Shown in pieces: positions 1 through 64,000 of a stretch of DNA of 64,000 bases; within the stretch, counting starts at the first letter, position 1, and every line of letters begins with the position of its first letter. The stretch spans positions 20,486-84,485 of the forward strand of contig NW_001865041.1 in NCBI RefSeq assembly GCF_000002865.3, written 5' to 3'. The DNA comes from Monosiga brevicollis MX1. Its lineage: Eukaryota; Opisthokonta; Choanoflagellata; Craspedida; Salpingoecidae. The notes under the pieces are model-generated. The model was given only the letters and a program-made list of their open reading frames with translations, did no database searches and was not told the DNA's origin. The position numbers and the translations under genes are program-made.

Positions 1-362
1 GGCGAGGGTTGCTGCTCCCCGCTGCCATTTGGCTCAGAGGGCACCGATGCTGACAAATCCTCGGTCACAGGGGCCGAAGATGTGGCAGTGGCGGCGGCAG
101 GCATTGCCGCAGCAACTTGAGCAAAGGAGCGAGGGCTGGATGGCGTGCGAGGGGTGCGGGGAGAAGCATTGGAAGTGTTTCCGATGATGGGATGTTGCTC
201 CCCGCCGCCGTTTGACGTCCTGGTCACTGGCTCGGCCGCGGGCACGACGGCACGTGCCGAAGACTCGGTCGCACCGGCAGTGGGGGACGTCGAGGGCACA
301 TGAGACGAGGCACGGGCGGTAGGGACAGAGTGGCGGGCGTGAGGGCGAAGCGGGGTGGTCAT
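1..362 (-). CDS. Edge-truncated Pro/Ser/Ala/Thr-rich reading frame, possible LINE ORF1
   Basis: An ATG at 362 (minus strand) opens an uninterrupted frame of 120 codons that runs off the left edge of the window. The predicted protein is low in complexity and rich in Pro, Ser, Ala and Thr. It contains the string RSFAQVAAAMP, which resembles the short SFAQ/SFAEV-type stretches seen in ORF1-like proteins of non-LTR retrotransposons; that resemblance is weak. The frame lies directly downstream of the 135-bp tandem array and has the same orientation as the LINE remains at 2794-4859. I therefore infer it may be the start of ORF1 of an element whose 5' region is the array. It could equally be a host gene exon. 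No catalytic motif is visible. Confidence 0.4.
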   Translation of the reverse strand, partial: MTTPLRPHARHSVPTARASSHVPSTSPTAGATESSARAVVPAAEPVTRTSNGGGEQHPIIGNTSNASPRTPRTPSSPRSFAQVAAAMPAAATATSSAPVTEDLSASVPSEPNGSGEQQPS

Positions 363-655
363 AGGGTCAGGGAAAACATGGTTACGGTCATGGCGAGCGC
401 TGCCATGTTTCGTGTGTTTTGCAGAACGATGAGTTTGGGAAGGCGAGGTGGTGGTGTTGCTTGGAGGTGACTCGGCACTCGGGCGTTTAGCACCGCGGAC
501 CTGGGTCCAAGAATCCTCGCCGCCGGACTCAGTGGCCATGTCCGCGGGGCAAGCAAGCGAGCAAGCGAGCGGACACGGTGGGAGCGAGGGCGCCGCCAAA
601 ACGCGGGCCGCAAAGAGCGGGGTTGCAGATTTTGTCTGACAACGTGGTTCACGCC

Positions 656-2221
656 AAGATGTCAGAAAAAAAAAGAAGATCAGGCCTGAGTAGATCTGGG
701 GCGGCCGGTCAAGAAATGTTTTGAGCAGGTCTAAGCAGACCTGCCTCGTTCTGATCAGGTCCGAGCAGTCCTGGGTCGGTCGGACAAACCTCGTTCAGTG
801 CGAGCTCTAGAAGATCGGGCCTGAGTAGATCTGGGGCGGCCGGTCAAGAAATGTTTTGAGCAGGTCTAAGCAGACCTGCCTCGTTCTGATCAGGTCCGAG
901 CAGTCCTGGGTCGGTCGGACAAACCTCGTTCAGTGCGAGCTCTAGAAGATCGGGCCTGAGTAGATCTGGGGCGGCCGGTCAAGAAATGTTTTGAGCAGGC
1001 CTTAGCAGACCAGCCTGATTCAAATCCGGACGGAGCTGTCCCGGGCCGGTCGGACAAACAACAAACCTCGTTCAGTGCGAGCTCTAGAAGATCGGGCCTG
1101 AGTAGATCTGGGGCGGCCGGTCAAGAATTGTTTTGAGCAGGTCTAAGCAGACCTGCCTTGTTCTGATCAGGTCCGAGCAGTCCGGGACGGTCGGACAAAC
1201 CTCGTTCAGTGCGAGCTCTAGAAGATCGGGCCTGAGTAGATCTGGGGCGGCCGGTCAAGAAATGTTTTGAGCAGGCCTTAGCAGACCAGCCTGATTCAAA
1301 TCCGGACGGAGCAGTCCCGGGCCGGTCGGACAAACCTCGTTCAGTGCGAGCTCTAGAAGATCGGGCCTGAGTAGATCTGGGGCGGCCGGTCAAGAAATGT
1401 TTTGAGCAGGTCTAAGCAGACCTGCCTCGTTCTGATCAGGTCCGAGCAGTCCGGGACGGTCGGACAAACCTCGTTCAGTGCGAGCTCTAGAAGATCGGGC
1501 CTGAGTAGATCTGGGGCGGCCGGTCAAGAAATGTTTTGAGCAGGCCTTAGCAGACCAGCCTGATTCAAATCCGGACGGAGCAGTCCCGGGCCGGTCGGAC
1601 AAACCTCGTTCAGTGCGAGCTCTAGAAGATCGGGCCTGAGTAGATCTGGGGCGGCCGGTCAAGAATTGTTTTGAGCAGGTCTAAGCAGACCTGCCTCGTT
1701 CTGATCAGGTCCGAGCAGTCCTGGGTCGGTCGGACAAACCTCGTTCAGTGCGAGCTCTAGAAGATCGGGCCTGAGTAGATCTGGGGCGGCCGGTCAAGAA
1801 ATGTTTTGAGCAGGTCTAAGCAGACCTGCCTCGTTCTGATCAGGTCCGAGCAGTCCTGGGTCGGTCGGACAAACCTCGTTCAGTGCGAGCTCTAGAAGAT
1901 CGGGCCTGAGTAGATCTGGGGCGGCCGGTCAAGAAATGTTTTGAGCAGGTCTAAGCAGACCCTTGTTCTGATCTGGTCCGAGCAGTCCGGGACGGTCGGA
2001 CAAACCTCGTTCAGTGCGAGCTCTAGAAGATCGGGTCTGAGTAGATCTGGGGCGGCCGGTCAAGAAATGTTTTGAGCAGGCCTTAGCAGACCAGCCTGAT
2101 TCAAATCCGGACGGAGCAGTCCCGGGCCGGTCGGACAAACCTCGTTCAGTGCGAGCTCTAGAAGATCGGGCCTGAGTAGATCTGGGGCGGCCGGTCAAGA
2201 AATGTTTTGAGCAGGTCTAAT
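656..2221 (-). repeat. Tandem array of a 135-bp unit, about 11-12 copies, two subtypes
   Basis: A 135-bp unit beginning near GATCGGGCCTGAGTAGATCT recurs from about 678 to 2221 at a spacing of 135 bp, with small length changes near 1060 and 1960. Two subtypes differ mainly in one half. Type A carries GTCTAAGCAGACCTGCCTCG. Type B carries GCCTTAGCAGACCAGCCTGA. In left-to-right order they run roughly A, A, B, A, B, A, B, A, A, A, B, partial, so A-B pairs form a 270-bp higher-order unit. Because 135 is a multiple of three, the minus strand keeps long open frames across copies; I regard these as a by-product and not as genes. The array sits just upstream of the edge reading frame, like the monomer arrays that act as promoters in some LINE 5' regions. 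Confidence 0.93.
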
Positions 2222-2793
2222 AAATAAATTAGGTGTTTGAACCCCAGAGCTGAAAGCAAAGCTGTGCAACCCCGACATCAACATCACAACGGCACGCAAA
2301 ACAACACAAGAGAACAAGGCACATTCATTGGCTTCTATCATGCCAAGAGGTACAAGCTCAAAGAATCACACACATAGAAACAAAAATCGTACAAAACGAC
2401 CAAGTATAACCAGAGATACGGCCATTTCAAACACAAGACACCCAAAAGGGCAGTCACACATCACAAGTATAAGCCATCACAGCACAGACACAATGAACAC
2501 CACGGCACGCTCACATCCAACGAGACACAACGTCGGATTGAGGAAAACAACCGGCCACAGAAGACAAAGACATCATACAAAGGACCTTACAAAAAGTTAG
2601 CAAAATTACCACAAAATACAGCAAAAATTAAAGCAATATTACAAGAAAACTACAAGTCAAGCCATCAACAGACACAACGAGAACCACCTAGGGAGCGACA
2701 GGTGCACACAGGGATCCCCACAGAGGGACCCCCGAGACGGTGCCTACCTACGACGAGCGCAGGCAGACACCGCCAAAGTGGCGCTGGATGTGG
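2222..2793. other. A-rich, low-G spacer between tandem array and LINE remains
   Basis: After the last partial repeat unit the plus strand becomes A- and C-rich (many ACAAA, CACA and AAAATTA runs) up to about 2690, then returns to normal composition near 2700. No conserved reading frame or splice structure is visible. Since the LINE fragment is on the minus strand, this T-rich (minus-strand) stretch could be its 3' tail region, but no clean poly(A) or target-site duplication was seen. Confidence 0.4.
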
Positions 2794-4859
2794 TCAGCGT
2801 TCATCTGATGGACCAGAGCCGCAAAGCGACCCTTCCACCGAGGAACAAAGGAAAAAAATAGGTATTTTTTTAAAGGCCTCATCCAGCCCCGGCTGGTACA
2901 CACCACGGGCCTCGGCGCAGCGGGCAAGCTGACCAAGCAGATCCACAAAGGAGGAGGCGAACCCACCGGTTGTCGTCATCGCCGCAGGGACGATCAGAGT
3001 TTTTCCATGGTTGAAACCGGTGTAGTAGTCGCGCTTCTCCTTTTCGGCTCAGCGAAGGGCAGCGCCCACCTTGATGCAGGCTTGCGAGGTGGTCGGGGGT
3101 TGGGCTGTGCGCACAGTCACGTCAATGCCCAGGTCGGGCAGAGCTGGGCCCAAGGCACCGCCGGGAAAGGGGTTGCGGCAGTGCAGGTCGATGCGACAGC
3201 TCTGACCGTTGGCGTTGTAGCCAGACTTTTCCACCCAGACATGGGAGAGGGTGGCGTACCTGAGCAGGCGGCCCATCTCGTCGCGAAGGGCGTTGTGTCG
3301 CTTGATGGGACGACAGGTCAGCAGGTGCTCGCGGGTCAGTCGCGGCTGAGGTGTCTTGCTGCTGCAGAGCGGGCACTTGTCCGTCGGCTTGACGTTGATG
3401 AGTTCATGGAGGCCAAAACCCATCATGGACACGACCGCAATGGCAAAGGTCGTGTCGCTCAAGCGACGCAACTTGTCCCGACCCCGCATGGTCAAGACAG
3501 TGCTGACGCCCCACTCGCGTGAGGCCAGATATGCCTGCTGCAGGTCCAGCGCGCACTTGGCCATCAGGTCGTCCAGTGCCGCCTTGGAGCGGAGGGCAAT
3601 GATCTCAGCTGCCGCGTCCTTGACCGTGGCCATCTGGAAGCCAGCTCGCTGCACGTGGTCCTCAAAGTCGGCAGCCCTCGATGCATCCTCCAAGAGTCGA
3701 TCGTAGACCCGAGGGTAGCGAGTGGCCAGCTTGGCCATGTTGCAGACATAAGCCACCGGACCGCGCTCAACCAAGTCGTGCAGGCCAAAGCCCCCGGTGT
3801 TGGCCCGCGTGAAGATGCGAGCCTCCAGGAGCTGTTCCAGCGTAACGTCATGACCTTCGGCTCCGGCTGGTGCAGACAGGTTTACCTTGGCAAAAAAGGC
3901 TTTGACAAAGGTGTCCTTGCAAGCACGGTTCAAGAGCTCGGACAGGCCCGACGTCAGACTTGGGGGCAGCGTGTAGAGGTGGTTGATGAGGCTAGGCACG
4001 TACTGCATGGCCGTGAGGAGGGCCTGAAGCGAGACACCGGTCGTCAGCATGTCATTGAGCTTGCCAGCAATGTGCTTTGCCTTGTCGTTCAGCTGCTTCT
4101 TGTCAGGCTCCAGCACGTCTGGAGGCCGTTTTTGGGTTGCGAGGAAGCGCGTAGGTTTGAGGAAGCGTTTTGAGAGAGGTTTGAGAGACGTCCGTCGGGA
4201 CGGAGCGAAAGCTTTGATGGTGTCTTGAGGTCAATTGAATTAGCTGCGGTCGGCAAGCATTCACAGTGACCAGACCAGGTGCACCGTTAGAATCGCTGTA
4301 GAGCCGCTCAATCCCAAGGATAGGGAAAGTGCAACCCTTGCCCAACCGCAGGTGGCACAACAAGGAGAAACAACAGTAGTGACAAGCTTATGGCCCCAAG
4401 GCGTGCGCCAGGAACCGGGGGGTCTAAGTGTAGGTGTGTATGTGTGAGGTCACAGCAGCTATGGGGGTTTCAGTGGAAAGACCCATAGTGACCGAAACTG
4501 AGTGTGCGAAAGCAGTGGGAGTGCTCAAATGCGTGGAAGCACGGTTTTGACGGTAACACTTCTTCATCCAATCGACGTTCAATCGGTGTTCCCAAGACCG
4601 TCATGCCCGTGTTGGCCGTTTCGCGCACGGCATCTGGCAAGACAGACTTGATAGCAGCGATGGAAGCGGGATGGTGGCGAGGCATGTAGAAGCGGCTCTT
4701 GCTGGGCTGCAGTTGAAGGCCAGCAGACTCTGCATGAGCCTTGACAATCTCGACGTCGGCCGCCACGTCCTCCGCGGGACCCATCAGTACAATGTCGTCG
4801 AGGTACTTGATGACCGTGTAGCGATCGCCTGGAGCCTGACAGGTGTCTATGTTAGTCAA
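2794..4859 (-). mobile_element. Decayed non-LTR retrotransposon (LINE): RT end plus restriction-like endonuclease
   Basis: Three minus-strand segments belong together. The segment at 4859-4470 holds the reverse transcriptase active site KYLDDIVLMGP, then GLQLQPSKS and VLGTPI, which is the order expected around RT motif C and beyond. The segment at 4116-3049 begins after the RT, has the GGFGLHDL stretch seen in related algal and protist LINEs, and ends with a CCHC motif (CPLC...H...C). This is followed by KRHNALRD and a RIDLHC...DLGIDVTV core, matching the CCHC, R/KHN and PD-(D/E)XK signature of R2-type restriction-like endonucleases. A C-terminal remnant continues to about 2794. The RT is 5'-truncated, frames are broken between segments, and 4117-4469 has no readable frame. 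It is an inactive copy. Assignment to a named clade would need a phylogeny. Confidence 0.8.
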
Positions 4860-4957
4860 GGAGGCGAAATCGTAATAGCTATGGGGTCACCTTTGGAAGA
4901 CCCATCGCGAAAGCAGCTATTGTGTGCGAAAGCAGTAGGAGCGTTTGAATGCCGTTG
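4457..4957. repeat. Diverged ~80-bp direct repeat flanking the RT fragment
   Basis: A segment at about 4457-4535 and one at about 4876-4957 share the ordered blocks AGCTATGGGG, GGAAGACCCAT or its variant, and TGTGCGAAAGCAGT-GGAG. They are in the same orientation at roughly 70 percent identity by eye. They bracket the 4470-4859 RT piece. Each block also contains a CTATGGG...CCCATAG-like inverted element. They could be terminal pieces of a separate small insertion or an internal repeat of the LINE. The 255 bp from 4880 to the next gene hold nothing else I can name. Confidence 0.5.
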
Positions 4958-5134
4958 GAGAATTCCGATGTGAACAATGAACTTAATTTCAATACAGCCA
5001 TAGATTGATGGGCATACGACTGCCAACGACCACGCAAGCACAAGCAAAAATGAACGGACAACAACAATAATAATAATATTTGACAAGAAATGTCATGTGG
5101 AAGTCGCTGCAATATTATTGCTTTGGTGAACAAG

Positions 5135-8100
5135 CTACTGAATCAGCGCAATCAAGCGGCGCTTCTCTAACTCTGACTCCTGTAGCTCAGCCTGCAATTC
5201 GCGAATGGCTATTTCGTCTCGTGCCATCATGCCGTTGTGCACGTCCAGCAAGCGCTCTAATTCGAGTTCAAGCTGGCGAATTCGATCGCGGCGACCTGAC
5301 GATACCTCTTGGTCGGACATGCTGCTTGTTTCCACACAACTGTTGCTGAGGCGTTTGCGAAGCAGATCATTTGCAGAGCGCAATTCGCCCACCTCACGGC
5401 GGAGATTGGCGTTTTGTGAAGCAAACGCATCGTCAGCACTCCATCCATTATTTCTTTGCCAAGTCATATCGTGTTGCTTTGACATGGTCAATGGATTGGC
5501 AGAACGGTCAAGCTGTCGGTGAGCAGCGCTCTGTGTTTTGCCAATTGATGTGAAGCTATGCTCAAGCTGCACCTCATCGGGTTCACTCGAGGGGGAGTCC
5601 AAAGGAAGAATAGGTTTGCAGCGTAGTTGCTTCAAGTCAGCCCGCAGAGCCTGATTTTCGAGCAGCAAGTCTTGAACACTTTCCAGCTCTGTTTCGCGCA
5701 GGCGTTGATGGGCGCTCTCCAGCTCTGAAAGGCTTGCCTGCAGCCTTTCATTTTGCTGCCGTTGGCTGTCACAAGCATGTTCCAGTCTTAACACGGTTTC
5801 CTCGCGCTCGCGAAGAGCAGTTTTTAATCGCTGAACGTGCGCATGGTTGTCCTCTGAGGTCTGCTGCTCGTCATAATTAAAACCACTCTTAGCATGCTTC
5901 AGCTGCCGGTGAAGCTCCCCGATTTCTTGGGTGAGTTGCTTGTTACGAGTGTCCGACAGCAAAAGTTGTTGCTGTAGACTGTCTGATCGTATTTCAAGCT
6001 CACTGAGACGCTTCCGCTGATCCTGGAAGCTTGAAGACTTCTCACGATGGAGGTCATCGCGTTCACGGCACACGTGCTCTAACCGGCGCTGTAAGTCGTC
6101 GAGGTCTGCCTTCAAGTCCTGTATACTTCCGCGGGCGGCCTGCAGCTCGGCTTCTCGCGTGGTCATCGTCAGCTGTAGCTGACGCAGACGATGTGATTCA
6201 GTGACACTTGTCTTGAGGCGCGCCTCTTCACTGTAGACGTCCTGGAGCTCCTGCTCAAGATGAAGAACGCGATTGTTGGCCACGAGCCTTTGCTGCTTTT
6301 CCATCTCAACGGCATCCTTTGCATCCTGCAGCTTTGCTTGCAATGCTGTTATATCGCACTCGTGCTGTTGATTGACCTTCCGGACAATGGTAAGCTCAGT
6401 TTGAGCAGCCACCAGATCTTCCTGAATGCGCTGCACTGCTTCTGGCGTCATGCCTGCTTCCAAAACGGGCACGGTTCGCTCCTGTCGTGTGCTTTGATGT
6501 TGATTGAACACACGTTGCTGTTGCGCGAGCTCGTCTTGTAGGTCACGCACACGATTCCTTGCAGCTTGAAGCTGATCATGCTGTTCTTTAAGACGAGCAG
6601 TCAAGAGCGCATGCTCCTCTTTGACTCGAAGCTGATGTGAATCCGTTAGCCGACGATCCATCTCATCTTGCAGAGCCTGCGTTGCTGCTTCATGCGCTTG
6701 TGCATTAGCCCGCACCATGACAGCGTGTTCCTGCCGCAACAGAGCCATCTCTTCTGCATGACTGAGTGCAAGCTCGTCAATCCGTAGCTCCAGTGCACGA
6801 CGCTGCTCCTCTGAGCGCTCCAGCTCGGTGCGCCGCCGCTTAGCGTCCAATTTGAGACCCGCAATTGTGTCCAGTGCTTGACCCAGTTCAGCGGCATGTC
6901 GCTGGCTCTGATCTTGAAGTTGCTGGTCGCAAGCTTGCAATATTTCTTGCTTGTGGTCGGCATGACGATCCACTTGCGCTTGCAGCTGCTGAATACGGTG
7001 CTGTAAATTAGATGTTTGCTCTTCTGTGACCTGCTGCAAGGTCTCCAATGCTCGAGTCTTAGAAGCATCATGTGCAGCAGTGGCAGCCTCAAATTCAAGC
7101 CGCAACGCGGCAAGGTCGCGTTCCGTCTGTCGGGTAATGGCCTGCTGCTCGTGCAAACGTCGCTCAAGGTCAGCGTGTTGAGAGGACAAAATTGTCTTAT
7201 CTCGCGCCGCTTCTTCATGACCAGAGAGCTGTGCATGCAGGGTTTGCAATTCTTGTTGGCTAATTGTGAGTTGAGCTTGCATACCAGCAATGGTTGACTG
7301 TGCCCGAGACCGCTCCTCTGCTAGCTCATGGCGTAGTTCGTCTAGCTGCGTGCGATGTGCACTCGCCGCCTCTCCAAGGTCTTTGAGAGCTTCCGTCAGC
7401 TCTCCTTGCAGCGTATCACACTGTTGGCGCAGAGACGAGTGCAAGCGCAGTGCGTTCTGGCGCTCATGCTCCCAGCTACTCGTTTGCCATTCATCGTGTC
7501 TTCGATGAGCCTCAGCCTGCTGTTCAATGGTGATGCGAGCTTGACTCAGGTCTTGCAATGCAGTACTCAACTGCACGCGTAGCGCAGCCATGTCGTTCGT
7601 GTCTTGCTCCACTGCCAACTCAGCCAATACCTTGTCATGAGTTGCTTGTAACGCGTCCAAGCGTGCCTGAGTGGATGCAAGCTCAGAGCTCAGCCGGCGC
7701 TGCTCCAGCTCTGCAGCAAGGCTGCTCTCGTGTAGGGCCCGCTCCGAGGCAAGTAGGCGTTCTTGAAACTCCTGCAGAGCTTGATCACGTTCCTGGCGCT
7801 CTACATCGCGCGCTGCGCGCAGTTCGTTGAGCTCCTGAGTGGCTGCCTCTAGACCAGAGGCAAGCGCAGCACGTTCGACGTCGGCCTGCATTTGCTGCGT
7901 GTGTGCTTCTCTTAGCGCAATTTGCAGCTTTTGCTCGCTGTCTCGCGGTTGCTCTGCCTTCTCGCGCAGCTGAGTCATGTCCACCATCTGGCTGCGAAGG
8001 CTTGCAAGTTCGGTCTGGTGAATTTGCAACTGCTCACGAAGCTCGTCCACCTCGGCGTGAGCCTTCTTGAGTTCTTCCTGAGCGGTGGTGTGACTTTGTT

Positions 8101-11100
8101 GCTTACTGGTCTCGGCCGCCTCCAGATTTTGACGTAGTTGAGCAAGATGCTGTTGCTGGTTAGCTCCAAGCCGAGCAATTTCGGCACGATGGTCCTCTTC
8201 GAGTTGTGCAAGGTAGGTGCGATGTTCGCTTTGCGTTGTCACAAGTCGCGCCTCAGCTTCATCCAATTGTTGTTGCAGATTGTTGACTTTCGCCTCAAGC
8301 TCTTGTCGCGTTGCATCACCAGTCTGCTGCAAAGCCTCTTCTTTCTGGCGAAACTTGGCCACGAGCAATTCAAGCTCACTGATCCGACCCTGAAGAGTAG
8401 CCAGCTCGTCGTCTTTCTCAGTGCGTGCACGAATAGCCTCCTCATGCATGCGAACTGACTCGGCTCGCCATTCAGACCGCTCGTCCTCTAACGCTTGCTG
8501 GACCTGTTCCAATGAGCGTTTAGCCTTGGCGGACACCATGTCCTGATGCTCTTGAGCTGCTAGCAGCTCCGTCTGTAAAGCCTTTGTTGCGCGCTTTTCG
8601 GCCTCGAGTTGGGTCTGCAGATCAGCAAGTTGTGTGGCAAGAGCTTGGGCGGCGTTGCTGTGCTCGAGCTCTGTGGCTTTGGCACGCGCTGTGACCTGCT
8701 CCAAGCTTTCATCACCCTCCTGCTTAAGCCGCTCAAGTTGAGCCTCAAGCTGAGCGTTGCGCTCCATAACGGCTTGCAGGCTACTGTACAGCTCATCGTG
8801 TTTATGCAGAGCCTCACGAGCTTCAACTTGCGCACGATTGAGTTCTTGACGTAGGTTGTTGAGCTCCGTATCACGCTGCCGCAAGTTGCCGTTGAGTTGA
8901 ATCAGTTCCTCCGACGTGCGGCAACGCTCTTCCTGCGTTGACTGTTCAGATTCGATCATCATCTGCATGGTCGATTCATACTTGAACACACTGGCTTCCA
9001 GTTCTTCGATTCGCGAGCCGGAGGAGTGGCGGTGTGCTTCATGCTCCTTGCAGGCAGCGTGTAATTTGTCTTCTGATTCCTTGATTGCAGTGTGGCTGGC
9101 GGCCAGTGCGGCTTCAAGATCCGCAAGTTGACGTTTGTGCTCACTGCTCATTTCCAGTCGTAGCCGGTCCAGGGCTGCCTGGGCTTCCTTCTCTGCTGCC
9201 ATTCGATGCTCACTGACTGCATCAAGTTCCGAGCGCAAGCGCTCGAGCTCTGCCGCTTGAGCTCGTAGCTCTTGATTCTGCTTGATTTGCTCATCCAGCG
9301 CCACCTGAAGTGTGTCCACCTGTTGCGTCAGCTCGTCATGAGAGGCGTGAAGCTCTGCCAAATTTTGTGCAAGTTCTCGCTGCTGCTCATCCTGCAGCCC
9401 GGCGGAAGAGGTTGAGTTCATCAGATCCTCCTCACGCGCCTCGATTTGCTTGATCAGGGCAGCGTTCTCAATTTGGAGCTCGTCAATGCGAGCTGCCATG
9501 GCTTCTTCACCCATGAGAGCCAATTTGGCACGCCGAACCTACGTGTAAAGTATACAAGAACATCAGCAAGAGGTGAGCGCTAGAACGAGTTCCGGGCGCC
9601 ATCACATGTAAACGCAGGAAACGGGTGTGCAAGATTGTGTGCATATGCGTGTGCGTGCGTGCGTGCGTGCGTGCGTGCGTCAGCTAGAGCGACTAAACGA
9701 ACCTTGGCAGTGAGGCTGCTTTCCGCAAGGTGTTGGCGCCAGTGCTGCGCGTCCTCTTGTTCTTGCTGCAGTTCCTGACGAAGAGCATCTACCTCGCCAG
9801 CCCAGTGGGCTTCACGCTCATTGAAAAGGCGTTGTGTTTCTACTTGAAATAGTTCGAGGCGGCCCTCAAGCTCCTTGATTGTTGTCTGGGCAACGGTGAG
9901 TTGCTTTTCAAGGGTGGCGCGCAACTCTTGCTGAGCACTGCGGTAAGCTTCAAACCGCTCGCTCATGACCGCATTGTCATGCTGTAGCTTGCGAACAATG
10001 TCCTCCTGATCCATTTCCTCGAGCGCTGGCCAGGTCACCAGCGGAGTTGCGCGGTTTGCAAAGTGTGCTTGCTTAAGCCGCATGAGCTCAGCCCGTTGCT
10101 CATCACTGATCTCGCTGAGAAAGGAGTGGCCGTCTTGAAAATAGTCAGTCAAGAGCATTTCTTCGCCCAGGTCCTCAAACTGGAGCTGTGTCAAAGCCAA
10201 CTGAAGATAAAACTGGTTGTTTTCATGCTCATGCAAGGCATGGACATCGCGCAACTCTTGGCGATATTGGTTCAGTTGAGTGTCCACGTCAACGAGCGTG
10301 CCATCTTCGCTGACCAAGCTACCTCGAGCCATCTAAAAATGAACAAGCATCCGGTTAGGTCGGCAATCAAGAAGCAAGTGCAAGCGGTGCGAAACAAAGT
10401 CCAGCAAAACCACGGGGGACGAGGGGCAAAGAGCATACCAAAGCCTTCATGCGTCGCACTTCATCTTCATAGCGCTCAAGCTCGCGGCGAGTGGCGTCTA
10501 GCTCGCTTTCAAGATCGCAGATAGTGGCCTCTTTGCTGGCGCACATTTGTTTGGAGGCATCCAATTCTTCTGCGCAAGCCGCTCGATCCTGGTCTGCACG
10601 CTCCACTTCAAGGCGCAGGCTATCAATTTGTTGATTCGTTTGTTGGTCGTGGGTTCGGCGATAATCGGCAAACATTTGCTTGGCTTCACCGTAGTCCATT
10701 TTGAGGTCAAGATACTGTTGTACGAGCGTGCGAAATTGGGCTTGTAAAATGCTGCCTGCGCCCCGTTTCTTCTGAAAGAATACCTCCCGGAAGGCAACGC
10801 AAAATTCTTGAAAGTCGAGCTCTCCCGAATCACTGTCAACAGTAGCATCGGTACAAATGGTTAAGACTGAGCATACCATTGTCAACATCCGGGGGGACCA
10901 TGTGCACGAGTGCACATCTTCCAAGGGAACGAGTATCAAAATATCGTAGGGCAGGAGATGCGTGCATTAGGTGCGAGGTGCCTGTACTCACTCATCATCG
11001 ATTTCTCGAAGGATGCAGTTGACCATCTCCTGGTTCATGACGTGTGCCGTAGGCCCCATTAAAGTTTCGTCAGCCAATAAGGCTTGTAATTCAAGGCTAT

Positions 11101-12332
11101 CTATAGCGCCCGACCCATCCTCATCCGCAATGTTAAACATCTGCCAAAGATAGCTATAGCTGTCATCTGCGTGGGAGCGACGTCAGCGGGTGGGGAAGAA
11201 AAAAAAAAAAGTGAGCGTTGGATCTCAAGCTGCCCCCCCTCCCCCCCCCCCCAAAAAAAAAAGTCTTTGTCGGGCACATGAGAATAGGTGAGGTGTTGGC
11301 ACATGACTTTGTGACTTATGTGTTGACCCACCATCGAGGTCCGCATTGGCGGCTGCACGTGGCGGAAGTTGACGCTCGGCTGTACGCTGGGCAATTGCAG
11401 CGCGCTGTTCTGAGGTCAGGGCATGTGATTGGGTCAAGTCGCCATGTTCGACAAATGCAATGATATCTTCCTCAGCTTGAATGACGGCATCCAAGACACC
11501 GCGTTGCAGCGCGCCCACAAATTCCTCCCGCTCAACCAGGTTGTTTTGATCTTGGTCGAGCTGACTCATGAGCTCTTGTACAAACAATTGAAAGGCATGC
11601 TCGCCATTCCGATCGGCACCCAGGCCTAGGGAGAAGTAAGTGGCATGCAGGTGCAGAGACATGAGCAGGTGGCAAGTGACTGGTAAGTGTGACCACCAAC
11701 GGGCGGCCAGTCGAGCAGGATTTCTTCTGACCGCGTAGGAGCTGCTCAAGCTCTGTGCGATCAAGAGAATCAGAGCTGTCCGTGTCAAGCTGATCAAAAA
11801 GAGCACACGCCCGCACTGCCAAGGTTTGTCGCAAGCGTCGAGTGTCTAGCAGTTATCATGTGTGCGATACATTCAGAGTGAGCGCGAGACAAAATACGGA
11901 CGAACCGGGCGCACGAGTGGTCGGCATGTTGCAACATGAGGTGCCGGGGCCCACTGACCGTCATCGAGGAAAATGTCAAATTTGCCCGCGTTGGCCAAAA
12001 ACTCGTCGAGAGTGACAGTGCCATCGCGATCCGAGTCCAGCACGTTCATGAGCAAACCCAGCTACAAAGTGACGGGCCACGAGAGCCGGCACCACCGGAA
12101 GGTGAGGCGACCAGACTGCCCAACGTGACAGATTGGGCACACGCGAGGCGATAATCTCAGCTGGCGATGACGAAACCATCAACAACCATACCTGCTGCTC
12201 TTGTTGATCAAGAGGCACATCGAGGCGCTTGAGAACCAGACGCAGCTCATCGGCTTCGATAGTACCGCTATCATCATCGTCGAGGGCCCGGAAAAGAGCT
12301 CGGAGCCGAGCTGCCAATCCGCTGCTGCCCAT
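5135..12332 (-). CDS. Giant EF-hand coiled-coil protein (six EF-hands, ~2,084 aa)
   Basis: Eight exons in transcription order: 12332-12192, 12061-11959, 11845-11732, 11625-11332, 11166-10992, 10832-10439, 10332-9703 and 9538-5135. Together they give 6,255 nt, exactly in frame. Six EF-hand loops occupy roughly the first 290 residues: DDDDSGTIEADE, DSDRDGTVTLDE, DTDSSDSLDRTE, DQDQNNLVEREE, ADEDGSGAIDSLE and, across an intron, DDDDSGELDFQE. The fourth loop is the least canonical. The remaining ~1,790 residues are almost unbroken heptad coiled coil, rich in Gln, Glu, Ala and Leu and low in Pro. No membrane segment or motor is seen. The layout suggests a calcium-regulated scaffold or tether (centrosomal ninein-like or golgin-like), but I recognise no specific orthologue. 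The start is the first ATG in frame; an upstream 5' exon is possible because a good acceptor (CTTCTGCAG) lies near 12555. Confidence 0.9.
9646..9681. repeat. (TGCG)n microsatellite in intron 7 of the EF-hand gene
   Basis: A short tetranucleotide run of TGCG repeats lies inside the intron 9539-9702. Minus-strand splice sites flank it normally. Confidence 0.85.
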
Positions 12333-13240
12333 GACGCTTGACGTTGTTGCCACCTCTCCTGATTTGACTCGCTGTCACCGATGAGGGGGGGTGGGGGCAG
12401 CTGGGACACGGTCAGTATGGCGTCTTGCACGGCACCATCTGATCGAAAAGAGGCGAGGGCTGCAGGTGGTCCGGGAGATGAGACTCGGGTCTCATCTCTT
12501 GCCAAGGCAGGAAATTGATCCACCGCTCCCTGGATGCGTGGTTTTTCCGGACAAGCCGCTTCTCTGCAGAAGGGAAAACATGAGGTACCAGCATCAAAAT
12601 CCTCCCAATAAGCCAAGCTGAAGCATCAAGCTCCATGGTCGCTGTGCGATGCCCCACCTTTGGCCTTCTGGGGTGGTGGTCCGTGCAAACTGGCGCGTCA
12701 CTGGGCAACCTCTGGCTCGGTGAGTCGTGCGAACTTGTTGGGCGGTGTTTGTTGACTCGAGACGCGATCGATGTGTGAAGATGCATACACGCACCATGCT
12801 TGATGTCACGCAAATGAGATGCTCGCACTGGGGCTATCGGCCATGGGCACTCTTATCAATGCTCTTGCAAGTGTCGACCAACAGGCCGTAGACTTATGGC
12901 TTGAATAGAGTCATCCATGCACGCTCATTGACTGCAAGTGACTGCACAGCGTTCAAAAAATGGCCTGGTATCAGCCCGCACCAGCCCCAGACCCTTGTAC
13001 ATGCATGCATGCTGGTCAACATCGGAAGCTGACATTCGTCTGACAACGACAGGATCTGATTTCATTTGGTAGTGGTGTCTGCCGATGAGCTGCCTGCAGC
13101 CCTCGAGGCCCAGACGCATCTTGCGACGAGTCGGGGGCGGTGGCGGAAGGTCCACCTCAGCAGGCATTGCTTGTTCTTGTCGCACACAAGAGTCATTTTG
13201 ACTGGCTTTCATAGAGGGCGTTGGATGTTAACCCGAGGCC
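12333..13240. promoter_or_regulatory. Divergent intergenic region, EF-hand gene / CHERP-like gene
   Basis: About 0.9 kb separate the start codons of two divergently transcribed genes, so both promoters must lie here. I saw no TATA box or named operator. Minus-strand frames of up to 145 codons exist within it; their low similarity to anything and lack of good splicing into the EF-hand exon make them weak. Part of this stretch may be 5' UTR of the EF-hand gene. Confidence 0.5.
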
Positions 13241-14730
13241 ATGGCGGCAAGTCAATCGCCCGCCGTGCCATCCCTGCAACAAGCCTTGCCCGAACTCGAC
13301 GAGCTGCTGGCCCCGCTCCAGCATCAAGCATCCTACGCAGCCGTCCAGGTGAGCAGGAGGCCCAGTTTTCTGCCTGGTGCTGGCAAACAGCCAGTACACC
13401 ACGCCTCGAAATAAAATGGACAAACTCATGACATCGATGGCTCTGGCGCTTGCTGCTGGACCTGCTACTTCTGCTTTTGCTAGGCAGCAGTGCAGTGGAC
13501 CTTTGAGGTGTGTCGAGACAACCTGGCGTTGGCCCAACTCAGCGCCCATCTTGTGGCCTACGTCCCGCAGCACGCCTCCAACGTTGGCGTGCTTTACTAC
13601 ATTTCCGACGTGCTTCATCAATGGTTTGTCGCGCTCTGGCATGCGCTCTGATCTTGAACAAGCCGTGCTCGTTTGGCCTGATGTGTCCTGCGCGGCTCGT
13701 GGCGCGGGACAGGATTGCCTTGGGATGGGAAGCACCCACCGAGCTACTGAATGCCTTGCCCAACATACTCAAGGTGTTAGAGCAAACGGCCCCAGCGGCC
13801 GCCTTGAGCCGATTGACCGCGGTAGGGTTTCCAAGTGTCCTCGCCACGTTTGGCTCTGCAAGAGGCCCAACTGCCAACACGCGTCGTTGCATTGTCGTGC
13901 TCACTTAGATTAAGCGCTTGTGGGAAGACGATGGATGGATCGAGGCGCCCGTTACGGCTGCAGGCCGTGCAACGAGTCAGACTAGCCAGCGGATCTCCCG
14001 CGATGGCAAGGCGGCCTCCCCACCTCCCATGACCCCCTACAACCCACCCGAAGATGCCCCTTATGACCAACTGCCCGCCGCTCTTATGATTAATCTCATC
14101 CAGGTTTGCCTCGTCGCCTTGACATGGCCTCCCACCGGTCTTGCAGCGCGGTGATGTAATCCTATCCTTGCTTGGCTTCTTGGATTCATGTGCACGTGTT
14201 GGTCCTTGGTGGGCGATGCTTTGGAATTCCCAGGAAGAGGATCACTACCGAGAGCCAATCAACACGTCGCGCCTGGCGTTTTCTGCTCTGCCTGCGGACA
14301 CAAAGGAGCTCACAGAGGCGTTGGAGGTATGGTTTGCATTGACAGCGCGTGATCAACACCTGCGCCCCAGGGCTTTTACCAAGGCATGCCATCTGCACAC
14401 AGAGCTTTTTTGAAGCCAATTCAGAGAAGCGCAATATCGAGGGCTGGCGTGCCGGTGCTCTCGATCGGCATTTCAAGTAAGCAGCCAGGTCTCAAGAACT
14501 TGATGCCCAGCACGAGTGCATGCACACTGCCGTGGCTGGATCCCCTAGGCCAACAAGGGTTGTCTGCCCCATTGGCACCTCACCGTCGAAGCGAAGCAGC
14601 AGTGCTCACGAGTCTTGGGTATCCTTGTAGACGCAAATTCCGTCACATGCGAGGAAGCCGACGCAAAAGTCCCTCCCCGGACCGGAAACGGCAAACAAGT
14701 CGTTCCCCAGCGCCCGCAGAGCGTCGTTAA
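13241..14730 (+). CDS. CHERP: CHERP-like U2 snRNP-associated splicing protein, short form
   Basis: Seven exons: 13241-13348, 13484-13623, 13713-13821, 13909-14103, 14234-14326, 14403-14476 and 14631-14730, giving 272 aa in frame. The N-terminal half matches the RNA polymerase II CTD-interacting (CID) domain of CHERP: LDELLAPL, then VLYYISDVLHQW (human LIYLINDVLHHC), then IKRLWEDDGWI (human ARLLQLWEKNGYF). Next comes APYDQLPAALM, equivalent to CHERP VPYFDLPAGLM, then RNIEGWRAGALDRHF, equivalent to RNSEGWEQNGLYEFF. The tail is Arg/Ser-rich (RRKSPSPDRKRQTSRSPAP). Vertebrate CHERP is over 900 aa with an N-terminal SURP module, a long Gln/Pro/His linker and a C-terminal G-patch; none of these are present, so this is a minimal version. 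CHERP associates with the 17S U2 snRNP in the nucleus. Exon 2 start is the least certain boundary. Confidence 0.88.
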
Positions 14731-15374
14731 CATTCAGCGTCTGCACGTCCACTATTATGTTCGGGCATGGACTGCCTTGCACCTTGTCTCTTTCGGCCTT
14801 GACAGCGCTGTGGGCGAAGGGAGAAGGTAGCAAAGCACTTGGGCCAAAGGCGAAAGGCGAAGAGTGCCGTGTAGGTGAGAAGAAAAATAATTGTGATTGA
14901 CATGTGATGTGAGTGTGGTGGAAGCTTTACATGTTGTTACATCCGGATCGTAGTAAAATCCAAGAAGTGCAAAAGACATTTCAGCTTGCCTTTTTTTTTT
15001 TTTTTTTTTTTGTTGGTTTGAGTGAAACTTTCACACAAACAGCGACAATTATCGGGAATCAGCACATGAGAGTGTCAGGCGCGCGCATGTTTCAAGAGGC
15101 AACAGTGCACAGCGAGCCGAGTTCAAGCACATGAGCGAGCGCTGCAGGGACGGGCGGTCCTGAGAAGGCGAGAATACCAAAGGGCCACAGACACTAGCTG
15201 TGTACCTGGTCGGTCGGTGCTTGATGACTAGCGAAGAGGTAGCAGGTGTGTTTTCCCAAGTCCCACCACGAGCGTCTGCTTTGAATGTCGGTCGACATTG
15301 TGTGGCGGCGACAGCGGTCTAACCGGTCGTGATGGCATACGAATGCCATAGCAACTTAGCAGTGGCGAATCAGC
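14731..15374. promoter_or_regulatory. Intergenic region upstream of WIPI3 gene
   Basis: The 644 bp between two plus-strand genes contain a poly(T) tract at about 14992-15011 and no reading frame I can support. They hold the CHERP-like 3' UTR and the WIPI promoter. No terminator or promoter motif was recognised. Confidence 0.5.
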
Positions 15375-17599
15375 ATGGCGGTCGACGCCGCTCAGGTGAC
15401 CCACATCGAGTGGAATCAGGATGAAAGTGAGTGGCCCTGCTCGCTCATTGCGCCAATCCGAGGACACTTGCGCGAAGAGCACGTTACCAGAAACCATCGA
15501 GGGTTGTTCAACAGCGCATGGGCAGCTATCAGCGGCAGAAGTTCGTTTTATAATGCTTTTCTGTTGATGGCTGCCACAATTTAGCTTGCTTCATCTTGTG
15601 CACGCACCGCGGCTTCAAGGTCTACTCGGTCGCCCCTCTCGAGCAGAAAATTTCGCGCAGCTTCAGCAGTGGGGGGTTGGGCTATGCCGAGATGCTCTTT
15701 CGTTGCAACTACATTGCCCTAATTGGTGGGACTGATCGTCCCAGCTTCCCGACCAACAAAGGTGCGTTTGTGAGCATTCGTCAACATGGCAGCTCTGCCT
15801 TCGCCTCGTTCGTGCATGCTACACAACCCAGCCATTCACCTTGGGTATCATCTGGTTGGTGTCTGGTCTTGGTTCGCATGTGCGTTGCCGCAGTGGTACT
15901 TTGGGACGATCGCTCTCAGTCCATGGCTGCAGAAATTGAATGTCCCTCCGAAGCCCGTAGCGTTCGCTTGCGCAAGGACCGGTTAGTGTGGCTGCTCGGT
16001 TCGCCCTTGCTCCTCAGCTCGGTTCGCGACTCACACAGGCGCACCCGTATACCACGGTGTTTTTGGGACATGCTCCGTTCCCACGCTCGCCACCTGTAGA
16101 ATTGTGGTTGTTCTTGATCACAGCACGGATGTCTACTCTCTCACGGCCACTCCAACGCTGCTGCATTCCTATCGCACTTGTTCCAACCCGCTTGGTAAGT
16201 TCTGGCCAGGCCACCTTACAAATGTTTGAGTGTAGCGTTGTCCTCTGAGCGCTCACACGAGTAACTGCCCGCAAAAAGGTTTGGCAAGCCTATGTCCAGA
16301 TGATAGACGGCCAGTTTTAGCCGCCATGGGACCCGAACCAGGACAGGTGCGTCCCTCTGCTCTCTCATCCTTCGTAAATATACAACCCCCCAGAGAAAAA
16401 CAAAAAGCTCGACATTTGATCCAGTCGAGCTGCGCATCTACCTCAGTTGACCCGCTCGCGTGCATAAATGAGGATCACATGCTCATGTACACGCGTGGTG
16501 ATACAAAACATCAGCTGGCCTTGTGCAATCTTGCGCAAAGCTCCGAGGCCCCGCTAATCGTGGCCGCTCACGAAACAGCTTTGGCTCAAGTACAATTAAA
16601 CGAGGTATGTTCTACCCTCGAGTGTGCGAACATGCTCACTTCCAAGACTATCCGAATGTATGCGCATGTCCGTAATCGATTGTCTGGCGATCCACATAGG
16701 ACGGTACAAAAGTTGCCACGGCCTCAGAAAAGGCAGGTGCCGAGCATGTGATGTTGGATTGAATTGCTTTTAGTTGGCGATATCGTGCTACGTTGTCACC
16801 AGTTCTTATCAACTTATACCATTGATTGGCTGCGCAGGGTACCCTGATTCGGGTCTTTGACACTGAAACAGGCAAAAAACTGCACGAAGTGCGGCGTGGC
16901 ACCGAACGTGCCCGGATATACAGGTGCACCTCCTGCTTCCAAATGCGACCCGTGCGCAGACGACCGACTGTCCCTTGCTCAAGTCTCTTTCTTTCTCTCT
17001 TGCCCGATAGCATTCGCTTCAGTCGTCGGAGCACCCATCTCTGCTGTGCCAGGTATCACTCGTTTTCTGTGCGCAAGAATATTTTATCAGGGTCTGGTTC
17101 AAGAAATGGCTCTTATGCCTGGCCCCTTGAAACCACTTTAGTGACCACGGGACCGTCCACGTCTTCTCCTTGCATGATCAGGAGGCTGTTGCCGCCAGCA
17201 GCTTGTGCGTTGAGCTCCCTCCTTCTCCAACTGCTTCACGCCCCGTGCCCCCTCAGACTACCGACCATGTGGCTGTGTGCTTGTGCGCTCACGACTGCGG
17301 ATCTGTAAATCACGACGTGGGCCTGGTTCTAGATTGCCGTCCGTGTTGCCCAAGTATTTCAGTTCGCAATGGAGCTTTGCCAAGTTTGCGATTCCTTCAG
17401 CATATGCGATTTGCGCGTTTGGCGAGGCCGATAATCAAGTTATTGGTGCGTGACAATGGTGGTTGAAGGCAGAACAGGTCGAATGCTGCCTCGCGTCGAA
17501 ACGAAGCATTCTCATTTGTGTTGGTCATACTGATACTGGGTCACAGCGGTGAGCGCAGAGGGTTATTTCTATCGAGCCACCTTTGAATCATCTGGCGAG
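15375..17599 (+). CDS. WDR45B: PROPPIN autophagy protein, WIPI3/WDR45B type
   Basis: Exons: 15375-15426, 15585-15761, 15894-15981, 16100-16194, 16279-16346, 16515-16604, 16700-16732, 16838-16923, 17011-17052, 17142-17204, 17333-17445 and 17547-17599, about 320 aa so far. The last coding exon (after 17600, before about 17760) is not resolved; IRQAYLGHLS near 17670 resembles the human C-terminus but I found no clean acceptor for it. Diagnostic matches are EMLFRCNYIALIGG, VVLWDD, RKDRIVVVLD, DGTKVATASEK-GTLIRVFDT, DHGTVHVFSL and LPKYFSSQWSFAKF, all as in WDR45B/WIPI3 and unlike WIPI1/2 or WIPI4. These proteins are seven-bladed propellers that bind PI3P/PI(3,5)P2 on phagophore and endolysosomal membranes. 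The lipid-binding L/FRRG motif reads VRRG here, keeping both arginines. The 33-nt exon is followed by a GC-AG intron. Confidence 0.93.
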
Positions 17600-17765
17600 G
17601 TGAATGTTTCTAAAATCCAGCTCACTTGATGGGGGCATCTCAAGTTTCTCCCTGCCGATTTTTTTGATTCGCCAAGCCTATCTTGGCCACTTGTCCAATC
17701 GATGCCATTTACGCTGTGTGTTGCAACTCCAATCATCCTCAACAATCATCGCATCTTGGTTCATT

Positions 17766-17767
<2 letters not shown>

Positions 17768-17807
<40 letters not shown>

Positions 17808-17829
17808 TGTGTGTGTGTGTGTGTGTGTG
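17768..17829. repeat. (GT)n microsatellite between WIPI3 and SDE2
   Basis: About 60 bp of GT dinucleotides, with one GA interruption, lie in the convergent 3' region between the two genes. A short poly(A) follows at 17898-17913. The rest of 17600-17953 is presumed 3' UTR and the unresolved WIPI3 last exon. Confidence 0.9.
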
Positions 17830-17953
17830 AACAAGTAGTGCCACGGTTTTACCACATGCAAGAACAAATGGCTTGCGCTTTGTGGTTCACAGCGAAGAAA
17901 AAAAAAAAAAAAAGAAGAGAGATGAATACAAAACAAAACACACCATGCAGCTC

Positions 17954-19260
17954 CTACTTTGCATCGACTTGTTCCTTGTTCTTCTTGGCATCGGGCTCCC
18001 CACCACTGGCAGCGGCGGATGAGGCTTGCGTGCTGTCGCTCTTGGTTGCCTCTTCTTCGTCCGAGTCGCTAACGTCGTCCGAATCCCATTCATCCCTAAG
18101 AAGTTGCGAACCAATGACATGAACGAGAAGCAACAATGTACACTGGCAAATAAGGGAGTTCTGGCCAGAAAACGAACTGCAAGGCCGCCGTCTTGCGTTT
18201 AGGCGGCTCTGATGCCACTGGCGCTTGAACATGGCCTGCAGCCGCAGCTAGGCAGCCCAAGACGAGAGTCAGGAATTTGCAGCGCGTCAAACAAGCATGG
18301 GCAACGCCTGACAAAGAAACTTACCAGCCTTGACGGCATCAGCAATCAACCGCGACTTCTCATCCAACTCCACGTGGAAAGAATGGTCATCAAAAGCGTG
18401 TTTGGGTACAGCAACTGCACGCTCCAGCTAAAATAGAAAAAAAAAGCAAAACAAAAAACCAAACAAAACAGGCAATCGATCGGCAGTGTGTAAGGCTGGC
18501 CCGCAGGAACAGGGCACAGACTGGGACCGTGAATTTGCTGATCGAACCTTGGCCTGTCGGCGTGCCTTGACTTCGTCCTCCTTCTCCGCTTGCTCCTTGA
18601 GCCATTGCTTGATTTTTTTCTCATCGTTGACGTCCCGCAAGCGGCGGCCAGACAAATCACGACAGGCCTGGAAAAAGCAAAGTTGATGATGAAATTGCAA
18701 ACCGAAAAGCGAGTACAAGGCCAGATATCAAGGCCAGCCTGCACGTACGTCAATATTGTCAGTCTCAGCGTGCGACCGCTTGTTGCCAAGGGCACGCAGC
18801 AAAGAGCCAAAGCCTAGTTGGCGTCGTGAAAGCCCAGAATGGTAGCAAAGCAGAGCATCACAAGTCAACAGCTGATCATCACGGCAAAGGGGCGTTGGCG
18901 GTGTGATCCAAACAATTCAGACGCACTTACCTCCTTTGCCCCCACAAAGGCGAAGTCGAAGAGTAGCTGCTTCATGGTCAAACAACTCCTCACTTCCGCT
19001 CATCAGGCGGCCGCGCTGCCAGAGGCGTAAGTGTTGTTGGGGAATGGCCTGTGGAGGCGCAAATGAAGAATCCAAGAGCATCAACATACACGTGCACAGA
19101 AGCGTCAGGCCACCTCGCGGAGAGTTGACATGCGCAAAAGCATCAAAGGCTTGAAACAACGCACCGTCAAACCTTCCGCTGCCTCCAAAACAGCGTCGCA
19201 ATTGCGGCTAGCACAATCCAGCTGGCCAGGCAGGCCCTGCCAAAACACGGTCACCTTCAT
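17954..19260 (-). CDS. SDE2: SDE2 splicing and genome-stability protein
   Basis: Seven exons: 19260-19165, 19048-18931, 18813-18749, 18667-18548, 18427-18325, 18235-18178 and 18095-17954, giving 233 aa exactly in frame. The first ~69 residues are the ubiquitin-like fold ending in LCGGKGG. Then come [29 protein letters not shown] and a Lys/Glu-rich helix ([14 protein letters not shown]), the hallmark Sde2 signature. In characterised homologues the ubiquitin-like part is cut after the first GG, leaving a C-terminal fragment that starts with Lys, joins the spliceosome and, in animals, the replication-fork machinery. The GG-K site is intact, so processing is predicted. The C-terminus is acidic then Lys-rich ([15 protein letters not shown]). 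It is much shorter than human SDE2 (451 aa), lacking the SAP-like C-terminal region. Confidence 0.94.
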
Positions 19261-19425
19261 GATTGTGGTTTGGGAAGTCTGCAGTCGACAAAGCCACACG
19301 TCAGCAGATGCCCCTCAACACACACTATGCTCGCAAAACCATCACCTGCAACGTGCAAGAGAGCAGCACCCGTCCCTCTGCCGCATGGACTCACGCCACC
19401 CATTTACAAAACGAACCAAATCCCG

Positions 19426-19456
<31 letters not shown>

Positions 19457-19843
19457 TTAACAACGCAACGCCACAAGGAAAATGATGACAAATCCAAGGC
19501 TGCATTTCAAATAGGAGGGCCACGACCACTCCATTTGGTTGAAAAGCCAACTTTGTCAAGAAGCTGTGGTGTCACGCAGTCGCACGCACGCATTCGCATT
19601 GAAAGGACGATCTGGTTCCACGCGGCGCGGGAGTCGGCGCGTCAAGGCGGGAGAGTCGCGGGAGGCTGCGGATTGTTGAGGCAAGGAGGCGAAGCGATGT
19701 CATCATTTTGAAGATAGACTCGACAACGGTGCGCAACATCATGCAGTAGCACAGAGAGAGAGAGAGAGGGAGAGGGAGAGGGAGAGAGAGAGCCCTTGTT
19801 GCATCGTCTCCATCAAACCGTTTGCCTCTTGATCGCCATCGCC
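19261..19843. promoter_or_regulatory. Divergent promoter region SDE2 / MADS-box gene
   Basis: 583 bp between two divergent start codons. It contains a (GTC)n-like trinucleotide run at about 19423-19456 and a GA-rich tract at about 19752-19794, the latter only 50 bp before the MADS-box ATG. GA tracts are common promoter elements, but no specific factor site is claimed. Confidence 0.55.
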
Positions 19844-21176
19844 ATGGGTGGTGGCGAGCAATTGGGCGCCAAACGAACTCGGCGTCTGAGCAAGGCGGAG
19901 CGTGAGCAAATGGAGCGTGTGCAGCGCTTGGTTCAGGCGGAGCCGTTTCAAGGTAGGTCTCACAGCTTGCATTTATCGCGCTTCCGTGTGTGTATATCTC
20001 GTGCTCACAACCCTGATGTTCGTCGTGTGCTGCGAATGGCTTTCAAACCTTGTCGGTGCTTGTTCTTCTTGATCGCGGCACCCGGCCCGCGCGCACAGCT
20101 GCTGCCTCGCACTCGCACGATGGCCACATGGTCACAGGTCAGCCCGATCGGCCCGTCTCAATCGTTGAACGCATCAAGAGCCATTACCACGAACAAGCCA
20201 AGGCCGCAGCGCAACAAGCCTCACATCAGAGGGCATACCTACCTTTCACTGCCCCATCAGGTGGGTTACGCTGCCCTCCAACGGTGACGCCTCGTGCTTT
20301 TTGCTGGCCGCCCGTCACCTCTCAGGCCCCTCAACCACCAGCTTCCAAACCTCATCCCTTGGCCCAATGTCGCTGCTGCATGCGCCCCAGCAGCCAACCA
20401 GGAGGAACTCGGCGACTCCTCCACCAAGCCCCCGACCACGGACGCCGGGACATCAATGCTGTCCACCGAATTCGTTGAACCTCACGCCGTGGCAGCACCC
20501 AAAATTTCACGCAAGCCCAGCTACATCAAAGACCGCGCCAAGCGCCGCAGCCTCTGTGCCAAACGCCGTAAAGCCCTGATGAAGGGCGTCTATGAGCTTT
20601 CCGTTTCTACGGGCAGCGATGTTCTTTTGCTTGTTGCGACTGAAGACGGCTCGATCTTCACACATTCAAGCCCGCGTCTCAAGCATTTTATAAATGACGC
20701 TAGTGGTCTGTCCCACCGCATAGTATCGTCATCGATGCCTTGAACTTGTTTGTGCACCGGTTGCCCTTGTCTCACGTGATCCATTTCTCCTCGCCGACCT
20801 CCGTCCTTGAACCGACCTATGGCTTACAGTGCGCCGACAACTTACAAATGCGCTCAGTGCTGATACCTCGAATGAACTGGACGAGCTGGACCTTGAGCCA
20901 GACCTCTCGGCTGATGAAGAGGGCGCAACTGATGCCAACGAAGTTCCTCTACACGACCATGTCCTCAGCACCGCCCTCGCCAATCGTCATCACGCTGAGG
21001 AGTTTGCCTCAGACAATCTGAATGTGCATGCGCACTCAGCCATCTTGGAGCATGCCCAGCTGCATCAGCCATCTCCACACCCACACCCACACCTCCACAT
21101 GCCACAATACGATGGCTCGTCTCAAGATTCGGGACGCAGCAGAGGCTTTCCGCTCAGAGATAGAGACCCTGAGTAG
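19844..21176 (+). CDS. SRF-type MADS-box transcription factor (divergent)
   Basis: Four exons: 19844-19952, 20099-20260, 20391-20705 and 20830-21176, giving 310 aa in frame. The MADS domain lies near residues 130-190: an Ile/Lys-rich N-arm (PSYIKDRAKRR), then SLCAKRRKALMKGVYELS and TGSDVLLLVATEDGSIFTHS. This matches the SRF pattern (FSKRKTGIMKKAYELS...TGTQVLLLVASETG) better than MEF2, which lacks the LLLVAS strand. The N-terminal region is basic (KRTRRLSKAEREQMER), and the C-terminus is acidic (ELDELDLEPDLSADEEG) then His/Pro-rich (HPHPHPHLHMP), plausibly an activation region. Several DNA-contact positions differ from SRF (KRK to KRR, Gly to Ala), so CArG-box binding may be altered. Exon 3 start is chosen to keep the MADS frame open; the other boundaries are clear. 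Confidence 0.88.
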
Positions 21177-21457
21177 TTTCCGATTCGTGTATGTCCCACC
21201 TGTTCATATCAATCAAGCTTTGCCGCTATAGACATGGAGAGCGACATTTGTTGATATGAAAAAAAAAGATTTTTTTGTTAAATTTTTGAAGATAACCTAG
21301 TCAACGTTGCTTTTCATGATTTGCATCATTCTGCATCATATAAACAGCCTTGACAATCATAACCGCGGCAACTGACGATAACTGCTGCGGAGGCGTTTTG
21401 CTTCCAGAAGCTAATACTAGATATACAGGTTCAAGGCAGCAGAGAAGCTCGTTCGCG
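21177..21457. other. Convergent 3' intergenic spacer
   Basis: 281 bp between the MADS-box stop and the stop of the PDZ-repeat gene. It is AT-richer than its surroundings, with A8 and T6 runs near 21260-21275. No gene or structured element seen. Confidence 0.6.
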
Positions 21458-24400
21458 TCACCGTCCGTCACCAGAATGCACGCTCGCTGTTTCGCCGTCG
21501 GCAGTGCCAGTCTAAGATGAAAGCAAGTTGATCATAAGCATGGGGCAGCCAAACAAAGATATTATAACCACAAGAGGTGAAGCGACGCCAAGCTACACAC
21601 GTGTTTGCTTTTGTTCTTGCGACCGAGAAACTTGAATAGGCCCTTGCGAGGCTTGGAGGAATCAGCACCATCTGCTGGTGCCTCAGGTGCGGCCGCAGGT
21701 GTTGCTGTGCTTTCTGCAGTCTCAGCTGGAGCGGGTTGCTCAGCAGGGTTGAACGAGGCCGAAGCAGCCGCAAAGGTTGTCATCAGCTGATCGGCAACGC
21801 TGGGAGCATCGCGGCGCAGCTGCAACTGCATCACTGGAGATGGCTCCTTCAAATAAGCAATGACGTCCTTGTGCGCTAAGTTTTTGAGTGAGTGGCCATT
21901 CACCTCGAGGATGCGATCGCCAACTAGAACACGGTGTGTTTTAGCTACCGCCTGTTGTACAGCGTAGATAAAGAAGTGAGCAGGAACACGGACAAGCACT
22001 GTAGACGCCCCGTGATTGAGTGGAATGAAGATGCGACTTCAGCGCAACTTACCCCACTTAGTTCCAAAAAGGTGATGCGCGGAAAGAACTCATCCTCATC
22101 ACCGCCTGTACAAGCACAGATCAATATGTACATTGAGTTGGGAGTGGAAGGGTGCGCGCAGCCACAAAGCATGTACAATGCACACATACCAGCCTCCTTC
22201 TTGGCGCTGATCTTCATGCCCAACGGATCCGACCCCTTGTGCACTTCAACATTGAAGATCTTGGGATACTGCTCTTCCTCAGACGCTGCCTCCTCAGGCT
22301 GAGCCACCGGCTCTTTTGCTTGCGACGCATGTGACACCTGAGACGATGCTACTGAGACAGCATCTGCATCTTGCTCTACACACGGGGAGATGAGTGGCAT
22401 TCATGAGCGTGAGGGCAAATGTGGGACGTCGATTTGGGACGGTCAATCACAGCGAGGCAGAGGCGCTGTGCATACCAGACTTGTCATCAGCACCATCCTT
22501 TTTGGATTTGGATTTCTTGCCTCGGCCAAAGAGCTTGCCCACGCGCTTGGAAAACTTGCTCTTTCGCTTTGTTTCTGGAGTAGTGTCATCGGCACCCAGG
22601 GCACCGCGCAAAGCATCGATGGCTGCTTCCGCCGTGGGCCCCGTGGTTTGGGTGACATCATCGGCATTTGAGGGCTCGTCTTCTTTCACTTGCTCAGCCT
22701 GCTCAGGTAGCTCCACGGTTGCTGCCGCACCATCGGCCTCCGGCGCAGCCTGTTCCAGTTCAGTCGCTGCCACCTTGGTTTCATCAACCGGGACCAGCCC
22801 GACCATGGAACGGACATATCGTTTGCCATGGCTATCCGTAACAATTTCGTGAAAGTCCATCAGGTCTGCAGCAGCCATCGTCGTTCCATCAGCAACAACA
22901 GCCATCTCGCCTTCGATGGGGACATGCTGATCGGACTCGTCTGAGGCATGCTCTGAGGCAGCGGCAGGGTCATTGGCCCAGGCATCGTCTTCCCCGTCTT
23001 CACTGGACGTGACTTCCTTCTTGGACTCCTCAAGCACGGTCTTGCCGATCTGCGCCAAGCGCTGCTTGACGTCCAAGCGAGAAGAGGCTGGCGCGGCCTC
23101 TTCCTCCTCAAGGTCATCGGGCAGATCTGTGTCAGAGAAGAGATCATCGTCGTCCTCGTCGCTATGCTCAGCCGCGGCGGACGCCTCCGCTGCGGCACTT
23201 GCCACGCCGAATAGGGCCGCGGCCTCTTCAGCCAAGCCCATCTCCTCGTCATCCTCGTCCTCGGCAGATTCATCGATTTGAGGGGCCTCCTCATCGCTCT
23301 CGCCCGCTGCGGGCTTGTCCTCTTGAGAGGCCTCCTCATCGCTCTCGCCCTCTGCGGGCTTGTCCTCAACCAATGCAACGACTTGGGCAACCTCATCGTC
23401 CTTTTCAATCGATGCGTCAACCCGAACAGCTCCATCGTCCTCTGAGATTAAAGCATCGACTTGGGCAATCGACTCGTCGTCCTCCGACACCGCAGGCTCT
23501 GTAGAGTCCTCGGTACGTGGCTCGTTGCTCGCGTCCTCTGCAAGCTTGGCATCAGTCGGTGCATCGACTTGCTCGACCAGTGACGGTGCCTCATCGTTGG
23601 CACCCTCACGCGCAGTTTCAATTAGAACGTCCGCTGGCTTCGAAGGTTCTTCCTCCTGCTTCGAAGGTTCTTCCTCCTGCTTCGAAGGCTCTTCCTCCTG
23701 CTTCAAAGGCTCTTCCTCCGCGGAGCGGTCCTCGCCATCGCTCAACCCGGACAAATCGGCATCAGCAAAGGCCATGTCGACCAGATCATCGTCATCATCA
23801 TCCATGGACACCATGTGGTTGCTGGACTCGGTTACCTCGTAATCCTGATGGCGCTCGTCGTCCTCGAGTTGAATCATGTTTTGATCAACAACGCCCTCCT
23901 CGGTTGAAGCCATCTCGTCCATTTGTATGTTTGCAGTCCAAGCCGGTGCCTCAGTAGCGAGCTCATCCTGAGCCAGGCTGCGTTCCGCCTCAGGCTCAGA
24001 ATCCGAGTCCGCCATGTCCACGACCTGAACTTCGAATTCCTCGGCCACTTGGGGGCTGGCACTGACATCGGCAGATGCAGTCTCGTCGACCAAAACCTCT
24101 TCCTCGGACTCTTCTGCCTGAGCAGTCTCAAGCTCTCCAGACTGATCCGAGTCGACATGGGAAGATTCTTCTGCAGCAGCAGGCTCAGACATCGCTTCCT
24201 CGCAAAGTGGAGACGCCTCGGCACCCTCCTGAAAATCCTCCACCGCGGGTTCGTCGGCCATGGCTTGCTCATGCTTTTCCCCGTCTGCTGGGCTTGGTGT
24301 TGAAGCCTCTGTCGGTTCTTCTGCATGGGCGTCCGGCTCAATCGATGCCTCTTCTTGCACCACCGATTTGGCTTCGATAAACTCGGGTTCCCCTTCAACT

Positions 24401-26668
24401 TCATCCTCGTCAGCGTCGGAGAACTCAGTATCCATGAGCTCGGCAGGCTCACTGGCACCCTGCAACCCTTCATCCTCCACCTGGTGACTTGCCAGCACCT
24501 CGGCTTCATATGCATCGCGATCGGCTTGCAGCTGATCGTCCACGGCAGCACTCGCTGCAACAGAACCCAGAACAAATTGAAATGGTGTGAGGCCAAATAA
24601 TGGTGCGAGAGAAGAAAAAATAATTATAATAATAATAATAACAATAACAATAAAATCAAATACCGTTGGCTCTGGGACAGGCAACAAGTAGCTTACCGGC
24701 GAGAACATCGTCAATGTGCATAGACAAGCGGTGTTGGGCTGAGGCGGCACGCTCGGCTGACGTATGCAGGGTGGCCATGTCACTTTGCATCTGCGCTGCT
24801 GCCTTGGCCTTGCGTGACTCCTGAACGTTTCGCAACTTGGAAGCACGTTTCTTGGGCTTCGAAGTCGCTTTGATGGTCTTAGCAGCCGGTGACCCACGTT
24901 GCGCTACACGCACGTTTGCCGGTCGAGCCTGGGTCGCAGGTGCCGACCTTGTTGCACGTGTCGGCGCTCGGTGCGGTGTGCGGATGAGAGCAGGTGATCG
25001 CGGCGCAGGTCGACGCACAGCTGAGGCGGAGGTCGGGCGAGAGCGGGGCATGTTTCCAGCACTATCAATGCTCGGCATGTACGCGGCATTGACGCGGGTG
25101 CTGATGTTCCAACCGGATCCAGTAATCGCTTCCGTCTTGCGAAACTGAAACTGTAGGACGAAAGATCACAAATGAGTCAAGTGAACCTGGCCAGAGCCTA
25201 ATGACTGACGAAGGCAGTCACCAACCTTGGCCACTTGGGCAGAAAGTGGCTCAGATGAGCGACGAACGGCGATGCTGGCCTTGACACGCTCCTGCTGCAG
25301 CTCGTCCGTTGGTGCAACCTGCAAACAAGCATAACAAGTCGGTGTTGTGAAAAGCAAATTTAAGTCAAGCTCCGGTTTTTGCTTGCTGTCCAGGAAAAGG
25401 TTTGGGCCGAGCATATGGCCGCCTCCGATGTAGACCCACCTTTGTGGAAATGTCCCAGTATTGCTCCGAATCAACCACACGAAAATTGTGAAGGTCGGGG
25501 TGCCGCCCCAGCGGTGTTGTGTCCATGACAGTCTCCACCTGCAAGTTCGTTTTTGATAAAATGTAAATCGACGTCGGCGGGAAAACAAGGGGGGGGGCGT
25601 ATAGAGGGCACAGAGCGGCGATAAAGCACTTTTGGTGTCAAACGTACCGGAGCAGAGCGTGTTGACGTGTCCCAAGCGTGGTCAGCAGCAGCATCCAAAT
25701 CGCGGAAACGATGTTGATCGGGATGATTTGGCAAAGGGGTGACGTCGGTCTTGACATCATCCTGCAGTTTTTTTAAAAAAACAAACAAACGTATAGAACC
25801 AGCCAAACCGTGTAAGAGTCAACGCTCGCGATTGAGTGTGCACACAGAACCAAGGTGAACTCACGTATTTCAGACGTGAGGATGCATCCCAGAACACCTC
25901 CGGGTGAGCTTCATCTCGGAAAGAATGAAGTGCCGTGTGCTTGTTGGGTGTGGTCTCGTAAGTATCACTCTGTCGGGCCCACCAAGGCAAGAGTTGTTCA
26001 AAAAGTAAGAAAGTTGGGACAGAGAGTGATGTCAAAGGGAACGGTAGGCGGGTAATGCAAGGTGAAACACCAACCTGAGATACTTTGGGCGATGCGTCCC
26101 AAAAAACGTCATCGCTAGGCTCGTCGCGGAATCTGTGATGATCGATGTGGCGATTTGGGGTGGTATCAAGCTGCGGGCGTTCCTGGAGTTTCAACAATGT
26201 GCAAAGAGTGAGCTTGTGGGTTTAACCACCTTCGGCAACATCAAGAAACATGAAACCCAAACGTGGCGTGCACGCATCAACTTGCCGCTTCGTAGTGGCC
26301 ATTAATGTCCCACGCGACGTCGACATTGGCTTGATCACGAAAGCTGTGATGCGAGATGTGTCGATTCGGAGTTGTATCTACATCTGGGCGAACCTGGATG
26401 CAACATCGGTAATTGAAAAGTGAGGCTTGTGCTGGCGGAGGCTTGTGCTGGCGTCTGTGATGAGTAGCTCATGGCCACGCTATACCTGATCAAGGCGACC
26501 ACTCGCATTCCAGGCTGTCTCGGGGTTCGCCTCGTCTCGGAAGGAATGATAAAGGATGTTCTTATTTGGCGTTGTGTCGATATCCGGACGAACCTGAAGA
26601 GTACAGCCCGCAAAACTTGAGATCAAAGGATCCTCCCCAAGGAGCAGTACAAACCCCAATTCATAAAG

Positions 26669-26729
<61 letters not shown>

Positions 26730-27852
26730 CAACCTCAACGACACGTCCACTACCGTCCCACATGACGTCAGGCTCGACCTCGTCGCGGAACGAGTGGTGG
26801 GCAATGTGGGCATTGGGCGTGGTGTCATAAGCAGTGCGCTCCTACAGGACACAAAATGCAAGTGACCAGATGAGATTAAGGTGCTACACCTACATTCAGT
26901 GTCTACAATGGCCACGCTTACCGCGTTGATGCGCCCGCTACCGTCCCACATGACGTCAGGCTCGACCTCGTCGCGGAACGAGTGGTGGGCAATGTGGGCA
27001 TTGGGCGTGGTGTCATAAGCAGTGCGCTCCTACAGGACACAAAATGCAAGTGCCCAGATGAGATTAAGGTGCTACACCTACATTCAGTGTCTACAATGGC
27101 CCCGCTTACCGCGTTGATGCGCCCGCTACCGTCCCACATGACGTCAGGCTCGACCTCGTCGCGGAACGAGTGGTGGGCAATGTGGGCATTGGGCGTGGTG
27201 TCATAAGCAGTGCGCTCCTACAGGACACAAAATGCAAGTGACCAGATGAGATTAAGGTGCTACACCTACATTCAGTGTCTACAATGGCCACGCTTACCGC
27301 GTTGATGCGCCCGCTACCGTCCCACATGACGTCAGGCTCGACCTCGTCGCGGAACGAGTGGTGGGCAATGTGGGCATTGGGCGTGGTGTCATAAGCAGTG
27401 CGCTCCTACAGGACACAAAATGCAAGTGCCCAGATGAGATTAAGGTGCTACACCTCCACATTCAGCCCGAGGTGGTGTCTACAATGGCCCCGCTTACCGC
27501 GTTGATGCGCCCGCTACCGTCCCACATGACGTCAGGCTCGACCTCGTCGCGGAACGAGTGGTGGGCAATGTGGGCATTAGGGACTGGTGTCCATAAGCAT
27601 AGGAGTCTGAACCTAAGGACAGCAACAGATGTGCCCAATATGTCAAAGTCGCCACAGATACTGAAGCAAGTTTTCATGAGGTTTGCTCCCGCTTCCGCGT
27701 TGATGCGCTCGACTACCGTCCACATCAGGAGAGGCTTCGACCTCGTCGCGGAAGCGGTGATGGGCATATGTGGCGGTTGGGCGTTGTGTCCAAGTTTGGG
27801 CNNNNNNNNNNNNNNNNNNNNNNNNNNNNNNNNNNNNNNNNNNNNNNNNNNG

Positions 27853-27914
<62 letters not shown>

Positions 27915-30900
27915 AACCTCAACGACACGTCCACTACCGTCCCACATGACGTCAGGCTCGACCTCGTCGCGGAACGAGTGGTGGGCAATGTGGGCATTGG
28001 GCGTGGTGTCATAAGCAGTGCGCTCCTACAGGACACAAAATGCAAGTGACCAGATGAGATTAAGGTGCTACACCTACATTCAGTGTCTACAATGGCCACG
28101 CTTACCGCGTTGATGCGCCCGCTACCGTCCCACATGACGTCAGGCTCGACCTCGTCGCGGAACGAGTGGTGGGCAATGTGGGCATTGGGCGTGGTGTCAT
28201 AAGCAGTGCGCTCCTACAGGACACAAAATGCAAGTGACCAGATGAGATTAAGGTGCTACACCTACATTCAGTGTCTACAATGGCCCCGCTTACCGCGTTG
28301 ATGCGCCCGCTACCGTCCCACATGACGTCAGGCTCGACCTCGTCGCGGAACGAGTGGTGGGCAATGTGGGCATTGGGCGTGGTGTCATAAGCAGTGCGCT
28401 CCTACAGGACACAAAATGCAAGTGCCCAGATGAGATCAAGGTGCTACACCCACATTCAGCCCACATTCAGCCCGAGGTGGTGTCTACAATGGCCCCGCTT
28501 ACCGCGTTGATGCGCCCACTACCGTCCCACATGACGTCAGGCTCGACCTCGTCGCGGAACGAGTGGTGGGCAATGTTCTTGTTAGGGACTGTGTCCAGCA
28601 GCATAGGAGTCTGAACCCAAGCAGCAACAGATGTGAGCAATATGTCAAAGTCGCCACAGATGCTGAAGCAAGTTTTCATGAGGGTTTGCTCACCTCTTCC
28701 ATTCGATTACTCGACTGCCAGGCCACATCAGGAGAGGCTTCATCCCGAAAGCTGTGATGGGATATGTGGCGGTTGGGCGTTGTGTCCAAGTTTGGGCGCT
28801 CCTGTATACATGGACAAAAGGTGTTGTGACGACGACTTCAAAGGAAAGGACACAAAACTCCAAGCGTTTAGCATCACAGGCGATGTTAAACGGGATCACG
28901 AACCGACTCAATGTGTGCTGAACCAGCCCACGGGATGTCAGGGCTAGCCTCATCGCGATAGCTATGGTGAGAGATGTGTATGTTTGGCGTAGTATCGACT
29001 GGCGCGCTCTCCTATCAGACGTGTGGCGGTATAATGAAGCAAATTGAAGGACAATGAGGGCAGACTGAAAGGCAACCGATGGTGATGTATTCACACCTAA
29101 ACTCTCAAACTCACCGGACGCACGACGCTGGTGTTGGCCCAGGCCACCTCGACAGCTTGCTCATTTCGGAACCGATGCTGACTAATATGTACATTGGGCT
29201 CGGTGGCATAAGGTGTGTGCTGTTGAGTAGACACCGGGCAGCGTGAGCAATATGAGCATATGGTGGGTCATGTGGCTCCATCGGTAGACGAGCGCTGCCA
29301 TGCGTTGGGGCACACCTCGGGGTCAGGGTGCACAGAGACATCCCATGGGATATCGGGCTGAAAGTCATCGCGTGCAATGTCCCGAATCGTCTTTTGCGGC
29401 AAGGCAAGATCGAACAAGGGCTTGGGCTGGAAAGAGCAACAAGCAGTGCAGCGTGAGAACAGTAAAAAAGCAAGGATCTGCATGACCGGCAAGAACAGCG
29501 CAGCAGAGCAGTGATTGGACATCAGACCTCGTCAACGTGGACGGATGCGTTCCAGTCGACGTGTACATCCTTTGGTTCCTCGCGAAAGCGGTGGGCAGAG
29601 ATGTGTTGGGAGGGCGTGGTGCCGTAAAGGTGCTTGTCATTCATCTGACTCGGCGGAGAGGAGGAAAGGCAAAGGAAGTGAGACTAAAATGGCAAACAAA
29701 GACGGACAGAGACAAGCAAGAGGCAATGTGCCCGCGGCGATTGAAGCTCACATGATCGATCCGCCCACTAAGATCAAAAAAACGATCGTGTGTCTCATCG
29801 CGGAATTGGTGCTGGGACGTGTTCTTGCCCAAGGGCGTTGTATCTAACACGGGTGCAGCCTGGACAAGATTGGTCTCGTCAGCACTAGTGCGTTTTAAGG
29901 ATGACCTTCACCAAGTCTGCGCTGCGGCATATCACAGACAAGGGATTTCCTGAAAGTTCGTACCACTGCTGGTTTTGAGGCCGAATTCCAAAGTTCGCCA
30001 TCCACAGGACCGTCAGGACGAAAGCGGTGATTGTCTGGATGACCAGCAGATGGCTGGGTGTCGTGCAAGTCCTCGCGCTAAATACGAAGTGGACCAGTGG
30101 CACATGTGTGTGTGCGTGTGTGTGTGTGAGGGGGGGGGGGGGGGGGGGGGGGGGAGGAGACACGAGTGAGGGCATGCAAAAGGAAGTGTGCAAGGAAGCA
30201 AGGCTTGGGAGACATACGTATTGTACGGTACTGTGGTCAAAACCGGGACCTTCATCACCCCCCTCTCGCATTCTACCAACGACCAAACCAGAAAGAAGGC
30301 AAAATGCTGTGAGAGGAGCAAGTTGCCAGGACTGAAGGAATGCGAGCAAACGGGTCCAGTGTTGGCATGATTTGTTGTGTTTCACTTACTTTAGAACAGA
30401 GGGGTGGTGGGGAAGGGGCTCAGTGTCCATCAAATGCTGGTCGCGCACTTCAACTTGCGAGGAGAGTTGCCAGTCAGGACGACCATCGTCAAGGCGGTCG
30501 TGATTCCGAAATGCAACGTGATCTGGGTGAACCTCGTTGGGTGGCATGCCAAACTCGATCGGCTGGGGAAACACCTGACGCATACGAAAGGCGGCCAACA
30601 CCCCAAAGCGAACATGAGTGTGGCTCCTCATTGCAGGCTGGCACTGACCCCGTTCGGCTTGGTGTGCAGGTGGCCATGCGGCTGCATGGGCTTCAATCAT
30701 TGTCTGCTTGACGAGCTTCTTGCGACTCCGCCAGAAGCGACAATCAGGAGGCACGCACCTTGACACTGTCATCCCAGCCCTCTCCTACATCATGATCTGG
30801 ATTTGCTTCGCGATATGGACTATGAACGGTGAAGAGCGCGGGCTTGCCCTACGCATCAAGGTGATCATCACGGTAGAGTTATCACTGAGTGTCGTCGAAC

Positions 30901-31132
30901 AACCGCACAGCTAGACGATTTCTGTCAACTGGCTGGAAAGATGACTGACCTCCGCTTGAACGGTAGCCCCTGCGCCTCCGAGATTGTCTGCAGGGCGGGA
31001 GGCCATTTTGGCCAGTGCAAAAGGGGTGCTTTCAGCAGTCGAAGCGTCCGTCGTTGGGACAGGAAGTACGAAACGATCGTTGCTGGTGGCGCGAAGCAGG
31101 CCGCCGCCACTGCCTGTCATAACGCCAAGCAT
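21458..31132 (-). CDS. Large PDZ protein with ~25 one-exon 36-residue repeats
   Basis: Exons in order: 31132-30950, 30848-30759, 30562-30449, 30077-29964, 29859-29752, 29644-29528, 29426-29316, 29219-29115, 29011-28904, 28801-28694, 28610-28503, 28401-28294, 28213-28106, 28025-27918, (gap), 27801-~27725, 27606-27498, 27405-27298, 27217-27110, 27029-26922, 26841-26734, 26593-26486, 26393-26286, 26182-26075, 25969-25865, 25761-25648, 25538-25440, 25318-25226, 25150-24697, 24554-22476, 22375-22190, 22105-22053, 21951-21601 and 21511-21458. This is about 2,000 residues as assembled. Each repeat exon is bounded by phase-0 introns and encodes a unit with consensus DTTPN--I--H-FRDE--PDV-WD-S-R. Then follow a basic Arg/Pro stretch, a 693-residue acidic exon with EEEPSKQ repeats, and a split PDZ domain (DPLGMKI...VGDRILEVNGHSL). 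I do not recognise the repeat family. Role unknown; the PDZ domain implies partner binding. Exons at 27498-27801 are damaged by the assembly problem described separately. Confidence 0.88.
26669..26727. repeat. Poly(A)59 tract inside an intron of the PDZ-repeat gene
   Basis: An uninterrupted A run (poly(T) on the coding strand) follows directly after the donor of the 26734 exon. A second run of the same kind lies at 27853-27912 beside the gap, next to an equivalent exon. Length may be inaccurate in draft sequence. Confidence 0.9.
26734..28610 (-). repeat. Array of near-identical exon+intron units (~186-190 bp)
   Basis: Within the PDZ-repeat gene the 108-bp exon encoding ERTAYDTTPNAHIAHHSF- and its ~80-bp intron recur almost base for base at 26734, 26922, 27110, 27298, 27918, 28106 and 28294 (exon ends), with variants at 27498 and 28503. 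Intron copies differ at single positions (AAGTGACC versus AAGTGCCC, GGCCACGC versus GGCCCCGC). Outside this block the same exon type is far more diverged, so this is a recent local expansion or homogenisation. Confidence 0.9.
27802..27851. other. Assembly gap of 50 N
   Basis: Fifty undetermined bases. The 230 bp to the left (about 27570-27801) look like a degraded copy of 28560-28801. The two contigs meeting here appear to cover the same stretch of the gene. Confidence 0.97.
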
Positions 31133-31831
31133 GATTGGTTGTGTCGAGCGACGAGACGAGGAGCAAAGGAGAGCCAGACGTGGAGGGATGGTGCAAGGGG
31201 AGAGTGATTGCGTGAGTCAAAATACACGGGGGAAGCAGGTCTGACGAGCCCCAAGAGCGCAAGGGCGAGGCTGGCAAAGGTTTAAAAATGGCAGTCCAAA
31301 TCGCACGAGCATCGGTCAAGGCAGGCAACCCTAGCTTGGATGGGCCTGGGTGGCTTTGTTTGCCGAGACCCGATTCGCTTTTGATCAGCCCTTGCCTTCC
31401 CAGACCCAACACCCCATTCTCCCCTTGTTGCTCCCCCTCGACACACACGCACACGCACACACACACACACATTTGGCTGCCAGCTGCGAGAGGGGTCGCT
31501 CGCGCGGAGTGCGCGCGAGCTGCAGTACAAAGAGTCCCTAGCCAGCCAGACTTGCCTGTTGTGGTGTTCACCCCTCCTCTCCTGCGCAAGCGCAAGTGGT
31601 TGAGAGAGGGGAGGGACTGTGCGTGCTACGCTGCAGTACCTCGAAACAGCAACTGCACGAGAGCGCGCCCGAGAGCGCGTGCGAGGTCACTGCAGCAATC
31701 AGTAAACGCACACACCACACACAACACACCCACACCAAAAAAAGAGACAAAGGCAACACAACGGTCAAGGGCGCACGCGCGTTTACTGAGAAGAAAGAAA
31801 GCGAAAGATGCATCACATCATCATCACACAC

Positions 31832-31894
<63 letters not shown>

Positions 31895-32551
31895 GAGAAT
31901 CTCCCTCTCTTTCACACACACACACTTACTTTTTAACGGTCTGGACCCTACACGGTTAACACGGTCAAGGTTGTTGCATCAAATCAAAGTTGTTTTCTTT
32001 TGTTCTCCTTCTTTGAAAGAAACGCGTGATTGACGTGACGTGATGTTTGATCTTGTGTGTGGGGTGGTATCAATTCTGTTCTGGTGTTGGGGTTGATGGG
32101 TTGGCGTTGGGCGGTGCTGAAGGTGTTGTTCACATGCAAGGTTGACTACACCAATCAAGCCAACCCAGAAGTCAGCTCTGGAAGCAATGCCATGACACCG
32201 AGGCCCCAGCAAGCTCGCCCATAGCAGGCGAACCAAGGCACTGACACCAACCAGACTGAACCAGACACGCGACGTTGACACTGCTACCAACTGGTATAAA
32301 ATCGGCACAGAACAACAGTCAAACACAACACCCCATCTTTACTTCATCTGACATTTGCCCCCCTTGAGCTCGCTCGACAACTCTCACTTCGCTCCTCGCG
32401 CGAGCTCGAGCTGGACGCACGAAACCCCCAAAGTCCCAAAGCCTCCCATGATCACCTTTCTGACGAGGGCTGTCCAGCTTTATAACGGTGCACGCACGCG
32501 CTGCCTCCTGCTGAAGAAGAGAGCGGGCTGGTGCATCCCCGACAGCTCGAC
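31133..32551. promoter_or_regulatory. Divergent region with (CA)n tracts, PDZ-repeat gene / RS gene
   Basis: 1.4 kb between divergent starts. It holds (CA)n tracts at about 31440-31472 and 31838-31892, and a second, broken CA stretch up to 31925. No frame here has support. It must contain both promoters, but I recognise no core motif. Confidence 0.55.
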
Positions 32552-34578
32552 ATGACGCAGCTCGAGAGCGAGAGCAGCGCCCAGACCCCACAGCGCAGTG
32601 GTACGATGTACCTGCACACGGCCCTGGATCATCCGAGCAAACTACCAGCCCAGCCCTTTGACCCCACACTAATTCCCTGCTTTGATCCTTCCCCCTCCTC
32701 CCCCGCGCGCACCACCCCTCGCGTAGAAGACAAGGATCATGTTTTGGCCACACCATCCAGCACCCATCCAACAGCCTCTGGTCTGCGCGCGCGCTCTAGT
32801 CTCTCACCCGGCTTCCCACTCATCTTGCCGCAGCCCCCTGTTCCTGATCAACACGAGCATACACCCCTGCTTCTTTCGCATCATAGTGACTGATGTGTGC
32901 TCTTCACCTCGCTTGCCGACTGGTTTGCAGACTCGCGACCCTCGACATTGATGCGAGCTAAGCTGTACCGCCCCCGCTCATCAGCCATTGTCGGTGCCAA
33001 CGAGGTCAGTTGTAGAGACAACCTTTCCTGCATCGGCTTTTTCCATTGCCCGCCAATTTCAGAAAGCGACCTATTAGCACAAGCGTCGTGCGGCGAACAT
33101 GGCCCGAGACTCTACCCTGCGTGCTCATCATGGGACAATCGTTTTCCCCCTTTTGACAGTCACACCTGATTCCCAGCTGGAACAAAGCCCGCAGCAGCCG
33201 CACCGAGCTTGTACAGCACTGGCTAGAACAAAACACAGCACCCAGCTCCTCTGCCGATCCGCCCGCAAACGAGGGTGATGACAGCTCGGAGGTTTGTTCT
33301 GCGATGCATCCAAATCTTTTGTGGCTTCAATTAACACGGCAGCAGGAACCTCATTCCCAAATGTGTCTTACATGTTGATCCACACGGCAAACCTCCCAAA
33401 AGGCGCTCAACTTCTCGGAAAGCTATGCCTTGTACCAAGACCGCGCTTATGCAAAGCAGGTTGGCTGAGACATCAACACTCTTGACTGGCTGGCCAGAGC
33501 ATGCTCTAGCCATGCTCAGCTGCCTGTGTCGTTGGTCGTCTAAACCGGCCCAATTCACCCTCAATCTTTGCTTTTGCCCGGCACTGCTCAGGCCGAGCTC
33601 AATGGCCCACCCACGCCTCCCGGCTCGCCCATTCCCGCTGTCCCAGCTGATCGTCGCCCCACCGAAGTTTGTCAAGTTGCATGACCCACGCCGCCTGGTG
33701 TTTGCACGCCCACCCACTCGAAGATCGCCCCAAGCTTACTGAACCAATCACTATCCTGTCTCACCATGTCTTTTTTTTTATTTTTTATTTTTTTTTGTAT
33801 CTTTTTTTTTTAAATTTCCAAGCATCCGGCTCCCTTGCCACCGCCGCGACCAATGATCCCTCAGGCTGGCCCTGGCCTGCCGCCTCGAGACTGGGCTGGC
33901 CGCGATGACCGGTGCGTCTCTCATCGCATACAGTGACAGCAACCTTCAACAACGGGCTAGCTTGCAAAACTGACTCTACTTCCCCACGCCCGCTCGCGAC
34001 CCTGACGCATCCCGCCTGCACACACACACCACACACACACACACACACACCTTTTGTTTTGTTTCGTGCAATTATAGTCGGCATGAGCGACGCCGTAGTC
34101 CTGAGCGGACTCGCGACTGGGACCGTGATCGACGGAATCGGCGTTCACCATCACGCCGACGCGATGCCGACGAACCTGATGCGGAGCACAGAGACAGCGG
34201 GCGCCGCTCTGGCAGCGCGTCACCATCAGAACGGCATAGACGCAGCCGGCGATGGGAAGATGACGAACGTGACGCAGACCGTGACGCCGACTCGGATCGC
34301 GATGACGATGACGATGGTCGTGGCCGTCGTCGCGCTTCACCGCCACGCCACGCTCAACCCTCGGTGCGCTGGGGCTTTTCAAACTTTCTCGCTACTTCGT
34401 GCATTCCCGTTGCAACCCCTTGTCTGCCTTGACGTTCAGAGTTTTTGCCTGACACTTGCCCTCTGCTATTGGTTTGCATATCTACGCATAGATGGACAGT
34501 CGACGAAAGGAAGAGATTATGGCCCAGCTGCGTGCAGTAGAGATGGCTATTGCCCAAAAGAAAACGCAACCCAGCTGA
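32552..34578 (+). CDS. Arg/Ser-rich protein of unknown family, probable RNA-processing factor
   Basis: Eight exons: 32552-32600, 32931-33004, 33160-33291, 33403-33459, 33592-33666, 33823-33911, 34078-34363 and 34492-34578, giving 282 aa exactly in frame. The N-terminal part has basic and polar segments (LMRAKLYRPRSSAIVGANE, SWNKARSSRTELVQHWLEQN) and the helical FSESYALYQDRAYAKQ. A Pro-rich linker follows (PAPLPPPRPMIP, GLPPRDWAGRDD). Then comes a 95-residue RS/RD-type domain (RRRSPERTRDWDRDRRNRRS) and a short C-terminal coiled helix (DSRRKEEIMAQLRAVEMAIA). There is no RRM or zinc finger. RS/RD domains are typical of spliceosome-associated proteins, so nuclear RNA processing is inferred, but I cannot name an orthologue. 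Boundaries of exons 1 and 3 are the least certain. Confidence 0.75.
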
Positions 34579-35022
34579 ATTTCCAGGTGGTATCTTCAAG
34601 TATGAGAATTGTAAAAATAAAATTCTAGATCAGATGTTGAAAAAAAAAAAAAAAACACCGTCTGTACGAGAGCTGGCGCCAGATGACAGGGCGTTGAGGT
34701 CATCATGATGCATGGTTGTTTTGATCGATTGAAAAGGCAAAGTAAAGAAAAAATGTTCGGGAGAATGGCAAATGGCGGAAGAAGCAAGCGTGTCTGTGCC
34801 TGCATGGGTCAAAAAAATAAAGGCCAATGCCGATTGACTTGGGTCGGACCAACTATTTACTGTACATCTGAGAGTTAAAAGGTCAGGAAGGCTGAGGGTG
34901 TATCTGATAATGAGGTAAATCCATGCATGTTTCATCGCATCACAACGGGACAACGGCAAGACACATCCACCACTCATCAATGAGCACCCGGATTGAGCTT
35001 GTGGAAGCTCCAGATGCGTCCT
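34579..35022. other. Convergent 3' spacer
   Basis: 444 bp between two convergent stop codons. It contains an A14 run at about 34640-34653 and an AATAAA-like AAAATAAAATT just after the RS gene stop (34613-34625), a plausible poly(A) signal for that gene. No gene seen. Confidence 0.55.
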
Positions 35023-36426
35023 TTAGCCGGAGGTTGTTCGCGGAGGAATTGTAATGGCGTGTGGCGAGCGGGAGCGGGAGGGAGCACCGCTGCTCGAGGC
35101 GGACAGCAAGCCCTGTTGGCGCCATCCACCACTACTATCTGGTCCACTAGGTGCAGATGCATTCTGATGGACCCCGCCCAAGCGAGCTCGAGCCGCTTGT
35201 GCCGCCTGAGCAGCACGGCCTCTATGCGGGGCCGACTGGGCACGACGACGAAAGTCTTCGCCGCGTGAGAGCGAGCTGGCTGCACTGCGAGCTGCAGCTG
35301 CCATGTTAGTGGGGTTGCTACGGCGGCGGCCCATGGGCTCGAGCGAGTGGCGTTGGTGGGCCTGCTCTGCCGAGGGGGAGACACTGGCGGCGGTGCTTCG
35401 GTGGCCACTCGGCTTGGGCGAGGGCGCGGGTGAACGCGAAGTTGCCTTCCAGAGAACCACGACTTTGTTAGCGTCCTCAACTTGCGCTTGGTGACGCAAG
35501 CCGAGGACCTCCGCCATCAGATGCACTTGGGTTTGGACCATGGTGGGCAAATCGCGATATTCACGACGTTGCTCGCGCGACGATTTGAAGAGTTTCAAGT
35601 CCTTGTAGAACTGCTCGCAGAGCGCATCCGGGGGACAGTAGACTTGCCCCGCGAGGCGATTGCCGCCGCGACGAAACTCGGCACGCAAGATACGGTCATC
35701 ACACATGACGGCGGAGAGGATGTGGCAAGCGCGGTCGGCCTCATTGACGTCAGCAAAAGTTAAAAAGGCTGTCTCAAGAGACCGCTCAGCGGCACTGGGC
35801 AAAAACTCAATGGTGACAGGCATGGGCAAGCCCGTGGATGACAGCATGGCCCGCACATCCTCGGCCGTTGTGTCCGCAGCTAGGCCCTTGAGGGCAATAC
35901 TGGGCACCGGAGGCGTATTCGGGTTGTAAACGCGCGGGTTTCGACCGGGTGTGACATCGGCACAGCGCTGGCAGCGCAAGAGTAGAGGGAACTCTGGGCT
36001 AGAGGAGGGGGGTACAGTGGAATCGGAGCCTTCAACAGATGAAGTTGCGGCAGAGGCAGGCTTGGCCGCATGCATGGCTTGGTCGGTCAAGCCGTTGAGG
36101 ACGTCACAATGCCGTTGCGCCGCAGTTGCATCCCGGGCGGTGAAAAAGCCAAACGACCAGGTCGGATCGAGTTGCACGTCGCAAAGTTCCTGCGATCCTA
36201 ATGTAGCTTCAAGATGAGCATGAGCAGCGGCATGTTGTCCTTGCCGCAAATTCATGACTAGGACGTGAGATGTGTCCGACTGATCAATTTGGCGTTGTTG
36301 ATGCCGAAGCCAGCGCTGGAAGCTGTCGGTTCGCGACCGCGAGCGTGCACGATGATGCGCCTCATTCTCCATGGACTTGCCTCCCATCCGACTCACCGGC
36401 AGGCTGGTCAAAACATCCCCTCCCAT
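35023..36426 (-). CDS. RNA-binding protein with RRM-like and R3H domains
   Basis: A single open frame of 467 aa from the ATG at 36426. The N-terminal part is polar with an Arg/Ser patch (HHRARSRSRTDSF) and LVMNLRQGQHAAAHAHLEA. A central RRM-like fold reads PSIALKGLAADTTAEDVRAM, then ETAFLTFADVNEADRACHIL. It is followed by CEQFYKDLKLF and an R3H-type segment YRDLPTMVQTQVHLMAEVLGL RH, with a hydrophobic strand NKVVVLW. The C-terminal ~150 residues are Ser/Pro/Arg/Ala-rich and probably disordered. R3H and RRM domains both bind single-stranded nucleic acid, so mRNA binding is inferred. The frame stays open upstream of the ATG to about 36732, so an upstream exon is possible. No orthologue is named. 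The gene appears intronless over its coding part, unusual for this window. Confidence 0.8.
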   Translation of the reverse strand: MGGDVLTSLPVSRMGGKSMENEAHHRARSRSRTDSFQRWLRHQQRQIDQSDTSHVLVMNLRQGQHAAAHAHLEATLGSQELCDVQLDPTWSFGFFTARDATAAQRHCDVLNGLTDQAMHAAKPASAATSSVEGSDSTVPPSSSPEFPLLLRCQRCADVTPGRNPRVYNPNTPPVPSIALKGLAADTTAEDVRAMLSSTGLPMPVTIEFLPSAAERSLETAFLTFADVNEADRACHILSAVMCDDRILRAEFRRGGNRLAGQVYCPPDALCEQFYKDLKLFKSSREQRREYRDLPTMVQTQVHLMAEVLGLRHQAQVEDANKVVVLWKATSRSPAPSPKPSGHRSTAASVSPSAEQAHQRHSLEPMGRRRSNPTNMAAAARSAASSLSRGEDFRRRAQSAPHRGRAAQAAQAARARLGGVHQNASAPSGPDSSGGWRQQGLLSASSSGAPSRSRSPHAITIPPRTTSG

Positions 36427-37388
<962 letters not shown>

Positions 37389-40300
37389 ATGACCGCCGAT
37401 GAGGACGGCACCTTGGATGAGGCGCTTGCCCTCCTCACCAATGCTCACCGCCCAGCCGTCCAGGTGCGGTACCAGATTGCCGAGCCGGAGCCCAGCGCCC
37501 TCCTCCATCCAAGTTTTGTTCCCACTCAACCCATGCCATGTCTTTGACCGTTTAGTTACAACTGCTTTTGGAAGATGAAAACCTTGACCTCGACTCAAGG
37601 TAGGGAGGGTCTCAGAAATGTGCCTGTGCTTTGCGTGTCCGGGCCTGCATGCGTCCAATCGCTGGGCTGTGTCCCAATTTTTCATGCTTCCTCGGCTGGT
37701 TAATGCTGACATCGTGCAGGGCCCTAGCGGTACGACAAACCCTTCCCCGTGCCGCAAGCGCCATCGAGAATGAGGCCGACGAGGCCGTGGTGCTCGAGGC
37801 CTGGCGCCGCTTGGCACAGGACAAAGGTCAGCACGCGCACGCGCTCGGTCAAGCATTTGCACACATAGTACTTGTCTCCGTCTTGCTCGCCCTGGTTGCT
37901 TTTGGCTCACGCTGCCTCGGCTCTTGATGTGCTTCGACAGCCGGCCTGATTCGCTTCCAGCTGTGGATGAACCTTGGCGCTTTGACCGATGTCCTGCCCA
38001 GTGATTCCCTGCTGAAGCTCCTTGAGCGCAATCGTGACCTTATTTTGGCAGCCGTGATCGATACCTCGGACAACACGACCAGAACCCAAGTTCACGCAGC
38101 TCTGACTAATCTCATGGAGCATCCAGACATTCCTCGACCCATCAAAACAAAACTACGTGTGTCGCCGCTCCCTGGCTCGCTTGACAAAGCTGCTTCCCCT
38201 TTGCAGTTGTCTCGCCCCACACTCTCATCGTGACCATTCGTGTCGTTCATGCACCTTGCACTCAACCCGACTTGGGACATGCGGCACAGTTATGGATGCC
38301 ATCGATGCGCTCTCGTCTCGGCAGATGTCAGATGAGATTCGACGTGAAGCATCAATCGTACGCTTGTGGTGTCTCAAAGCTGGCCCACCCGCTGCTGACT
38401 CATGTTCTCCTAGCCAGCCGCTCATACCCTTTGCACACTTGATCGTTTCATGCAGATACTGGCCAATACTGCTGGGTTCATCGCCGAAACCCCGGCAAGT
38501 GCAGCTCGTGCTATTGAGCTGATTACGGATTACGCCACCACACCTTACTTTCGCGTTCGCGGCTGTTGCCCCTCTTGCATCGCCTGCTTTGCTGCCGTAA
38601 GTATGCCTCTTCCAAGCCCCGCCCCGGTCAAGAAGCTTGCGCTTGCCCCGGCTATCCACACAAACTCATTGCTCACGCCTGGGCAAAACCAGGTGCTACC
38701 ATCGGACCAATTTGAGAGTACGCTTCTTCCAGTCTTTGAACAGCTTATTAGCGACAACATCTGGGGAGTGCAAAAGGTGATATTCATTGACAGACTGCTC
38801 GTGCGCTGTCTTCGCTTTATGCACTGGACAACGACGCAAGCCAAACCTGTTCCTTGCTCACATTACACTGCCCCGGTTTTTTTTTGTCTCACCGCCCCTT
38901 TTGCACACGCAGGCGTGTGCCGATGCGCTGGGCATGCTGGCTCAACATGTGCGCCCCGAAGTGCGCCGTACAACCATCACACAGATGCTCTGTACGCTCG
39001 CCTCCGACAACAACCGCTTCGTACGGTTGGCGGCCTATTGCGCCGTGGGCTCCGTGATGGCAGCCTTTGTGCCTCCTCCACCAGAAGGCGAATTTTTCAT
39101 TGTGGATGAGGAACAAGCCGAATATTTGCGGGCCATGCGGGAGGCCATGGACAATGGGAGCGGGGGTGAGGATACGCCCGCAGCATCCTCAACTGCCACT
39201 ACAGCTGGCGAAGATGAGACAGACCAGCGCCTGGTGCGCGAGTTCGGTTCGGTTGAGTATTGGCGCAGCCCCATCCCAGAGGTGGACATTCCCGAGCTCA
39301 ACGACCTTTTAGGGAGCATGTCCGTTTCGTCTTTAAGCAGTAGTCAAGCGCCACGGCAGGATGCTGATACCAAGACGACTGCGCCTGTGGGCACACAGGA
39401 TGGTCAAGTCGGAGGAGAGAATGTCTTCCGGAATGATAATTCCGGGGACAGTGAGACCGGTGTCTTGGACGAGATCGCCGGTTCGCAGGCGACAACCGAC
39501 CAAGATTCGGTGCCCGGGACCCCATCTGAGTCGCCAGCTCCACTGATGCAGGCTCCCTCCATCGTACACACGGGTGTTCTCAGTCTCCCCATGTATGCAA
39601 CCTTACCTTGCGTCGTACGCAGCTCCATTAACACGGACGAGGTATGCTGCATTCCACCAAAAGTACCTTTTTGAGTCCTGGCCAACTCGACACATGGCAA
39701 TTGTTTGTGCAATGTTTTATTCATGACCACTATCCTCTTTAGGTGCCAGATGAACTCGTTCAGCTGTTTTTGGACATGACCGAGCCTGATGCCGTGGAGA
39801 AGATTGACGATGACATTACTCGGCAGTGTGCCTATTTGTGCGTGACGCAGACGTGAGGCAGGAGCAGGGCAGGGTGCGAAACAATTGGGGTAGCAGGGCA
39901 CTTTTGGAAACGGGCGGCATCTTCCGACGACCTGGCTCAGTCGTCTTGACATGGGGATTTCATGTAGTCACGGCACCACTAATCTTTTGAAACTGTGCTA
40001 ACCCTTTTAGCTTTCCTGGCGTGGTGTGGGCCGTGGGGGCTCGTGGTTGGCCGAAGCTACGAGCTGCCTACCAAAAACTTGCCACTGATGATGATGTGCG
40101 TGCCCCTTGGGGGCTCGGTTGGCTGGTCGTATGGTATCGCCTTGAGTCTCACATGTCTGCGTCATGCTTTCTTGCCATGTCCTGATCTACCTCGCTAGTG
40201 GAAGACGCGCGCCAACATGGCAGCATCCATTCATAAGATTGCACAAATAATCGGACCCGAACTGACGCAGGCTGATCTTCTGCACTGTTTCGACGCTTTT

Positions 40301-42020
40301 TGGAAAGATTGGGATGAAGTTCGCGCCAGCCTGCTTTTACATATGGCCGAGTTTCTGGCCCTCATCCCGTTGACGGCTCGGCACGTCTACTTGCCGTTGC
40401 TCTTCAGCTTTAAAGATGTACGGACGGCCTACTTGCATCACTTGCAACCCATCATGATGAACCACAGGGTGATACTCATTCTTTTATGTTTTTTGTTTTG
40501 TTTTTTTTCCTTTGCTTGCATACACTACCTTGTGCATACGCTACCTTGTGAATGCAGACCGAAGAAAGTACTTTTTGGCGCTTCCGCCAGTCTTTGGCGG
40601 CACAAATTGCTCAACTGTACGTGTGGCCAACGTCTACTCACACCATGCTTTAAAGTGTGCTCATTGCTGTTGTCCGTCATTGCCGGCAATAGATGCTACA
40701 TTGTTCAAGAGGAGGAAGTTTATTCAGTCTTGTGCAACATTGCACTCGAACTGTGTGTCGATCCATTTGCCAGCACCCGTCAGACAGCCTATGAAGCGGT
40801 AAGCTCACTTGACGTTCTGCGCTCATCACACGTCTTGTCATCCTGCGAATTCTGGTATGCCGTGCATTTTACGCGTGTGTTCAATTTCCATCCGTGCTCT
40901 CGGTCGCAATTAGGTGGGTAGCCTGGCACGTCGTCTGGCCAACGCCCCAGCTTTGCAGAAGCAATTCCTCTTGACTTTGGCCAGTCGTTTCACGCCAGAG
41001 GAGGACAGTGGGGCAGAGGATACACTCAGGCATGTCCCAATGATGCGCCCGGTGCGCCCACACAAACGATTGTCCATTTCTTCCCAACCCGAACCTTCAA
41101 ATAACCCAACATGGAACCCAATGCTGTCCCTTCTCAAACTCTGAACAGGTTTACGGGCATCGTGGCTGCTGTCTTGCGTGCTTGCTCCTTGGATGAAGTG
41201 CCATCACAGCTACATGAAGTCTTCCTGCGGTGTGCTGTAAGTTGTACGCTGAGCGAATCAAAGGGCGCATTCAATTGTCATGTTTCAAGCCTGTGCATCC
41301 GTTGGTGCTACTCTGCATCGTACCCATATGTTGCACCCATTTGGCTCGCACCAAGCGCTTGAATCTCATGAACTTGGATGGCACGGGGTCATAGACGTCA
41401 GACACGGTTAACGTGCGCCTTGTTGTTGCCGGCGCATTGCGGCATATTCAGCAGGCCGGTGCACTAGTCTCTAGTGATCCCGGTCTGAGTGCGCGCTATG
41501 AGGAACGATGGCGTGGTCTCTGTATGGACGTCGACGTCGATGTGGTCTATGCAGCCTCCGGTATGCCCAACACGTTCTCGGGGGGGGGGGGGTGTTTGTT
41601 TTTGTTTTTTGGGCGTCACACAAACTTTTTCAAAAAGGTTCTTTGATGCTTTCTTCTTTGTTGTTTTTCTTTTCTTTTTTATTTCTCTCTCTCTTTCCAT
41701 GGCATTCATCGGTACTGAGCATGACTTGGAAACATGAGCAAGGACTGAGAATGGCTATCGCACGCTCTCATGGCCTGACAATTGTGATGGGTGGAACGCT
41801 CTTTTTTCCTGCTGTTTGCCTTCGCCTTGCTCTCGCAGGTGAATACCCCATGCAGCTCGACTTGCGCACCAGCCGTGCGCCAGGAGGAATCGATCGCGTG
41901 ACGCATGTGGTGGTTCTACCGCAGGACGAAGATGGCTGGTCCAGCACGTCACTTGAAAGCCCGTCTCAGGGAAGTTTGGACATGGACTTGTCAGACTTGT
42001 CAGCTGAGTTTAGTGTGTGA
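37389..42020 (+). CDS. PPP4R1: PP4 regulatory subunit 1 (HEAT-repeat phosphatase subunit)
   Basis: Seventeen exons: 37389-37463, 37556-37599, 37720-37826, 37941-38156, 38290-38357, 38456-38596, 38693-38776, 38913-39641, 39743-39837, 40011-40095, 40199-40468, 40558-40620, 40712-40798, 40914-41029, 41149-41236, 41395-41560 and 41839-42020. They sum to 2,616 nt, 871 aa. HEAT-repeat segments match PPP4R1: LLPVFEQLISDNIWGVQKACADAL, CAYFFPGVVWAVGARGW followed by WKTRANMAASIHKI, FDAFWKDWDEVRASLLLHM, and DTVNVRLVVAGALRHI. In the middle, a 729-nt exon carries an acidic, Ser/Thr-rich insert, as in vertebrate PPP4R1. The protein is a scaffold for protein phosphatase 4 in cytosol and nucleus. The intron after 41029 needs a GC donor (CAG-GCATGT) to stay in frame. 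The acceptor at 40712 is approximate. Confidence 0.93.
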
Positions 42021-42503
42021 CGACCAAGAGGCGGAAAAAAAAACCAAGCTTCAAGCTACTGGTCTCTGCTGGCAGGATTCTGCTGATCCAGTGCAATGCC
42101 AAACTGAGTCGTTGGTGTTGTAAGAGTTTACAGTAAATTCAGTTTAACCTCCAACTGTTATCTCCAAATACGTCTTGGATTTGGCGCGCGGCGTCCCGAC
42201 AAGACAGTTTGAATGAGCACAGCTTGGAGAAGACGGTAAAGAAGAATGAGAAAATGGCACAACACAGGAAGGCAAGTAGGAACATGGCAAGCAAGTGAAC
42301 AAGAAAGCTTTGACCGCGGAATCAAAGCCGGGTAGAAGACTACAAAATGAGTCAAAACATCCTCTGGTGGATCCAGAGAGAGCTGGAACCCGAACTTGCT
42401 GGCTAGCAGGCATTGGTTTTATTAAAAAGAATACTCCGAGACCTGGCGTTTGGGCACCAGGATGGGAGAAGAAGGAAGGCGGTACTCTGAAGCCATTTTG
42501 ACC
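42021..42503. other. Convergent 3' spacer
   Basis: 483 bp between the PPP4R1 and PTB-adaptor stop codons. No gene, RNA or repeat recognised; it should contain both 3' UTRs. Confidence 0.6.
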
Positions 42504-43564
42504 CTACAATGCCACGCCTTGATTGCCGTCGGCCATGGCGTCCATCTGCTCAAAGTCCAATTCAGCATAAGAAGTGGTGGCTTTTCCCTTGCCGGCACCG
42601 TTCCTGGAGTGTGCATCAAGGCAGTATTAGCACATGACAAAGGCAGAGGAAGCAGGGATGACGAATGAGCATTGTGCTTACCCTTTGGCGATCTTGAAAG
42701 CTGCTTTCGAGGAGAGATCAAGCTGTGCGTAAGCCAATTTCTTGGGTTCGCCGCTGCCAGCAGTGCCCACGCCCTTGTATGGATTCTAAAGAGGCGTTGG
42801 AAGGCGGATACCAGATGAACAAGTGGGATGATGGCATGTCGGATTGAGTCTTGGGGCAAAGGGTGATGCTGGTTCGAACCTCGGCTGGTGCTGCGGCAGC
42901 TGTAGTATGAGTTTGATCTGGGATGGGTGTTTGTTTGACCTTGTTCACATAGAAATCAACCATGCTAAAGAGCTCTTTGGCTTTTGGGGTGCTAACGGCC
43001 CAGATGCCCGGTCCGTCTGTGCAGCGACGACCAGCTTCAAAAGAGAAATACTTTTTATCGTAGCCAAAGCGCCGCAGATAGCGCAGCTCCCAGACGGCCT
43101 TGTCCGAGTGGCCTAGACCAGAGCAACCGTTCCGCCGACGCAGCATGGTGAGCGGTGCTGAACACCACTTCGGGCAAGCCCTGGTGGAGCAGAGGAAGGC
43201 AGGCTGGGTCGCGTCACAGAAACAAACCAACCGTGCTGTTGCAGCATCATGGCGTCTGTCGTGACAGTCATGGTTCCTTTGGCTTGGGGCTTTACGCGCG
43301 GTGCAAATAGCAAATGAGGACCAGTACCAGATGGATGCGGCAAATTTTATCATGCTGGCCAGATGGCCGGCCAAAGTGTAAGCAATGGAAGAGTACCTCT
43401 TCTTTCTCATCCAGGATTGTGACGGGAAAGAGACGTTCGGGGGGCTATGTGAATACGGCAGGCACATGGATATGATCTGAGCACCAGCGTGCCATGATAA
43501 TCAACGCGAGTGCAAGCGCTTGGTAGGCACGTACAAACGATTGTTTGCTACCCGTGCACCCCAT
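42504..43564 (-). CDS. Myristoylated IRS-type PTB adaptor with two ITIM-like tyrosine motifs
   Basis: Six exons: 43564-43535, 43444-43397, 43289-43232, 43112-42880, 42785-42682 and 42603-42504, giving 190 aa exactly in frame. The N-terminus MGCTGSKQ fits an N-myristoylation signal (Gly2, Ser6) with Cys3 available for palmitoylation. Residues ~12-100 form an IRS-type PTB domain: LFPVTILDEKEE, GTMTVTTDAMML, VWELRYLRRFGYDKKYFSFE, AGRRCTDGPGIW. This is very close to the FRS2 and DOK family, including the arginines that bind phosphotyrosine ligands. The tail has ENPYKG, LAYAQLDL and TSYAELDF. The last two fit or nearly fit the ITIM/ITSM pattern and are 28 residues apart. I infer a membrane-anchored docking protein that becomes tyrosine-phosphorylated and recruits SH2 proteins. 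It is much shorter than FRS2 or DOK. Confidence 0.9.
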
Positions 43565-44038
43565 GATGCCGAGTGTCTGTGCGAGGACCAAGTGTTGATT
43601 GTCAGAGCACAAGCTTCCCCTATATTCCAGTCAAGAGCCCTACATCGAGCGATAAACGTGTGAGACAGACACCAAGGCAAAGGAAAGGCCGGGGCTTTGA
43701 TCGCCGTGGCTGTCTTGAACACGAGTTGCTGGAACGAAACGATCCGATCATTCTGATCGCACCTCGCACGGCAGGGCGCAGACGGAATACCAACTCGAAC
43801 CCCGGCGCGCAATCGACAACACTCTGCTCCGAATCCAGGAAACCCCCCCCCCCCAAAAAAAAAAAGTAAAAAAGTTCAGACCCCCAGAGCAAAAAAGAGA
43901 GAACCGGCACAGCAGAGGCAAGCGAAGCAGCGCACAGCAGATGCCAAGCGGAGCAGAGCGCGAAGCAGCAGAGGCCTCAGGAGCGCTTCAAGGGCAGGAG
44001 CGCACAGAGAGAGAGTGTGTGTGTGTGTGTGTGAATAT

Positions 44039-44106
<68 letters not shown>

Positions 44107-44471
44107 GAGATGACAACAACAACAACAGTAGCAACAACAGTCAAAAAAAAAGGGGGCGGAAACAAAAGGCACCATCCCCATTACAACATCACATATCAAG
44201 CGCGCACATGTTATCCTGCCCTTTCTTCCTTGAAAAGGGCTAAAGCTGAATGACGGTTGGTAGCATCCCCGTTTTATCTGACATTTAAATACACACACAC
44301 ACACACACACACACAGAACGAGTTGAGGCGTTCTTGTTCTCTTTTTCTCTCTTTTTCACTCAATTTTTGCCAAGTTCGCAAAAAAAAGTTTCGACGCAGC
44401 GCGCGCTTGGCCCGTGAACTGTCGAGGCGAGTCGACGTACTTTTGGGCTGTGGTGTGCAAATTCGTGCAAC
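43565..44471. promoter_or_regulatory. Divergent region with (GA)n and (CA)n, PTB adaptor / Rab gene
   Basis: 907 bp between divergent starts. It contains a short GT run at 44017-44032, a (GA)n tract of about 60 bp at 44043-44102, and a (CA)n tract at about 44290-44315. No gene is supported here. Both promoters lie within. Confidence 0.65.
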
Positions 44472-45569
44472 ATGGCCTTTCAGAATGTCAAGCTGTGCTT
44501 GCTGGGGGATGCTGGTACGTGTCCGATACTCGGGAGCTTGCTGGCGGCTTGAGCGTCGGCCCTGGCTCGGCCTCTTTCCTTGTCTCATCGCGTCATTCAT
44601 TTGCAGGGTGCGGCAAGTCATCCCTGGCCCAGCTTTACGTTTATGGAAGCTGCCCGCCTCGTCTCGAGCCCACGATTGGGTGCGTTGCATGGCCCCCAAT
44701 AGTCGACCAAACCAAACCCCACACCACTCGGGCAAGGCATTGCGAGCCCAGGACTCGAACACAGCTCACCACCTCCTGCTCTGCCCGCGCTGGTGCAGCG
44801 CATCCTTTCTCACCAAAATGATAACGTTGGACAACCGCGAGCTGAAACTTTCCATTTGGGACACAGCTGGACAGGAAAAGGTGACCACCACCTCCCCCCA
44901 CCCCCCGCGCGTTGGGCAGAGGACGAGGACAGCAGTCATATCTTGGTGTGGCTCACCGCCCTTTCCAAATATTCATCCCCCATTCATCTGCCCTTAGTAT
45001 CGTGGCCTGGCCCCCATGTATTATCGTGATGCGGAGGCGGCCGTCATCGTCTACGATATTACCAAGGCCTCAACCTTTCAAAATGTGCGCTCCTGGGTCA
45101 GCGAGCTGACTGCCATCAACCCGGGACAGCGCCTAGCTCTAGCCATTGCCGGCAACAAAGCAGGTACGCTTTGGCCAGCTTTGGCTTCGGTGCCGCGTAT
45201 CTTTCGCGGCTGCTCATGCCTTGATTGTATGGCCGGCCTGCCAGACCTGGACGAGCAGCGCCAGGTCGCCTACCAAGATGCCAGCAAATATGCCGAGTCG
45301 GTTGGCGCCATCTTCTTCGAGACGAGTGCGATTCAAGGCATCAACGTTCACGAACTCTTCGACCAGCTGGGTGCGTCATGGTGCAAGACCTAGGGACAAC
45401 CTGGCCGCGCTCACAGTGTTGAACCCAGTGGACATCTCACCGCATGTTTGGGCCAACTCGTGCAGCCAAACGGATCACGCCTTCGCGCAAAAGCGAGACC
45501 CAGACCAACTCGATCCAGCTCGGCTCGGACATGCCAAGTTCAGCCTCGGCAAAGCGCGGGTGCTGCTAA
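44472..45569 (+). CDS. Rab GTPase of the Rab5/Rab22/Rab31 clade
   Basis: Six exons: 44472-44514, 44607-44679, 44799-44880, 44998-45163, 45245-45370 and 45466-45569, giving 197 aa in frame. G motifs are intact: P-loop GDAGCGKSS, effector PTIGASFLTK, switch II WDTAGQEKYRGLAPMYYR, GNKADL, and ETSA. The order GASF-L/M-TK, LAPMYYR and AIAGNKADL places it with Rab22/31 and Rab5, which act on early endosomes and trans-Golgi traffic. The hypervariable tail ends in KRGCC, a double-cysteine geranylgeranylation site. This was found only by choosing the acceptor at 45465, which supports that exon. The residue after GQE is Lys, where most Rabs have Arg or Lys. Which single orthologue it represents cannot be decided by eye. 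Confidence 0.93.
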
Positions 45570-45835
45570 AAGATGGGCACACGACACGCGCCTCGGCCCG
45601 CACTCCCGCTCCATCCCCCGCCATGTATCATAGCATAAGTGAATCAATTTTTTTTCTCCTATTTTACATGTTACAGTTAGTCGCACCGCCGCCGCCGCCA
45701 GGTTGCTTTTTGCTCCTTGGATTGGTTTATGATGCACACGCAACCTTCACGACAGACAAAGTCTTCCAATTCATTCAAAATAAAAGAGTACTTTTTTTAA
45801 AAATCCAAAATTTTGTGTTTTCGCATGTTGTGGAG

Positions 45836-45945
<110 letters not shown>

Positions 45946-46133
45946 TGGTGCGGCGCCAAATTTCAAATCTGAGGTGCAAACAGCCCATGCCGTGCGTGCT
46001 TTGTTGATTCGAGGTCTCGCCGCTACGACCGTTGCAACAACAGACAACCAGCGCTTCTCAAAGCGTTCCGACCGCGAGAACAGCTTCTTCCTTTTAAAAG
46101 GTCAACGATCACACACGTACACACCCCGTCGTC

Positions 46134-47153
46134 ATGGGTGTCTCCACCAGCCGAGACACCAGCCATTCAGGCAAAGGACGACAAGCAGCGATGCCGTCGA
46201 GTCCCTCGGCAACCAGCCCCCTGTTGGACCCCCGCTCTCCAGCACCCTATGGACTCTTTAACCGAACACCACTGCGTCAACCCGCCACGGGCTCAGGCCT
46301 TCGACATCCCCTGCCAGCTGTTCCCGGCAGCTTGGACCTTGTCCATGCACAGCATCCCATGGGTCTGCGGGCGGCACCCGTGCCCCGCTGCGCAGGTCAA
46401 ACTGACCTCTTGGAGCCCCTGGACCCAAGATCTCCCTCGCGCATGATTGACCGCACCCCTATCCGCCCTGCTGCCGACCCCGTTGCTCACAAACCAACCT
46501 TGGGCTCACCTTTGGGTGCTACCTTCAACACCATGGCTCGCGCCCCTGTACGCGCCCCTGCTCAACCACAGTTTGCTGATGATAGCCTAGAGATGGAATT
46601 TGACGGCACCTTTGGCGCCCGCAGTGAGCTCTTGGCCTCTTCCCAATCCGCCGTGGAGCACTTTGTGTCTCCTACCAAGCCCACAAGCGCACGCCTGGAT
46701 GCGACTCGCACTGACCTTGCCAGACCACAGCCCACGCGCCACGCGCACAACTCGCAATCCGACCCTACCGCGAGTGAGAAGCCAGCCTCTACCACGCGAG
46801 ACCATCAGACTGCTTTGCCAACGACAACCTGGCATCTTGGCCCCGCCAGTTTACCCAGCTTGGTGTCAACGCCAACCACGCCCATGAGCCCAAGTGTCGA
46901 AAGCCGAAACAGTGAACGCATCACTGTCCTGGCCGATTCGTTCGAAGGTGCTTCCCACAAACATGCAAGCCCAAGCCAACCGATGGCCGTTCGCCGGACC
47001 AAGCATGCCGAGAACCAGCAGCGGACCGCCTTGAGCCCAAAAAATGTCAACCAGGCCCAGCCAGCCTTGACCTTACACAAACTTCAACGGCAACCTCAGC
47101 AAGCTCAGACTGGCCCATCCGTGGCCAGCCCTCGTGCCCTGACCCTGCGCTAG
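46134..47153 (+). CDS. CDCA3/TOME-1-like protein with two DPRSP...RTP motifs
   Basis: An intronless frame of 339 aa from an ATG at 46134. Two copies of a conserved motif are present: LLDPRSPAPYGLFNRTPLRQ and LDPRSPSRMIDRTPIRP, about 70 residues apart. Vertebrate CDCA3 (TOME-1) has exactly two such motifs near its N-terminus (DPRSPSAGILRTPI and DPRSPTLGIARTPM). In both families the protein starts with MG plus a Ser/Thr-rich stretch compatible with myristoylation. The rest is disordered and rich in Pro, Ser, Thr and Gln, with many SP/TP sites and the short hydrophobic ERITVLADSFEG. CDCA3 is a mitotic regulator and SCF component in vertebrates. That function is inferred here only from the motif pair and layout. 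No KEN box is obvious. Confidence 0.72.
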   Translation: MGVSTSRDTSHSGKGRQAAMPSSPSATSPLLDPRSPAPYGLFNRTPLRQPATGSGLRHPLPAVPGSLDLVHAQHPMGLRAAPVPRCAGQTDLLEPLDPRSPSRMIDRTPIRPAADPVAHKPTLGSPLGATFNTMARAPVRAPAQPQFADDSLEMEFDGTFGARSELLASSQSAVEHFVSPTKPTSARLDATRTDLARPQPTRHAHNSQSDPTASEKPASTTRDHQTALPTTTWHLGPASLPSLVSTPTTPMSPSVESRNSERITVLADSFEGASHKHASPSQPMAVRRTKHAENQQRTALSPKNVNQAQPALTLHKLQRQPQQAQTGPSVASPRALTLR

Positions 47154-47496
47154 AACTGCCAACATCGAAGAATTATTATGCCTCCATGCCTTTTTGAGAC
47201 CCGCCACCCGATGACCACTCTTGACTTTGTCCTTCCTGTTGTTCTTGTCATGGTCATTATTCTCCTAACAATCAGACAGTAGACGTCGAGCAAATTGACG
47301 CCACATCCATCCCACCATCTCAAAGGATGCATACACACATACACGCACACGCACACGCACACACAATGTACATCATTCGGAAACCCCTTTGACGCCTTGA
47401 ACCGCCATCCACACGATTCAAGCTCTACTACACTATTACGTAACCTTTGACTGATTTCTCAATTTTTTGAATTTGTTTTTGTTGTTTTTCAACATC
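47154..47496. promoter_or_regulatory. Short intergenic region upstream of IDUA
   Basis: 343 bp with a small CA-rich stretch at 47333-47362. No feature recognised beyond presumed 3' UTR and promoter. Confidence 0.5.
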
Positions 47497-50400
47497 ATGT
47501 CGAGCCGTCGTTTGGAACGAGGCGCTTGCCTGTGGATCGGCTTGCTGGGCGCAGTAGTGGGGCTGGCTCTCGGTGCCAATGGGATCCATCCAACCGCCAC
47601 AGCTATCACAAACCGGAGTATCCAAATCAACTTTGCAGAAGAGGTGCTGCTTCCTTTTCCCCACTTTTGGCAAAGGTCAGGCTGGCGTGCTCTCTTGTCG
47701 ATTTGCAGCCACCGCGCGCGTAGATTGCGACTCTCAACCTCACCAAATTGCGCACCATTCCTTGCTCAGCTGCGGATGGTGCCCGCCAGATCCACATGAA
47801 GAGTTTGCCCAGTATTTCCTCACCGAAGATCAGCGGCAGAATCACATTCTGATTGGTGTGTCTTCTTCCTTCAACCCGTTCAAGCCCCGCTCTCCGCTAG
47901 GCTGGCTGCATTACCTAGAGCTGATACTGGGGTCGCCCTTCCACTCAACCCACGCACCTGACCTGCAGGCTCGGTGCCACATGACGGTATCAAGTATGTT
48001 CGCATTCATTTCCTCTTGGATCTCATCCACGTGGCCAATGCCTACGAAGTCGACTGTGATAGCGCAACATGGACCTGCTTTAACGAGTCGGCGGTAGGCC
48101 CTTGATGTTGACACCAACCCAAGACATGCTTCGATTGGTGACTGGATCGGGCGCACCGGAGCAAACCTGCTCATGCCATCATTGCTCAGGGATTTTTGGC
48201 TGGTGTTGCGCTCAATTGGACGGATCTGGATGCCGGTCTTGATATTCTCAAAAGCAACGGCCTCTACCCTGGCTTTGAAATCATGGGTTTGTCCATCTCC
48301 CACGCACCAGAGAGTGGCATCACCCGCACAAGCCATGCCACCTAGCAGCGTGACCTCATTTTGAAGCCATTTTCTGCGCTATCTTTTTCCCCAGGCAATC
48401 CTGGTGGCACCTTGTTCTCAGATTTCCGTGATGCTACTCAGCTTGATGCCTTTGGCCAGGTCGTCACTGCCTTGGCCAAGCGGTACATTGGGCGCTACGG
48501 TCTTCAAGAGGGTAGGTGCACCCCCCTGAGGAAGCAAGGTGCTTCACCTATTTGATTGCGTATTTTGATTCACGCTGTGGCCGCAACAATGCCCATCATG
48601 CTGCGATAGTGAGACAGTGGCGCTTTGAGTCATGGAATGGTCAGTCGCCCCTCGCCGCCGGCTAGCATGACCAGTCGGGCATTTTCTTGTCGGTATAGAT
48701 GCCCCACCTCATCTGCAATGACTTTTTCTCTCTTTTCTGAAATGTTCATCGCCGCTGCCCGCAGAACCAGAAGGAGAGTGCAAAGAAGAGCTCCAAGCCA
48801 ACATCCAATGCAACCTAGCTGCTTTTATCAACTATTGGGATGTAATTGAGCACGCCTTGCATCAAGTTGATGGCCAGGTCTGTCGATCCAGGTCTTCTAA
48901 AAAGGTGGCCCTTTGCCGGAAAGGTCATTGGGATACCGCCATCATCATCATCATCATCATAGTCGGCCTCGTAGTTGCAACCGGCTATGTCATCTCATGG
49001 AGGTGAATTCTTGATAGCTGATCTTTGGGGGTCCAGCTTCGGATGGCGACAAGAGCTTCTTTGTTGCCATCGTTGAGCACTGCCTCACAGGCACTCACTA
49101 TGTCACCGGCGCAGCTGGCTGTGGGAACATTACTTACTTCAACTTTCATCAAAAAGGTCTCCTTGTGCTTCATCGCCTCATCACCGAAGCCCCATCGCTT
49201 GGTCGGTTCTCCGCGTGTCTTCACATTTTGACACGTCATCTGCACATAGGCAACAGCAACAGCTTGGGCATCATCGAGCAGGAGAAGCCTTTAGCCACTT
49301 GGCTCTATCAGCAGACACGGCATACCGCGTACGCTGATACGGCCTTTGGCAACGATGAAGCTGATCCGCTTGTAACCTGGAGTCGGTATGTGAAGCCTCA
49401 AAGCCTCAGGCACACTCGCATACCCACCTTATGATCGGGCAATGCAACAAAGTTGTATGCTTTAGGCAGCACTTTGGCAATGCCCGCTCTGACTGACATG
49501 TGTTGTTGCTTTAGCATTGAGCCTTGGCGGGCAGATGCTCGCTACCCCGCAATGATTGTCAAGACCATAAAGCAACACATGGTCGATCTCATCTACAATT
49601 CTTCGCTGCCCGGTCTGTACCTGGAGTCCCGTGGCATGACCCACTTTAATTTCACCCGCCCAACGTAAAGAATAACCTGAACCGAGCTGAGCCAACTCTT
49701 TTCACCGGGGCATGCCAACAGGATTTCGCTACGACCTTCTATCCAATGACAATGGTTTTCTAAATTATCCAGACAACGGACCGCATGCCTTTACGCAACG
49801 CACGCTCGTTTCACGCTTTGATTACAATGCCACCCAGTCCATTGCCAGCTTTCGCAAGCTCAGTCTCAACGTGATGGCGCTCCTGTCCCTACTCGGTGAT
49901 CGGGTTACCTTGGCCACCACCGGCACGGCGTCTCCGGACACGGATATCATTGGCACTATCGCCACCGTGCGTGGGGACGCTGCCTCACGAGAAGTGGCCG
50001 TGCTTCTGTATGCCTCCAATGACGCAGCCAATGATACCATCGACTTCACGGTTCTGCTCAATGCAAGCCATTGGCCCAGCTTCTCAGACGGCGCTGTTGC
50101 TGTGGCTTTTGCGCTGGATGATGCACATGGCAGTGCATTCGCAGCGTGGCAAGCACAGGGCGCGCCGACATTTCCCTCTGTAGCTGAGCGCGAGGCCATG
50201 CGTCAGGCAGCAGAAATTCCTCTTGTGGCAGGATTTCCCCAACCCGTGAGTGAGCCAGAATGGCGGTTCAATATACCAGCCCCGGGGCTTGTGCTGTTGC
50301 ACGTGTGTGAGCAGCGGGCAGCCCCAGCTGCTCTAGCGGCCCCGCGACTTCACGTTACAACCACGCGATCACCACCCGAGGTATACATTCTTTGGAATGA

Positions 50401-50605
50401 CGCCCCAGATCGCTGTCTTCTGACGTACGAGGTGATGTACAGCGCAACGTCCAGAAGTGACGCGATTCGCGTCAACCCTGTGGCGACTCGCTTCACAGCA
50501 TACCTGCATGTGCAGAACGGAACATTGGCACAGGGGTGTTACAGCGTCACAGTCACTGACTATTGGGGGCAATCATCACCGCCCAGCCCCGTCACGTGCT
50601 TGTGA
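47497..50605 (+). CDS. IDUA: Alpha-L-iduronidase, lysosomal GH39 glycosidase
   Basis: Eleven exons: 47497-47572, 47709-47855, 47969-48093, 48190-48286, 48395-48511, 48610-48639, 48765-48877, 49018-49156, 49250-49385, 49515-49612 and 49722-50605. They sum to 1,962 nt, 653 aa. An N-terminal signal peptide (LWIGLLGAVVGLAL) is followed by matches along the whole of human IDUA: CGWCPPDPHEEFAQYFLTED, HDGIKYVRIHFLLDLI, GLYPGFEIMG, RYIGRYGL, WRFESWNEP, IFGGP, NDEADPLVTW, PWRADARYPAMIVK and LLSNDNGFLNY. The catalytic acid/base Glu (WNEP) and nucleophile Glu (NDEADP) are both present. The enzyme removes terminal iduronic acid from dermatan and heparan sulfate in lysosomes. The acid/base Glu codon is split by an intron (48639/48765). 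The C-terminus matches the human fibronectin-like region. Confidence 0.96.
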
Positions 50606-51176
50606 GCGCCTAAACCGCTCTATGCTTCCAAATGACTTTTGACCAAATGGCATCAATTACATACGCTCTTGACGGCAGAATGCATCAGATCATGCATGGC
50701 ATCACACAGGGAAAAAAAAATCAAAGAGAAAGACCGTCGAAATGCCACACAAAGGTCGGGGCCTGTCAGCCGTGCCATCGGACACAGTCAAGAGGTGATG
50801 ACCAGGCGCAAAGGGGTATCTGCAAGCGGCATGCTTTGTCATAAACAGTCGTGAATAAAGAAAGATAGCATACACCTGTCACATGGACCACACAAACAAG
50901 AAAAAGAAAAGCAAGAGTATCTGGGACACAGCAGGCATGACGGGAGAAAAGCCTCGCGCTTTGCGCGGTGGGACAAGCTGAACACACGAAAGCCATAGTT
51001 TGTCACTCGAAACCAACGCTGGAGAGCAAGCCCAGGGTGTACAGCAACACACGGGAAAATAATAATCGGTTTGGACGGTAGAAGCAATTGTACGGCACAA
51101 CCAAAGAAACATACAGTGACCGCCTGGGGCGAAGGGGATCGTTGAAGGATAGACATGCTCGACATCAGGAGAAGGC
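50606..51176. other. Convergent 3' spacer
   Basis: 571 bp between the IDUA stop and the next gene's stop. It has an A9 run near 50712 and nothing else I can name. Confidence 0.6.
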
Positions 51177-53392
51177 CTAATTGCCTCGCCGCGGTGCCTT
51201 AGCAGGTGGCTGCCCCATGTCAGTCGCATCCAAAACGGAGGGTTGGCCGCTGTACACTGCTTGTGACGACCCAGGGGAAGCTTCGTGCTCCTGCTGCAGC
51301 GTGGGCTGGGGTAGGCCCGAGTCGGCTTTGAGGCTTGATTGTTCGGCACCAAGCTCCGAGGCTTGTTGTAAGCCCATGACGGCTGGATGACCCTCAGGGC
51401 CACTGAGAACGGCAGCCCCATTTTCAGGGACCCGGGGAACGCTTGAGCGAGGCATCATGGCGGCACGCATGTTCTGCATGACGTCGATTGAGGGGTACAG
51501 GCGGGCTGAATATGAATACTGCTCACGAGCTTCGCGCTCGCGCTCCTGCATGTCAGGCAATTGTTCCGGGGGCAGCTGATGTGCCACTTCCATGTGCGAG
51601 TACATGGGTGGATAAGGATACATTGGAGGGTTTGAGGAGGTCATGGAGTTGGCGATGCTTTGGTAATGGCCAGTATCCATGCCGTCCAACATGGGTTGCG
51701 CCATGCCAGGCATGAGCAATGCATGGCTGCCATCTGGGTGCCGCTGGGCCAGTCCGGCCATCGCCATCGCAGCATGCTCAACGCCATCTTGCTGCGCTAA
51801 GCCAGCGTGTTGGGCTGCGGCCTGGTCTGCAAGCCCAGCTTGGGACGAGACGGGCGGGGTTGCGACAGCGTTGGCGGCAGGCTGGCCAACGGGTGGGAGA
51901 GCAGCATCTGCCGCTGTTTTGTATGCTTGGTCGGCATCCGGGTGGGAGTCGGCATGGTGGCTCATCATAGCCGGGTGCGGGAGAGCTGGTAGAACCATGC
52001 CGTGCTGGTTGACGTAGTGGCCCATGTGGTGGTGTTCCGAGGGCAACATCATGTGTTCAGTGTCTGGGATGGCAGGGCAGTTGGGGCAGCTGTTTGTGGT
52101 CGTGCGGCTGGCTTGTGACTTGAGCTGAATTTCAGTGGCATTGGCCTCGCGCAGGTGGGCGCCCGCCACGAGCATGGCCCAGGTGAAGATGTTGTCACGG
52201 TGTACAAAGTGATTGATACGCTCCTTGTCCTTTGGGTGAATGTTGATGCGGCCGTCGCGCCGATGTAGAGCCTCGGCAGGAAGTGAGGTGCAGTCACCGT
52301 ACCAGCCGGACATGACAACGCCATTTTCTCTTTTTCGCTGATCCACGGCTGTGAGTCGATCGCCGGACCAAGGGTTGATCAGAAGGTGAAAAGCAAACAG
52401 GGATCCCTGACGTGTCGCGTTCAAATTGTCCATCAAAGTTTTAATCTGAGCACCAAGGCGACGAGGGTGCGATGGCAAAGAGCGGCACAAGTGACTGAGG
52501 ACTGTTGCAGGGTCACCAAGCTGTTGGTGGCGAGGCAGGTTGTTATGCGCCAGACAAGGTTCAGGATTGATACCTTTTCAAGATGTTTCTTGACATCAGT
52601 AATGGCCTTGGCATATGCCTCGGGGCTATCAATGACAGCGGGACCGGAATTGGACGGCAATTTGCCGCACATGGAACAGGCCTTGCGCTGTGCCTTGCGA
52701 ATGCGACTCTTGCAGCCAGGGGTTGGGCAGTTTTTGAGATCTGTCAGCACATTGTCCGAGCGCATCGAGAATAAAAGACAAAAGAGAGAAAGTGAGAAGC
52801 ATGCATCACGAGTCAATCCCATCTCGAGCTCACCCGAGCCTCGAGGAAGAAAGGTGCATTCACAAATTGGGCGCTCGGCATCATTGGTGTGGTGAGTTTG
52901 CTTGGGCGCACGTACTATTGGCACGCATGCATCCGGCGCACGAGAGCTTGCCACACGGCAAGGGCTGTGTTTGATCAAAGAGGCGCATTTTCCAGTCCTC
53001 CTTATTGGCAAGATGAGCAACATAGACGCCAAGGCAGCCCTCCTCACTTCGAGCTGCCGTGACAGCTTCCTCCACACCTAGCAGGCATGCAAGACCGAGA
53101 TGAGGCTCAAGTACACTCTATGGTGAGCGGGTGGATACGCTTGACACCCAATCAGGGATCTAAAAAGAAGAGCCGAACGCCGGTGAAGCAACAAGGTGGG
53201 GGGGGGTTCCGAATCGAGGCTGCACAACGCACGAGGAAAGGCTAGACGTCCGCTGGCATCGTGTGTTAAGGTTTCTTGGCGGTCGTCCCAGACGATCCAT
53301 TTGTTGCCTTGGGCCAGCCGTTGCCGGGCACGATCCCGAGCCTCGCTGGCAACGGGGTGCCCGAGCTCATCCGACGCATCCATCGAATCCAT
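51177..53392 (-). CDS. Unknown protein with Cys-rich zinc-ribbon-like region and His/Met/Gln-rich tail
   Basis: Four exons: 53392-53233, 53077-52916, 52740-52574 and 52520-51177, giving 610 aa exactly in frame. The N-terminal part contains NKWIVWDDRQETLTHDASGR. It is followed by a Cys-rich zone with CGKLSCAGC, then CPTPGCKSR and KACSMCGK, spaced like a pair of zinc-binding knuckles. A globular middle includes LINPWSGDRLTAVDQRKREN, GVVMSGWYGDCTSLPAEAL and RINHFVHRDNIFTWAMLVAG, with alternating hydrophobics. The last ~300 residues are low complexity, rich in His, Met, Gln, Ala and Pro (EHHHMGHYVNQHGM, YPYPPMYSHMEV), typical of disordered transcription or RNA-granule proteins. I recognise no family. 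Two ATGs lie at 53392 and 53383; the first is used. Confidence 0.82.
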
Positions 53393-54412
53393 CAGACCCG
53401 GTTGCGAGCGACGATTTACAGCTGTAGCGGCGGCGAGTCGGTGCGGGGCCGAGCCAGCGGGAGGTAACAATGGCTAGACAACCTGGTCAATCCCCGTTGC
53501 ACACCAACACCTGACTCAAATCCAGAACCCACACCAGCAGTCCTGTTCGAGCGAGCAGGCCAACGCCCACAACCTGCTCTCCCCCGCTTCTTGAATCACC
53601 TCTCCTCCCCCAAATATTCAACCCCTCGGTCAATAAAAAAAAACACGACACAACATCCAAAAACAAGAAAAAAAAGAAAAAAAAAAACGGCGATTTGGTG
53701 TGTGAAAGTGAGAGAGAATTGAGAGAGACAGAGACAAGAGACAGAGACGGATACAGAGACACTATACAGAGACAGAGATGAACAGAACACACACTGACAG
53801 ACCTGACCTTTCTCCTCTTCTTCCCCACCCCTCCTTTTGTATCCCCTTCTCACTTGACTCATCGCTGCGCTCCTTGGCCAGACCACCAAAGAGCCAGAAG
53901 CTCGTCCCCGTTCCCACTGCCCATCGAGGCGGACTTGGTGCCATTCCGCGCACGGCCTTCGTATGAGGCACCAGACCAGAACGCTCCGCTTAAGCTTGAT
54001 TCCCTTGGAATGATATAACACGTTGTCAAACCGTGTTGCAAATGACAGTTGGTAGCCAAATGTGTTTGTCTGACAATTGTGGCACAGCAGCTCCACAGTG
54101 ACATGCACAGACTCGAGTCAAAAATTAAAAATTTGATTACGGCATCGACTAAAAAAAACAAATATCTTTTGCTAAACGAAGTCAAGGTAAGAATCGAACA
54201 CCAAAAAGTAGACTCAAAGGAGAGCAGACAGAAGGGAGATGCAGCACAGCCACGCACAATCCACACATCGCCTTGGACGATGGGATGTGCAAAAGAAAAA
54301 TACCCTTGACCGACAGTCCTTTCACAGGGTGGAAACTCTCTGAGCATGAGTATTGCTTCGCCTTTGGATGGGCGGAACAGACAATTGAAGCAGACGCGTC
54401 CAAGCGCAAGCT
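53393..54412. promoter_or_regulatory. Intergenic region between two minus-strand genes
   Basis: About 1 kb with A-rich and GA-rich patches (53640-53690, 53706-53780) and no convincing gene. It contains the junctophilin-like 3' UTR and the promoter of the Cys-rich gene. Confidence 0.5.
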
Positions 54413-56833
54413 TCAGGCAAAGACAATCAGGGATGACGCCAAGAGCGCAACACAGGCGATGAACCAGCCCTCGTGTCGCTGCCACCATGGCTCGGAGACA
54501 CTGGAGATGATTATCTTGCTGTGCACCGTGGAGCTTGGAGTCGGGGCCTGTTCAACGGGCGCCAATATTTTGACGGTACCCAACCCCAGCGCATGATCGT
54601 GTTTCTCGCGCTCGTGTTGAGCCAAAAAGTCAAACCACCTGGAAAGCACTCAGCCACAATGTAACACGCATGAGCCTGAATATCGTACGTGGCCAAACCA
54701 TCACAAGAACCCGCTGTCGCCGACATGCGTCGCCGTGGCCATGAAACAACATCAAAGCGCATACCGGCTCAGTACGAGGGGCTGGAAACGGCCCGCTGGA
54801 GGAAACCGAGCTTGTAGTATTTGTACTTGCTCCTCAGTCAATTTGGACTCGGGACCGCACAAGTGCTCAATCCGAAGGCACACGCTGGCCAGCGTCAACG
54901 CGCGCTGTGCGTTTTCAGCTGCCTCAAAGTGACGCTGCCGCGCGTCTTCGGCCGCCGCCTCAGCAGACAAGGCCTGTTGCAGACTGATGGTGGCGCGACG
55001 GGTGGCCGTGTCCACGTCCTTGCTGGTCTGATGTAGAACGTCCAAAATCTTGAAGAAAGGGAAAAAAAAAAAAAGAAAAAAAAAAAGTATGAGCAAGAAA
55101 TAAGAAAAAACTACACGTCCCGGCTTGCCTTACACCTGGCCGTGTTTGAGAACAGCGACAGCTCGATGTTCTGCGGTGATGAAACGCTGAGATAGCGCAG
55201 CACCCACCTTGCCTGCAGTGGCCTTGAGAGGCACACTCAACTCATCATTGGACCACTTGCCGCAGCGCGCCAGCGTGCCACGACTGAGTCGACCCAAGCC
55301 ATTGCGTCGGTTTCCCACCCATTGCCCCTCATACACGGCTCCATTTGCAAACTCCTACGACAGTATAGGAAAGAGAGGCGAAAAGGGATGAGGAAGCACG
55401 TGGGGTCATTTTGGAGATCAGCTCTCGCAATCGTGTTGACGCGCAGGCCACGGTCATTGTCCACGTACCATGCGTCCAAAGCCGCTTTTGCGATCATTTT
55501 TCCACGAGCCCGTGTACACCTCAGGGTGACGCACAATCTCGCCCTTTTCGTTGTACACAGGCGGCCAGTAGCGCTCACCAAAACCGTGTCGGCGGCCTCC
55601 CTTCCACAGGCCTCGATAATAACCACCTGCAGCCGAGAGCAGCGACCACGATTAGAATGGTCCCTGGACCCTAATCACGCAATGGCGTGCTTTGCAATCA
55701 AGATGTGGGACATACCATCGCGATACGTCTCCACGCCAAAGCCTTCAGGCTGGCCATCGTTCCACACACCCTTGTACACCCGACCTGGTGGTCACATCAT
55801 GCGCGAAGAGAACGGGCGGGCTTTTCCAGTTAGTTCGGTGGCGGGGCCTTTGATCTCAAACTGCCAGACGCTCGCAGTTTGCAGGCCGAGTACAATGAAC
55901 AAGGGGAGAGGGCAGCACTAGACACACCAGTTTTGAGCCATACTTGGCACCCGTGCCCACTGCGTAGGCCGGCACGCCATTCGCCAGCGTAGATGCGCTT
56001 GTCTACACAAAAGACAAAGGTCAAGGACAAAGATACCAAAGATACTTTGTTTGAGCAAACTTTTTGCGTGTAATCTCGACCACCACCATCAAGCTGTCCG
56101 TTGTCACAAGAGGTGATAGGGGCGCCCCTTCATTGATGAGGTATGCAAATTCGTACCAGCGTCTTGCAGCAAAACACCAGCACCAGAGGGCTGACCCCCC
56201 ACCCAGGAACCAAAGTAGCGCTGGCCATCAAGCCAAACAAAGACACCAACATCATGCTACATCACACATGACGGAAGGTGAGTTTTGAGACGATCCTCGC
56301 TTCCCGTCCAAAGCCATGGTTCAGGCTCAAGAGGAGGCCGGCGTGGTGACATACTTTGCTGCCACGAATCCAAGCACCACTGTAGATCCAACCATCGGCG
56401 CCAAGGCGCATGCCAAGGCCATGTGCCTCACTTTCCTTGATCTCGCCAATGTAACTCGATCCCGTGGGCCATTCAAATACACCAAAGTGTGTAGCATCCG
56501 CATTGATGGTGAGCGCCTTGGCAATACCCAGCTGACGAAGCCGAGCTTCGCCCTCTTTAAAGGCATCAAAGGTGTCGAGATGCTCATAGGAGCCAGCACG
56601 CCGAAGGAGTTGCGGCAAACAATGATCCTTATTCTCATCTTGGGCAAGCAGCATGTCGCGAAAATCGCCGGCCGAGCTACCAGGCCCTATCGCAGGACAA
56701 GGCAATGGGCGGGTTGAGGGGAAGCTGCTGCTTCACGCCGCTCCCAACCAAGAGGGCACAGTTCAAGTGTTGAGCTGACTAGGCATGCTTGATAAGAAAA
56801 CACACCTTTGGAACGAGAGTAGCTGGACGCCAT
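54413..56833 (-). CDS. Junctophilin-like protein: MORN repeats, helix, C-terminal membrane anchor
   Basis: Nine exons: 56833-56806, 56686-56355, 56220-56157, 56002-55928, 55784-55716, 55625-55468, 55354-55136, 55048-54765 and 54638-54413, giving 484 aa exactly in frame. About eight MORN units run from residue ~80 to ~290, including GVFEWPTGSSYIGEIKESE, YAGEWRAGLRSGHG and YKGVWNDGQPEGFGVETY followed by RDGGYYRGLWKGGRRHGFG. The last pair is strikingly close to junctophilin (YKGTWNNGLQDGYGTETY, then ADGGTYQGQFTNGMRHGYG). An Ala/Arg/Glu-rich helical region follows (QALSAEAAAEDARQRHFEAA). The very C-terminus is one hydrophobic segment, WFIACVALLASSLIVFA. MORN repeats that bind plasma membrane, a helical spacer and a C-terminal ER anchor are the defining order of junctophilins, which hold ER against plasma membrane. 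The N-terminal ~60 residues before the MORN units differ from animal junctophilins. Confidence 0.88.
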
Positions 56834-58238
56834 GGCAATGATAGCGGGCGAGGGTCCCTCGCGCCTGCGTGAAGCCAAAGGCCGGCTCTGTGGAGGTGTG
56901 TGTCAAGCCTACCCGCTAACCCAAATGCAGCAACGTGGTGATCAGTGCCATCGAGAGCCGATGATTGGGGCAAGAGAGGTCATCACACCCGCATGGACAT
57001 TGATGCCAATGGCCTTCAAGCGTCTCAGGCCGCCACCGCTCTTCTAGGTATGGATCGCCTCACCTGCTGAGCTGCCGACCGAGCTCCTCGTGGCACCTTC
57101 ACAAACTTGGGGTGCCTCCGCCCACCGATCAGTCAACAATTTGATGTCATCGAAGAGACAGACGAAAAGAGAGAAAAAAAAATGATAGCTTCAACGGGAC
57201 GTCGCACTTGCGCTTTGTCAAGGCCGGATCCGAGTTACCTCCCCCTTGCCTCCCGCAGAAGCAAATGCGTGCCCAGCCAGCCAGCCAGCAGCACATCGAC
57301 CATCAGTCAGGCAAATTCGTTCTTTTGTTCTCTTGATGAAATTTGATCAAAACGCTCTGTGTGTGTGTGTGTGTGTGTGATTTTTAGCAGTCAAAACGCG
57401 TGTGTAAGTGCATAAACAGTGTGTGGCAAGTGGCGCCACGGATCGAAACGTTGGTAAACAACCCGATATAGTCGTGCATCAATATACCATTGACCCCCAT
57501 TACGTTCTTCATCTTCCCATAATTATTCTTCACGAACTTTATATTCTGACATTTCTTGTTCAGCCAGCCACCCCCAACCTATCAGTCGCCTTTGTGGTAT
57601 AATGTGACCAACGTTACGCTTCCTCGCCAGGCCGATCAACGCAGTGTCGCATTCGGCAACTGCTTGTCAGATAAATTTTGCTACCATCGGACAGTCTTCG
57701 AGTTGTCAGACACTGTTCCCTTTCATAAACTTTTTCTCCCCGTATTTTTAATTTATCGGCCTTGCCTTTTCTTTCGACTCCAGAGCGCAGCAGAGCGCAG
57801 CAGAGCGCGCAGAACGACGCCGCGTCCTGTCTAGATCTCGTGCACGGGTCCGCCGACCGAAGCTTGACACCGGGATCAAAGAGGGGCAGGCGAGCGATAC
57901 TATGCACCTGTTTTACCTCTGCATGTAGGATTGACCCCTGATCCTGGTCAAAATTTGGTTTATCATCGACAAGAACGCGCCAAGCAAGCCTTTTGCGGCT
58001 TCGGCATCACATGACCCAGCAGGCCTGACACCCGTCGGCGGCAGCGCCTGCATCCCGTGGTCAAAATCTGGTCCCATTGGCGTGCCATATCATCATTGAC
58101 ACTCGATCCCAGTCAACGGCGCCCCGTCCTTAACCCACTATTCACAGAGCGTCGCCCGCCAAGAGCTACATTGACAAGCACCATGGGTCAGTGCTTGCCG
58201 CCGCCCGCATCCTTGTGTGGCTCGCGCAGCACCTCACA
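56834..58238. other. Intergenic region, no supported gene
   Basis: 1.4 kb between divergent starts. It has a short (GT)n at 57358-57380, a tandem AGAGCGCAGC repeat near 57781-57810, and two copies of a GGTCAAAATYTGGT motif at about 57948 and 58060. Open frames here lack splice support. Confidence 0.45.
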
Positions 58239-58700
58239 ATGAGCCTCGCCCTCACCTCGGACGCCTACCGTCCTTTGACAGATGGGACACCACCGCCCAA
58301 ACCTGTGCGCAAGCGAAAGAGCACTCGACACGGTGGTAGCGAACACAGCAGCCCAAACACCGCCCCCGCATCGGCAGAGCGCCGACGAAGGCAACTGCCT
58401 GCCATCCCTCAGGTCCAGTGCCCGTCGCTACTGAACCCCGATTCTCGTGCAAGAGCTGCAAGGGCGGTCTGCTTTTCCTTGTTTCACGAGCCTACGCTCA
58501 TCACTCGCTGGCGCCTTGGTGGATAGGGCGTCAAACCTGCAACCAGCGCGAATCGTCGCGAGCCGCTGGGCTACGCCACCACCCCCTCAAGCGTCCGCTC
58601 CAGCAAACTCAATATGGTCGACGCTTCATCTGACACCACCCCCTTGGTTCCGTCCGGGACTGGCAGCAACAAGAAACGATCATGCTGTACCATCTCATAG
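58239..58700 (+). CDS. Small polybasic protein ending in a CAAX box
   Basis: Two exons, 58239-58412 and 58527-58700, each of 174 nt, join in phase 0 to give 115 aa. The sequence is Pro/Ser/Thr/Arg-rich with basic clusters KPVRKRKSTRH and ASAERRRRQLP. It ends in NKKRSCCTIS, where CTIS fits a CAAX prenylation box (Ser last, predicted farnesylation) preceded by a second Cys and a polybasic stretch, as in Ras/Rho tails. There is no GTPase domain. I infer a small membrane-associated protein of unknown role. The two-exon model rests on the donor CAG-GTCCAG and acceptor TGGATAG. The start is the first ATG in frame. Confidence 0.5.
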
Positions 58701-59178
58701 ATCGTCAAAGCCGTGTGCTTTGAGTTCACGCTGCGTAGCTCACCAGCAAATCGATTTGTTGACAAAGGGGCTCGCAGACAAGTGGATCGCGTTCTGTGCT
58801 CCAACGCAGCACCGGGCATGTTGCAATCGTACACTGCCCTTTTACTAGGCTTGATATTCACCTCTTGAAATTCTCTGTCCCGTTTTTTTTGTGCGCATTC
58901 CAGTCTTGGCTTTTCGTGTTGTTGTGTTTTGTTTTCGAATCCCAGGGCGGGGTTCTGCGACATCAAAAGCGCTGATCAGTCGGATGATGTATTTTTGTTC
59001 ATCAAAACTTAATCAACTTTTAGCCGACATCATTCAAAAAGTGTTTCCGTGGTCTCGTTTTCCATCTGGGCGTGACTTGGTGTTTGCCTTACGTGTCAAG
59101 CATCATCATCGAGCACATTGCCGTTTGGAAGAGCGGCACTGAAATGGCCTAGGTTGGAGGTCAACATTCACAAGTCCT
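58701..59178. other. Convergent 3' spacer
   Basis: 478 bp between two convergent stop codons; T-rich around 58880-58930. No feature recognised. Confidence 0.55.
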
Positions 59179-61175
59179 TTAGCGGCTTGGGCAAGGATTT
59201 GAAGCAACGCACGGCGTCTCTGCTTCCCACTCATCGCTGCAATCACAGCAATCGGCAACCCCGTCGTTGACCCGAGACGCTAAGATTCGCTTATTGTCCT
59301 TGCCACACCAAAAGCCTGTGGCACCTTCCCGCGCTGCACATGCCGCCGTGCCCGGCTCATCTAAACACCCAGACAGACGCAACACCCCAAACACGCAACA
59401 TGAGCAACTGCAGGGATGAAACGACGAGCGCTCTGCCCCAACAATCCAAAAACCAATCCCAACGTGGGTCAAACGAACCGATGCTGTTATCGCAATCGCA
59501 AAACGCGTCGTTGATACGAGCTAAGTCCACGACGGTATCAACCCCATTCATGGGGCATCGGAGTTGACCACCCAGGTACAAAGGCGCTTGCTCTGGTGTC
59601 AGACCTAATGTTGCAACAGAAAACAACCAGGCATCAGACATGGCCTCCGATGGCTCGCGAGTCATGTCAATGAAGACGACAGGCAGTAAGCATGATTGAT
59701 GACCAGTAAAGTGAGGAAAATTGTCTGCTGACCTCGCGTCACACGGAGACGCTCCTCAGCAGTGAGCTCAGTCTGTTCGGAGTCAACTGGTGCCTCGGCC
59801 TCCTGAATATTTGCCACAGCGGCTGGCAACTCGTCGTCCACTGGTGGCACTGGCTGCTCAGCCTCCAGCTCGGGTGCCTCGGGTCGTGCTGGCACTTTTT
59901 TTACCTCTTCCTGCACCTCAAGCTCCTCGGGGTGTCGCGCTTCTAGAACCTGTTCCGGTGCGGGTGCTGCCGGTGCGGGTGCTGCCGGTGCGGGTGCTGC
60001 CGGTTCGGGCTGCTCTTGTTGCACATTGCTATTCGCGCCGTTTGCTTCCAGTCCTGCTTCTTGCCCAGGACCGAGCGCCGTGATGTCCCGTACGAGTTCT
60101 TCATTCACCGATGGCTGTTGTTCCTGGTGCGCCATTTCCTGTTCTTGAACCGGTTCTCTGCGTGATTCGCCCACGGGCAAGTCACTCGGGTGGGTGGCAG
60201 CCTCTATCACTGGCTCGAACAGCTCTTGCTGTTGCACGCTGTCTGGTGCTGGCTCCACCCTGCTAGCAGCCATGCCACCACCAGGGATGTGCACTTGCGC
60301 AGGTGGGTCTGCTTCTAGTGTACCCATACCCGGTGCCGTCTCAAATGCCTCTTGTTCGACTCCTGCTACCGGGAGTTCTGCTGCTGGTTCTGCTGCTGGT
60401 TCTGCCGCTGGTTCTGCCGCTGGTTCTGCTGCTGGTTCTGCTGCTGTTCCTGCTGCTGGTTCTGCTGCTGGTTCTGCTGCTGGTTCTGCTGCTGGTTCTG
60501 CTGCTGGTTCTGCTGCTGGTTCTGCTGCTGCTGGTTCTGCTGCAGGCTCTGCTGCTGGCTCTTCTACTGCTGCTACTGCTGCTGGCTCTGCTGCTGGCTC
60601 TTCTGCTTCTGGTTCTGCTGCTTCTGGCTCTTCTGCTTCTGGTTCTGCTGCTTCTTCTGGTTCTGGTTCTGCTGCTGGCTCCACTTCCGCCCCGCCTTTC
60701 CCAGTCGCCTCGTGTCGAGTTACGTCATCATCTGCAAAGGAAACCCAACGGCAGGCCAGGCTTGAGGTGAGAATGATCGTGTGGCTGCAGCAAAAGAGGA
60801 TGGACCCAAAATGACGCAGTCTACCTGGGTGGTTGTTATTGTCTTGTGGCGCAACGGCTTGCTGGGTTGCCTCGCCGTCCACCACTGTATCGTACGAGAA
60901 GAGCTGGAGGCTTAAAAAGACAACCGCGATGACAACAACCGCAAGTAGTGCGAGGCGCACTGGTCTGCCGAGAAGCGTTTTGCGCTGTCACACAGCACAC
61001 CACGCCGGATTGAGTGGACGCTATCGAGCAAGTCGGAGAAATGGCGTTGCTCAACGGACTGAATCCCTGCAGCCCAGACGCAATCACGGACCTTGTTTTT
61101 GCCATCCGCATCATCTCGGTACATGGGCAGTCGAGGGTCGCTGCGCCGGAACCCAAACCGATTCCGCCGCTCCAT
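59179..61175 (-). CDS. Type II membrane protein: (EPAA)n stalk and glucosidase-II-beta-like C-terminal domain
   Basis: Five exons: 61175-61092, 60984-60825, 60731-59733, 59604-59479 and 59360-59179, giving 516 aa exactly in frame. A basic cytosolic tail of ~37 residues is followed by a membrane segment ([20 protein letters not shown]). Then comes a long acidic Glu/Pro/Ala stalk dominated by EPAA repeats, later Gln-rich. The last ~100 residues hold two linked Cys-rich modules: [20 protein letters not shown] with [19 protein letters not shown], and [20 protein letters not shown]. These match the N-terminal PRKCSH domain of glucosidase II beta ([37 protein letters not shown]), including calcium-site acidic residues. 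Glucosidase II beta is a soluble ER protein with this domain first and a mannose-6-phosphate receptor homology domain last. Here it is last, on a Golgi-type membrane anchor. Function is unknown; secretory-pathway location is inferred. Confidence 0.9.
60377..60580 (-). repeat. 12-bp coding minisatellite encoding EPAA
   Basis: The coding strand repeats a degenerate 12-mer (plus strand GGTTCTGCTGCT) about 14 times, with a few 3-bp insertions, and continues as GAG/GCC-rich sequence to about 60690. Length polymorphism is likely. On the plus strand the same tract gives long LVLL-type frames, which are artefacts. Confidence 0.9.
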
Positions 61176-61582
61176 GCTGGCAGTGAGTGGCGTGGCGCCG
61201 AGCGACAATGGTGTTTCGGAGCGGACCCAGCCACAGGGAAGCCTCCGCCCCCTTAGCCCGACCTAGTCACCCAGCACCTACTGACGGTGGCCCAGAGCTT
61301 GATTTTTATTGACAATTTTGAAGACGAGCAACAAAATGTTCATCACGCCGACGAATTGCTTTTCGTTTCAACAATTTAATCTCTCCCTTCTTCTGAACAC
61401 TTTTCTCATGCATGTTCTTCTCTCATCGCTCTCCTCTTTTTTGAGCTGGATCAAACGTGTCCTTGTCAAGCTTGGTAAGCCGCCGTGTCACCCATACGCC
61501 TGTTGAAAAAAAAACTCAGTTGAATTCGTGTTGAGTGAGGTGGAAGCTCTGGGCTTTATTCGGTTTCTTTTTTTTTTTGCGT
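61176..61582. promoter_or_regulatory. Intergenic region between two minus-strand genes
   Basis: 407 bp with T-rich stretches (61435-61445, 61566-61578). It holds the U1A/U2B'' 3' UTR and the promoter of the glucosidase-like gene. No motif recognised. Confidence 0.5.
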
Positions 61583-62977
61583 TTACTTTTTGGCAAAAGC
61601 TACGGACATCTTGTGCTCAGCATCGACCTGGAAGCCATCCAACGCACTAATGGCAATGCCGGCCTCTTGCTCTGTGGAAAACTCGACAAAGGCAATGTCT
61701 GGTCGGCCCTCAACCAAGCGCACCTAGCGAATGAAAAGATGGGGTTTTGGTCGTAAGCGGCGTAGCACACCATCAGGACAGGCATGCAAGGCAACCAATA
61801 ACGATCGCACCTCGACCAGACCCTTGAGCTCGCCAAAGAGAGCCAAGAGCATTTCTTTGGTCGTTTCTTGCGGCAAGTTGGAACAGTACACAATCGTGTT
61901 GTTGGTTCCTGAGATATGGCCCGAAAGGCATGAGACCAGCGCCTTTTGTGAGACGCTGCCGATGGATGGCCACTCATACTGAAAAGAGAATGAGCTGTAT
62001 TGAAAAGGGCATGTTGGTTCGTACCCTCGGATGCAGTTGCAACAGGCGTCATCTTGATCATCTTGGCGGCTGTGGTTGCAGAAGCATCGAATGATATACA
62101 GAGCGGGTGCGCGGCAACAGGTTTTCAAGTGGAAAGATATGCAAGAAAGGAAAAGAAAGCAAACGGAGGTGAGAAACAGAAATGAGGCAAGCCCATTGAG
62201 ACTCTGGGGGCGGGCTGAACATGGCAGTGTGGCGACGTGAAGGCACGTGCAAAAACATACGCGGCTCGCCGTTGGTGTCTGCGCTCGACTGCTTGGCCTT
62301 GCGCTGTTGTGCCAGGTGCTTTTGCAAGGTACCGTCCTCCTTCATGGTGGCGTATGACTTTGCCTTGGCGTACTGGATTGACTGCAAAGGCGGGTCATAG
62401 TTGCAATAAGTGGCACCAAATGTAGCAGCTCGTCATCCATCGACGTGAGAGCACGGTAAGCGCCAGGCTGTGCACACACTCACCATGGGCTTATCAAACA
62501 GGGGAAACTTTTGCATGGAACGAAGAGCGTTGCTTGCACAGCCCACATCCTAGCATGGCAGAAGGAGCAATGCGAAGGGTACTTGAGTAAGTTGCCTCTT
62601 AGGTTGAGTCCATGGAGGCAATGCCTTGTTCAAACCTTGAAGACGATGAAGGCTTGGCCGCGCATCTTGTTGGTCTTGAGAGCCACGACATCGAGAATGC
62701 CACCAAACTGGGAGAAGAGGCCGTAGAGCGTGCGGCGCAACTCTATTGCCACGTTTGTCAGAGCAGGGAAAGAGGCGAAAAGACAGGATCAGCTGCTGGT
62801 TGGACGGGCAGGTTTGAACATGGCTCCGCCTTGGAAGAATGCGGTGCTGCGCACAAGGGGGCCACCGTCACTCTGGGGAAAGAGGAGTTTCGGAAGCAAG
62901 TTGCGCCAACCTTCTTTCTGGATCCTGTCGTTGAGATTCTTGATATAAATGGTGGGTGAGGGTGGGACATCCATCAT
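61583..62977 (-). CDS. SNRPA/SNRPB2: U1A/U2B'' spliceosomal snRNP protein (two RRMs)
   Basis: Seven exons: 62977-62911, 62742-62636, 62549-62484, 62381-62261, 62069-62025, 61908-61811 and 61723-61583, giving 214 aa in frame. RRM1 reads [20 protein letters not shown] with RNP1 [11 protein letters not shown] and [11 protein letters not shown]2 reads [19 protein letters not shown], then [20 protein letters not shown], ending AFAKK at the extreme C-terminus, as in all members. The VALKT stretch in RRM1 is closer to U2B'' than to U1A. Many unicellular lineages and flies have one protein serving both snRNPs, so I leave the choice open. It binds stem-loops of U1 and/or U2 snRNA in the nucleus. The linker is short and lacks the Pro-rich region of vertebrate U1A. 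Two adjacent ATGs (62977, 62974) could serve as start. Confidence 0.95.
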
Positions 62978-63559
62978 GATGGGTCTTGTGAAAAACAGAA
63001 GGTCGCAGAAACGATGACAGGAATGCTGACCCAGCCCTGGCTCGCGTTGAAGGCAGAGACACCAGCAAGCACGAGGAGAGTGCACACCAACACTCGGCCT
63101 TGCTGTGTTGCTGGCTGATTGTGGCGAGCGCTGTCGTCGACGCGCTCGAAACGCCAAAAAAGGCAGGTGGCTGCACTCGACACAACAGAACGGGAATGCG
63201 ACCAGACAGATCCTCCACTTGCACACTTGCGGGTGGTCTGCCAGCGATCAAATGTAAAAGGTCAGGCAGGAATGAGCCGACCCAGTTTTAGATCACGATG
63301 CCGCCGTTTCCCCCCGAAAAAAAGAAAAAGGTTCAGTCGGCGCAGACAGCACTACCAACTGTTTGGTACATTTGGTAGCACGTCTTCGTCTGACAATCCC
63401 GCCTCTCTGTGTCTCCCTTTGCTGTTTATGCCTTTCCTCTCTCTCTCTATTCTCTCTCTTATCATGTGCTACCAAGAGTCAAAGCAGAACGACTGAAGCC
63501 ACAAACTCGTGTTATGCTCTGTTCTTTGTTTCTCTGCTGTGAAATCCATTTCTCGTATT

Positions 63560-63598
<39 letters not shown>

Positions 63599-63796
63599 AG
63601 GTACGAGATAACATTGGATGACTGTAGCAGCTGGGCCAGCAGGGCATGCGGCAGTGGCTCTTGTGGCAGCTGTCTTGTCCCTGGCGCCGGCGTCCTTGTT
63701 TTTGGAAAGGGAAGGGGGTAGAGCGTACTCTTTGACTGAGTTGCTGACCTTGAGCACCCTGCAATTTTTTCTTTTTCTTTTCTAGCTGCCAGAACC
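62978..63796. promoter_or_regulatory. Divergent region with (CT)n, U1A/U2B'' / mitochondrial protein gene
   Basis: About 0.8 kb between divergent starts. A (CT)n tract lies at 63563-63596, and a pyrimidine-rich stretch (TTTTTTCTTTTTCTTTTCTAG) at about 63764-63784 looks like a 3' splice site just before the next start, so that gene may have a 5' UTR intron. Confidence 0.55.
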
Positions 63797-63931
63797 ATGT
63801 CGGCCTCGCAAATGCTCTTGCGCCGTGCGCGCGTCGCCTTGCAAAGCCCTGCGCTCAGCGCACGCGGATGGTTCACGCCCCGCGCAACTCGTCTCGGCCA
63901 AGCTGCACGATCCGAGAGTACCTCAGTGCAG
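63797..63931 (+). CDS. First coding exon of a probable mitochondrial protein (gene runs off window)
   Basis: An ATG at 63797 opens a 45-codon exon ending at a GT donor (CAG-GTGTGTTGG) in phase 0. The peptide is rich in Arg, Ala, Ser and Leu without acidic residues for its first 40 positions (MLLRRARVALQSPALSARGW), which is the composition of a mitochondrial targeting presequence. The mature part lies beyond the window, so the product cannot be named. Confidence 0.65.
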
Positions 63932-64000
63932 GTGTGTTGGACCTTGACTGTATGCGTTTGCACGCACGCACGCCACTGCCTCCAGCATCCTCGACTGCAC

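Follow-up and report, generated by a model that had tools for sequence, protein, structure and literature searches.

A gene of Monosiga brevicollis probably encodes a compact, FRS2-like docking protein for the phosphatase SHP2. It lies in the window, as we call the whole 64,000-nucleotide stretch of DNA that was analyzed, where it runs on the minus strand from 43564 to 42504 as six short exons with a product of about 190 amino acids. We established the structure of this gene, the homology of its PTB domain, and the fit, order, and spacing of two tyrosine motifs in its tail, as well as the presence in the genome of genes for an SHP2-type phosphatase and for an N-myristoyltransferase (NMT). For brevity, we refer to the putative adaptor and its gene as the docking protein and the docking gene.

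A preliminary description of the locus had proposed a spliced protein of 190 amino acids, and our reading of the minus strand reproduced the same product (Table 1), with introns of 90, 107, 119, 94, and 78 bases. For exons 1 to 4, we tried 468 combinations of GT and AG sites. Of these, 45 gave a frame open as far as the PTB helix; a first half of the PTB domain that could be aligned to FRS2 was retained in 5 of the 45. The five have exons 1 and 2 and the start of exon 3 in common and vary at the exon 3/4 junction, with exon 3 ending at one of three in-frame donors. We prefer the junction 43232/43112 (donor GTTGGT, acceptor after TCTAG), which represents a choice. The 3' end of exon 4 is also ambiguous, as four in-frame donors at 42879, 42939, 42948, and 42960 place it at 42880, 42940, 42949, or 42961 and yield products of 190, 170, 167, and 163 amino acids, respectively. 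All four models retain the PTB core and both tail tyrosines, and every alternative at the exon 3/4 junction and at the end of exon 4 preserves the GYDKKYFSFEAGRRC core together with both tail motifs. Each of the exon 4 donors deviates from the strong consensus; the donors of the docking gene are about as loose as those of two other genes of this genome, the SHP2-type and the Rab-type one. Exon 1 is defined by two elements only, its ATG and its donor. There is an in-frame stop upstream, the ATG is the only one between that stop and the donor, and the donor sequence, GTACGT, is apparently also used by the neighboring Rab-type gene.

Table 1. Features of the docking gene, with positions in the window
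Feature	Position	Strand	Description
Exon 1	43535..43564	-	ATG at 43564; encodes MGCTGSKQSF
Exon 2	43397..43444	-	First PTB strand (PPERLFPVTILDEKEE); aligns to FRS2/FRS3; coding score of +5.1 in the model frame
Exon 3	43232..43289	-	PTB strands (PQAKGTMTVTTDAMMLQQHG, junction codon shared); aligned to FRS2/FRS3
Exon 4	42880..43112	-	PTB core LRRFGYDKKYFSFEAGRRC and C-terminal helix
Exon 5	42682..42785	-	Tail with LAYAQLDL (Y142); fits SHP2 N-SH2 consensus
Exon 6	42504..42603	-	Encodes TSYAELDF (Y170) in the tail; match to SHP2 C-SH2 consensus; TAG stop codon, 42506-42504
AATAAA polyadenylation-type signal	42418..42423	-	About 80 bases 3' of the docking-gene stop

We scored codon usage with a model trained on the longest open reading frame (ORF) from each of 20 fetched loci, and the score supported exons 2 to 6 in the predicted frame. 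Exon 1 was uninformative (-2.8 bits over 10 codons). Exon 3 scored +2.1 and was negative in the other sense frames, while exon 4 reached +5.3 over its PTB part and +0.1 over 42948-42880. Exon 5 scored +3.1 bits versus -18.7 and -10.6 in the other sense frames, a value matched by 5.7% of wrong-frame open stretches; for exon 6 the score was +9.5 bits versus -15.9 and -17.3, matched by 0.1% of such stretches. The same scores bear on the possibility that the main product is tail-less, with intron 4 retained and a stop near 42720, which would leave a PTB protein that lacks both tail tyrosines. The frame through intron 4 is indeed open (ORF 42718-43500), and the departure of all exon 4 donors from the strong consensus would fit intron retention. 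However, the run-on frame scores as noncoding (-2.2 through intron 4 and then -8.8), against the positive in-frame scores of exons 5 and 6, and the AATAAA signal comes after exon 6. We consider a tail-less main product very unlikely.

The MGCTGS start noted in the preliminary description was recovered in exon 1. In MGCTGSK, the residues Gly2, Cys3, Ser6, and Lys7 fit a predicted start for N-myristoylation plus palmitoylation, judged against a myristoylation-type pattern of the PROSITE form. Among the 1832 ATGs of the window that are followed by eight open codons, 26 carry the looser myristoylation-type pattern and a single one, the docking-gene start itself, carries MGCxx[ST]K. When an MGC start and a following Ser were written as a DNA pattern, the window gave one match where 0.17 were expected, and 17 of 100 shuffles reached one match, so the MGC start alone is weak evidence. 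It is suggestive of lipid anchoring, not decisive.

The docking protein contains one IRS-type PTB domain (Pfam IRS/PTB, E of 1e-14 on the spliced protein), with a genome-level Pfam IRS match over profile positions 39-89 in exon 4 (E of 5.9e-12). A phmmer search against solved structures returned FRS3 (7.5e-14) and FRS2 (9.8e-14) as the best relatives, in agreement with the FRS2/DOK assignment made from the letters at the outset. DOK2 (7.1e-10) and DOK1 (8.3e-10) followed four orders of magnitude behind, and IRS1 was marginal (0.07). In the reverse search, with FRS2 against the genome, the docking gene came first at 4.8e-11 and the next match stood at 0.01. The PTB domain is identical to FRS2 at 32 of 87 aligned residues, to FRS3 at 31 of 84, and to DOK2 at 26 of 80. 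Because FRS2 and DOK2 themselves share 27 of 79, these values point to a member of the FRS2/DOK superfamily that leans toward FRS2, with orthology unproven. The PTB core, LRRFG-DK--FSFEAGRRC, is as DOK-like as it is FRS2-like, and in a nine-row PTB tree, which carries a long-branch warning, no branch was supported and MbPTB formed a long branch among FRS2, FRS3, DOK5, and DOK1/2. R59 and R74 of the docking protein are 15 residues apart, as in FRS2, DOK1, and IRS1; the phosphotyrosine (pTyr)-binding arginines of IRS1 and DOK1 have this spacing.

Six IRS-type exon matches with E values of at most 0.001 were obtained in the genome from 12 candidates scored. Besides the docking gene itself, these are three proteins that we read from their sequences as MyTH4/FERM-type, one that we read as a talin, and a divergent docking-type gene, L006. 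Pfam gave no PH domain in the spliced docking protein, and none was found in the 11 minus-strand ORFs of at least 25 amino acids between the docking gene and its Rab-type neighbor, a search that a PH domain split over very short exons would escape. A PUA match on the spliced protein (E of 0.048) fell below the cutoff and was taken as chance. Searches of viral contigs and prokaryote genomes confirmed no relatives among 13 and 149 pattern stretches, respectively.

After residue 103, the tail has three tyrosines only: Y126, Y142, and Y170. Two of these form the motifs LAYAQL (Y142) and TSYAEL (Y170), whose separation by 28 residues in exons that score as coding agrees with the preliminary description. 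Passages of PMC10231330 give the consensus of the SHP2 N-SH2 domain as (I/L/V/M)xpY(T/V/A)x(I/V/L/F) and that of the C-SH2 domain as (T/V/I/Y)xpY(A/S/T)x(I/V/L), and report the best activation for a head-to-tail order, N-site and then C-site. By the forms given there, Y142 is of N-SH2 type and Y170 of C-SH2 type; this is the activating, head-to-tail arrangement that defines a bisphosphoryl activation motif (BTAM) of SHP2. The pair test was not blind, because the locus had been selected for ITIM-like motifs (the SH2-specific consensus and the order played no part in the choice); in it, such an ordered pair arose in 3 of 200,000 shuffles of the 87-residue tail and in 4 of 200,000 shuffles of the 68 residues of exons 5 and 6. 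ITIM/ITSM-like sites are common, with 50 among the 768 tyrosines of 20 long ORFs from the same genome. N-SH2-type and C-SH2-type sites accounted for 8 of the 768 tyrosines each, and no ordered pair 20 to 40 residues apart occurred in the 28,081 amino acids of these ORFs. At the DNA level, genome-wide recurrence was discarded as a line of evidence, as the YAxLD[LF] pattern was not enriched (47 matches versus 42 in a reversed control); a same-strand pair as close as this one among 47 matches has a probability of about 0.4% by our own arithmetic.

We also compared the tail with other tyrosine motifs. None of Y126, Y142, and Y170 lies in a Grb2-type YxN. The docking protein has a single YxN, at Y100 (FYVN); it lies where the PTB helix ends, and two of the four exon 4 donors give products that lack it. 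YxxL motifs of an ITAM lie 6 to 8 residues apart, and an ITAM reading was ruled out, the two YxxL motifs here being far beyond that distance. PMC8631942 writes the ITIM as S/I/V/LxYxxI/V/L and the ITSM as TxYxxV/I; it reports that many ITIMs conserve an Ala at pY+1 and that the ITIM precedes the ITSM in almost every human tandem receptor. Ala occupies +1 at Y142 and Y170 alike, and LAYAQL conforms to the ITIM as written there. TSYAEL misses the strict ITSM, with Leu at +3. Of the tandem ITIM-like motifs first described, the SHP-type pairing and the ITIM stand, a strict ITSM is absent, and the term "ITIM-like" can be sharpened to an N-SH2 site followed, head to tail, by a C-SH2 site.

An SHP-type partner had been anticipated as well, and the genome contains one. 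This gene (L007, C39:699643-702454, minus strand) encodes tandem SH2 domains followed by a phosphatase, with an E value of 1.2e-74 to human SHP2 versus 1.1e-58 to SHP1. It is identical to human SHP2 at 66 of 99 aligned residues in the N-SH2 domain and 53 of 93 in the C-SH2 domain, and it retains the pTyr arginines and the autoinhibition-type D61/E76 positions, with Ala where human SHP2 has Thr42. We label it SHP2-type on the basis of its best match and domain order. Homologues of Shp2 and Grb2 in Monosiga had been reported before, in PMC7260276. Across the genome we obtained at least 114 SH2 and at least 83 phosphatase exon matches, numbers that agree with reports of an extensive phosphotyrosine machinery in M. 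brevicollis. The assignment to this species is further supported by primers printed for the M. brevicollis HMTK1 kinase in PMC3082566: 20 gene-specific bases of the reverse primer have one exact match in the genome, and 18 bases of the forward primer are located about 1.5 kb from it in the expected, opposite orientation, which is plausible for a cDNA of 421 codons interrupted by introns.

FRS2 is described in a passage of PMC3634400 as a myristoylated, PTB-containing protein that brings in Shp2 through tail tyrosines, and our proposed mechanism is modeled on it. Myristoylation, probably with palmitoylation at Cys3, would tether the docking protein to the membrane, and the IRS-type PTB domain, which keeps R59 and R74, would bind a receptor or membrane tyrosine kinase. 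The bound kinase would phosphorylate Y142 and Y170, and the doubly phosphorylated tail would bind the SHP2-type tandem SH2 domains head to tail, Y142 to N-SH2 and Y170 to C-SH2. The phosphatase would thereby be opened and activated beside the receptor. We infer these lipidation, phosphorylation, and binding steps by analogy. ITIM-bound SHP phosphatases dampen signaling. FRS2-bound SHP2, according to passages of PMC3634400 and PMC8226934, strengthens ERK signaling in animals, and because of these opposite precedents the output could have either sign; the FRS2 precedent favors an output that promotes rather than damps signaling. The "inhibitory-type" adaptor of the preliminary description would work otherwise: SHP2 borne by the tail would dephosphorylate the receptor or its substrates and end the signal, an account that overlaps with a docking protein for SHP2. 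The ITIM fit of LAYAQL (PMC8631942, as cited above) and the resemblance of both sites to the ITIM/ITSM pairs of PD-1 and BTLA speak for such an adaptor. Yet TSYAEL falls short of the strict ITSM, the sign of an output does not follow from motif type, and the nearest relatives by PTB domain and layout are FRS2 and FRS3, which in the passages cited recruit SHP2 to strengthen ERK signaling. We therefore did not retain the inhibitory label, and we regard this outcome as rather unlikely.

The docking architecture could also hold with a tail that recruits other SH2 proteins (Src-, CSK-, PLC-gamma-, or SH2-only-type) rather than SHP2. Sites with a hydrophobic +3 residue are bound by several SH2 classes, and the SH2 exon matches in the genome include a PLC-gamma-type tandem SH2 protein. 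What argues for SHP2 instead is that its N- and C-SH2 consensus forms, as given in the source above, are both matched, in the right order and at a spacing of 28 residues that few shuffles reproduced, and that the tandem SH2 part of the SHP2-type phosphatase shows strong conservation; recruitment of other SH2 proteins seems to us a minor, though appreciable, prospect. Alternatively, unphosphorylated YAQL and YAEL might act as YxxPhi sorting signals, binding AP-2 mu and leading either the membrane-anchored docking protein or the receptor it partners into clathrin pits. Both motifs do fit the YxxPhi consensus for such signals. However, YxxPhi demands two positions only, whereas -2, +1, and +3 match the SHP2 consensus in both motifs, which moreover come after a PTB domain of the pTyr-reading type. 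Sorting is, in our judgment, an improbable role for this tail, and a docking protein for SHP2 remains our preferred reading.

A 2020 survey (PMC7260276) states that true FRS2 likely arose in Urbilateria and that choanoflagellate matches are unconvincing. Its criteria for FRS2 sensu stricto include an N-terminal myristoylation sequence, an IRS/FRS2-type PTB domain, and no N-terminal PH domain, and further several tail tyrosines at which Grb2 and Shp2 dock and grouping with FRS2 in a tree. In the docking protein we found a myristoylation sequence (by pattern), an IRS/FRS2-type PTB domain, and no PH domain; its tail has the Shp2-type pair, with YxN only at Y100. Like FRS2/FRS3 (SNT) of Bilateria, it has a predicted myristoylated start directly before the PTB domain and SHP2-type tail tyrosines. 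It differs from them in its three tail tyrosines, with no Grb2-type site in the tail, and in its length, about 190 amino acids being far shorter than the roughly 500 of FRS2. DOK1/DOK2 resemble it in the PTB core and, for DOK2, in the identity given above, but their PTB score is lower (E of about 1e-9), and the PH domain that precedes the PTB domain in DOK/IRS adaptors was not found. With PD-1, BTLA, and other ITIM/ITSM receptors it has in common an ITIM-like and then a switch-like site with Ala at +1, the site type that seats SHP tandem SH2 domains in the source cited for these motifs. Unlike these receptors, which have an ectodomain and a membrane span, it is predicted to be lipid anchored and to carry a PTB domain, and it lacks a strict ITSM as defined there.

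By the sequence criteria of PMC7260276, the docking gene appears to be a better choanoflagellate FRS2 candidate, and it reopens the question of where true FRS2 originated. A module of lipid anchor, IRS-type PTB domain, and head-to-tail SHP2 pair may predate the choanoflagellate-animal split, with the bilaterian tail gaining its Grb2 sites later. We hold this only tentatively, as possible but doubtful. If true, the origin of FRS2 would shift from Urbilateria to before animals, and paired SHP2 motifs would be older than immune receptors. The similarity may also reflect convergence, from a DOK-type PTB protein that lost its PH domain and gained a lipid signal. Together with the SHP2-type phosphatase, the docking gene offers a small, testable two-protein system for asking whether paired-pTyr activation of SHP2 existed before animals.

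The docking gene is presumably present in public databases as an automatic gene model. The M. brevicollis genome was reportedly surveyed in 2008 by Manning and by Pincus. A literature search whose reach did not extend to these two surveys found no paper describing the docking gene. PMC3507883 credits Manning 2008 with a count of 31 PTB domains for M. brevicollis, a set that may include the one described here.

Several other loci with pTyr-related domains were noted in the genome. A second FRS2/DOK-type docking gene (L006/L009, C56:333854-333958, plus strand) has a divergent PTB exon (Pfam E of 7e-7), whose fragment best matches DOK2, weakly (E of 0.001). The SHP2 consensus is not matched by any of the 8 tyrosines (YSEI, YAEV, YADV, YSMI, and others) in the examined part of an ORF that lies about 800 bases downstream and is presumably spliced to this exon. 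At C20:135851-138804, an SH2 domain, phosphatase exons, and another SH2 domain follow one another on one strand, possibly forming a phosphatase with SH2 domains at both sides; we know of no such layout in animals. At C15:99716-102091, a phosphatase exon is followed about 2 kb downstream on the same strand by an SH2 exon; together they may encode a phosphatase that carries an SH2 domain at its C terminus. A PLC-gamma-type gene (L008, C54:1871000-1876000) has a phospholipase core, tandem SH2 domains, an SH3 domain, and a C2-like stretch, all read by eye from ORFs alone.

Within the window, two long minus-strand ORFs (5138-9538, 1467 amino acids; 22450-24903, 818 amino acids) have strong coding scores and gave no Pfam match at E of 0.001. 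A Rab-type GTPase gene begins at 44473 on the plus strand (Pfam Ras, E of 3e-17 on 66 joined residues). It is divergent from the docking gene, and the two genes share an upstream region of about 0.9 kb that contains GA repeats. Farther along the plus strand, 49691-50602 encodes a partial alpha-L-iduronidase-like glycosyl hydrolase (GH39, Pfam E of 6e-13) together with its C-terminal domain.
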